Source of the DNA: Desulfomicrobium macestii
GTDB lineage: Bacteria; Desulfobacterota; Desulfovibrionia; Desulfovibrionales; Desulfomicrobiaceae
Reading direction: 5' to 3'
NCBI RefSeq assembly: GCF_014873765.1
Contig: NZ_JADBGG010000037.1
Span: forward strand, 1 to 34,785
Length of the DNA stretch: 34,785 nucleotides
The first letter of the stretch is position 1. The number at the start of each line of letters is the position of its first letter. Shown piece by piece: positions 1-34,785 of the stretch. The position numbers and the translations under genes were made by a program. Below the pieces are notes generated by a model. The model ran no database searches, was not told the origin of the DNA, and saw only the letters and a list, made by a program, of their open reading frames with translations.

Positions 1-67
<67 letters not shown>

Positions 68-75
68 GATTTTTC

Positions 76-97
76 GGCCGGTCCCTGACCGGCCTTT
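76..97 (+). terminator. Hairpin after the first tRNA-Gly
   Basis: A perfect 8-bp stem GGCCGGTC / GACCGGCC with a 3-nt loop is followed by TTTCCTTT. It could end or process the first tRNA transcript, or be a processing hairpin in a joint transcript. The broken T-run makes termination moderate in likelihood. Confidence 0.5.
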
Positions 98-171
98 CCT
101 TTCAGCCTGACCGCCACGCAAAAAATGCTTGCCTCATGCCGGTCTTCTGATTAGGACAGCCTCACTTCGAG

Positions 172-247
<76 letters not shown>

Positions 248-256
248 CAAAAATCA

Positions 257-285
257 AAAGACCGGTTTATCCGGTCTTTTTTTTT
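257..285 (+). terminator. Rho-independent terminator of the tRNA-Gly pair
   Basis: AAAGACCGG and CCGGTCTTT form a 9-bp stem around TTTAT and run into an uninterrupted T tract, directly after the second tRNA. On the other strand the A tract gives it a weaker role for the minus-strand gene ending at 367. Confidence 0.9.
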
Positions 286-366
286 CGCCACGACAGATCA
301 TGCCCCGCAAGCCCTAAACTTTGCCGCTCCATCAGCTTCTCCGGGCAAGCGGCGATCCTGACGCCC

Positions 367-1857
367 TCAGCGCTTTCCACCAAAGAGCGAACCCAATACT
401 CCGCGCAGTATCTCACGACCAAGCTGGGTCCCGATGGTCCGCACCGTGCTCTTGACCAGAGCCTCGGCCACGCCCTGCCTGCGACCCGAACCCGATAACC
501 AGCCCCCATCCTTTCCTTCGGCCTTGGCCCGTGTCTTGACCTGCCGGGCCTCTTCCTCCCGGACCATGGATTCTCGCGCCCTGGTCTGTAAAAGCTCGAA
601 AGCCGATTCCCGGTCCACGGCCGCATCGTAACGCCCTTTCAGCGGAGAACGGGACAGTATGGTGGTTCGCTCCTGGTCCGTCAGCGGGCCGATGCGCGAA
701 TAGGGCGGGCGGATCAGAATCCGCTCGACCATGCGCGGCCGGCCTTTTTCATCCAGGGCGGAGACCAGGGCCTCGCCCGTGCCGAGACTGACGATGGCCT
801 CGGCGGTGTCAAAGGTGGGATTGGCCCGAAAGCTCTCGGCCACGGCCCGCACGGCCTTTTGCTCCCTTGGCGTGTAGGCTCGCAGGGCATGCTGGATCTT
901 GAGCCCAAGCTGCCCCAGGATCTGATCCGGGACATCAGCCGGGCTCTGGGTGATGAAATAAATGCCCACGCCCTTGGAGCGGATCAGGCGGACAACCTGC
1001 TCGATCTTGTCCACCAGGGCCTTTGGCGCATTGTCGAAAAGCAGATGAGCCTCATCAAAGAAAAAGACCATGACGGGCCTGTCCGGATTGCCCACCTCTG
1101 GCAGCTGCTCGAAAAGCTCGGCCAGAAGCCAGAGCAGAAACGTGGCGTAGATCTTCGGCGAGCGGGACATGAGGCTTGAGGCGTCCAAAATGGAAATGAC
1201 GCCGTTGCCCGAAAAATCGACATGCATGAGGTCACCAAGGTTCACTGCCGGTTCGCCGAAAAAGATGTCCCCGCCCTGCTCCTCCAGCACCAGCAACTGC
1301 CGCTGCAACGCGCCCACGCTGGCGGCGCTGATGTTGCCGTAAGTGCCGCGCAGCTCCGCCGCATTTTGCGCCATGAATTCCAGCATGGCCCGCAGGTCCT
1401 TTAAATCAAGGAGCAAAAGACCCTGCTCATCGGCAATGCGAAAGCAGGCGTACAGAATCCCGCCTTGCGTCTCGTTCACTCCCAGCAGCGAGGAGAGAAG
1501 CAGCGGCCCCATCTCGGAAATGGTGCTGCGCAGGGGATGCCCGCTTTGGCCAAAAACATCCCAGAAAACAACGGGACAGCCCTGAAAGGAAAAATCTTGC
1601 GCGGGCATGACGGCCAGGCGCTCGTCAATCTTGGGATGAGGCGTGCCCGGCGTCGCGATGCCTGACAGATCGCCCTTGATGTCGGCCGCAAAGACCGGAA
1701 CCCCCATCCGCGCATAACTCTCCGCCAGCACCTGCAGCGTGACGGTCTTGCCCGTGCCGGTGGCCCCCGTCACCAGACCGTGACGGTTGCCCATGACTCC
1801 AAGCTGATACAAACCCTGCCCGCCCGCACCGCCAAGCAAAAAATCGTCTGCGCTCAT
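367..1857 (-). CDS. yjgR: HerA-like ATPase/helicase, YjgR family (DUF853)
   Basis: A 496-aa cytoplasmic P-loop ATPase of the HerA/FtsK superfamily. It matches what I recall of E. coli YjgR along its whole length, including length (about 500 aa). Walker A GATGTGKT is at residues 31-38, just after the family-typical MGNRHGLVTG. Walker B is VFFFDEAHLLF, followed by the motif KIEQVVRLIRSKGVGIYF. The C-terminus ends with the glycine-rich GSLFGGKR typical of the family. The reading frame is open far upstream (to about 2856), but the start at 1857 is set by an AAGGAGGG ribosome site immediately before it and by homology. The role in the cell is not established; DNA or nucleoprotein remodelling is the usual guess. 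It is divergent from the YcaO gene across a 198-bp intergenic region. Confidence 0.93.
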   Translation of the reverse strand: MSADDFLLGGAGGQGLYQLGVMGNRHGLVTGATGTGKTVTLQVLAESYARMGVPVFAADIKGDLSGIATPGTPHPKIDERLAVMPAQDFSFQGCPVVFWDVFGQSGHPLRSTISEMGPLLLSSLLGVNETQGGILYACFRIADEQGLLLLDLKDLRAMLEFMAQNAAELRGTYGNISAASVGALQRQLLVLEEQGGDIFFGEPAVNLGDLMHVDFSGNGVISILDASSLMSRSPKIYATFLLWLLAELFEQLPEVGNPDRPVMVFFFDEAHLLFDNAPKALVDKIEQVVRLIRSKGVGIYFITQSPADVPDQILGQLGLKIQHALRAYTPREQKAVRAVAESFRANPTFDTAEAIVSLGTGEALVSALDEKGRPRMVERILIRPPYSRIGPLTDQERTTILSRSPLKGRYDAAVDRESAFELLQTRARESMVREEEARQVKTRAKAEGKDGGWLSGSGRRQGVAEALVKSTVRTIGTQLGREILRGVLGSLFGGKR

Positions 1858-2055
1858 GGACCCTCCTTGAAGAGTGCACCGCCGTGTGTTGACTCTCCAC
1901 ACACATATCAAGACAGGTTCAAAAAACAAAGGCCATTGACTTGCTCCAAAAGCCTCGTCACAACAACCCTCGAAACGTTGTTCATCCCGCGCAGGCAACG
2001 CTTCGCGCGCGATGACCCTTGAAACCAACCCCAACCCGTCGCAATTCGGACCAAT

Positions 2056-3774
2056 ATGATCAAGATACATCCCTGCCCCAAGGGCTACGTCACGGACCTG
2101 GACAAGACCTGCACACCCGAAGAAACCGTCACTCGGGCACGGGCAGCCCTGGCGAACTCCGGTAAACGCATCCTGGCCCAGACCCGGCGCATCGACACCG
2201 GCCGTCTCGGCATCCCGGTCTACATGTCTATCTGCGGCGAGGACGCCCGGGGCATCATGCCCACCCGCAAACAGATGGGCAAAGGCGCTTCCGCCCCCCA
2301 GGCCGAAGCCTCGGCGCTGATGGAGCTGGTGGAGAGGTTCAGCTATTTTTCCTACTGGGACAATCCCGAAAACTTTCAGTCCATGACCTGGTCGCAGGCA
2401 CGAGAAACTTTTGGCGACAGGCTCCTGCCCATCTCCTACATGCTCCAGTCCGTGACGGACGGAGTCTGCGAAGACGATGCGGCGCGCATCCTGGACCTTT
2501 TGCCCTGGCGTTTCGCGCCGGTCACGGACATCGGCGGAGGACAGGAGTTCATGGCCCCGCTGGACTGGTTCAAGAAACTCAACGAATTCAATGGCTCCTC
2601 CGCAGGCAACACCCTGGAGGAGTCCATGCTGCAGGGCGGATGCGAACTGGTCGAGCGCCATGTCTGCGCCGTCGTCGACCGCACCCGGCAGGAAACGCCA
2701 AGCATCGATCCTGCCTCCTTCACCGACCCGGTCCTGATCGAATTGCACGAAAAATTCATCGCCAACGGCCTGAAAGTCTTTCTCAAGGATTTCAGCCTGG
2801 GCCTGCCCGTGCCCACGGTGGCGGCCCTGGTCATGGACCCCGCCACCTTCCCGCACAAAAGCGAGATCGTCTTCACGGCAGGCACGGCCTCATCTCCCGA
2901 AAAGGCGGCCATCCGCGCCCTGACGGAAATCGCCCAGCTCGGCGGGGATTTCGAGACCTGCAGCAATTACGAAGCCTCGGGCCTGCCCAAGTTCATTCAT
3001 CCGGATCAGTGCGCGTGGCTGACTTCCGGCGCGGTGGTCTCCATCCACTCCCTGCCTTCAAACACCAACGCCGATATCGCAACGGAGCTCGAAATCTTCT
3101 GTGCGCGGCTCAAGGACCAGGACTTCACCTTTTTCTCCGTGGACACCACGGTCAAAGAGCTTGGCATCCCCGCCAACTACAACTTCGTGCCCGGATTTCT
3201 GTTCCGGGAGCGCACGCCCATGGCCTCCCTGGGCCTTTTCGTGGGCCGCGTGCTGGCCGAGGACATGGACCCCGAGCAGGCCGAAGCCGGGCTTGACGTG
3301 CTGGAAGAAATCCACCCCGAGGCCCATTACCTACCGTTTTTCAGGGGCCTCGTGGCCCTGCGCCAGGGCGATATCGACCAGGCCGCGTCCTGGTTCGCCC
3401 GGGCCGAGCACCTCCAGCCTGAAGCCGACGACCGGGGCCTGGCCGCGTTCTATCAGGCCTACGCGCTTTCCCAGCAGGGACAGTGGTCCGGCACGATCCC
3501 CCATCTGGACCGTGCCGTGGAGTACTGCCCCGAGGTCAAGGAGTACTTCAACCTGCGCGGGGTGGCCTATTTCAAGCAGCAGGAATTCGCCGGAGCGGCG
3601 GCCAACTTCGAGCTAGCCCTCGCTCTTGACAGCGGATCAGCCATGGACCTGGCCAATCTGGGTCTGTGTCATAAGTTCATGAACAACGCGGACAAGGCCC
3701 GGGAACTCCTGACCGAAGCGCTGGCTCTCGATCCAGGTCTGGAATTCGCCCGCACCCATTTGAACGAACTGTAG
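2056..3774 (+). CDS. YcaO domain protein with C-terminal TPR repeats
   Basis: 572 aa. The first ~390 residues form a YcaO ATP-binding domain. Visible elements are the acidic helix around 82-95 (QAEASALMELVERF), a second acidic helix EESMLQGGCELVERH and SSPEKAAIRALTEIAQ. YcaO enzymes activate amide oxygens with ATP, giving azolines or thioamides with partner proteins. From about residue 400 the sequence turns into tetratricopeptide-like helical pairs (FRGLVALRQGDIDQAASWF and later AYFKQQEFAGAAANFELAL), which suggests a protein-binding arm. There is no adjacent precursor peptide, TfuA or cyclodehydratase E1-like partner, so a natural-product role is not indicated. The partner is more likely the MoaE-like protein 18 bp downstream. 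The ribosome site is weak. The substrate is unknown. Confidence 0.88.
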   Translation: MIKIHPCPKGYVTDLDKTCTPEETVTRARAALANSGKRILAQTRRIDTGRLGIPVYMSICGEDARGIMPTRKQMGKGASAPQAEASALMELVERFSYFSYWDNPENFQSMTWSQARETFGDRLLPISYMLQSVTDGVCEDDAARILDLLPWRFAPVTDIGGGQEFMAPLDWFKKLNEFNGSSAGNTLEESMLQGGCELVERHVCAVVDRTRQETPSIDPASFTDPVLIELHEKFIANGLKVFLKDFSLGLPVPTVAALVMDPATFPHKSEIVFTAGTASSPEKAAIRALTEIAQLGGDFETCSNYEASGLPKFIHPDQCAWLTSGAVVSIHSLPSNTNADIATELEIFCARLKDQDFTFFSVDTTVKELGIPANYNFVPGFLFRERTPMASLGLFVGRVLAEDMDPEQAEAGLDVLEEIHPEAHYLPFFRGLVALRQGDIDQAASWFARAEHLQPEADDRGLAAFYQAYALSQQGQWSGTIPHLDRAVEYCPEVKEYFNLRGVAYFKQQEFAGAAANFELALALDSGSAMDLANLGLCHKFMNNADKARELLTEALALDPGLEFARTHLNEL

Positions 3775-3792
3775 CGCCCGAAGGAGAAAAAC

Positions 3793-4155
3793 ATGGATAT
3801 CAGCAAGAAAATCGCCGAACTCAAGACCGAACCCGGATTCGGGGAAAACGTGGGCATGATCCTGGTGCACAACGGCGTGGTCCGCGCCTGGTCGCGCAAG
3901 GACAAATCCAAGGTCGGCCGGGTCAAGATCGAAGTCGATCAGGACAAGGTCGAGGCCATCCGCGCCGAATTCGAAGCCCGTCCCGGCATCTTCAGGGTCG
4001 TGGCCGAAGCCAGGAGCGGTGAATACGTGCCCGGCGACGACCTGCTTTTTCTGATCGTGGCCGGCGACATCCGCGAAAACGTCAAACCGGCCCTGAGCGA
4101 TCTTCTGGACCGCATCAAGTCCGAAGCCGTGAGCAAGCAGGAACTTGCCCAGTAA
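3793..4155 (+). CDS. MoaE-like protein (molybdopterin synthase large-subunit family)
   Basis: 120 aa, preceded by GAAGGAG. The sequence resembles the MoaE fold: an N-terminal HNGVVRAWSRKDK segment, a central helix, and the strand-helix GDDLLFLIVAGDIRENVKPALSDLLDRIKSEA, where MoaE has its VGD...VAVSS...AF core. True MoaE proteins are about 140-150 aa and carry C-terminal lysines of a VPIWKKE motif that bind the precursor. That motif is absent here; the protein stops after SEAVSKQELAQ. It may therefore not be a working molybdopterin synthase subunit, and no moaD lies nearby. Tight coupling to the YcaO-TPR gene (18 bp) points to a joint role in sulfur or amide chemistry, which is inference. Confidence 0.72.
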   Translation: MDISKKIAELKTEPGFGENVGMILVHNGVVRAWSRKDKSKVGRVKIEVDQDKVEAIRAEFEARPGIFRVVAEARSGEYVPGDDLLFLIVAGDIRENVKPALSDLLDRIKSEAVSKQELAQ

Positions 4156-4174
4156 AATGGAGAATCCCCAAACC

Positions 4175-5767
4175 ATGAAGCGTCAATCTCTTTTCGCGTT
4201 GATCATTCCGATCATTCTTGGCGCCTTCCTTGTCGCGTCCACGGCCGCCACGGCGGCCACGGACGCGCCAATTCCCACCGGCGGCACAACCTTCGACTAC
4301 GCTTGGCTCAAAGGCCGCGCCCGGGCCCTGGCCGCCACGCCCCATGTCAGCCACGAAGGGGAGTTGCCCAAGGTTCTGCAGAACCTGACCTGGGACGACT
4401 ACATGCAGCTCTCCTTTGATTCGGAGCATGCGCTGTGGCAAGGCGAGAGCTCTCTTTTTCGCGCCGAACTCTTCCACCTCGGCCTGTACTTCAAGACCCC
4501 CATCACCATCTATGAGTTACAGGACGGCAAGGTCAAAGAGATCGACTACACCCCGGACCTCTTCAAATACGGGAAATCCGGGATCAAGGGCAAGGACCTG
4601 CCAAAAGACCTCGGCTTCGCCGGTTTCCGCTTCCGCTTTCACACCGACTGGAACCGCGATCTGGTGGCCTTCCTGGGTGCGAGCTACTTTCGCGCCGTGG
4701 GCGGCGAGATGCAGTACGGCCTGTCCGCCCGTGGCCTGGCCGTGGACACTGCCTTGCCCAGAAACGAGGAGTTTCCGCTCTTCACGCATTTCTGGCTGGA
4801 AAAACCCCGCCCTGGAAGCGACACCGCCACCGTCTACGCCCTGCTCGATTCACCCAGCGTCACCGGCGCCTACCGTTTCGACATCCGCCCCGGGCAGACC
4901 CTCGGCATGAAAGTGGACGCCGCCCTCTACCCGCGCAAGCCCATCGAGCGTCTGGGCGTGGCACCCCTGACCAGCATGTTCCTGACCGGAGAGAACGATC
5001 GCCGCATGGGCTACGACTGGCGGCAGGAGATCCACGACTCCGACGGATTGGCCATCCATACCGGCAACGGCGAATGGATCTGGCGCCCCCTTGAGAATCC
5101 TCCATTCCTGCGCTTCAACGCCTTCATGGATCGGAACCCGCGCGGCTTTGGCCTGTTCCAGCGTGATCAGAATTTCGATCACTACCAGGACGACGGCGTG
5201 TTCTACGACAAGCGCCCAAGCGTCTGGGTGGAGCCGGTGGGAGACTGGGGCGAGGGCTCGGTGCAGCTGGTCGAGATCTCCCATGTGGACGAAACATTCG
5301 ACAACATCGTGGCCTTCTGGAACCCCGCCGCTCCGGTGGAGGCAGGACAGGAGCTGCTCTTCAGCTACAACATCTACTGGGGCACGCAGCCGCCCATGCC
5401 GGGCCAGCTGGCCCATGTCGTGGACACCTTCACGGGTCTTGGCGGAGTGGTCGGCCAGAAACGCGTCTATTACAGCAAACGCTTCGCCGTGGACTTCACC
5501 GGCGGCGATCTGGCCATGATCGCCAAGGACAAGAAGATAACGCCGGTCCTTGAGACTTCGGCCGGCCGCATCGAACTGACCTCGGTCCGTCCGCAGCACG
5601 CCATAAACGGCTTTCGCTGCATGTTCGACGTGGTCCCGCCCGACGAGAGCCAAAACCCCATCAACCTGCGCCTGCACCTCGAAGCCGACGGCCGGCGCAT
5701 CAGCGAAACCTGGGTCTACCAGATGACGCCCCCGCCCATGCAGGAGCGTACGCTCTATAATCCCTGA
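4175..5767 (+). CDS. opgG: Periplasmic glucan biosynthesis protein OpgG/OpgD (MdoG)
   Basis: 530 aa from this start. A signal peptide (MKRQSLFALIIPIILGAFLV, cut near ATAAT) leads into the MdoG domain. Family landmarks are FDYAWLKGRARALA, LTWDDYMQLSFD, WQGESSLFRAELFHLG, FRFRFHTDWN, FLGASYFRA and GFGLFQRDQNFDHYQD. OpgG/OpgD act in the periplasm on the beta-1,2-glucan backbone of osmoregulated periplasmic glucans; the family includes GH186 beta-1,2-glucanases. The frame is open back to a TTG at 4145 and an ATG at 4157. The ATG at 4175 is preferred because it puts the signal peptide at the very start and has GGAGA upstream. It lies 19 bp after the MoaE-like gene. The expected partner opgH is not in the window. 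Confidence 0.93.
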   Translation: MKRQSLFALIIPIILGAFLVASTAATAATDAPIPTGGTTFDYAWLKGRARALAATPHVSHEGELPKVLQNLTWDDYMQLSFDSEHALWQGESSLFRAELFHLGLYFKTPITIYELQDGKVKEIDYTPDLFKYGKSGIKGKDLPKDLGFAGFRFRFHTDWNRDLVAFLGASYFRAVGGEMQYGLSARGLAVDTALPRNEEFPLFTHFWLEKPRPGSDTATVYALLDSPSVTGAYRFDIRPGQTLGMKVDAALYPRKPIERLGVAPLTSMFLTGENDRRMGYDWRQEIHDSDGLAIHTGNGEWIWRPLENPPFLRFNAFMDRNPRGFGLFQRDQNFDHYQDDGVFYDKRPSVWVEPVGDWGEGSVQLVEISHVDETFDNIVAFWNPAAPVEAGQELLFSYNIYWGTQPPMPGQLAHVVDTFTGLGGVVGQKRVYYSKRFAVDFTGGDLAMIAKDKKITPVLETSAGRIELTSVRPQHAINGFRCMFDVVPPDESQNPINLRLHLEADGRRISETWVYQMTPPPMQERTLYNP

Positions 5768-5796
5768 CCTGCGGGCCTGTACCGAAAAACGAGCAT

Positions 5797-5833
5797 GAAA
5801 AAAGGGCTTTGGCACACGCCGAAGCCCTTTTTC
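5797..5833. terminator. Bidirectional terminator between opgG and the GT2 gene
   Basis: AAAAAGGGCTTTGGC and GCCGAAGCCCTTTTT form a long stem around ACAC with one T-G mismatch position. It has A-runs on the left and T-runs on the right. It sits between two convergent genes and can serve both. Confidence 0.88.
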
Positions 5834-5854
5834 GCGGTCAGGCCGTCAGTCTGG

Positions 5855-6685
5855 TCAAAGGCCGCGCAAGACCTCCGCGGTCAACTCCCGCACCCGCACC
5901 GCTTCCTCATCCTTGCCGTGCTTGATGCAGCCTTGGGCATAAAGCCGCACCCTCTCCCGCAGCGCCGCCACGACCATGACCCGCTGCTCGTCGCCAAGCG
6001 CCATGCTCCGCAACAGATCGACCATGGCGTAGATGCGGTACAGGTCAAGGCCGATGATGCGCCGCGAGAGCTGGTCCGCGTGCCCCCCGGTCTTGACCGT
6101 CAGCGCCTCGGGCACCAGCCCCACCGGATGGCGCGTCCCGACGCGCAGCCACAGGCTGTAGTCCTCGCAGGCGGGCAGGCGTTCGTCGAAGGGCCCGAGC
6201 TCCCTCCACAATTCGCGGGTGAACATGACGCAGGACGGACTGATCAGGCACAATTCCAGGGAGCGTTCAAGAAACCAACCGGCGGGCTTGGCATGCTTGA
6301 AACGGGGATTGACCCTTTGCCCGTTCCTGATCCAGATTTCGTCCGTCTGGCAGATCGCAAACCCGCTCTCGGCCATGAAGCGGACCTGTTTTTCGAGCTT
6401 GTCCGGCATCCAGTAGTCGTCGGAATCCAAAAGCGCGACATATCTGCCACCGCTGGCCGCGATGCCCAGGTTGCGGGCCGCGCTGACCCCTTTATTTTCC
6501 TGATGCATTCCCGTAAGCCGGGGATCGTCGAATTCGGCCAACACCGAAGCCGTCGCGTCGGAGGAGCCGTCATCGACGACAAAAAGCTCAAGATCGGTCC
6601 AGGTCTGCCCCAGCACGGAGGCAACGGCCCGGCCCAGAACATCCGCCCGATCGTGGGTGGGAATAATCACGGAAACACATGTCAT
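5855..6685 (-). CDS. Family 2 glycosyltransferase
   Basis: 276 aa from the ATG at 6685, where the GT-A fold begins at once with CVSVIIPTHDRADVLGRAV. Nucleotide-sugar and metal binding elements are VVDDGSSD and the DSDDYW (DxD) motif, followed by the GPFDERLPACEDYSLWLRV acceptor region. It is a cytosolic, membrane-associated inverting transferase, presumably adding a sugar to LPS or another surface glycan along with the neighbouring genes. A start three codons upstream (6694) is also possible, and neither has a strong ribosome site. The frame stays open to 6943, but that part is antisense to the GT4 gene. Its start codon overlaps the start codon of the plus-strand GT4 gene. Donor and acceptor are unknown. 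Confidence 0.9.
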   Translation of the reverse strand: MTCVSVIIPTHDRADVLGRAVASVLGQTWTDLELFVVDDGSSDATASVLAEFDDPRLTGMHQENKGVSAARNLGIAASGGRYVALLDSDDYWMPDKLEKQVRFMAESGFAICQTDEIWIRNGQRVNPRFKHAKPAGWFLERSLELCLISPSCVMFTRELWRELGPFDERLPACEDYSLWLRVGTRHPVGLVPEALTVKTGGHADQLSRRIIGLDLYRIYAMVDLLRSMALGDEQRVMVVAALRERVRLYAQGCIKHGKDEEAVRVRELTAEVLRGL

Positions 6686-7784
6686 GAGAAGCATCCAGGT
6701 CGTCAATGTACGGTGGTTCAACGCCACAGCCTGGTACGGAATGTACTTGAGCCGCCTCCTGCGTGAAAGCGGCCATGAGGTCCTGGTCCTGGGGCTGCCG
6801 GGCACCCTGTCCGCCCGCAAGGGAGAGGAATGGGGGCTGCCCATGCGGCTTCTGGACCTGAACACGGCCACGCCCTGGGGCATAGCCTCGCTGCATGGCA
6901 AACTCAAGCGACTGGTGCGCGAATTCAGACCCGACGTGGTCAACTGCCACCGGGGAGAGAGCTACCTGCTGTGGGGTCTCATCAAGAAAGAGCTGGGGGG
7001 ATTCCGACTGATCCGCACGCGCGGAGACCAGCGCCTGCCCAAGGCGAACCTGGTCAACCGCTGGCTGCACAATGACGTCAGTGACGCGGTCATCACCACC
7101 AACTCGCCCATGACCCGCCATTTCAGGGATGTCTTTAAGGTGCCAAAAAACAAGCTGCACCAGATCCTCGGCGGTGTGGACACGGATACGTTTCACCCCG
7201 ACCCTGCCGCCCGCACCCGCATCAGGGCCGAGCTGGGATACGGCGACGGCAATTTCGTGGTCGGTCTCCTGGGCCGCTTCGACCGGGTCAAGGGTCAGCA
7301 CGAGCTGATCCGGGCCGTGGCGCGGCTGCACGCGCAGGGGATGAAGAACATCCGCCTCCTTTTGCTCGGCTTTGACTCGGCCACGCCGGAATCCACGGTG
7401 CGCGGCTGGATCACGGAGCACGGCATCGACTCCATCACCGCCATCACGGGCAAGCGCCCCGATATCGCCGCCTGTCTGAACGTTCTCGATCTTGGCGTGG
7501 TCGCATCGCTCTGGTCCGAGACCATCGCCCGGGCGGCCCTTGAGATCATGGCCACGGGCGTGCCGCTGATCAGCACCGATGTCGGCGTCATGCCCGATCT
7601 GCTGGAACCTGGAGCTCTCTTTGCCGCCGGGGACGTGGACGGCCTGGAACAGGGCATCCGCGCCGTGGCCACGGAGCCGGGCCTGGCCGAATCCCTGCTG
7701 GAAGTGCAAGGCAGGCGCATGGCCGATCTTTCAGGGCGCGACTTTCTGACCCAGACCCTGGCGGTCTACGAGGATGCGCCATGA
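6684..7784 (+). CDS. Family 4 (GT-B) glycosyltransferase
   Basis: 366 aa. The N-terminal Rossmann-like half starts MRSIQVVNVRWFNATAWYG, followed by YLSRLLRESGHEVLVLG. The C-terminal donor-binding half has VVGLLGRFDRVKGQHELIRA and the EX7E-type element SETIARAALEIMATGVPLIS. These mark a retaining GT4 enzyme using a nucleotide sugar. The gene is first in a plus-strand operon; its stop overlaps the next start by 4 bp. The start at 6684 lies within CATG, which also gives the minus-strand GT2 start. An in-frame alternative at 6657 (9 codons upstream) is less protein-like. LPS core or O-glycan assembly is inferred from the GT9 gene downstream. Confidence 0.91.
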   Translation: MRSIQVVNVRWFNATAWYGMYLSRLLRESGHEVLVLGLPGTLSARKGEEWGLPMRLLDLNTATPWGIASLHGKLKRLVREFRPDVVNCHRGESYLLWGLIKKELGGFRLIRTRGDQRLPKANLVNRWLHNDVSDAVITTNSPMTRHFRDVFKVPKNKLHQILGGVDTDTFHPDPAARTRIRAELGYGDGNFVVGLLGRFDRVKGQHELIRAVARLHAQGMKNIRLLLLGFDSATPESTVRGWITEHGIDSITAITGKRPDIAACLNVLDLGVVASLWSETIARAALEIMATGVPLISTDVGVMPDLLEPGALFAAGDVDGLEQGIRAVATEPGLAESLLEVQGRRMADLSGRDFLTQTLAVYEDAP

Positions 7785-8890
7785 AACGCGTCGCGCTCAT
7801 GCTCCCGAAACTGAGCCGGTACGGCGGGGCCGAGCAGTTCGGATTCCGCCTGGCCGAATATCTGGCCACCCAGTGTGCGGCGGAATTCGAGGTGACCTTC
7901 ATCTGCGCCAAGCAGGACGGCCCTGCGCCAAGCGGCGTGCGGGTGATCCGGGTCGGCCGTCCGATACCGGGCAAGCTCGGCAAGGTCCTCTGGTTCGCAC
8001 TGGCTGCCGAGGTCGCACGTCGCAGGGGAAAATTCGACGTGAGCGTGGGGCTCGGGAACACCGTCTTCCAGGACATCGCGCGCCTTTCGGGCGGGCCGAC
8101 CAGACTTTTCTGGGACTACTCCATCCGCGCCTATGCCCCGGGCCGGGAGCGCATCCTGAAGACCCTCGCCAGGCAGCTCTCGCCGGGCAAGCAGCTCGGC
8201 CGGCTCATCGAAAGGTTGTGCGCGCGGCACACCCCCGTGCTGGTGGCCAACTCCGAATTCGTGCGCGACCTGACCGTGCAGGCCTATGGCGGCCTACGCC
8301 CCGAAAACATCCGCCTCATCTACAACAAACCGGATCTTGGCCGCTTCTTGCCCGGTGACCCGCCCCTCAGGCCGGAGCTGCGCCGACGTTTCGGCCTGCC
8401 GGAACAGGCGGACCTGATCGTCACCGCGGGCACCAATTTCCGTTTGAAAGGCATCCATGTCCTGGTCAGGGCCCTGGCCCAGCTGCCGGCATCGTTCCAC
8501 GTGGCCGTGGCCGGCGGACGCGGCAGCCGGGACCTGACCGCCCTGGCCGAGACGCTCGGGGTACGGGCGCGCGTCCATTTTCTGGGCCGGGTGGACGACA
8601 TGCCCGCCCTTTATCAGTCCGGGGACATTTTCGTGCTGGACACCTTCTATGACGCCTGCGCCAACGCCGTGCTCGAAGCCCTGGCCTGCGGCCTGCCGAC
8701 CATATCCACGGCCTGCAACGGCAGCTCCGTTTTTTTGCGCCCCGAAGCGGTCCTTGGCGACCCCGCCGACGCCTCGGGACTGGCCCAGCGCATCAAGGCC
8801 CTGATCCACAAGGGCTCCACCGCGCGCACCGACTATGCGCCGCGAAGCGGCCTTGAGCCCTACGCCGACCTTATCCGGGAATTTTCATGA
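7781..8890 (+). CDS. Family 4 (GT-B) glycosyltransferase, LPS-core type
   Basis: 369 aa. It begins MKRVALMLPKLSRYGGAEQF, typical of GT4 enzymes such as WaaG-like transferases. A GT1/GT4 donor half includes LIVTAGTNFRLKGIHVLVRAL, RVHFLGRVDDMPALYQSGDI and the acidic motif DACANAVLEALACGLPTIS. It overlaps the upstream GT4 gene by ATGA and the downstream GT9 gene by another ATGA, so the three genes are translationally coupled. The likely role is adding a hexose to the LPS inner or outer core at the cytoplasmic membrane face. The exact sugar is not readable. Confidence 0.91.
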   Translation: MKRVALMLPKLSRYGGAEQFGFRLAEYLATQCAAEFEVTFICAKQDGPAPSGVRVIRVGRPIPGKLGKVLWFALAAEVARRRGKFDVSVGLGNTVFQDIARLSGGPTRLFWDYSIRAYAPGRERILKTLARQLSPGKQLGRLIERLCARHTPVLVANSEFVRDLTVQAYGGLRPENIRLIYNKPDLGRFLPGDPPLRPELRRRFGLPEQADLIVTAGTNFRLKGIHVLVRALAQLPASFHVAVAGGRGSRDLTALAETLGVRARVHFLGRVDDMPALYQSGDIFVLDTFYDACANAVLEALACGLPTISTACNGSSVFLRPEAVLGDPADASGLAQRIKALIHKGSTARTDYAPRSGLEPYADLIREFS

Positions 8891-9924
8891 CCAATCTTGC
8901 CACCTTCGAGCCCAGACGCATCCTTGTCTGCCAACTGCGCCAGATCGGCGACGTGCTGCTGACCACCCCGTCCATCAGACTTCTGAAGGAACGATATCCA
9001 GACGCAACCATCGACGTCTTCACCGAAAAAAAATGCACGCCGGTGCTCGAAAACAATCCGCACCTGCACAAAGTATGGGCGCTGAACAAAAAGGAGCTGC
9101 CAAACTTCCTGGCCGAACTCAAATTCTATGCCCGCATAGCCCGCGAGAATTACGATCTGGTCGTGGATTTCCAGCAATTGCCGCGCTGCCGCTTCGTGAC
9201 CCTCATGAGCCGCGCCAAGGTCCGGCTGTCCTACCCGCCGCCCTGGTACAACCGGTTGCTCTACACCCATTGGGCCAAACCCGTGCCCGCCTATTCCGGC
9301 AGCTACCGGGCCAGCATCCTCGCTCCGCTCGGCATCACCTGGAGCGGACAGGCCCCGGAAATCTTCCTGACCGAAGCGGAGACCGCCTGGGCCAGGGAAT
9401 ATCTGGCCGCCCACGGACTCACGCCCGGGGCGTACATCACCCTGGACCCGACCCATCGCCGCACAACCCGCCTCTGGCCGTCCCGTCATTACGGAGCCAT
9501 GATCGGCCAGGTTCATGCCGCGCGGCCCGACATTCGATTTCTCATCCTCTACGGCCCGGGCGAGGCGGACATGGCCCGCGAGGTGCTGGACAACTGCCCC
9601 GCGCCCGAAGCCTGCGTCTTTCCTGACACGGTCATCGGCCTGCGTCAGATGGCCGCGGTGCAATCCCTGGCGCGCCTGCACGTCGGCAACTGTTCCGGGC
9701 CGCGCCATTTCGCAGTGGCCGTAAGCACCCCGACGCTGACCATCCTCGGCGCGACCAGCGGCGGCTGGCGCTTCCCGTCCGATCAGCACGAGGACATCTT
9801 CGAGGACCTGCCCTGCCGCCCCTGCAACCAGAACACCTGCTCCCGCAAGGATCACGCCTGTCTGGAAACCCTGTCCCCGGAGCGGGTCGCACGACGCATC
9901 CTTGGCATCCTCGGTTCACGATAA
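8887..9924 (+). CDS. Family 9 glycosyltransferase (ADP-heptose:LPS heptosyltransferase-like)
   Basis: 345 aa. The N-terminus RRILVCQLRQIGDVLLTTPS is the hallmark GT9 opening. The C-terminal half has ITLDPTHRRTTRLWPSRHYG and HVGNCSGPRHFAVAVSTPTL, corresponding to the family's GNDSGPMHLAAALGVPT stretch. The usual aspartate is replaced by cysteine here (NCSG). GT9 enzymes such as WaaC/WaaF transfer heptose to the LPS inner core. Extra cysteines near the end (CRPCNQNTCSRKDHACLE) are typical of the family. It is third in the GT operon with a 4-bp overlap. Which heptosyltransferase it equals is not decided, so no symbol is given. Confidence 0.9.
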   Translation: MTNLATFEPRRILVCQLRQIGDVLLTTPSIRLLKERYPDATIDVFTEKKCTPVLENNPHLHKVWALNKKELPNFLAELKFYARIARENYDLVVDFQQLPRCRFVTLMSRAKVRLSYPPPWYNRLLYTHWAKPVPAYSGSYRASILAPLGITWSGQAPEIFLTEAETAWAREYLAAHGLTPGAYITLDPTHRRTTRLWPSRHYGAMIGQVHAARPDIRFLILYGPGEADMAREVLDNCPAPEACVFPDTVIGLRQMAAVQSLARLHVGNCSGPRHFAVAVSTPTLTILGATSGGWRFPSDQHEDIFEDLPCRPCNQNTCSRKDHACLETLSPERVARRILGILGSR

Positions 9925-10052
9925 TCTTCGCCTTTAAAACAGGCACACTCTTCATTGTTGCCATGTCCCGAGGTTTGGCCTTACAATCAGATTTCGAAGA
10001 ACCATGGATCAACCGCGCCGTCCTCCGCGGCGCGTCAACAAGGAGCTCTCCC

Positions 10053-10586
10053 ATGAAAAGACTGATTTTTGCGATTCTGCTCGGCCTTCTGTGTACCGGA
10101 ACGGCCATGGCCGACGGGCTGGACATCTTCCTGGAAGAACTCGACGCCGAGGCCACGCGCTCGCGCAGCTCGTTCGTAAGCAACCTCAGTGCCCGTTACG
10201 GGGTTCCGACACGCGAAGTGGAGGATCTGGCACGCATGACCAAAAGGCCCGCCGACATCTTCATGATCTTCGAACTGGCGCGCATGACAGGCCTCACCAG
10301 GGAACGGGTGAGAAACACCTATGAGAAGAACGAGGGAAAAGGATGGGGAGTCATGGCCCAGGAAATGGGCATCAAGCCCGGCTCGAAGGAATTTCATGCC
10401 CTGAAAAACGGCGAGCTCGATTATTGGGGCTCAAGATCCAAAAAGGGCAAGGGGTACGATGACGACTCGATGAATCCGGGTAAGGGAAAGGGCAAAGGTA
10501 ATAGTAAAGGCAAAGGATACGATGACGATCTTTTGCCCGAAGATGATCGCGGTTCAAAGGGAGAGGGAAAAGGCAAGAAGAAGTAG
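10053..10586 (+). CDS. Small secreted protein with Lys/Gly/Asp-rich tail
   Basis: 177 aa. A clear signal peptide (MKRLIFAILLGLLCTGTAMA) is followed by a ~105-residue helical domain (LSARYGVPTREVEDLARMTK, IFMIFELARMTGLTRERV, VMAQEMGIKPGSKEFHAL). The last ~45 residues are low complexity and carry two KGKGYDDD units between Lys-Gly runs. AAGGAGC lies 7 bp before the ATG and sets the start; the open frame further upstream to 9963 is not needed. The protein should be periplasmic or extracellular. I do not recognise a function; the charged tail would suit binding of polyanions, metals or the LPS surface. It has its own terminator. Confidence 0.85.
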   Translation: MKRLIFAILLGLLCTGTAMADGLDIFLEELDAEATRSRSSFVSNLSARYGVPTREVEDLARMTKRPADIFMIFELARMTGLTRERVRNTYEKNEGKGWGVMAQEMGIKPGSKEFHALKNGELDYWGSRSKKGKGYDDDSMNPGKGKGKGNSKGKGYDDDLLPEDDRGSKGEGKGKKK

Positions 10587-10610
10587 ACCATCCCTGCCAG
10601 CAACGGTTTC

Positions 10611-10637
10611 AAGGGCGACTTCGGTCGCCTTTTTTTG
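10611..10637 (+). terminator. Rho-independent terminator
   Basis: GGCGAC-TTCG-GTCGCC is a hairpin with a stable TTCG tetraloop and a following run of seven T, 25 bp after the stop of the secreted Lys/Gly-rich protein. Confidence 0.93.
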
Positions 10638-10973
10638 CGCCCCCGCCTTACCCAGCACATCAGATGCTCATCCGGATACCAGGGGGAGTCTCTTAGAGAT
10701 AAATCAAGATTCAAGATCTGGCCCCACTCCCCGCGCTGCAACATGCATATAAGCTAAAATTGAGCCACCTTGCCGCATCGTATCATTGCTGTTATAGTTC
10801 GTGCGTTCAAAAGCAAATTTTCAAAAAAATCGCCAAATTCTCCGTACATGGCGAGGGAAGTGCCGAGTGCCTGCCCCCATGTTCTATCTGAATTTCAACC
10901 GACACATCCTTCAAAACTTCCATTTGGTTCGAATTCATGGTGTGTCACAAGAAGATATTCCAGGATGAAAGAC
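10638..10973. other. Intergenic region before the copper ATPase
   Basis: About 340 bp. It contains repeat copy A (10704-10732) and otherwise no gene I can support. The ATPase frame happens to stay open back to 10770, but that stretch lacks a ribosome site and reads as non-coding. The promoter for the ATPase is probably here; I could not pick a convincing -35/-10 pair. Confidence 0.6.
10704..10732 (+). repeat. Dispersed repeat copy A
   Basis: TCAAGATTCAAGATCTGG followed by CCCCACTCCCC. The core is shared with copies at 17530, 21041, 25454, 29374, 31281 and 33799. It lies at the joint between the secreted-protein gene and the copper ATPase module. Confidence 0.9.
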
Positions 10974-12989
10974 ATGAAACACGAGAAAAACCAAGGACGT
11001 GGCGATATGCATGGGCAGCCTGAAAACGGCCATGCCTCTCACCATGAACACATGCTCCGGGATTTTCAGCGCAGGTTCCTTGTCTCCCTTGTGTTGACGC
11101 TGCCCATCATATGGTTGTCGCCCATGCTGCGCGGACTGTTCGGGCTGGGTGAACCGGACGTCCCCGGACGGATGCTGATTCTTTTCGTTTTTTCCACGGG
11201 AATCTTTTTCTATGGCGGCTGGCCTTTCCTGAAGGGCCTGGTCGAAGAACTCTCCGAAAAACGACCGGGAATGATGACGTTGATCGCCTTGGCGATCAGC
11301 GTGGCTTACGTGTACTCCAGCCTCGTAGCCTTCGGATTGCCCGGCAAGGTCTTCTTTTGGGAGCTTGCCAGCCTTATCGACATCATGCTGCTCGGGCACT
11401 GGATTGAAATGCGCTCCATCACGAACGCATCCGGAGCGATGGAGGAGCTTGCCAAGCTCATCCCCGGCGAAGCCCACAGAATCAACGAAGACGGCTCGAT
11501 TGAAGACATAAAGGTCGATCAGCTCCAGCCCGGCGACAAAATCCGCGTCAAACCCGGAGAAAAAATCCCGGCTGACGGCAAGATCGAGGAAGGCTCCTCA
11601 AGCGTCAACGAAGCCATGCTCACCGGAGAATCCAATCCCGTCGAAAAAGGCCCTGGAGACGAGGTCATCGGTGGCGCTGTCAATGGTGACGGCTCGTTGA
11701 CCGTTCAGGTGGGCAAGACCGGTGAGAACTCGTTCGTCAGCCAGGTCATGGCCCTGGTGAAAGAGGCGCAGGAAAGCAAATCCAAGGCCCAGGGGGTGGC
11801 GGACAAAGCCGCGGCATGGCTTACCTACATTGCCCTCGGCGCGGGTCTTCTGACCATGCTGTTCTGGCTGTTTGTCTACAGTCGGGAGTTTGTCTTCTCA
11901 TTGGAGAGGACGGTGACGGTCATGATCATAACCTGTCCCCACGCACTGGGTCTGGCCATACCGCTGGTCGTGGCCACAACCACGGCAATAGCCGCCAGAA
12001 ATGGCTTTTTCATCCGGAACAGGACTCCTTTCGAACAGGCGAGAAAACTGCAGGCGGTTCTTTTCGACAAGACGGGCACGCTGACGAAAGGCGAATTCGC
12101 CGTGAGCGACATCGTCCTTTTTTCTCAAGATGTTGACAGGGACAGTCTCCTGAACAAGGCCGCAGCCGTGGAGGCCCATTCAGAGCACCCCATTGCGCGC
12201 GCTGTTTCCGGGGCGGCGGAAAACCCGGAACAAGCCGATGACTTCAGGAACATCCCGGGCAAAGGCGCGCAGGCGACAATCGACGGTGTGAACATAAAGG
12301 TCGTCAGTCGCAAGTACGTTGAAGAAAATGGGCTTAAATACGATTCTTCAGCCGTCGAGAGCATTTCCAGCCAGGGAAAGACTCTGGTTTTCGTTCTTGC
12401 GGACGACAGACCCATGGGATGCATCGCATTGGACGATGTCGTTCGCGAGGAATCCAAGGAAGCCATCTCCCAACTCCGAAGCATGGGACTGCGGGTCATG
12501 ATGATCACCGGCGACAACCAGACCGTGGCGGACAGGGTCGCCAAAGAGCTTGGGATCACCGAGTACTTTGCGGAGGTGCTCCCCGACAAAAAAGCGGACA
12601 AAGTGCGGGAGGTGCAGCAAAGAGGAATGATGTGCGCCATGACAGGCGATGGAGTGAACGATGCCCCCGCGCTGGCGCAGGCGGATGTCGGCATAGCCAT
12701 CGGCGCCGGGGCGGATGTCGCCCAGGAGACTGCGGACATCGTACTGGTCAAGTCCAACCCCATGGATGTCGTCAAGGTCATTGCCCTCTCCAGAGCCATG
12801 CACAGGAAAACCATCCAGAACCTTTTCTGGGCGACAGGCTACAACACGTTCGCCATCCCGCTGGCTGCGGGCGTCCTCTACAAGTGGGGTTTCTTGCTCA
12901 GCCCGGCCGCAGGGGCGATACTCATGTCGCTGTCCACCGTAATCGTCGCCATCAATGCCAAATTGATGAAATTGCCTGATGGCGCCTGA
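10974..12989 (+). CDS. copB: CopB-type P1B heavy-metal (copper/silver) ATPase
   Basis: 671 aa, an inner-membrane metal-export pump. A short His/Met-rich N-terminus ([16 protein letters not shown]) replaces the CxxC metal domain of CopA. The order is membrane pairs, actuator TGES, the membrane metal site CPH (about residue 321, in [12 protein letters not shown]), phosphorylation DKTGTLTKG (D near 365), the SEHPIA nucleotide motif and [14 protein letters not shown]. The CPH motif marks the P1B-3/CopB group rather than CPC CopA. The ATG at 10974 has AGGA 8 bp upstream. An ATG three codons earlier (10965) is the alternative. It is followed by possible small and hemerythrin genes, suggesting a metal/oxidative stress module. 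Confidence 0.93.
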
Positions 12990-13177
12990 TGATCATGCAG
13001 CAGGAATGCTGTTTTGATATGCGTTATCGACCGATCGTCACTTCGAGAACCGGAGAACGATCGTTTTGCTACGGTCTGATTGAGAAAATCGATGAAAATC
13101 ATCATTTTTCCGCGCGCGACCGAGACGGCAATCAATCGGACGCATCGAAGGAATATCTGGAAACACAACTGCGATGA
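12989..13177 (+). CDS. Possible small protein coupled to copB
   Basis: 62 aa. The ATG shares its A with the TGA stop of copB (TGATG), a common coupling arrangement. The sequence (for example GLIEKIDENHHFSARDRDG) reads like a real soluble peptide, with charged residues evenly spread and two cysteines near the N-terminus. There is no clear ribosome site and no recognised family. It could equally be a chance frame in the leader of the hemerythrin gene. Confidence 0.35.
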   Translation: MIMQQECCFDMRYRPIVTSRTGERSFCYGLIEKIDENHHFSARDRDGNQSDASKEYLETQLR

Positions 13178-13247
13178 GATGCATCCTCCGCTTGAAATCC
13201 GCCGCAACGGCGCCGGAGGCGGCTCCTCTCGTGAAAGGAGATTGACC

Positions 13248-13796
13248 ATGAAAGCAACAGAAGAACTCATCCAGGAACACCAGAACATCGAGCTGATGCT
13301 GGAAATCCTGAAAACCGTGTCAACGCGACTGCGCGACGGAGATGCGGTCCCGCCCGAACATCTTGAAGGCATCCTGGAATTTTTGACGGTTTTCGTCGAC
13401 AAGTGCCATCACGGCAAGGAAGAAAAATACCTGTTTCGGGCCTTGGAAGCCGCCGGAGTGGACCACATTACCGGGCACATCGGAGTCTTGATCTATGAAC
13501 ACGAACAGGGCCGCATCCATGTCGCCCGGATCAAGAAAGCACTGGCGGGGACCTTGGGTGTTCCGGACATGGTAGAAGTGCAGGCTGCCGCAGCGGATTA
13601 TGTGGAGCTAATGGTCCAGCATATCACCACGGAAAACACGGATGTATTTCCGATGGCCGAAAAAATTCTAGATTCAGACGCGTCCGCCAAGCTTTGCGAG
13701 AACTTCGAGAAGCTCGAGCGTGAGAGGATTGGAGCAGGAAAACACGAAGAATTTCATGCTCTGCTGGAAACACTGCAAGACGTGTATCTGAAGTGA
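13248..13796 (+). CDS. Hemerythrin-domain protein
   Basis: 182 aa, cytosolic. The HHE four-helix bundle shows its diiron ligands in order: EHQNIELML (helix 1), CHHGKEEKYLF (helix 2), GHIGVLIYEHEQGR (helix 3) and VQHITTENTDVFP (helix 4). Such proteins bind O2 or reactive oxygen/nitrogen species at a diiron centre. In anaerobes they serve in sensing, O2 delivery or protection. AAAGGAG lies 8 bp before the ATG and sets the start, although the frame is open to 13080. It lies 258 bp after copB in the same direction, with its own terminator, so it may be separately transcribed. Confidence 0.92.
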   Translation: MKATEELIQEHQNIELMLEILKTVSTRLRDGDAVPPEHLEGILEFLTVFVDKCHHGKEEKYLFRALEAAGVDHITGHIGVLIYEHEQGRIHVARIKKALAGTLGVPDMVEVQAAAADYVELMVQHITTENTDVFPMAEKILDSDASAKLCENFEKLERERIGAGKHEEFHALLETLQDVYLK

Positions 13797-13835
13797 TGCC
13801 TGCTTGATTTCCACCGGTCCCGACAAAAGAAGATA

Positions 13836-13868
13836 AGGGATTTCAGTTTAACCTGAAATCCCTATTTC
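13836..13868 (+). terminator. Terminator after the hemerythrin gene
   Basis: AGGGATTTCAG and CTGAAATCCCT form a perfect 11-bp stem with a 6-nt loop, followed by ATTTCT. The T-run is short, but the stem is strong and well placed. Confidence 0.75.
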
Positions 13869-13946
13869 TACTTGTGCTGTCTGATTTCAGATTCGTTTGT
13901 CGCACCAAGACAAAGAAAGGCTGAAACAAGACCAAATTGGGACCGC

Positions 13947-14135
13947 TCAGGGTTTTACAATTTTGTAGCAATGATAGATCTCATGAATCCGCTTGCGCAT
14001 ATCCTTGATCGATTGGGATTGCTCATCGGTAGAAAAAACAGGCTCATGAATTGTGTATATCGCGTTACTGAGTTCATCCACAACATGTTCAATCGCCTCA
14101 CACCACTCCAATGTACAGATATCGCTCATTTTCAT
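13947..14135 (-). CDS. Small protein, second ORF of a micro-operon
   Basis: 62 aa, beginning MKMSDICTLEWCEAIEHVVD. It is amphipathic-helical and contains a histidine/acid-rich middle and three cysteines. Its ATG overlaps the stop of the 36-aa ORF above by ATGA. The frame is open further upstream to 14237, but that part is the wrong frame of the upstream ORF. I do not recognise a family. Confidence 0.5.
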   Translation of the reverse strand: MKMSDICTLEWCEAIEHVVDELSNAIYTIHEPVFSTDEQSQSIKDMRKRIHEIYHCYKIVKP

Positions 14136-14242
14136 GCTTCTGTGATATCCTTTTCCATATCGACAAGCGCCTGCTTCAGTCCCTTCACATAATCGCTCCA
14201 ACCGTGATCGTAGCTCGACATTGCTTTTGAATTCCAACTCAT
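14132..14242 (-). CDS. Very short ORF (36 aa), first ORF of a micro-operon
   Basis: The peptide reads MSWNSKAMSSYDHGWSDYVK and then a short amphipathic helix ending EKDITEA. It could also start at the internal ATG eight codons in. It ends in GCATGA, whose ATG starts the 62-aa ORF. Neither start has a strong ribosome site. The protein-like pattern of aromatic and charged residues and the exact 4-bp overlap are the only support. Confidence 0.42.
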   Translation of the reverse strand: MSWNSKAMSSYDHGWSDYVKGLKQALVDMEKDITEA

Positions 14243-14430
14243 ATCAATACATCATGGTGTTGAGATGAATGGAAAGTTCCGCAATGAAATGATAAATAAC
14301 AATGATCCTTCACTACAAACTTTTTTCAAACAGTGCGCAATATTGCCCCATTCCAACACAAGGGCTTGTGTTCACATCCTTTGAGCACGCTTCTGCGGCG
14401 TGGATTTGATCTGGGGAGTACTGTCGAAGT

Positions 14431-14613
14431 TTATTCCCTGCGGTCGTCCACTTCCTTTGCAACACCTTTGAAGGGCTCCCCGTCCTCTTTCACATCCACG
14501 AATTTGCCTGTTTCCGTATCACGCTTGACCCACTGGCCGGTCTTGGGATTTTGAACCTGGGAACGGTCATTGACGCTGCCTTTACGGTATCCTTCACCTG
14601 TGTTCTTCGCCAT
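14431..14613 (-). CDS. Conserved 60-aa small protein (MAKNTGEGYRKG type)
   Basis: 60 aa, basic and polar: MAKNTGEGYRKGSVNDRSQ, then QNPKTGQWVKRDTETGKFVD and a charged tail. I have seen this short family in many proteobacteria as an uncharacterised protein (NP-TGQW-KRDT-TGKF). A GGAG ribosome site lies 7 bp before the ATG. It is 140 bp downstream of the DUF2254 gene in the same direction and probably belongs to the same stress cluster. Confidence 0.85.
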   Translation of the reverse strand: MAKNTGEGYRKGSVNDRSQVQNPKTGQWVKRDTETGKFVDVKEDGEPFKGVAKEVDDRRE

Positions 14614-14753
14614 TATGATCTCCGGATGTTTTCAAAAAGACTTATGAGTGTGTGCCGTACTGCTTTATGAAAAAGTCGAGGGCCAGATCTTATACTCTTG
14701 GTCTCAAAGCCCCCGTCCATTGCCCAACATCGTTATTCTTCCAGCCTTTCCCG

Positions 14754-16013
14754 TCAGATTGCATACTTGGCGGCCTCTCGTACGGCTGTGATATCTTCGG
14801 AAATCTTCAGAGCCTTCTCGGCGCGAATCACTGCGAGACGGGCGTGGCGCAACGCGTTGTCGCGCATTGTTGCGTCCCCGGCTACGGCGAGGGATCCGAG
14901 GGCCTTGAGCAGCCAGACTACCACTTCGACATTGCCCGCTCCGTCTCGTGCGATCCCGGTAAAAGCGTCGTCGAACATGTCTGCCAGTGACAATTCCGGT
15001 ACCGCAACACGGTCGAACTGCACCGCGTAAACATCATCCGCCTTGCCGCGCTCGTTCCACATTACAAACAGGCGAACAAGTGTGCCCGTGACGCCGATGG
15101 CGGTGCCCGGATCATTGACCGCAGGCGAAAGCGCGCGACTGGCGATCTCCGAAAGGACCACCAGCCCGAATCGCGGATCCTGATCAAAGCTCCTTGAATC
15201 GCCAATCACGAACGTGTCAGCGATTGCTTTGGCGTCCTCGTCGGACACGCTGTCCGTTGCCTCTCGGATGACCCACGCGACAGGACGGTCTGGGGTGCTA
15301 AAGGTGCCGGGCAACGCCGCCACGACAATTCTCAGTCCCGACTGCACCGCCCGCGCTTGCAACGCAGCGATGTCAACATGCTGCACGTAACCGATGGCTC
15401 CAAAGACCGCCCGGCCCGCATCCGGGAAACCGAACGCCGCGACGCCGCCAAGACGTGGCGCCGACTGACGCTTTTGAATCGCTTCCGCGGCCGCCGCCTC
15501 CACCTTGGTGATCGTGTGTCCCAGCCGGCCGAGCCGGGCGATGTTATCGACCCACCGGATGAAGGTGACAATGACGATTGCGAGCACAACTATTGTCAGG
15601 GAGAACAGGATAAAGTGACTGCCCCTTCCAACATAAAGCCCGTTCATCATCGCAACAAGCGCAACCACACTGAAGATGAACGCGCCGATGAATACCGAGA
15701 GCGCATTCTGCGAAACGTCATCGGCGATTATGAGCGGAAAAGAGCGGGGCGTCGCGGACCTGCTTGCCGACGAATAAGCGGCCACCATCGAGGCCACGGC
15801 AAACGTGGCCATCATCAACATGCTCGACGCCATGATCCTGAGCAAAGTTTCGGTCGACTCCTCAGTGATTTCCGGCAAAAAACGGCCGAGTTCCGTCATG
15901 TCCATGAGATTGGCAAGAAAAACTGCGGCAATGGACAGCACGCATACGATGAGCGGCTTGATCCATAATCGCTCCCGAAAATGCTTGATGATGAAACTCA
16001 GGTGATTCCACAT
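14754..16013 (-). CDS. DUF2254 predicted membrane protein
   Basis: 419 aa. Four hydrophobic segments lie in the first ~150 residues (LWIKPLIVCVLSIAAVFLA; LLRIMASSMLMMATFAVASM; ALSVFIGAFIFSVVALVAMM; FILFSLTIVVLAIVIVTFI). They are followed by a soluble C-terminal domain with RFGLVVLSEIASRALSPAVN and the DPGTAIGV motif, both typical of DUF2254. AGGAGAA precedes the ATG. The protein sits in the inner membrane; its function is not established. It is downstream of the BON-MscS gene by 118 bp in the same direction. DUF2254 genes often occur with stress-response genes, so an envelope-stress role is a fair inference. Confidence 0.9.
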   Translation of the reverse strand: MWNHLSFIIKHFRERLWIKPLIVCVLSIAAVFLANLMDMTELGRFLPEITEESTETLLRIMASSMLMMATFAVASMVAAYSSASRSATPRSFPLIIADDVSQNALSVFIGAFIFSVVALVAMMNGLYVGRGSHFILFSLTIVVLAIVIVTFIRWVDNIARLGRLGHTITKVEAAAAEAIQKRQSAPRLGGVAAFGFPDAGRAVFGAIGYVQHVDIAALQARAVQSGLRIVVAALPGTFSTPDRPVAWVIREATDSVSDEDAKAIADTFVIGDSRSFDQDPRFGLVVLSEIASRALSPAVNDPGTAIGVTGTLVRLFVMWNERGKADDVYAVQFDRVAVPELSLADMFDDAFTGIARDGAGNVEVVVWLLKALGSLAVAGDATMRDNALRHARLAVIRAEKALKISEDITAVREAAKYAI

Positions 16014-16131
16014 TCAAAATTCTCCTGACGTAATAGCCCCGGCCTCGCTGCAAGCGGACTTCATCCAGCCCCAAACGATTTTAACACCCTCTTTGCTCGA
16101 CTCCCACACGCCTTCAACCGCTATCCCCGGA

Positions 16132-17670
16132 TTACGATGGAGTTAAGAGATTCTCCCCAGGGGTCCACGATTTACTCGCCTGCTCCTTGATTTCCCTGGC
16201 TTCGCTTTGCAGGCTGGCTTCCGCCTTGGTCGCGACTGTTTCGGGCTCGGCGGCCAGCTTCTTCAGAACTGGTTCGGCTGATTCCGCAGCCCCCTGGCTT
16301 TCCATGATGCGTACAGGCACCCCGTTTGGGAAGGTGACTTCACGCGCCTCGTCCGGAAGCGAGATTCCCGCTTCCTGGAAGGCCCTTTTGACGAGGCGAA
16401 TGACGGACGATTTCACTTTCAACCAGCTGAGCCGACCGCCATCGAGCCAGAAATATACGCGCAGATTTACCGTGGACGGGCCGAGGTTTTCCACGAGCAC
16501 CAAGGGTTCGGGATCATCCAAAACGGCCGGATGGTCAGCAAGCACCTTCAGGGCGACTTCCTGGGCAAAAGGGATGGAATCGTCGTAGCCGATACCTACG
16601 ATAAAATCCTCGCGACGATTGGGATTGCTCGTGAAGTTGCGGATCGTGCTTTTGAAAACGGTTGAATTGGGCACCTGTGTCTGATTGCCGTCCAGTGTCA
16701 TCAGAACAGTTGTGCGAGAAGTCAGCCGCTGAACGTACCCTGTCACGCCCGCGACTTCCACCAGATCGCCCTCACGAAACGGTTGCTGCAAGCTCAGAAA
16801 GAGACTGGCGAGAAAATTCTCGGTGATGTCGCGAAAAGCGATGCCGAGCACCAAACCAATGAGGCCAGTTCCGCCCACCAGCGTAAGCGCAAGTTGCGTG
16901 AGCCCGGAGATTCGCAGCACAAGGTATAGACCGGCAAGCATGACAAGCATTCCTCCAGCCCGGGCCAGTACTTCACGCAAAAGGTGGCTGAGGGCTCGAC
17001 CCAGAAGCCCGCACCGAAGTACTTTCACCGTTAACCAGGCGAAGATCCATGAAAGAACGATTACGACCAGCGCCACCACGATCAGGGGCAGCAATCGAAG
17101 GAATCCGCGTGCAAGTTCTTTCAGTACTTGAAATGTTGGCTCAAAATTCCAAACAGTGGTCGGGGCCACTTCGATCTGATTGACGACTGCAACAACGCCC
17201 TCCGTATTTTTCGCCAAATCTCCGGCCCATTGCCTGGACTCATCGATTTCCGTCGTTCCTTTCAGAAAAACGATTCCTTTCTGGACAGTGACCCCAGGCT
17301 CGCCGAACCAGCCTGTCGTTTCAAGAATATCCGCGATTCGTTGCCTGATCTGGTCATCCCTGGCGACGGGCTTGACTTCAACTTTGCCTGGTTGCTCGAG
17401 TTTGCCGTCAGTTGCTTTCACCGGCAGCGGCGTATCATCGATACCGTCTGACTGTTGGGCAGCAACCGAGGTAAACGTCAAGATGGCGCAGCACAGGGTG
17501 ATAGCTAAGATGAGTCGGGAAGAGGCAAGGGTCAGATCTTGAATCTTGAATTTCCAGAGCTGCATGCGCCCACAAATTTGAGACAGGCCTCCCCACCCTG
17601 CGGCCAGCATGAATCCTGCAAACCTTGCAAGAAAATGTTGAGCGGCCAGCCGCGGATGAAGTTGTGGCAT
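16132..17670 (-). CDS. Mechanosensitive channel (MscS family) with N-terminal BON domain
   Basis: 512 aa. In order: an unusual ~45-residue N-terminal stretch; a signal/anchor segment (SSRLILAITLCCAILTFTSV, near residue 52); a BON domain (QRIADILETTGWFGEPGVTV through EGVVAVVNQIEV); MscS membrane helices (GFLRLLPLIVVALVVIVLSW and on); and the channel core FRDITENFLASLFLSLQQPF plus GDLVEVAGVTGYVQRLTSRT. It would open on hypo-osmotic stress. AAGGAGGT before the ATG at 17670 supports this long start. Residues 40-48 (KFKIQDLTL) are encoded by dispersed repeat copy B, so the N-terminus was altered by repeat insertion. A start at the ATG at 17565 lacks a ribosome site. Confidence 0.88.
   Translation of the reverse strand: MPQLHPRLAAQHFLARFAGFMLAAGWGGLSQICGRMQLWKFKIQDLTLASSRLILAITLCCAILTFTSVAAQQSDGIDDTPLPVKATDGKLEQPGKVEVKPVARDDQIRQRIADILETTGWFGEPGVTVQKGIVFLKGTTEIDESRQWAGDLAKNTEGVVAVVNQIEVAPTTVWNFEPTFQVLKELARGFLRLLPLIVVALVVIVLSWIFAWLTVKVLRCGLLGRALSHLLREVLARAGGMLVMLAGLYLVLRISGLTQLALTLVGGTGLIGLVLGIAFRDITENFLASLFLSLQQPFREGDLVEVAGVTGYVQRLTSRTTVLMTLDGNQTQVPNSTVFKSTIRNFTSNPNRREDFIVGIGYDDSIPFAQEVALKVLADHPAVLDDPEPLVLVENLGPSTVNLRVYFWLDGGRLSWLKVKSSVIRLVKRAFQEAGISLPDEAREVTFPNGVPVRIMESQGAAESAEPVLKKLAAEPETVATKAEASLQSEAREIKEQASKSWTPGENLLTPS
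17530..17550 (-). repeat. Dispersed repeat copy B, inside the MscS reading frame
   Basis: On the minus strand the sequence is TTCAAGATTCAAGATCTGAC plus C, a full core match. It is translated as FKIQDLT within the N-terminal region of the MscS protein. Confidence 0.92.
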
Positions 17671-17841
17671 CTCCGAACCTCCTTTGCAGTGTATTTTCCG
17701 CGCAATCTCCCACTCGTCTTTCGCACTCTCAAGGTCACTGTTCGCTGGTCAGGCAATGACATTGCCATTGCAGTCGAATTGTGAATCATGACTCGGAAAA
17801 ACCCAGATTCTTTCCAACTGAAGTCCGGATTCCGTTGGTCA

Positions 17842-18762
17842 TTATCTCAAGAACCCCTGTATAATCCGGTTAACCGCCGCATCATAATCAAGCCCGAGGC
17901 TCATAAGCTTCATCAGCTGGTCGTTGGCGATTTTACCGATAGACGCTTCATGCGTCATTTCAGCATCCGGGTGCAGTGCGCGCAGGGCCGGGATCGTTTG
18001 ATTGCTGCCATTGTCCATGATGATGGCATCGCATTCTATATGACCATAGCATTTGGCAAATGCCGTCAGGTTGACATAAAAATCCTGGCTGGAATTGCCT
18101 TTTATAACGGAACGGGAAACGATATTCGTCTTGCTGTCAGTTCCGACCAGTTCAACTTCATTTCTGGATTCGGCCACCTGGTCGCCGTCGGTCATTACCC
18201 GTTCGGTGATGAGCAGCACGCTTCCCGCCCCGATTTTGGCTTCATTGAAGCGCTTGGCTTCATCCACCCCGCCCAGCTGCGTCAGCTCCATTTCCACTTG
18301 GGCGTTTTCCGCCATATAAACTTTTGTGGTAGGATTTAAAATTCGTCGACCCGTACCCTCACCAAGGGCGATATGCTTTTCCACATATTTTACTTTTGCA
18401 CCCGCCTTGATCTGAAATTCATGGATACCGGAATGGCCTTCGGATTCCTTGCCCCCGCAATGAATGCCGCACCCGGCAATAATGGTCACATCCGCTCCTT
18501 CCCCGACAATAAATGTATTGTAGACCGTATCATGAAGTCCTGCCTGGGATAATATAACAGGAATATGAACGGACTCATTCACCGTTCCAGGCTTTATATC
18601 AATGATAATACCATCACCTTTTTCGTTTGTTTCGATATTGATATTGGCGGAGACCTCGCGGCCCAGAAGCTTACCGTTTTTTCGAATATTATAAGCGCCT
18701 TTGGGAATTCCTTCGAGTTCAGCAACTTCCTTTAATACCCTTCTATCGATAGCATTGAGCAT
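17842..18762 (-). CDS. SufB/SufD-like Fe-S assembly scaffold (minimal SmsB type)
   Basis: 306 aa, about two thirds of the length of classical SufB. It retains the beta-helix core (VHIPVILSQAGLHDTVYNTF, GADVTIIAGCGIHCGG, NIVSRSVIKGNSSQDFYVNL, YGHIECDAIIMDN) and the C-terminal PDAEMTHEASIGKIANDQLM element that binds SufC. With SufC it forms an ATP-driven cytosolic Fe-S assembly complex. This two-gene form without SufD/SufS/SufU is the SMS (minimal SUF) system known from archaea and anaerobes. Its start lies inside sufC (20-bp overlap) and uses the AAGGAG found there. Base composition is clearly lower in GC than the neighbours, which suggests horizontal origin. Confidence 0.9.
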   Translation of the reverse strand: MLNAIDRRVLKEVAELEGIPKGAYNIRKNGKLLGREVSANINIETNEKGDGIIIDIKPGTVNESVHIPVILSQAGLHDTVYNTFIVGEGADVTIIAGCGIHCGGKESEGHSGIHEFQIKAGAKVKYVEKHIALGEGTGRRILNPTTKVYMAENAQVEMELTQLGGVDEAKRFNEAKIGAGSVLLITERVMTDGDQVAESRNEVELVGTDSKTNIVSRSVIKGNSSQDFYVNLTAFAKCYGHIECDAIIMDNGSNQTIPALRALHPDAEMTHEASIGKIANDQLMKLMSLGLDYDAAVNRIIQGFLR

Positions 18763-19507
18763 TATCTTCTCCTTGACACAATTCATTGAACTTACAGACA
18801 CTCGAATCCTCAAGTATCGATACCGCACCAGCAAGATCACCGGAATAACCGATTTTTCCGTCTTTGATCAACAAAAGCGTATCGGCGGCTTCAAGAAATG
18901 CTTTGTTGTGGCTCACCACAATAGTGGTTGTTTTGTTTTCTTTCTGTTCGCGTTTGAGCAACTCCACCATTGGACCGATGGTCCAGAGATCAATGCCGGT
19001 GTCTGGCTCATCATAGATTGCCACTTTTGGATTTTTAGCGATTACCGTGGCCAGTTCGATTTTTTTGATTTCCCCGCCAGACAGCTTGCTATCCACACGC
19101 TTGTCCAGAAACTCCAGAGAGCAGACGCCCACCCGGGAAATGATCTCAATGAGTTTATCTTCGTCATCAGAGCCTGCGGCAATCGATAGCAGATCCCGAA
19201 AAGTCGTTCCCTTGAATCGGGCCGGATGCTGAAATCCATAAACGATGCCTGCTTTGGACCGTTCATGAATGGGAAGCTTGGTGATATCGGACCCGTTGAA
19301 AATTATCTTTCCGGACGTGAGTTCATTGATCCCCATGATCAGCTTGGCCAGGGTGGTTTTGCCCGACCCGTTGGGTCCGGTTATGGCGTAGAATCCGCCA
19401 GCTTCAAACGTAAAACTCAAATCATGGATGATGGTCCGACCAGACGGACTTTGGGCGTCGACATCTGATTCCGGGACTCTGTACGTAATGTTTTTTAATT
19501 CCAACAT
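18743..19507 (-). CDS. SufC-like ABC ATPase of the minimal Fe-S assembly system (SmsC)
   Basis: 254 aa, cytosolic. Walker A GPNGSGKT is at 44-51, the signature LSGGE at 142-146 and Walker B VAIYDEPDTGID at 162-173, followed by the SHN switch histidine (VVSHNKAFLEAADTLLLI). The GIVYGFQHPARFKGTTF Q-loop region and the DEPDTGID form are typical of SufC rather than transport ATPases. It pairs with the overlapping SufB-like gene. The ribosome site is weak, and there is a 236-bp gap to the upstream sodB, so it probably has its own promoter. Confidence 0.9.
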   Translation of the reverse strand: MLELKNITYRVPESDVDAQSPSGRTIIHDLSFTFEAGGFYAITGPNGSGKTTLAKLIMGINELTSGKIIFNGSDITKLPIHERSKAGIVYGFQHPARFKGTTFRDLLSIAAGSDDEDKLIEIISRVGVCSLEFLDKRVDSKLSGGEIKKIELATVIAKNPKVAIYDEPDTGIDLWTIGPMVELLKREQKENKTTTIVVSHNKAFLEAADTLLLIKDGKIGYSGDLAGAVSILEDSSVCKFNELCQGEDNAQCYR

Positions 19508-19743
19508 GGCTGCACGCTTTCACTTAAATTTTTGGTTTCTGATTTCAATTCATAATCACATCCACTCATATAATTTGCATCGACCACATCGCTCGCCAAC
19601 GATGATTCGCGCTGGTTTCGAATGACTTGCGAATTCAGCCTGCGTCGCAAACTTGAAAGACAGGCAGCTTGACGCTCGGAAATTCCTGACGGCAAGCGCC
19701 TGTCCGCCACATCATCTGGATCAACGCACAACCGTTTCAACGG

Positions 19744-20367
19744 TCAGCAGCCGAGATTTTCCGCCGCAAAATCCCAATTGATCAACGTGTCCAGAACAGC
19801 CTTGACGTAGTCCGCGCGTCGGTTCTGGTAATCCAGATAGTAGGCGTGCTCCCACACGTCGATGGTCAGCAGCGGCTTCATGCTCATGGTCATGGGCACC
19901 TCCGCGTTTGCGGTCTTCACAACCTTGAGCATGTCGCTGTCCAGCACAAGCCATACCCACCCACTGCCGAACTGCGCCCCGGCCGCGGTCACCAGTTCTT
20001 TCTTGCAGGCGTCGAGAGAACCGAAGGATACCTCGATCTTCTTCTGCAACACACTGGCAGGCTCACCACCACCCTTTGGCCTCAGGCTTTGCCAGTAGAA
20101 GGCGTGGTTCCATGCTTGCGCCGCGTTATTGAAGATGGCGGTTTTATCGCTCTTGCCTTCTGTCTCGCTTATGATCTTCTCCAGGGTCATGTCCGCATAC
20201 TGCGTTTCGGCCACTAGCTTTTTCAGGTTGTCGACGTAGCCCTTGTGATGCTTGCCGTAATGAAAACCGATCGTCTTCGCGGAAATCACGGGCTCCAACG
20301 CGTTTTCCGCATAGGGCAGAAAAGGCAAAACCTGCGGGGATTCACGATTCAAGATGTCATTGCTCAT
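19744..20367 (-). CDS. sodB: Iron superoxide dismutase
   Basis: 207 aa, no signal peptide, cytosolic. The metal ligands are H36 ([10 protein letters not shown]), H88 ([11 protein letters not shown]), D170 and H174 ([11 protein letters not shown]). The FGSGWVWLV and [11 protein letters not shown] contexts and QNRRADYV favour the Fe-type over the Mn-type. It dismutates superoxide to O2 and H2O2. GGGAGAA lies 7 bp before the ATG. The N-terminus is about 8 residues longer than E. coli SodB. It is next to an Fe-S assembly pair in the same direction, a sensible oxygen-stress grouping. Confidence 0.96.
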
Positions 20368-21075
20368 AATTATTTCTCCCTTGCTGCTGTCGATGGCCGT
20401 CGGGTTTCATGCATGCCGAAGACCACGTGTTGGTTCATCAACCCGCCTCGTCTCATGCATAAGCCCGAACAGATTTTCTCCTGTCCCACTGCCGAGCCTG
20501 TGCGACGGCGAGAAAAATCTCAAGATCGTTGGCGTTTAAGTATCCAGCATCTTTCCCTTCATACCCGCCAAAACAATTATCACTCGCCATCGCATTGCCC
20601 TCTATTGCTTCAACCCATGAAAATCCCATGCGATAACTCAATGTATTTTTTCAGAGTATGCACTGTTATCATGAACACGATGCAAAGTTGAGCTTTTTCT
20701 TTACCAGAAGATCATATCGCAAAGTGCGTGCCGAATAGGCAATATGAGAGTCTCTGTCTGCAACAGACCGAATCCATGGCGAAAATGCGGAAGAAAAAAT
20801 GACGGCGCGTGGGATTAACCGTCAACGAAATCCTCGATATGTAATGGCTACGCGGAATATCACGGATTTTTCATGGCATGAGCCTATGTGGTGCCGGGGA
20901 CCAAGAGAGGGACACCAGGCTCATATTCAAGAGAGGAGGACGAGGGTCAGGAAATGTTGAGGGACACTTTTCTGGGGAAACTCCAGAACCTTGAATTCCA
21001 TGCGCAGAGGTCTGGGCATGGAATCAGGACGACAGGATTATTCAAGATTCAAGATCGGACCCCGCTCCCCTGGGA
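20368..21075. other. Long intergenic region between sodB and aapP
   Basis: About 700 bp with no reading frame I trust. The first 100-200 bp should contain the sodB promoter (minus strand). Near 20905-20985 there are repeated GGGACAC motifs and purine-rich stretches, then repeat copy C at 21041, so the right half looks like accumulated short mobile or repeat sequence. Confidence 0.6.
21041..21070 (+). repeat. Dispersed repeat copy C
   Basis: TTCAAGATTCAAGATCGGAC followed by CCCGCTCCCC. It ends only 5 bp from the stop codon of aapP and marks the boundary between the SOD/Suf and aap modules. Confidence 0.9.
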
Positions 21076-21822
21076 TCAGTGGTGCAGGATCTGGCTGAGG
21101 AACTGTCTGGTGCGGTCGTAGCGGGGATTGGAGAAAAATTCCTCCGGGGAATTCTGTTCCACGATCTCGCCGCCGTCCATGAATATGATGCGGTCGGCCA
21201 CGGTCCGGGCGAAGCCCATTTCATGGGTCACGCACACCATGGTCATGTTTTCCTCGGCCAGGGAGACCATGACGTCGAGAACCTCCTTGATCATTTCCGG
21301 GTCCAGGGCTGATGTGGGCTCGTCGAAAAGCAGGATGTTCGGGTTCATGCACAGTGCCCGGGCAATGGCCACGCGCTGCTGCTGGCCGCCCGAAAGCTGG
21401 CCTGGATACTTGGCCGCCTGCTCGGCGATGCGCACCCGCTCCAGGAAATGCATGGCCGTGGCTTCGGCCTCTCTTCTGGGCATCTTCCGTACCCAGATAG
21501 GAGCCAGGGTGAGGTTCTCCAATACTGTCATGTGCGGGAACAGATTGAAATTCTGGAACACCATGCCCACCTCTCGGCGGATTTTCTCCAGCCCTTTGAC
21601 GTTGCCGGTCAGCTCGGTGCCGTCAACGATGATGGTCCCTTCCTGGTGGCGTTCCAGCCGGTTCATGCACCGGATAAGGGTGGATTTGCCGGACCCGGAC
21701 GGGCCGCAGATGACGATTCGCTCGCCCCTGCGCACTTCGAGGTCGATATTCTTGAGGACGTGGAAGTCGCCGTACCACTTGTTCAGGCCCTTCACGTCGA
21801 TGATGGTTTCGCTGGAAGTCAT
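21076..21822 (-). CDS. aapP: General L-amino acid ABC transporter ATPase
   Basis: 248 aa. Walker A GPSGSGKS is at 40-47, the signature [15 protein letters not shown] and Walker [16 protein letters not shown], with [20 protein letters not shown]. This is the polar amino-acid transporter ATPase group (GlnQ/AapP). It powers uptake with the two permeases encoded just upstream (8-bp gap to aapM). The start at 21822 removes an upstream in-frame extension to 21900 that is antisense-free but overlaps aapM. Last gene of the aapJQMP operon; no terminator is visible before repeat copy C. Confidence 0.95.
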
Positions 21823-21830
21823 AAAGAACC

Positions 21831-22922
21831 TTACCTTTTGGTTTGGGGGCCGCGCTTTTCGAGGCTGCGGCCGTATCGGCTCATGCCGAAGCAGATGCAC
21901 CAGTAGATCACGGCGCAGAAGACATAGCCCTCGACCTCATGGCCAAGCCAGTTCTGGTCCTGGGAGGCGGCCTTGACCATGCCGAGAAAGTCCAGAAGCC
22001 CCACGATGATGACCAGGGATGTGTCCTTGAACAGGGCTATGCAACGCCCTATCAGGGACGGAAGCACGTAGCGCAGGGCCTGGGGAAGGACCACGAAGAG
22101 GGTGATCATCCAGCGGGACAAACCGAGGGCCTTGGCCGCGTCGAGTTGGCCGCTCGGCACCGCTTGCAGACCGCCGCGGACCACCTCGGCGATATAGGCC
22201 GACGAAAAGAGGATGATGCCCACCTGGACTCGCAGCAGATTGTTGATCTGGAGGTTCACGGGCAGAAACAGCGGCATCATCACCGAGGCCATGAACAGGA
22301 TGGTGATGAGCGGCACGCCCCGGATGAGTTCGATGAAACCAATGCAGATGGAGCTGATGCCGACCATCCGGGACTGCCGCCCCAGGGCCAGGAGGATGCC
22401 GAAAGGCACCGAGAACAGGATGCCCACCGCGGCCAGGCCCAGTGAGAGCATGAGCCCGCCCCACATGGACTGGTCCACCTCGGCCAGACCGGCGCCGCCA
22501 CCCACAAGCCACACGGCGGCCACGAAGAGCACGGGCCAGGCTCCGGCCAGTACGCGCTTGCCGAACCGTCCGCTGACCGTGGCCGCGATCACGCCGGCGA
22601 ACAGGATGGCCGCCGCCAGGGGGCGCCAGATCAACTCCGGCGGGTAGGTGCCGATCAGCATGACCCGCGCCTTGTCCGCGATAAAAGCCCAGCACGCGCC
22701 CGAGCCGTCGCACGCATCGGGTCCGCCGGACCACACGGCGTTGGTGAAAGCCCAGGAAATCAGAGGCGGGATGGTCTTGGCCAGAACCAGCACGGCCAGC
22801 ACCGTGAGCACGGAGTTGATCCAGCCCGAAAAGAGATTGGTCCGCAACCACAGGAGCACGCCCGAGGCGGCAACGGGCGGCGGAGCGTCGGGCGAAGGGA
22901 TGAAGGTCTTGAGTTCGTTCAT
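21831..22922 (-). CDS. aapM: General L-amino acid ABC transporter permease AapM
   Basis: 363 aa, inner membrane. Long N-terminal membrane region with [16 protein letters not shown], a cysteine-bearing periplasmic loop characteristic of AapM. The C-terminal BPD-transporter core has [38 protein letters not shown] and the EAA-type loop [20 protein letters not shown]. The frame runs open upstream into aapQ. The start at 22922 gives the normal MNEL beginning and a 4-bp ATGA overlap with aapQ. Confidence 0.94.
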
Positions 22923-24070
22923 CGTTCCACCAGCTGCACCTTGGCGTTGAACCAGTTCATGACCAGGGAGACTATCAGGTTGATGGTCAGATAGACCGCC
23001 ATCCACATGCCGATGATCTCGATGGCCTGGTCGTTCTGGCCGATGATGGTCCCGCCGATGGAAACCATGTCCGGATACCCGATGGCCACTGCCAGGGAGC
23101 TGTTCTTGATCAGACTGGTGTAATCGTTGGTGGTGGCGGGGATGCAGACACGCAGGGTCTGGGGCAGGATTACCTTGCGCATGATCGGTCCAGGGCTGAG
23201 CCCCAGGGCCTTGGCCGCATCCAGCTGTCCCGCGTCCACGGACTGAATGCCGCTGCGCACATTCTCGCCAATGAAGGCGGCGGTATACAGGACCAGGCCG
23301 ATGAGCAGGGCGGAAAATTCGGGCCGCAGCACCATGCCGCCCTTGAAATTGAACCCGCTGAGCACAGGCACGTCGAATTCGAGCGGTTGCCCTGTGAGGA
23401 AATACGCGGCAGCGGGAAGCCCGAGGATCAGCCCGAGGGACATCCACCCCGAATGCAGGCCACGACCGGTTTCATCGCGCATCCGCCTGGACACCCGCAC
23501 CAGGGCCACCGAGGCCGCAATGGCCACGACCAGGGCCAGGATCACCCAGCCCATGCCATCCTGGAACAGCGGGCGGGGAACATACACGCCCCGGTTGTTG
23601 ATAAAGATGTCGCCGAAGGGAACCAGGCTCATGCGCGGGGACGGCAGGAAGGCCAGCAGCGTGGAGTAGCAGAAGAACAGGGTCAGCAGCAGCGGGACGT
23701 TTCTGAGCACCTCCACGTACACGGCGGCCAGGTGGGACACCAGCCAGTTGCCTGATACGCGGGCCACGCCGACGATGACCCCGAGGACCGTGGCCAGCAC
23801 GATGGACAGGGCGGACACGAACAGGGTGTTCAGGATGCCCATGGCAAAGGCCCGGCCGTAGGAGGCTGCGGGGGTGTAGGGCAGCAGGCTGTCGTTGATG
23901 GGCAGGCCGCCCTCCACGGACAGGAATCCGAAGCCCGAGGCGATGTTGCGCGCCTCCAGGTTGGCCTGGGTGTTGTGGAACAGTTGCAGGGCCACGTAGA
24001 TGATTGCTCCGACCACCAGGACCTGGGTCAGAAGAGCGGGCAACTGTTCTTTCAGTTTGGACGTATTCAA
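22919..24070 (-). CDS. aapQ: General L-amino acid ABC transporter permease AapQ
   Basis: About 383 aa from a TTG start. Several membrane helices precede the permease core ([59 protein letters not shown]). FINNRGVYVPRP is a family landmark of AapQ. The frame stays open to a GTG at 24112, but that codon lies inside the stem of the aapJ/aapQ hairpin. The TTG at 24070 has AAAAGGAAG about 10 bp upstream and gives the expected MNTSKLKEQ beginning, so it is preferred. Coupled to aapM. Confidence 0.9.
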   Translation of the reverse strand: MNTSKLKEQLPALLTQVLVVGAIIYVALQLFHNTQANLEARNIASGFGFLSVEGGLPINDSLLPYTPAASYGRAFAMGILNTLFVSALSIVLATVLGVIVGVARVSGNWLVSHLAAVYVEVLRNVPLLLTLFFCYSTLLAFLPSPRMSLVPFGDIFINNRGVYVPRPLFQDGMGWVILALVVAIAASVALVRVSRRMRDETGRGLHSGWMSLGLILGLPAAAYFLTGQPLEFDVPVLSGFNFKGGMVLRPEFSALLIGLVLYTAAFIGENVRSGIQSVDAGQLDAAKALGLSPGPIMRKVILPQTLRVCIPATTNDYTSLIKNSSLAVAIGYPDMVSIGGTIIGQNDQAIEIIGMWMAVYLTINLIVSLVMNWFNAKVQLVER

Positions 24071-24106
24071 GACTGCTGGCTTCCTTTTGGGGGAGTGAAC
24101 AAAAGA

Positions 24107-24137
24107 CCGCACCGGCCGATTGTCCCGGCCGGTGCGG
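24107..24137 (-). terminator. Stem-loop attenuator between aapJ and aapQ
   Basis: A perfect 11-bp stem (CCGCACCGGCC / GGCCGGTGCGG) has a 9-nt loop. On the minus strand it is followed by TCTTTTGTT. It is placed right after the binding-protein gene. Such structures commonly let some transcripts stop after the binding protein so that it is made in excess over the permeases. Confidence 0.75.
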
Positions 24138-24164
24138 CGTGCGGATTTCTTTCGGTTCGGCCCG

Positions 24165-25181
24165 CTAGCGGATGGGCATGGCGTAGATCAACCCGCCCTT
24201 GTTCCACAGGTTGTTGTAGCCGCGTGGGATATTCAGGGCGCTCTTGGGGCCGAAGTTGCGGTCGTACATCTCGCCGTAGTTGCCCACGGCCTGGATGGCC
24301 CGGACGAGCCAGTCGTTGTCCAGATCGAGGAAGGAGCCGGTGTCGCCGGTGGCGCCGAGCATGCGCTGGATCAGCGGGTCGGTGGAGGAAGCCTTCATCT
24401 CCAGGACGTTGGCCTGGGTGATGCCTTTTTCCTCGGCTTCGATGAGGCCGAAGAGAATCCAGGTGACCAGATCCTTCCACTGCTGGTCGCCATGACGGAC
24501 GAAGGGAGCAAGAGGTTCCTTGGAAAAGACCTCGGGCAGGATGATGTGCTCATCGGCATTGGCGGCACCAGCCCGCAGGGATGCCAGCTGGCTGACGTCG
24601 GTGGTGAAGGCGTCGGTACGACCGGCCACATAGGCGTTGAAGGCCTCTTTCTTGGACTCGAAGACGACGGTTTCCAGCTTGATGCCATTGGCGCGGGCAA
24701 AGTCGGCCACGTTCAGCTCGGAGGTAGTGCCGGAAACCACGGCCACGGAGCCGCCGTCAAGGTCAAGGGCCTTTTCCACGCCCAGGCTCTTCTTCACCAT
24801 GAACCCCTGGCCATCATAAAACAGGACCGCGGTGAAATCCACGCCCTGCTTGCAGTCGCGCTTCATGGTCCAGGTGGTACCACGGGACAGGTCCACCTGT
24901 CCGGAGGATACGGCCACGATCTTCTGCTTGGAAGCCAGAGGAACGAACTTGATGGCTTCGGGGTCCTTCAGCACGGCAGCGGCCACGGCGCGGCCCATGT
25001 CCACGTCGAAACCGGCCCAGCGGCCGTTGGAATCCGGCGCGGAGAAACCGGCCACGCCTTCGCTGACACCCAGAATGAGCTGGCCGTCCTTCTGCACCTT
25101 TTCCAGAGTGCCTGCCATGGCTCCAGTGCCCACGAAAGCAAGCATGACCACTGCCAGAAACAGTTTGCCTATAGTTTTCAT
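24165..25181 (-). CDS. aapJ: General L-amino acid-binding periplasmic protein
   Basis: 338 aa. The signal peptide MKTIGKLFLAVVMLAFVGTG is cut after AMA (near residue 23). The solute-binding protein family 3 domain shows LILGVSEGVAGFSAPDSNGR, WAGFDVDMGRAVAAAVL, SGTTSELNVADFARANGI and the late NYGEMYDRNFG and IPRGYNNLWNKGGLIYAMP motifs. These are diagnostic of AapJ/BztA. It captures broad-specificity L-amino acids and hands them to AapQM. AAGGAGAGAGG directly before the ATG is a strong ribosome site. It is the first gene of the operon. Confidence 0.96.
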   Translation of the reverse strand: MKTIGKLFLAVVMLAFVGTGAMAGTLEKVQKDGQLILGVSEGVAGFSAPDSNGRWAGFDVDMGRAVAAAVLKDPEAIKFVPLASKQKIVAVSSGQVDLSRGTTWTMKRDCKQGVDFTAVLFYDGQGFMVKKSLGVEKALDLDGGSVAVVSGTTSELNVADFARANGIKLETVVFESKKEAFNAYVAGRTDAFTTDVSQLASLRAGAANADEHIILPEVFSKEPLAPFVRHGDQQWKDLVTWILFGLIEAEEKGITQANVLEMKASSTDPLIQRMLGATGDTGSFLDLDNDWLVRAIQAVGNYGEMYDRNFGPKSALNIPRGYNNLWNKGGLIYAMPIR

Positions 25182-25222
25182 CCTCTCTCCTTGGATAATG
25201 CGACCGATTTGGAGTTGGCCAC

Positions 25223-25244
25223 AATGTTACGGGAATGTTACAGA
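25223..25244 (-). promoter_or_regulatory. Phased direct repeat in the aap promoter region
   Basis: On the minus strand GTAACATT occurs twice exactly 11 bp apart, as CTGTAACATTCCCGTAACAT. Two half-sites one helical turn apart resemble response-regulator boxes such as Pho boxes (CTGTCAT repeated every 11 bp). It lies about 45-60 bp upstream of the aapJ start, where an activator or repressor would act. The regulator is not known. Confidence 0.35.
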
Positions 25245-25453
25245 GGTCTTGCAAACATGTGACTGGGTGTCAATGAAGTGCGCGATAAAATTACGAGAAG
25301 TCCAAGCGTCCCCCACGAGTGTCATTCCCGCCTTCAAGGGGATGACGTGTTTTCAGAGGATGGGAATTTTTCGAAAGGAAAGACGACTTTTGCAAGAAGC
25401 GAAGAGGCAAGAGACCAGGGACCTGGCCACTTGGAAATGAAAACCCGAGATGG

Positions 25454-25472
25454 ATCAAGATTCAAGATCCGA
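25454..25472 (+). repeat. Dispersed repeat copy D
   Basis: ATCAAGATTCAAGATCCGA; the core is intact and the C-rich tail is degraded. It sits between the aap operon and the accessory region that starts with the deaminase. Confidence 0.85.
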
Positions 25473-25609
25473 CGCAAGACACAAGAAGGAAATCACACAA
25501 AGCGGAACGGGTCAGCTTCGATTCCGATCAGGACAAACGCCCCTTCTGCTTTCAGGATCGGCGTTGATATCAGGGCGTATTTTTGTCCTGCACTCCCCGG
25601 AGCGGACGC

Positions 25610-26227
25610 TCAGTCCACCCCGAGCCGGGCATTATAGACAAACGACTGGCTGGTGGCGAATTCCCGGTAGGCTTCCAGGGCTTCCGTCCGCAGGACATCC
25701 TCCACCACTTCTATTCCGCGCCGTGACAGCTCGGCACGCCAGTCGGGGTGCACCGGACCTTCGTCAAAACCGGTGATCTCCTCAAGTTCGGGGCCCTCGC
25801 CCGCAATCACCAGCGAGCGGACGCCCGACCACAGCACCGCTCCAAAACACATGGCGCAGGGCCGCCAGTTTACCACCAACTGATGAGCAGGCAGCTCGGG
25901 GGCGCCCAGGTCGTAGACTCCTAGCAGCTTCTGCGCCAGGGAAATAGCCATGACCTCCGCATGCGCCGAGGAACACAGAAAGGGCATCACCCGGTTGACT
26001 CCGATCACCACGAGTCTGCCCGAGACCCGTTCAAAGATGCCCGCCGCAAAGGGCCCTCCGGTGCTGTTCTGAAAATTCCGGCGCGAAAATTCTATAACCG
26101 CCGCCATCCGCTCCTCCACGCTCACGAGGTGTTTCGGCAGGGCATTAAGTTCCTCGACGGCCCAGTCCGGCAGATCCAGGGAAAAGCTGGTATTGGCGCG
26201 GTTGTAGGCGTTCTGCGTATTCGACAT
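25610..26227 (-). CDS. CMP/dCMP-type nucleoside or base deaminase
   Basis: 205 aa. The zinc-deaminase signature is complete: HAE at 89-91 (zinc His and catalytic Glu) and PCAMC at 123-127 (two zinc Cys). A tail ends SQSFVYNARLGVD. The layout resembles guanine deaminase or other free-base/nucleoside deaminases more than TadA, because the HAE is preceded by a long N-terminal part and the C-terminus is extended by 60 residues. AAGGAG lies 7 bp before the ATG. It is likely cytosolic purine or pyrimidine salvage; the exact substrate cannot be read. It is 72 bp downstream of hipA in the same direction. Confidence 0.88.
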   Translation of the reverse strand: MSNTQNAYNRANTSFSLDLPDWAVEELNALPKHLVSVEERMAAVIEFSRRNFQNSTGGPFAAGIFERVSGRLVVIGVNRVMPFLCSSAHAEVMAISLAQKLLGVYDLGAPELPAHQLVVNWRPCAMCFGAVLWSGVRSLVIAGEGPELEEITGFDEGPVHPDWRAELSRRGIEVVEDVLRTEALEAYREFATSQSFVYNARLGVD

Positions 26228-26299
26228 GTCTCACTCCTTCTCACTCTTCATTGATGCGGACCAAGGCGAAATTTCAGCGGACGCCCTGTGCAGCGAGTT

Positions 26300-27607
26300 T
26301 CATCGTATGAACTCCACTCTCAAGGCTGCCTGAATCTTGTCCCGCTGCGCCGGATTCACCTGCGCCTCGTCAGCATAGTCCAGCCAGCGGGCAACGACGC
26401 CCTGTACTTCGGCAACGATCGTTTCCGCTCGTCCGCGCTTCATCGAGGCGCTCTGTGCGCACGCCTTGAAATCGTCCAGAGTGAAGCCATCCCGTTTGCC
26501 ATTCAGGGTCATTTGGTGGCGCGCTGTCCATTGCCCGTTTGGCTGATAGCTGTAGGTCATGTCAAACGCCGGTGAGAGCGACCATTTCCCCGTCCGGTCC
26601 ATCAGAAAAGCAATGTTCTTGACGTGGTCATCCTGGTTGCGGGCAACGACATTGAACACCATCCGCCGGAACTGCTCCTCGATGGCCGCCATCGGCAGTC
26701 CCAGTCGGCGGATGACCTGCAAGGCCTGCTCATAGCCGTATGCGCCGGCCTGGTTGAAATCATAATGGGCCATGCCGCACAAGGATTGCATGTGCAGCTT
26801 GTCTCCGCCATCCAGACGGTCGAACCGTTTCGTCATGAAATGGCGACGACCGTTCTCCTCGAACAGGCGGCTTGGGCTCATGGTGATTCCCGCGTCGAGG
26901 GCCATTCGATAATAGGCGTATTCGATCGCGCCGTATCCCTTCGGGTCCTCCTGTTCCTTGTCCTTGTTGCCGCTGACCCCGTCGAACTTCATCAGCCAGT
27001 ATTCAAACCCGCTACCCGCCTTGACCTGGCCCGAGCGCACTTCGCCCGTTTGCGGATTCCAGGCGATGATCGCCTTGGCCCGCGCCCCGCCCGCGGAAGT
27101 TCCGACTTGCAGAATGTCCCGCAGTGCTGTTTCCTTGCCGTCTTCCTTGACCCAGCCGCGCAGGTTGTCGCGATGGGTCAAAACCTTCGAAGCCAGCTCG
27201 ACCAATTTGTCGACTTCGATCCGGGACGTGCCGGACGCGTCCAATCGGATTGACGGAACATATTCAAGCGCCCCCATGCCGCGCGAACCGGTATAGTAAA
27301 GACGTTCCACCGCGTTGAACGATTCCGGCAAACGACCGGACCGGGCAAGCCAGGCATCGATCAATGCATTGCCGAACCGGTCGGGCAACGAATCCGCGAG
27401 CAACCCCGGCAGACCGTGGAAGGTTTCCGGTCGCAGCGATGGAAAGGAGTAGAGTCGGCGGGAAAGAGGCATCATCAGCGGGGCCACCTCGATACCGCTC
27501 CTGCTGAACGCCGTGTCGTATTCAAACATCGCGCTCGCAGCCCCGTCCTCAAGAGACACAGCGCCGATCGTGCTCCCCCACAGCTTGACCGTTGCCGTCG
27601 TGCTCAT
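26300..27607 (-). CDS. hipA: HipA-family serine/threonine kinase toxin (first HipBA pair)
   Basis: 435 aa. The N-terminal subdomain (LPGLLADSLPDRFGNALIDA) is followed by the kinase. Its nucleotide loop is GTSAGGARAK (173-178 for GGARAK), then WLMKFDGV, MTKRFDR, the catalytic NQDDHVKN (324-331) and the metal-binding DMTYS. HipA kinases phosphorylate cellular targets such as aminoacyl-tRNA synthetases and cause growth arrest; the upstream HipB neutralises and represses. All key residues appear present. The start overlaps the hipB stop by ATGA. Confidence 0.93.
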   Translation of the reverse strand: MSTTATVKLWGSTIGAVSLEDGAASAMFEYDTAFSRSGIEVAPLMMPLSRRLYSFPSLRPETFHGLPGLLADSLPDRFGNALIDAWLARSGRLPESFNAVERLYYTGSRGMGALEYVPSIRLDASGTSRIEVDKLVELASKVLTHRDNLRGWVKEDGKETALRDILQVGTSAGGARAKAIIAWNPQTGEVRSGQVKAGSGFEYWLMKFDGVSGNKDKEQEDPKGYGAIEYAYYRMALDAGITMSPSRLFEENGRRHFMTKRFDRLDGGDKLHMQSLCGMAHYDFNQAGAYGYEQALQVIRRLGLPMAAIEEQFRRMVFNVVARNQDDHVKNIAFLMDRTGKWSLSPAFDMTYSYQPNGQWTARHQMTLNGKRDGFTLDDFKACAQSASMKRGRAETIVAEVQGVVARWLDYADEAQVNPAQRDKIQAALRVEFIR

Positions 27608-27951
27608 GTTTCATCACCCCACTGCCACGGCCCTTCCTGTGCGGCCTGCCGCTTGCCGCTGGCCCTTTTGCGCGCCTTGCCCTTAAGCCTGACCAAATCC
27701 ATGGGACGGGGGACGGCCTCGGGCACCAGCGTTTCCAACCGGTCCAGGAGTTCCAAAGCCCGCAGAATCCGGATCAAGGTCGACATTTGCGCCGTGGCCC
27801 CAGCCTCGATGCGCTCCACCGTCCGCTTCGAAACCCCCGCCTGGTCCGCCAACATTTCCTGGGTAAACTGAAGTTCCAGCCGACGCTGCACAATCCGCCG
27901 CCCCAGCTCTGTCAGAATGGCTTCGTCCGTCAACAATCCTTCGATCTTCAT
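27604..27951 (-). CDS. hipB: HipB-like antitoxin, XRE-family HTH
   Basis: 115 aa. The helix-turn-helix covers roughly residues 15-70 (LGRRIVQRRLELQFTQEMLA, DQAGVSKRTVERIEAGA), and the C-terminal tail is basic (LKGKARKRASGKRQ). It should bind the operon promoter and its cognate HipA. The ATG at 27951 is chosen because GGAGG lies 7 bp upstream. A longer frame from a TTG at 28002 lacks this. Upstream, TGACGAC occurs twice 40 bp apart (27994 and 28034) and could be an operator, though this is weak. Confidence 0.9.
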   Translation of the reverse strand: MKIEGLLTDEAILTELGRRIVQRRLELQFTQEMLADQAGVSKRTVERIEAGATAQMSTLIRILRALELLDRLETLVPEAVPRPMDLVRLKGKARKRASGKRQAAQEGPWQWGDET

Positions 27952-28342
27952 CTCCGCGACCTCCGTAGATAAAAAACCATATATCGCAATAACTGACGAC
28001 AAACAACTTAAAAAAGCTTATTTTCGCCATTAATGACGACTTACATAAATGAACTTGATAAATTTGAAAGGGATGGTGGAAAGACGTTTGGAACGGCAGG
28101 AACCATTCAATATTATTACAATAATTCAGTATATTGAATAAAAATTCGCTGAAAAGTCGAAACTATGATTTGTGGATTTTGCGTTTGGCTTTCGGTTATT
28201 CACATCAAGGATTAGCCAAAGGCAGACTTGATAATCATACAAAAGGACACCGCCGATATAGCAGATGACCGAGTCCTCTGCTATATCGGCGGTGGGAAAC
28301 ACTCATATCGGAGGAGGCCAATGGCTAACCCAGAAAGTCGAG
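27952..28342. other. AT-rich intergenic region between hipB and the immunity gene
   Basis: About 390 bp without a supported gene. It contains the hipB promoter side (AT-rich, 27960-28080) and the long perfect palindrome at 28248-28294. Confidence 0.6.
28248..28294. repeat. Perfect 18-bp inverted repeat with 11-nt spacer
   Basis: CACCGCCGATATAGCAGA (28248-28265) and its exact reverse complement (28277-28294) are separated by TGACCGAGTCC. Neither strand has a T tract after it, so it is not a typical terminator. It lies 48 bp from the end of the putative immunity gene. Confidence 0.9.
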
Positions 28343-28813
28343 TTATTGTTCTTTATTGTTGAGTTCTGCGTATTCCGACTTGATCTCCTCCAGACACAGA
28401 CAACGGAACAATTCCTCTTTTCCGTTATTCATCGTGAAGGCTTCAAGGGCATTGATGGCGTTGCCGAGCCATGTCTTCAATGTGATTTCATCTGTTTCGA
28501 AAAACGGATCCATGCAGTAGCGCTGTGGCTTAACGCCAGCTTTCGACAAGAGGCGTATTGCGGCAACCGTCTGAGAAGGAATATTTTTAGCCACGCTAAC
28601 TCTCCATGTCGTGGCAATTGCGGCATCGGATTCTTTGTACATGCTCAACAATATATCCATATTAGCCTGGATATCTTCGCAAGATTTTGTTATGATATAT
28701 TCATTTTTTTTGTTAAATATGACTTGTTCTTCAAATTCGTCTGAAGAATAGGAATTTTTGCTCAATAACAAAATTATTATCAATGTAACAATGCTATAAT
28801 TCACGATTTTCAT
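28343..28813 (-). CDS. Putative periplasmic immunity protein for the adjacent Tlde1-like effector
   Basis: 156 aa. The N-terminus MKIVNYSIVTLIIILLLSKN, then SYS, is a signal peptide; the mature part is about 130 residues, mostly helical, with four cysteines (SCED, RYCMD, FRCLCL) that could form disulfides. Its start overlaps the stop of the effector gene by ATGA. Known Tldi1 immunity proteins are small, exported and encoded directly downstream of Tlde1, so the assignment rests on position and export signal, not on sequence match. AT-rich compared with neighbours. Confidence 0.68.
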   Translation of the reverse strand: MKIVNYSIVTLIIILLLSKNSYSSDEFEEQVIFNKKNEYIITKSCEDIQANMDILLSMYKESDAAIATTWRVSVAKNIPSQTVAAIRLLSKAGVKPQRYCMDPFFETDEITLKTWLGNAINALEAFTMNNGKEELFRCLCLEEIKSEYAELNNKEQ

Positions 28814-29172
28814 CTCACTATAAGGCTAGTATCACCGCTTTGACTGATCGCAATTCTTGCATTTCTCGGCAAGACAATACACCCACTCGAAGCTAATCCA
28901 GGCCGCCTGGCACTATCGCCATGAATCTGAAAAGAACGGCGACCATGCGCAGTATGACCGACAGGATTGAGCAACAAAATCATTTGTCCTGTTTGAGCGC
29001 TATTACGTAATTCAGAGTCAATTCTCCATGACCCTCTTGGTATGGGACCTTCATTGACGATGTTCTCGGATGCAGGTTGATTTCGATGCGGAGGATGGCC
29101 GCTGTATCCTTGATATTCCTCCCCTCCGGGACCAGTAATTCTTCCTGATTGCTGATCATAGATCCAAGGCAT
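28810..29172 (-). CDS. Tlde1-like (DUF2778) L,D-transpeptidase-fold T6SS effector
   Basis: 120 aa. It begins MPWIYDQQSGRITGPGGEEY and carries the family pattern EGPIPRGSWRI, then FQIHGDS (H84) and ASSGCIVLPR (C98), the catalytic His/Cys signature of the DUF2778/Tlde1 group. Tlde1 effectors are delivered to the periplasm by type VI secretion and cut or exchange peptidoglycan stem peptides of rivals. There is no signal peptide, as expected for a secreted effector. AGGAGAA precedes the ATG. No VgrG, PAAR, Hcp or other T6SS gene is in the window. Confidence 0.85.
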   Translation of the reverse strand: MPWIYDQQSGRITGPGGEEYQGYSGHPPHRNQPASENIVNEGPIPRGSWRIDSELRNSAQTGQMILLLNPVGHTAHGRRSFQIHGDSARRPGLASSGCIVLPRNARIAISQSGDTSLIVR

Positions 29173-29373
29173 AACATTCTCCTCTTGTTTGCCAGTAGGT
29201 GGAGTTCTGGCGTTTGACGGGATAATGAGAGGAATTGTAATGAATGGAATCGGAGAAATAAATGGGTGTAGAGTCTGACTGAGCTATGGGATATATACTG
29301 TCTGACCAGTATGCCGGATATTTTGAACTCGGAAGATAAAAGGCAGAAAAGCCAAAGGCAGACTCCCCCTATT

Positions 29374-29402
29374 CTTCAAGATTCAAGATCTGCCCCTTAT
29401 TC
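29374..29402 (+). repeat. Dispersed repeat copy E
   Basis: CTTCAAGATTCAAGATCTGC then CCCTTATTC. Full core. It lies left of the second hipBA pair, in the same orientation as copy F to its right. Confidence 0.9.
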
Positions 29403-29566
29403 CTGCATGATGGGTGACTGGTGCGGCGAAATACGTCGACATCGCAAAGCTGATATTTCGAGAAAGGCGGAAAGCAAAGAAATTCAGTATATTATCAAGT
29501 AGTTTTGTCCGAGGCGAGAAAACCTGATTTTCTGGCCCGAGGGAGTAATTTCTCTTGACCTCGGTC

Positions 29567-29593
29567 CTTTTGATGGCTGACCCTTGACTCACC
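29567..29593 (+). repeat. Secondary repeat, left copy (TTGATGG-TGACCC-ACTC)
   Basis: CTTTTGATGGCTGACCCTTG then ACTCACC. It resembles 31385-31402 (three mismatches over 24 bp), and its TGACCC-ACTC part resembles the tail of the main dispersed repeat. The two copies flank the second hipBA pair. Confidence 0.6.
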
Positions 29594-29657
29594 GAGGCAT
29601 GCGCACTTTTGGATGATTCATATTGCACAAATAGGTATAACGACATATATATGATGC

Positions 29658-29999
29658 ATGTCACCCAAGAAAACATCCGCCCACGACCTGCCGGGGAGCC
29701 CCGCCGCCAATCTTGAACGCCTAGGGGACAACATTCGCGCCGCCCGGAAGCTGCGCGGCCTGAGCATGCAGGACCTGGCCGCACGCACCATGACCACGCG
29801 CGAGACCATCCGCCGCCTGGAAAACGGGCACCCCGGGGTGTCCCTCGGGGTGCTGGCCCATGTCCTGTGGGTTCTGCAGCTCGACGACCAGCTTGGCGGC
29901 ATGGCCTCCCTGGAATCCGACCCCGTAGGCAGGGCCATGGCCGTGAGCAGACTGCCGCAACGCGTTACAACGGAGGTGAGCGATGCCCTCGACTTCTGA
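29658..29999 (+). CDS. HipB-like XRE-family antitoxin/regulator (second pair)
   Basis: 113 aa. The helix-turn-helix is at about 20-75 (LGDNIRAARKLRGLSMQDLA, TMTTRETIRRLENG), and a C-terminal stretch with PVGRAMAVSRLPQRVTTEV follows. Its end overlaps the HipA-like gene by 17 bp, the arrangement of an antitoxin before its toxin. The ribosome site is weak (AGGTA about 20 bp upstream); the neighbouring ATGs at 29651 and 29654 are in other frames. Its sequence is not close to the HipB at 27604-27951. The whole pair is GC-rich, unlike the genes on either side. Confidence 0.85.
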   Translation: MSPKKTSAHDLPGSPAANLERLGDNIRAARKLRGLSMQDLAARTMTTRETIRRLENGHPGVSLGVLAHVLWVLQLDDQLGGMASLESDPVGRAMAVSRLPQRVTTEVSDALDF

Positions 30000-31239
30000 G
30001 CGAGCAGTGGTCTTCATCCGCCTGTCCGGCATGGACTACGTTCCTGCGGGGCTGCTCAGGCATGAGGACCGGGCATATTTCTTCCGCTACGGCCGCCGGT
30101 ATCTTGAGCGGCCAGACGCCATTCCCCTCGACCCGGCCCGGATGCCCCTTGCCGACATGGAGTTTTCCGGAAGCACCCTTTTCAGCGCCCTGCGCGACGC
30201 AGCCCCGGACCGCTGGGGCCGCAAAGTGCTGGGACTCATGGCTGGTCGCGCCCCCGGAACGCTGAGCGAATTCGAAGTTCTGACGGCGGCCCATCATCCG
30301 CAGCGCATGGGCGCCCTGGCCTTCGGCCCCACACCGAACGGTCCCGCGTCCCTGGCTCCCTGGGCCACAGGCGATGCATTCTGCATGGTGCCCGAAGACC
30401 TGGGGCGGGTGGCGGCCATCGTCGCCCGCGTCGATGAGGTCGAGGACGACGAGGAATTCGATGCAGTGCGAAGCGGCATGCCTGAAGACGCGTTCCTGGC
30501 CGCCCTCGCCTCCAGCCTGTCCCTGGGCGGGGCCAGGCCCAAGGCCATGGTCACCCTGGACGGAACGTCCTGGATCGCCAAATTCTCCAAACGCGGGGAC
30601 CCGTGGCGCGAACCCGTAATCGAGCATGCGACCATGACCCTGGCCGCACGCTGCGGCATCACGGTCGCATCGACACGGCTGATGGAACTGGACGGGCATT
30701 TCGTCCTGCTGGTTGAGCGTTTCGACCGCCTAAGCGGCGGCTCGCGGCACGTCATTTCTGGCTTCACGGTGACGGGGGCCGAGGAAGACGGCGACTGGGG
30801 CAGCTATCAGAACCTGGCCGAACAGGCCCGCAGGCTCGGCGACGCGGACTCCGGCCCGGAGATATTCCGCCGCATGGCTTTCAACGCCCTGTGTTCGAAC
30901 CGGGACGACCACCTGCGCAACCACGCCTTTTTCGTCTCGCGCAAAACCGTCGCCATGACCCCGGCCTACGACCTGGTGCCATCCGCCATCCGCTTCAGGC
31001 AATGGGACCTGTCCCTGCGCTGCGGACTGGAAGGCCGCGCGGCCACGCGGTCCAATATCCTAAGCGACGTCCGGCCCTTCGGGCTCAGCGAAAGTGAGGC
31101 AAGGAGAATCTGGGAAGAAATGCGGGAAACGACCACAGGCTGGCGAGAGCATTTCGCCGGGCACGGCGTGACAAAGCGGGAGATGGAGGAGCTCAGGCAC
31201 CGCTTCACATTGGCGGAAGCTGCATCAACGGGCCCATAG
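29983..31239 (+). CDS. HipA-family kinase, divergent subfamily (second pair)
   Basis: 418 aa. Kinase elements in order: SLGGARPKAMV (GGARPK about 182-187), WIAKFSKRGD with the nucleotide-binding Lys, VERFDRLSGG, catalytic NRDDHLRNHAF (306-313) and AYDLVPS. The N-terminal part (SGMDYVPAGLLRHEDRAYFF) differs strongly from the HipA at 26300-27607 and lacks its PLSRRL...PGLLADSLPD pattern in the same form, having FSALRDAAPDRWGRKVL instead. It is probably a growth-arrest kinase controlled by the overlapping HTH gene. A hairpin follows at the stop codon. Confidence 0.88.
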   Translation: MPSTSERAVVFIRLSGMDYVPAGLLRHEDRAYFFRYGRRYLERPDAIPLDPARMPLADMEFSGSTLFSALRDAAPDRWGRKVLGLMAGRAPGTLSEFEVLTAAHHPQRMGALAFGPTPNGPASLAPWATGDAFCMVPEDLGRVAAIVARVDEVEDDEEFDAVRSGMPEDAFLAALASSLSLGGARPKAMVTLDGTSWIAKFSKRGDPWREPVIEHATMTLAARCGITVASTRLMELDGHFVLLVERFDRLSGGSRHVISGFTVTGAEEDGDWGSYQNLAEQARRLGDADSGPEIFRRMAFNALCSNRDDHLRNHAFFVSRKTVAMTPAYDLVPSAIRFRQWDLSLRCGLEGRAATRSNILSDVRPFGLSESEARRIWEEMRETTTGWREHFAGHGVTKREMEELRHRFTLAEAASTGP

Positions 31240-31258
31240 CCAGAAATCTATTTCTGGC
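31239..31258. terminator. Hairpin at the hipA stop codon
   Basis: GCCAGAAA-TCTA-TTTCTGGC is a perfect 8-bp stem starting at the last base of the stop codon. It lacks a following T-run on the plus strand, so it may protect the mRNA end rather than terminate. Confidence 0.4.
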
Positions 31259-31280
31259 ATAAAAGGATGCAACGCAAAAA

Positions 31281-31312
31281 ATTCAAGATTCAAGATCTGA
31301 CCCTCGACTCCT
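31281..31312 (+). repeat. Dispersed repeat copy F
   Basis: ATTCAAGATTCAAGATCTGA followed by CCCTCGACTCCT. This is the most complete copy. It lies 42 bp right of the second hipA and is in the same orientation as copy E. Confidence 0.92.
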
Positions 31313-31384
31313 GTTAGTTTGCAGTGGAATCACTGGTCAGTTTGTCCGGAATGCGCAGCTGACCCCAGATACCGTGATTCCCTA

Positions 31385-31422
31385 CTTTTGATGGGTGACC
31401 CTCAACTCCTGCTCGACTCACC
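31385..31422 (+). repeat. Secondary repeat, right copy
   Basis: CTTTTGATGGGTGACCCTCA then ACTCCTG and CTCGACTCACC. It shares its first half with 29567-29593, and TGACCCTC-ACTCCTG with the tail of repeat copy F (15 of 16 bases). Confidence 0.6.
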
Positions 31423-31513
31423 ATGAACGCACATTTTTTTAATGGTAAGAGCGGCATTTTTATGCGATGAGCGGAGCCACGTGAATTTCATCACATAAGA
31501 AGGAGCTGTAGAC

Positions 31514-31909
31514 TTGAACTGGCCATCTTATTATCCCCCCGACTGTCCACCTGCAGATGCTCATGATGCCATTGGAGAAATCTACCGATTTGTCACCAAA
31601 CGGGAGCTTCATGATCTGCCATCAGGTTTTTTATGCCATAAGTTGAAAGTCCCAGATCAATGCCAAGATCGCGAGCCTTGCTTAGTTTGTGGCCTTTCCG
31701 TGTCAGTCACGTATCAAGACTGCTTATACGAAAAGCATCTCTCTCCATATTTACGGAAGAAGAGAATTCTTTTTGCCATACTGGAGGAACCTTTGGGGAA
31801 AATTCTTAACACTCCAGAAGTAAGTCCGAATCACTTCACATGGTGGCTCCCTACTTGTTTAAAAAACCCTTGGGATTTGTTCGAGGTTTTCGATTATGAT
31901 ACAGAATAA
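31514..31909 (+). CDS. Unknown protein (131 aa), first gene of a two-gene accessory operon
   Basis: TTG start with AGAAGGAGC 8 bp upstream. It begins MNWPSYYPPDCPPADAHDAI and has a conserved-looking CLVCGLSVSV and DCLYEKHLSP, then PNHFTWWLPTCLKNPWDLFE. Six cysteines include the CxxC of CLVCG, so a metal site is possible but not shown. No signal peptide or membrane segment. Its end overlaps the next gene by 14 bp, so the two are translationally coupled. I do not recognise a family. AT-rich, probably recently acquired. Confidence 0.78.
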   Translation: MNWPSYYPPDCPPADAHDAIGEIYRFVTKRELHDLPSGFLCHKLKVPDQCQDREPCLVCGLSVSVTYQDCLYEKHLSPYLRKKRILFAILEEPLGKILNTPEVSPNHFTWWLPTCLKNPWDLFEVFDYDTE

Positions 31910-33116
31910 CACATTCATTCCCAAAGGGACGTCGCTCGGCGAGCTGCAAATAGTCGATGTATTCCAGTATTACGACTTTCCAATTTTGTTTGCATGCATT
32001 AATCAGAGCAAATCTGTATTTATATCTTTATGTATAGATGAAGATGAACATGGTTATTATTGGCTATACTCACATGTATCAAATAAGACAATGAGCAGAT
32101 TAAAATCTGGCGAAATAGATTTTAGAGATGCTATTCTTAGCTCTATAAATGGAGTTTTATTTAAAATTTATACAAAATTAAACGGAGATTCTGTAGTAAA
32201 ACTCGCAGATATAGGGGAAATTAATGATGAAATGCTCCCTTTTAGCGGAATCAAAATAGAAAATTCTGAAGAAAAATACGTTCCGTACTATGCAGAATCG
32301 TCGATTATAGCGAAATCTACAGAACGAGGAGTTTTGAACTTAGTTGTAGAAACACGTAATAAAAGAAAAGAAGCGCCAGCTAGAAGTGTTGGAAAATTAT
32401 TAACTCACGCACAGAATACATTTGATGCGATTGGGTACAAATTGAGTGGTTTTTTCAAACCACTTTGTAACATCCCCAAAATGATTACCGACCAAACAGC
32501 GCTACAGTTCGCTATGACTTTTCCAGGGTCTTTTGGAATTCAATTAAGATCGTCGTATCGGGCTGATAGCCCTGAATTTACACTTTTTGAGCATACAGCA
32601 GCAAAACTATATAGTATATTTAATGCAACTAGCGAGGAATTCCCAGACACCCTTTCTGGACTTGATCAAGTATCAATAGCTTCAATTTCAAAACTCTTGG
32701 TGCCACTTGATGAAATGAACTCCGGCCTATACATAGAGTATTTTCTGCCGAATAAAAATATTAAAAGGACAACTATATCCACAGCAGAATCTATCTCTGA
32801 GAAATTAAATATCATAAAAGAAATTGAATTATCAGAAACGCAAATGCAAGTATCTGGAAAAATTGACGGAATTATTTTATCAAAAAAACAATTCAGCATA
32901 ATTGATGAGCATGGGATAAATTATATAGGACACATACAGGATTCAGCAATGGAGGCAGCTTCAGTTGTAAAAATCAATAGTCCATGCACAGCATTGATAA
33001 AAACTAGTATAAAGCACAGCAAATCTTCAGACAAAATAATCGAAAAGCACACGTTGATAGACTTAAAAATTATTGCCGCGGACGTTGAGCAGGACAACAG
33101 TCAAAACGGTAATTAA
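31896..33116 (+). CDS. DUF6575-like protein (406 aa), second gene of the accessory operon
   Basis: The first ~100 residues (SLGELQIVDVFQYYDFPILF, then SVFISLCIDEDEHGYYWLYS and LKSGEIDFRDAI) look like the DUF6575 domain of unknown function. The middle has a longer domain with QFAMTFPGSFGIQLRSSYRA. The C-terminal part (SEKLNIIKEIELSETQMQVS, VSGKIDGIILSKKQFSIIDE, NYIGHIQDSA) reads as small beta-rich domains. No transmembrane segment and no recognisable catalytic motif. The gene overlaps the 131-aa gene. Its position among toxin-antitoxin, effector and broken restriction genes suggests defence, which is inference only. Confidence 0.82.
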   Translation: MIQNNTFIPKGTSLGELQIVDVFQYYDFPILFACINQSKSVFISLCIDEDEHGYYWLYSHVSNKTMSRLKSGEIDFRDAILSSINGVLFKIYTKLNGDSVVKLADIGEINDEMLPFSGIKIENSEEKYVPYYAESSIIAKSTERGVLNLVVETRNKRKEAPARSVGKLLTHAQNTFDAIGYKLSGFFKPLCNIPKMITDQTALQFAMTFPGSFGIQLRSSYRADSPEFTLFEHTAAKLYSIFNATSEEFPDTLSGLDQVSIASISKLLVPLDEMNSGLYIEYFLPNKNIKRTTISTAESISEKLNIIKEIELSETQMQVSGKIDGIILSKKQFSIIDEHGINYIGHIQDSAMEAASVVKINSPCTALIKTSIKHSKSSDKIIEKHTLIDLKIIAADVEQDNSQNGN

Positions 33117-33146
33117 TACTAAATATTTAATTATTGTAATTTAGAC

Positions 33147-33545
33147 TTATTCTTTAATGTATTTCGATTCACAGAAACTGAAAAAATCTACCTGAATAAT
33201 ACTCCAAACGCTAAATATTAGCTCTGCGATCTCTCGACCTGTCGAGTTTTTTATCCTTCGGAAAGTTGCTTCATAAGGACTAGGGCGCAACCTTTCCCAA
33301 GTTCCTTTGTATTCTCGAAAATTTGCTTCTTCACCTTTGTATCTTTCGTTATATTTTGTGGCCATTTTGTGAGCTTTAACCCATTTTGGAATAGCATCAA
33401 TTGGCAATTTATTTACATCAATACAAAGCAATGACCCTTCAAAAGCAACCATAAGTCGTGATCTAACATCTCCATCTAAAACTGCAAGAGTATGTATTGC
33501 GCTATTAAATTTCTCATATGCATATGAATAAGTATAATCATACAT
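33147..33545 (-). CDS. Unknown protein (132 aa), convergent with the DUF6575-like gene
   Basis: It begins MYDYTYSYAYEKFNSAIHTL and continues LAVLDGDVRSRLMVAF, then WVKAHKMATKYNERYKGEEA and ends FFSFCESKYIKE. Mostly helical, charged, no membrane segment. AAAGGAA lies 8 bp before the ATG. It is AT-rich like the operon it faces, with only 30 bp between the stops. I have no family for it. The N-terminal part resembles the short proteins of unknown function often seen in accessory islands. Confidence 0.78.
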   Translation of the reverse strand: MYDYTYSYAYEKFNSAIHTLAVLDGDVRSRLMVAFEGSLLCIDVNKLPIDAIPKWVKAHKMATKYNERYKGEEANFREYKGTWERLRPSPYEATFRRIKNSTGREIAELIFSVWSIIQVDFFSFCESKYIKE

Positions 33546-33630
33546 ACGATATTCCTTTTTTTATCTAGAACATACCAATCCAACTCTCTTCCTACCCACA
33601 CATCCTTGCTGCAGATGCTAATACAATTGA

Positions 33631-33798
33631 TCAGACCCCTCGAGCGGCGAGTTCTAAAGGAGCGTAGGCCGGGTTAACGCTGTTGGGGATGTTGGCGTCG
33701 ACCTTTATTTAGTAGCCGAGGTCATCTACTACGACGGCGAAAAGGCACCCTGGTCGTAGGGTGGTGCTGGAGGTGTCGATGAGCAGAAGGTCAAAGGT
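33631..33798 (-). pseudogene. Ankyrin-repeat-like gene remnant
   Basis: One minus-strand frame reads GCLFAVVVDDLGY, a stop, then IKVDANIPNSVNPAYAPLEL and AARGV before a second stop. The DANIPNS...APLELAARG part matches the ankyrin pattern (A-D-N-x-x-N...TPLHLAA-G), and LFAVVVDDLGY fits the end of a previous repeat. The internal stop and the absence of a start mean it is broken. Copy G of the dispersed repeat abuts it directly. Confidence 0.45.
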
Positions 33799-33825
33799 TA
33801 GATCTTGAATCTGATCTTGAATCTT
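33799..33825 (-). repeat. Dispersed repeat copy G (expanded variant)
   Basis: On the minus strand AAGATTCAAGATCAGATTCA, then AGATCTA. The unit AGATTCAAGATC is present with an extra half-unit, showing expansion within the core. The C-rich tail is weak (TAACC). Confidence 0.8.
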
Positions 33826-33855
33826 AATTATTCTTAAAGTTATAATTCGCAAACA

Positions 33856-34033
33856 TCACATCCCCTTCTGACACTCATAACAAAACGCCTCCCCCCCAAA
33901 CCTCTCCTTATTATTCCAACAAAACCGCGCCACATTATCCGGAATCGCCTTCCTGCACTTGAAGCAGTAATACTTCTTTTCCCCCTGCTCCGCCGTGCCA
34001 TTGCTCCTGTCGATCACGGTCTGGATATAGGAT
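33856..34033 (-). pseudogene. C-terminal zinc-ribbon fragment of a larger protein
   Basis: The minus-strand frame reads YIQTVIDRSNGTAEQGEKKY, then YCFKCRKAIPDNVARFCWNN, then KERFGGEAFCYECQKGM and a stop. Two CxxC pairs (CFKC and CYEC) form a zinc ribbon, a tail I associate with restriction or other DNA-acting proteins. A stop (TGA) lies just upstream of the YIQ, and no start codon fits, so the N-terminal part is lost. The high conservation look suggests recent decay. Confidence 0.6.
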
Positions 34034-34339
34034 CAGCCACCAGCTTGATCCCGAACCTCTTTCCATCGTCGATGGAGATACTGGAGTGGTGCGACCGGAA
34101 GGCTACAATCCAGCTCACGGACAATTATCGTAAAATCATTCCACGCCAACAACGGAGACCTACTGGGCATAGGAAGTCCCAGGCACTCTTTGACAATGGC
34201 ACGTTTCAATCTGTCCTGCTTACCTATCACGATTGAGCTGCTGAGAGGTTACAGGGCTTTGAATTTGAGAACTTATTTTGATGCTTTTATTCGGCATCTT
34301 TGGCGTGTATTGCTCGCCATCCCGATATTTGGATCATGA
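34034..34339. other. Region with no trusted gene
   Basis: Open frames of about 65 aa exist on both strands here (34033-34230 minus, 34045-34236 plus). They overlap one another, neither is recognisable, and neither has a clear ribosome site. The minus one (RAIVKECLGLP..., GTG start) could be another piece of decayed mobile or defence DNA. Confidence 0.5.
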
Positions 34340-34756
34340 TTACTTATCGTATTGCTTTATTGCCAATCCCAACTCAGCACGATATTTATATATTTCAGAT
34401 ATTTTACTAATATCAACTCTCATCTCATTATCAGGAACAAATATAGACAATGATTTTTTTGACTTCCCAAAATAAAGACGACATATCGGTCGACGATTGT
34501 TGTTGTCTAACAATATTGCACAATAACTTTTTGCATCGCGCAATGTGATTCTATCAGTATCTACATACTCTGCCCCGATTGCACGCACAATTCTATAGGA
34601 CTCTAATTCTTCATCAGTTGTGATAACGCCGCTTGACTTTTCTACATTACCTTCGATTACATCTTCTTGCTTTATATTATTCGAAGAAGAGGTAGTGTGC
34701 GGGATCTTCAGCAAAAAGAAAGACCATGGCATATGTGGGTTGTACCACCAAACCAC
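34340..34756 (-). pseudogene. C-terminal part of a restriction-type (type I R-like) protein, truncated
   Basis: The frame contains TTDEELESYRIVRAIGAEYV, RITLRDAKSYCAILLDNNNR and RPICRLYFGKSKKS, then ISEIYKYRAELGLAIKQYDK. This matches the small C-terminal domain I associate with restriction endonuclease subunit R-like proteins (EELE-Y-IV-A-I, RD-KSYF-ILLDDNNRKPICRL-F). The upstream ~15 codons (MVWWYNPHMPWSFF) are read from the sequence of the mobile-gene end at 34722-34785, so the true N-terminal part is displaced or lost. AT-rich. Confidence 0.65.
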
Positions 34757-34776
34757 AACTCCCGGAGGAATCTGCC

Positions 34777-34785
34777 ATGGTCAGG
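34777..34785 (+). CDS. Start of a plus-strand gene cut by the window edge (possible transposase)
   Basis: ATG GTC AGG is preceded by CGGAGGAA at an ideal 8-bp spacing, so a gene begins here and continues past the window. Just before it, 10-bp inverted repeats (34722-34731 and 34773-34782) and the restriction-gene truncation suggest the left end of an insertion sequence. Only three codons are visible, so identity is open. Confidence 0.45.

What the first reader, a model, noticed from the sequence alone, without database searches (positions are those of the whole stretch)
31514..33116. AT-rich two-gene operon with a DUF6575-like protein, candidate undescribed system
A 131-aa cysteine-containing protein and a 406-aa multi-domain protein overlap by 14 bp and are clearly foreign in composition. 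They sit between toxin-antitoxin and decayed restriction genes. Neither has a known function, and the tight coupling implies a two-component complex. This is the best place in the window for a new defence or toxin-antitoxin type system.
Basis: inference. Interest (0 to 1): 0.72.

Follow-up and report, generated by a model that had tools for sequence, protein, structure and literature searches.

The report
PD-T4-10-like toxin-antitoxin pair
Two overlapping foreign genes form a distant, re-tooled version of a recently described bacterial toxin-antitoxin pair that stops phage infection, and the likely antitoxin is predicted to resemble ADP-ribosylating enzymes, a link not found in the papers that could be searched.

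Summary
In detail: a 131-aa and a 406-aa gene overlap by 14 bp, are AT-rich in a GC-rich contig and follow hipBA. The pair is not undescribed. Gene A and the N-terminal DUF6575 domain of B are homologous to PD-T4-10 A and B, an E. coli abortive-infection pair in which B is toxic and A neutralises it (published). The pairing recurs in Cyanobacteria, Poribacteria, Actinomycetota, Gammaproteobacteria and a staphylococcal phage. Full-length B (384-434 aa) has an intact A in 16 of 16 loci, shortened B in 11 of 27. Some copies lie beside Druantia, PD-T7-4 or restriction genes, or in prophages; others have no such neighbour. The effector end differs: this B has a middle alpha/beta domain and a predicted OB fold, not the PD-T4-10 B C-terminus; enterobacterial relatives end in DUF7226 instead. 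New here: A is predicted to have an ADP-ribosyltransferase-like fold (suggestive scores, no sequence-level support), with S62 and H107 invariant and R25 kept in 23 of 25. Best reading: a PD-T4-10-like toxin-antitoxin variant; whether A is an enzyme is open and testable.

The parts
31500..31505 (+). Shine-Dalgarno-like box AAGGAG, 8 nt before the TTG start of gene A
   Evidence: read
31514..31909 (+). gene A, 131 aa: PD-T4-10 A homologue, probable antitoxin; predicted ADP-ribosyltransferase-like fold; S62 and H107 in 25 of 25, R25 in 23 of 25
31896..31909 (+). 14-bp overlap of A and B
31896..33116 (+). gene B, 406 aa: probable toxin/effector
31944..32249 (+). B N-terminal DUF6575 domain (aa 17-118), the part that matches PD-T4-10 B; probable contact with A (inferred)
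32298..32831 (+). B middle alpha/beta domain (aa 135-312), missing or eroded in shortened relatives; probable toxic domain (inferred)
32832..33080 (+). B C-terminal predicted OB fold (aa 313-395)

Best explanation
The pair is a PD-T4-10-like toxin-antitoxin module acting by abortive infection. B is the toxin: its N-terminal DUF6575 domain presents it to A, its middle alpha/beta domain is the harmful part, and its C-terminal OB fold probably brings it to nucleic acid. A, translated just before B through the 14-bp overlap, keeps B silent; phage infection relieves A, and B stops the cell before phage release. SHOWN elsewhere for PD-T4-10: B toxic, A neutralises, B needed for defence, abortive infection, protection against T-even phages. 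SHOWN here: homology of A and of B's N-domain to that pair, conserved order, and full-length B always accompanied by an intact A in the loci found. INFERRED: that this pair is toxic and defends, which domain is toxic, that A contacts the N-domain, the nucleic-acid target, the trigger.
For: PADLOC PD-T4-10_A/B match the two genes in the same order (window A only E 0.032, B 2.6e-4). Of 20 A proteins scanned 14 match PD-T4-10_A at E<=1, 11 of them at E<=0.001 (best 6.7e-32, L051); 6 do not match. Of 11 B proteins 9 match PD-T4-10_B at E<=0.001, always within its first 132 of 353 positions. A profile of the other 24 A proteins finds the L051 PD-T4-10 A at E 2.2e-6 and the window's A at 6.4e-29. 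Full-length B has an intact A in 16 of 16 loci, shortened B in 11 of 27, with a split or partial A in 5 and no trace in 11 (Fisher p 5.6e-5, not corrected for kinship). Middle-domain remnants lie behind shortened B in L023 and L024. In 146 cyanobacterial genomes (one of them the known seed) A occurs in 5, each beside DUF6575, which occurs in 6. Defence neighbours: Druantia DruE (L005, L011), PD-T7-4 (L104, the L052 pair), restriction genes as annotated (L006); prophage or phage positions. Published function: PMC9519451 (passages).
Against: The window's own A matches PD-T4-10_A only at E 0.032. PD-T4-10 B's C-terminal region (about 136-347) has no detectable counterpart in this B, so its proven toxicity need not carry over. 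The candidate PDC-M63AB, whose B model matches the middle and OB part of this B, showed no defence in one E. coli host and phage set (PMC12409345, passages). In 4 of 8 full-length genome-collection pairs (L012, L013, L062, L063) I saw no defence or mobile gene nearby (by eye; L012, L013 and L062, L063 only in its 3.2-kb locus). Middle-domain homology is shown by profile in 9 of the 16 full-length B and by hhalign in 5 more; for L062 and L063 only length and the N-domain speak for it. The loci include close relatives.
Confidence: 0.72

Rival explanations
1. Roles reversed: A is an ADP-ribosyltransferase-type toxin and the N-terminal domain of B is its immunity/antitoxin partner.
For: A's predicted fold resembles ADP-ribosyltransferases, many of which are toxins. 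In the A-first searches no real A stood without a B-like neighbour, while N-domains without any trace of A are common (11 of 27 shortened B), as expected of orphan antitoxins. One Foldseek hit of B (rank 19, E 0.0093) is a chain of the RhsP2-RhsI2 toxin-immunity complex (7rt7_C); RhsI2 blocks the active site of an ART toxin (PMC11833690, passages). Which chain this is, and which part of B aligns, was not determined.
Against: In PD-T4-10 B is toxic, A neutralises it and A could not be deleted (PMC9519451). Full-length B was never found without an intact A (16 of 16), which this model does not predict.
Confidence: 0.12
2. A and B form one effector complex, both needed for damage or for sensing, not a toxin and its antidote.
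For: Conserved gene order; A has conserved, possibly catalytic residues.
Against: Published neutralisation data for PD-T4-10; A is lost or broken in 16 of 27 loci with shortened B but in none of 16 with full-length B.
Confidence: 0.1
3. An inert remnant in a decaying island.
For: A gene fragment nearby; the pair is rare: DUF6575 in 2 of 348 genomes of the class and B in 1 of 16 of the genus, the window's own genome included.
Against: Both frames are open, the start has a good ribosome site, B covers nearly the whole of the N, middle and OB profiles (those profiles include the window's own B), and A keeps R25, S62 and H107.
Confidence: 0.06

Closest known systems
PD-T4-10 (Vassallo et al. 2022, PMC9519451; passages seen)
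   Same: Two overlapping ORFs, small A then DUF6575 B; A homologous; B homologous over its first ~130 aa
   Different: C-terminal effector region of B is unrelated by sequence; the window's A is remote from the PADLOC model
PF20215 DUF6575
   Same: B aa 6-180, 63.9 bits over a 26.6 cut-off
   Different: Pfam gives no function
PDC-M63AB (PADLOC candidate; tested in PMC12409345, passages seen)
   Same: PDC-M63B matches the middle and OB part of B, aa 192-389, E 8.3e-8
   Different: The 309-position PDC-M63B model leaves no room for a full DUF6575 N-domain (L012 aa 117-386 fits its positions 37-307); A gave no PDC-M63A match; no defence was seen in that study
ADP-ribosyltransferase superfamily (Tpt1/KptA, RES, DarT)
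   Same: Predicted fold of A
   Different: No conserved catalytic glutamate; a histidine is invariant instead; no sequence-level match
Type VII toxin-antitoxin systems (enzymatic antitoxin; recalled)
   Same: A may be an enzyme-fold antitoxin
   Different: No modification of B shown

Membership tests
PD-T4-10 | A homologous to PD-T4-10_A | tested here: met
   Window A E 0.032 alone; 11 of 20 A proteins at E<=0.001, best 6.7e-32; leave-one-out profile finds L051 A at 2.2e-6 and window A at 6.4e-29
PD-T4-10 | B N-terminal domain homologous to PD-T4-10_B | tested here: met
   Window E 2.6e-4; 9 of 11 B proteins at E<=0.001
PD-T4-10 | C-terminal region of PD-T4-10_B (about 136-353) | tested here: not met
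   No match beyond position 132; hhalign with two stand-alone copies, L049 and L050, E 0.54 (two-sequence profile)
PD-T4-10 | Overlapping A-B gene order | tested here: met
   14-bp overlap; some relatives have a short gap instead (L005, L012)
PD-T4-10 | B toxic, neutralised by A; abortive infection of T-even phages | not testable with these tools
   needs expression and phage assays
Pfam DUF6575 | score over the curated cut-off | tested here: met
   63.9 against 26.6 bits
PDC-M63 | B match | tested here: met
   E 8.3e-8 over aa 192-389
PDC-M63 | A match to PDC-M63A | tested here: inconclusive
   no PDC-M63A match for the window A at E<=1; I did not see the PDC-M63A model or its members
ADP-ribosyltransferase superfamily | ART fold | tested here: inconclusive
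   AF2 pLDDT 78.5, pTM 0.74; Foldseek best E 0.098, prob 0.94; best Z 6.1, rmsd 3.2, 88 aligned, none of 162 chains at Z 8 or more
ADP-ribosyltransferase superfamily | catalytic R-S-E triad (recalled) | tested here: not met
   R25 23 of 25, S62 25 of 25, no E among positions kept in 18 or more of 25; H107 25 of 25 instead
Type VII toxin-antitoxin | antitoxin covalently modifies the toxin | not testable with these tools
   needs biochemistry

The most novel reading that the evidence does not exclude
A is an ADP-ribosyltransferase-fold antitoxin that uses NAD+ and an R-S-H site (R25, S62, H107, each predicted on or at a strand) to silence B by modifying it, giving a type VII-like class of toxin-antitoxin in which an ART protects instead of kills. 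B would be a modular toxin: a constant A-binding DUF6575 domain, a middle effector domain, and exchangeable tails (OB fold or DUF7226).
Probability: 0.2. Interest if true: 0.82.

Novelty: new variant of a known kind. Interest (0 to 1): 0.5.

Why it matters
PD-T4-10 was reported in 2022 with no predicted function for either protein. These distant relatives give it a wide family, show which part of B is constant and which is exchangeable, and give A a predicted fold with two invariant residues to mutate. If A is an enzyme, ADP-ribosylation chemistry would be used as an antidote, which reverses a common role of that fold.

Tried and rejected
Rejected: an undescribed kind of system (homology to PD-T4-10). 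Full membership in PD-T4-10 (B C-terminus not met). A family-wide zinc site: C56 and C59 are not among the positions kept in 18 or more of 25 A proteins. A real A in genome G101: the weak hit (E 7.9e-4, three stops inside) lies over an ORF that I read as glutamate racemase.

Led nowhere: tblastn of B in phages and of Rahnella A in phages; genome scan with B alone (31 stretches, no relative); A scan of viral contigs (no relative); Pfam scan of 14 A proteins to E 10 (no ART family); PDB sequence searches with A1, A2, A8 (no ART chain; A2's best is a designed protein, E 0.0028); hhalign of A with RES and KptA (nothing, but the RES-KptA control also gave nothing, so uninformative); PDC-M63B in 274 gammaproteobacterial genomes (none; nothing rang in the control genomes either, so no evidence of absence); middle+OB part of L012 in plasmids and phages (only the known Oscillatoria locus). 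Fold of B's N and middle domains: the fold search was filled by the OB domain, so they are untested.

Rows and choices behind the counts: several loci are one place seen again (L001-L004, L035-L041, L053, L054, L057-L060, L096, L097, L100-L104) and were counted once. L098, a divergent A beside a 241-aa B-like protein, is in neither count because its B gave no profile hit. L009 and L033 (N-domain broken; L033 begins at a contig end) are counted among the shortened B without intact A; L016 (126-aa open A frame without an early start) is counted as intact. 'Full-length' means 384-434 aa. The A profile was built from 23 A proteins that include many loci it then scored; the leave-one-out test is. 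Plasmid and viral loci were found in mobile-element collections, so their mobile setting is no evidence by itself.

Full report
What is there. Gene A (31514-31909, 131 aa, TTG start) and gene B (31896-33116, 406 aa) overlap by 14 bp on the + strand, with an AAGGAG box before A. GC is 0.43 and 0.35 in a window of 0.56. Upstream is a GC-rich hipB-hipA pair; downstream are small AT-rich ORFs and an endonuclease C-terminal fragment.

Family. B is DUF6575 over aa 6-180. PADLOC places the genes, in order, on PD-T4-10_A (E 0.032) and PD-T4-10_B (E 2.6e-4, aa 17-115), and the C-terminal half of B on PDC-M63B (E 8.3e-8, aa 192-389). NCBIfam has nothing. The paper behind PD-T4-10 (PMC9519451; passages seen) reports two overlapping ORFs, neither with a predicted function, B toxic, toxicity neutralised by A, A not deletable, B needed for resistance to T4, abortive infection. 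It was the only paper in the held library with 'PD-T4-10' or 'DUF6575'.

Testing the weak link. The window's A alone matches PD-T4-10_A poorly, so I collected relatives: 24 genome loci by B, plasmid and phage loci, viral contigs, and searches of the window's class, of Cyanobacteria and of Gammaproteobacteria. A proteins from 25 loci align over most of their length. Of 20 A proteins scanned with PADLOC, 14 match PD-T4-10_A at E<=1 and 11 at E<=0.001; L042, L045, L006, L062, L063 and L098 do not. L051, whose A (6.7e-32) and B N-domain (5e-32) are plainly PD-T4-10, is found by a profile of the other 24 A proteins at E 2.2e-6; the window's A scores 6.4e-29 in the same leave-one-out test. Of 11 B proteins, 9 match PD-T4-10_B at E<=0.001, always in its first 132 positions; L005 and L045 do not. 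So A and the N-terminal domain of B belong with PD-T4-10; the rest of B does not: two stand-alone copies of the PD-T4-10_B C-terminal region (L049, L050) show no similarity to it (E 0.54, two-sequence profile).

Pairing. In 146 cyanobacterial genomes, one of them the seed, A occurs in 5 and DUF6575 in 6 (5 over the Pfam cut-off); all 5 A lie directly before DUF6575. In the window's class A matches in 4 of 345 genomes: the window's own and G198 have B adjacent, G130 has a divergent B-like ORF adjacent, and G101 is a chance hit. In plasmids an A query finds 4 records, each a pair already known from B. DUF6575 is in 2 of 348 genomes of the class and B in 1 of 16 of the genus, the window's own included, so the module is rare there. 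Over all distinct loci, 16 full-length B (384-434 aa: window, L005, L006, L007, L010-L013, L042, L043, L045-L047, L052, L062, L063) have an intact A in 16 cases; 27 shortened B (L008, L009, L014-L033, L044, L051, L055, L056, L061; N only, or N plus OB in L020, L028 and L032) have an intact A in 11, a split or partial A in 5 (L021, L023, L025, L028, L033) and no trace in 11 (Fisher p 5.6e-5, kinship not corrected). Remnants of the middle domain lie behind the shortened B of L023 and L024. This is the pattern expected if the part of B behind the N-domain is what makes A necessary. Of the 16, the middle domain is confirmed by profile in 9 (the profile was built from these 9) and by hhalign for the enterobacterial four and the phage copy; for L062 and L063 it is not shown.

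Setting. L005 sits 87 bp after a Druantia DruE gene (E 0) and L011 about 200 bp after a DruE fragment (4.5e-219); L104 (the L052 pair) sits 82 bp after a PD-T7-4 gene (1.8e-92); L006 lies near annotated restriction-modification genes. L043 is in a prophage between a Q antiterminator and a holin; L045 is phage phiPV83 orf62-orf63 near attP; L046 and L047 come from viral contigs; L010 lies among genes that I read as phage tail genes (no family search). Among the 8 full-length pairs from genome collections (window included) I count 4 with such neighbours (window with hipBA, L010, L011, L052) and 4 without (L012, L013, L062, L063), by eye and partial searches.

Domains of B. AF2 (24-row alignment, pLDDT 82.6, pTM 0.58) gives an N-terminal beta domain, a middle alpha/beta domain and a C-terminal barrel. 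The barrel (aa 313-395) is OB-like: best Z 10.5, rmsd 2.0, 80 aligned, to the single-stranded DNA-binding protein Rim1; the metal chaperone CusF, also in that list, shows that the fold does not prove nucleic-acid binding. hhalign of the window group with four enterobacterial-type relatives covers window aa 5-280 (E 6.2e-18) and then stops; of these, L042 and L043 match DUF7226 at their ends (E 2.9e-5 and 1.7e-4, just under Pfam's cut-off). A Lactiplantibacillus plasmid protein that resembles that end (tblastn, E 2e-3) lies beside a DNA adenine methylase. phiPV83 orf63 aligns nearly full length with the window group (E 1.8e-12). So the tail looks exchangeable.

Fold of A. AF2 on 14 A proteins: pLDDT 78.5, pTM 0.74, residues 36-57 poor. 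In Foldseek against the PDB 40 of the 50 listed rows (75 matches in all) are, by my recollection of these families, ADP-ribosyltransferase-fold proteins, led by archaeal Tpt1/KptA (E 0.098, prob 0.94). VIA-align gives Z up to 6.1 (rmsd 3.2, 88 aligned), 20 of 162 chains at Z 5 or more and none at 8. In the viral library the two best hits are uncharacterised phage proteins; named ART-type hits are DarT (rank 3), two RNA 2'-phosphotransferases (8, 10), a rifampin ADP-ribosyltransferase (25) and ModA (44); other named rows, such as an ADP-ribosyl hydrolase, ParB, SprT-like and DEDDh proteins, are not ART. No E-value is below 0.001 and Z under 8 can be a common arrangement, so this is a prediction, not a demonstration; sequence methods gave nothing. 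S62 and H107 are invariant in 25 of 25 A proteins and R25 in 23 of 25 (I in one and Y in one). R25 and S62 fall within predicted strands (21-27, 60-64) and H107 just before strand 108-111, positions that recall the catalytic residues of ADP-ribosyltransferases (recalled), but the usual glutamate is absent. Their closeness in space was not checked, as coordinates are not given.

Verdict. A PD-T4-10-like toxin-antitoxin/abortive-infection module with a different effector end: a new variant of a known kind. The claim most worth a bench test is that its antitoxin has an ADP-ribosyltransferase-type fold and may silence the toxin enzymatically. One search of the held library for type VII toxin-antitoxin systems with ADP-ribosylation listed a single review (PMC8230891, listing only); most subscription papers are not held.

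Noticed in passing
window 28343-29172 (-): 120-aa Tlde1-domain protein (E 5.5e-11) followed by a 156-aa protein with a signal-peptide-like start: looks like a peptidoglycan-directed effector and immunity pair.
   Followed up: no
window 26300-28002 (-) and 29658-31239 (+): Two HipBA-like pairs (the first by reading only, the second by Pfam) within 5 kb, just before the A-B pair.
   Followed up: partly
window 34340-34756 (-): 138-aa ORF matching only positions 247-354 of a 357-position phage endonuclease family: a truncated gene.
   Followed up: no
L045:2050-3655: Staphylococcal phage phiPV83 orf62-orf63 near attP, recorded without a product name, is a distant member of this pair.
   Followed up: partly
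L049:1501-2142 and L050:1492-2187: The C-terminal region of PD-T4-10 B occurs in separate 213- and 231-aa ORFs without the DUF6575 domain (the L049 match holds one stop): the PD-T4-10 effector may be a mobile module of its own.
   Followed up: partly
L051:1050-2010: A PD-T4-10 A with a B cut down to the N-terminal domain (169 aa), in a Parabeggiatoa genome that also holds a second DUF6575 copy without A.
   Followed up: partly
L014-L019, L055, L056: In several cyanobacteria A plus an N-domain-only B is open in frame (L015-L018, L055, L056); in L014-L019 a similar ~130-aa gene lies just upstream, so the short form may have been inherited vertically and kept for another use.
   Followed up: no
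L048:2276-4438: Lactiplantibacillus plasmid protein whose end resembles that of the Rahnella B protein, beside a DNA adenine methylase; possibly a restriction enzyme.
   Followed up: no
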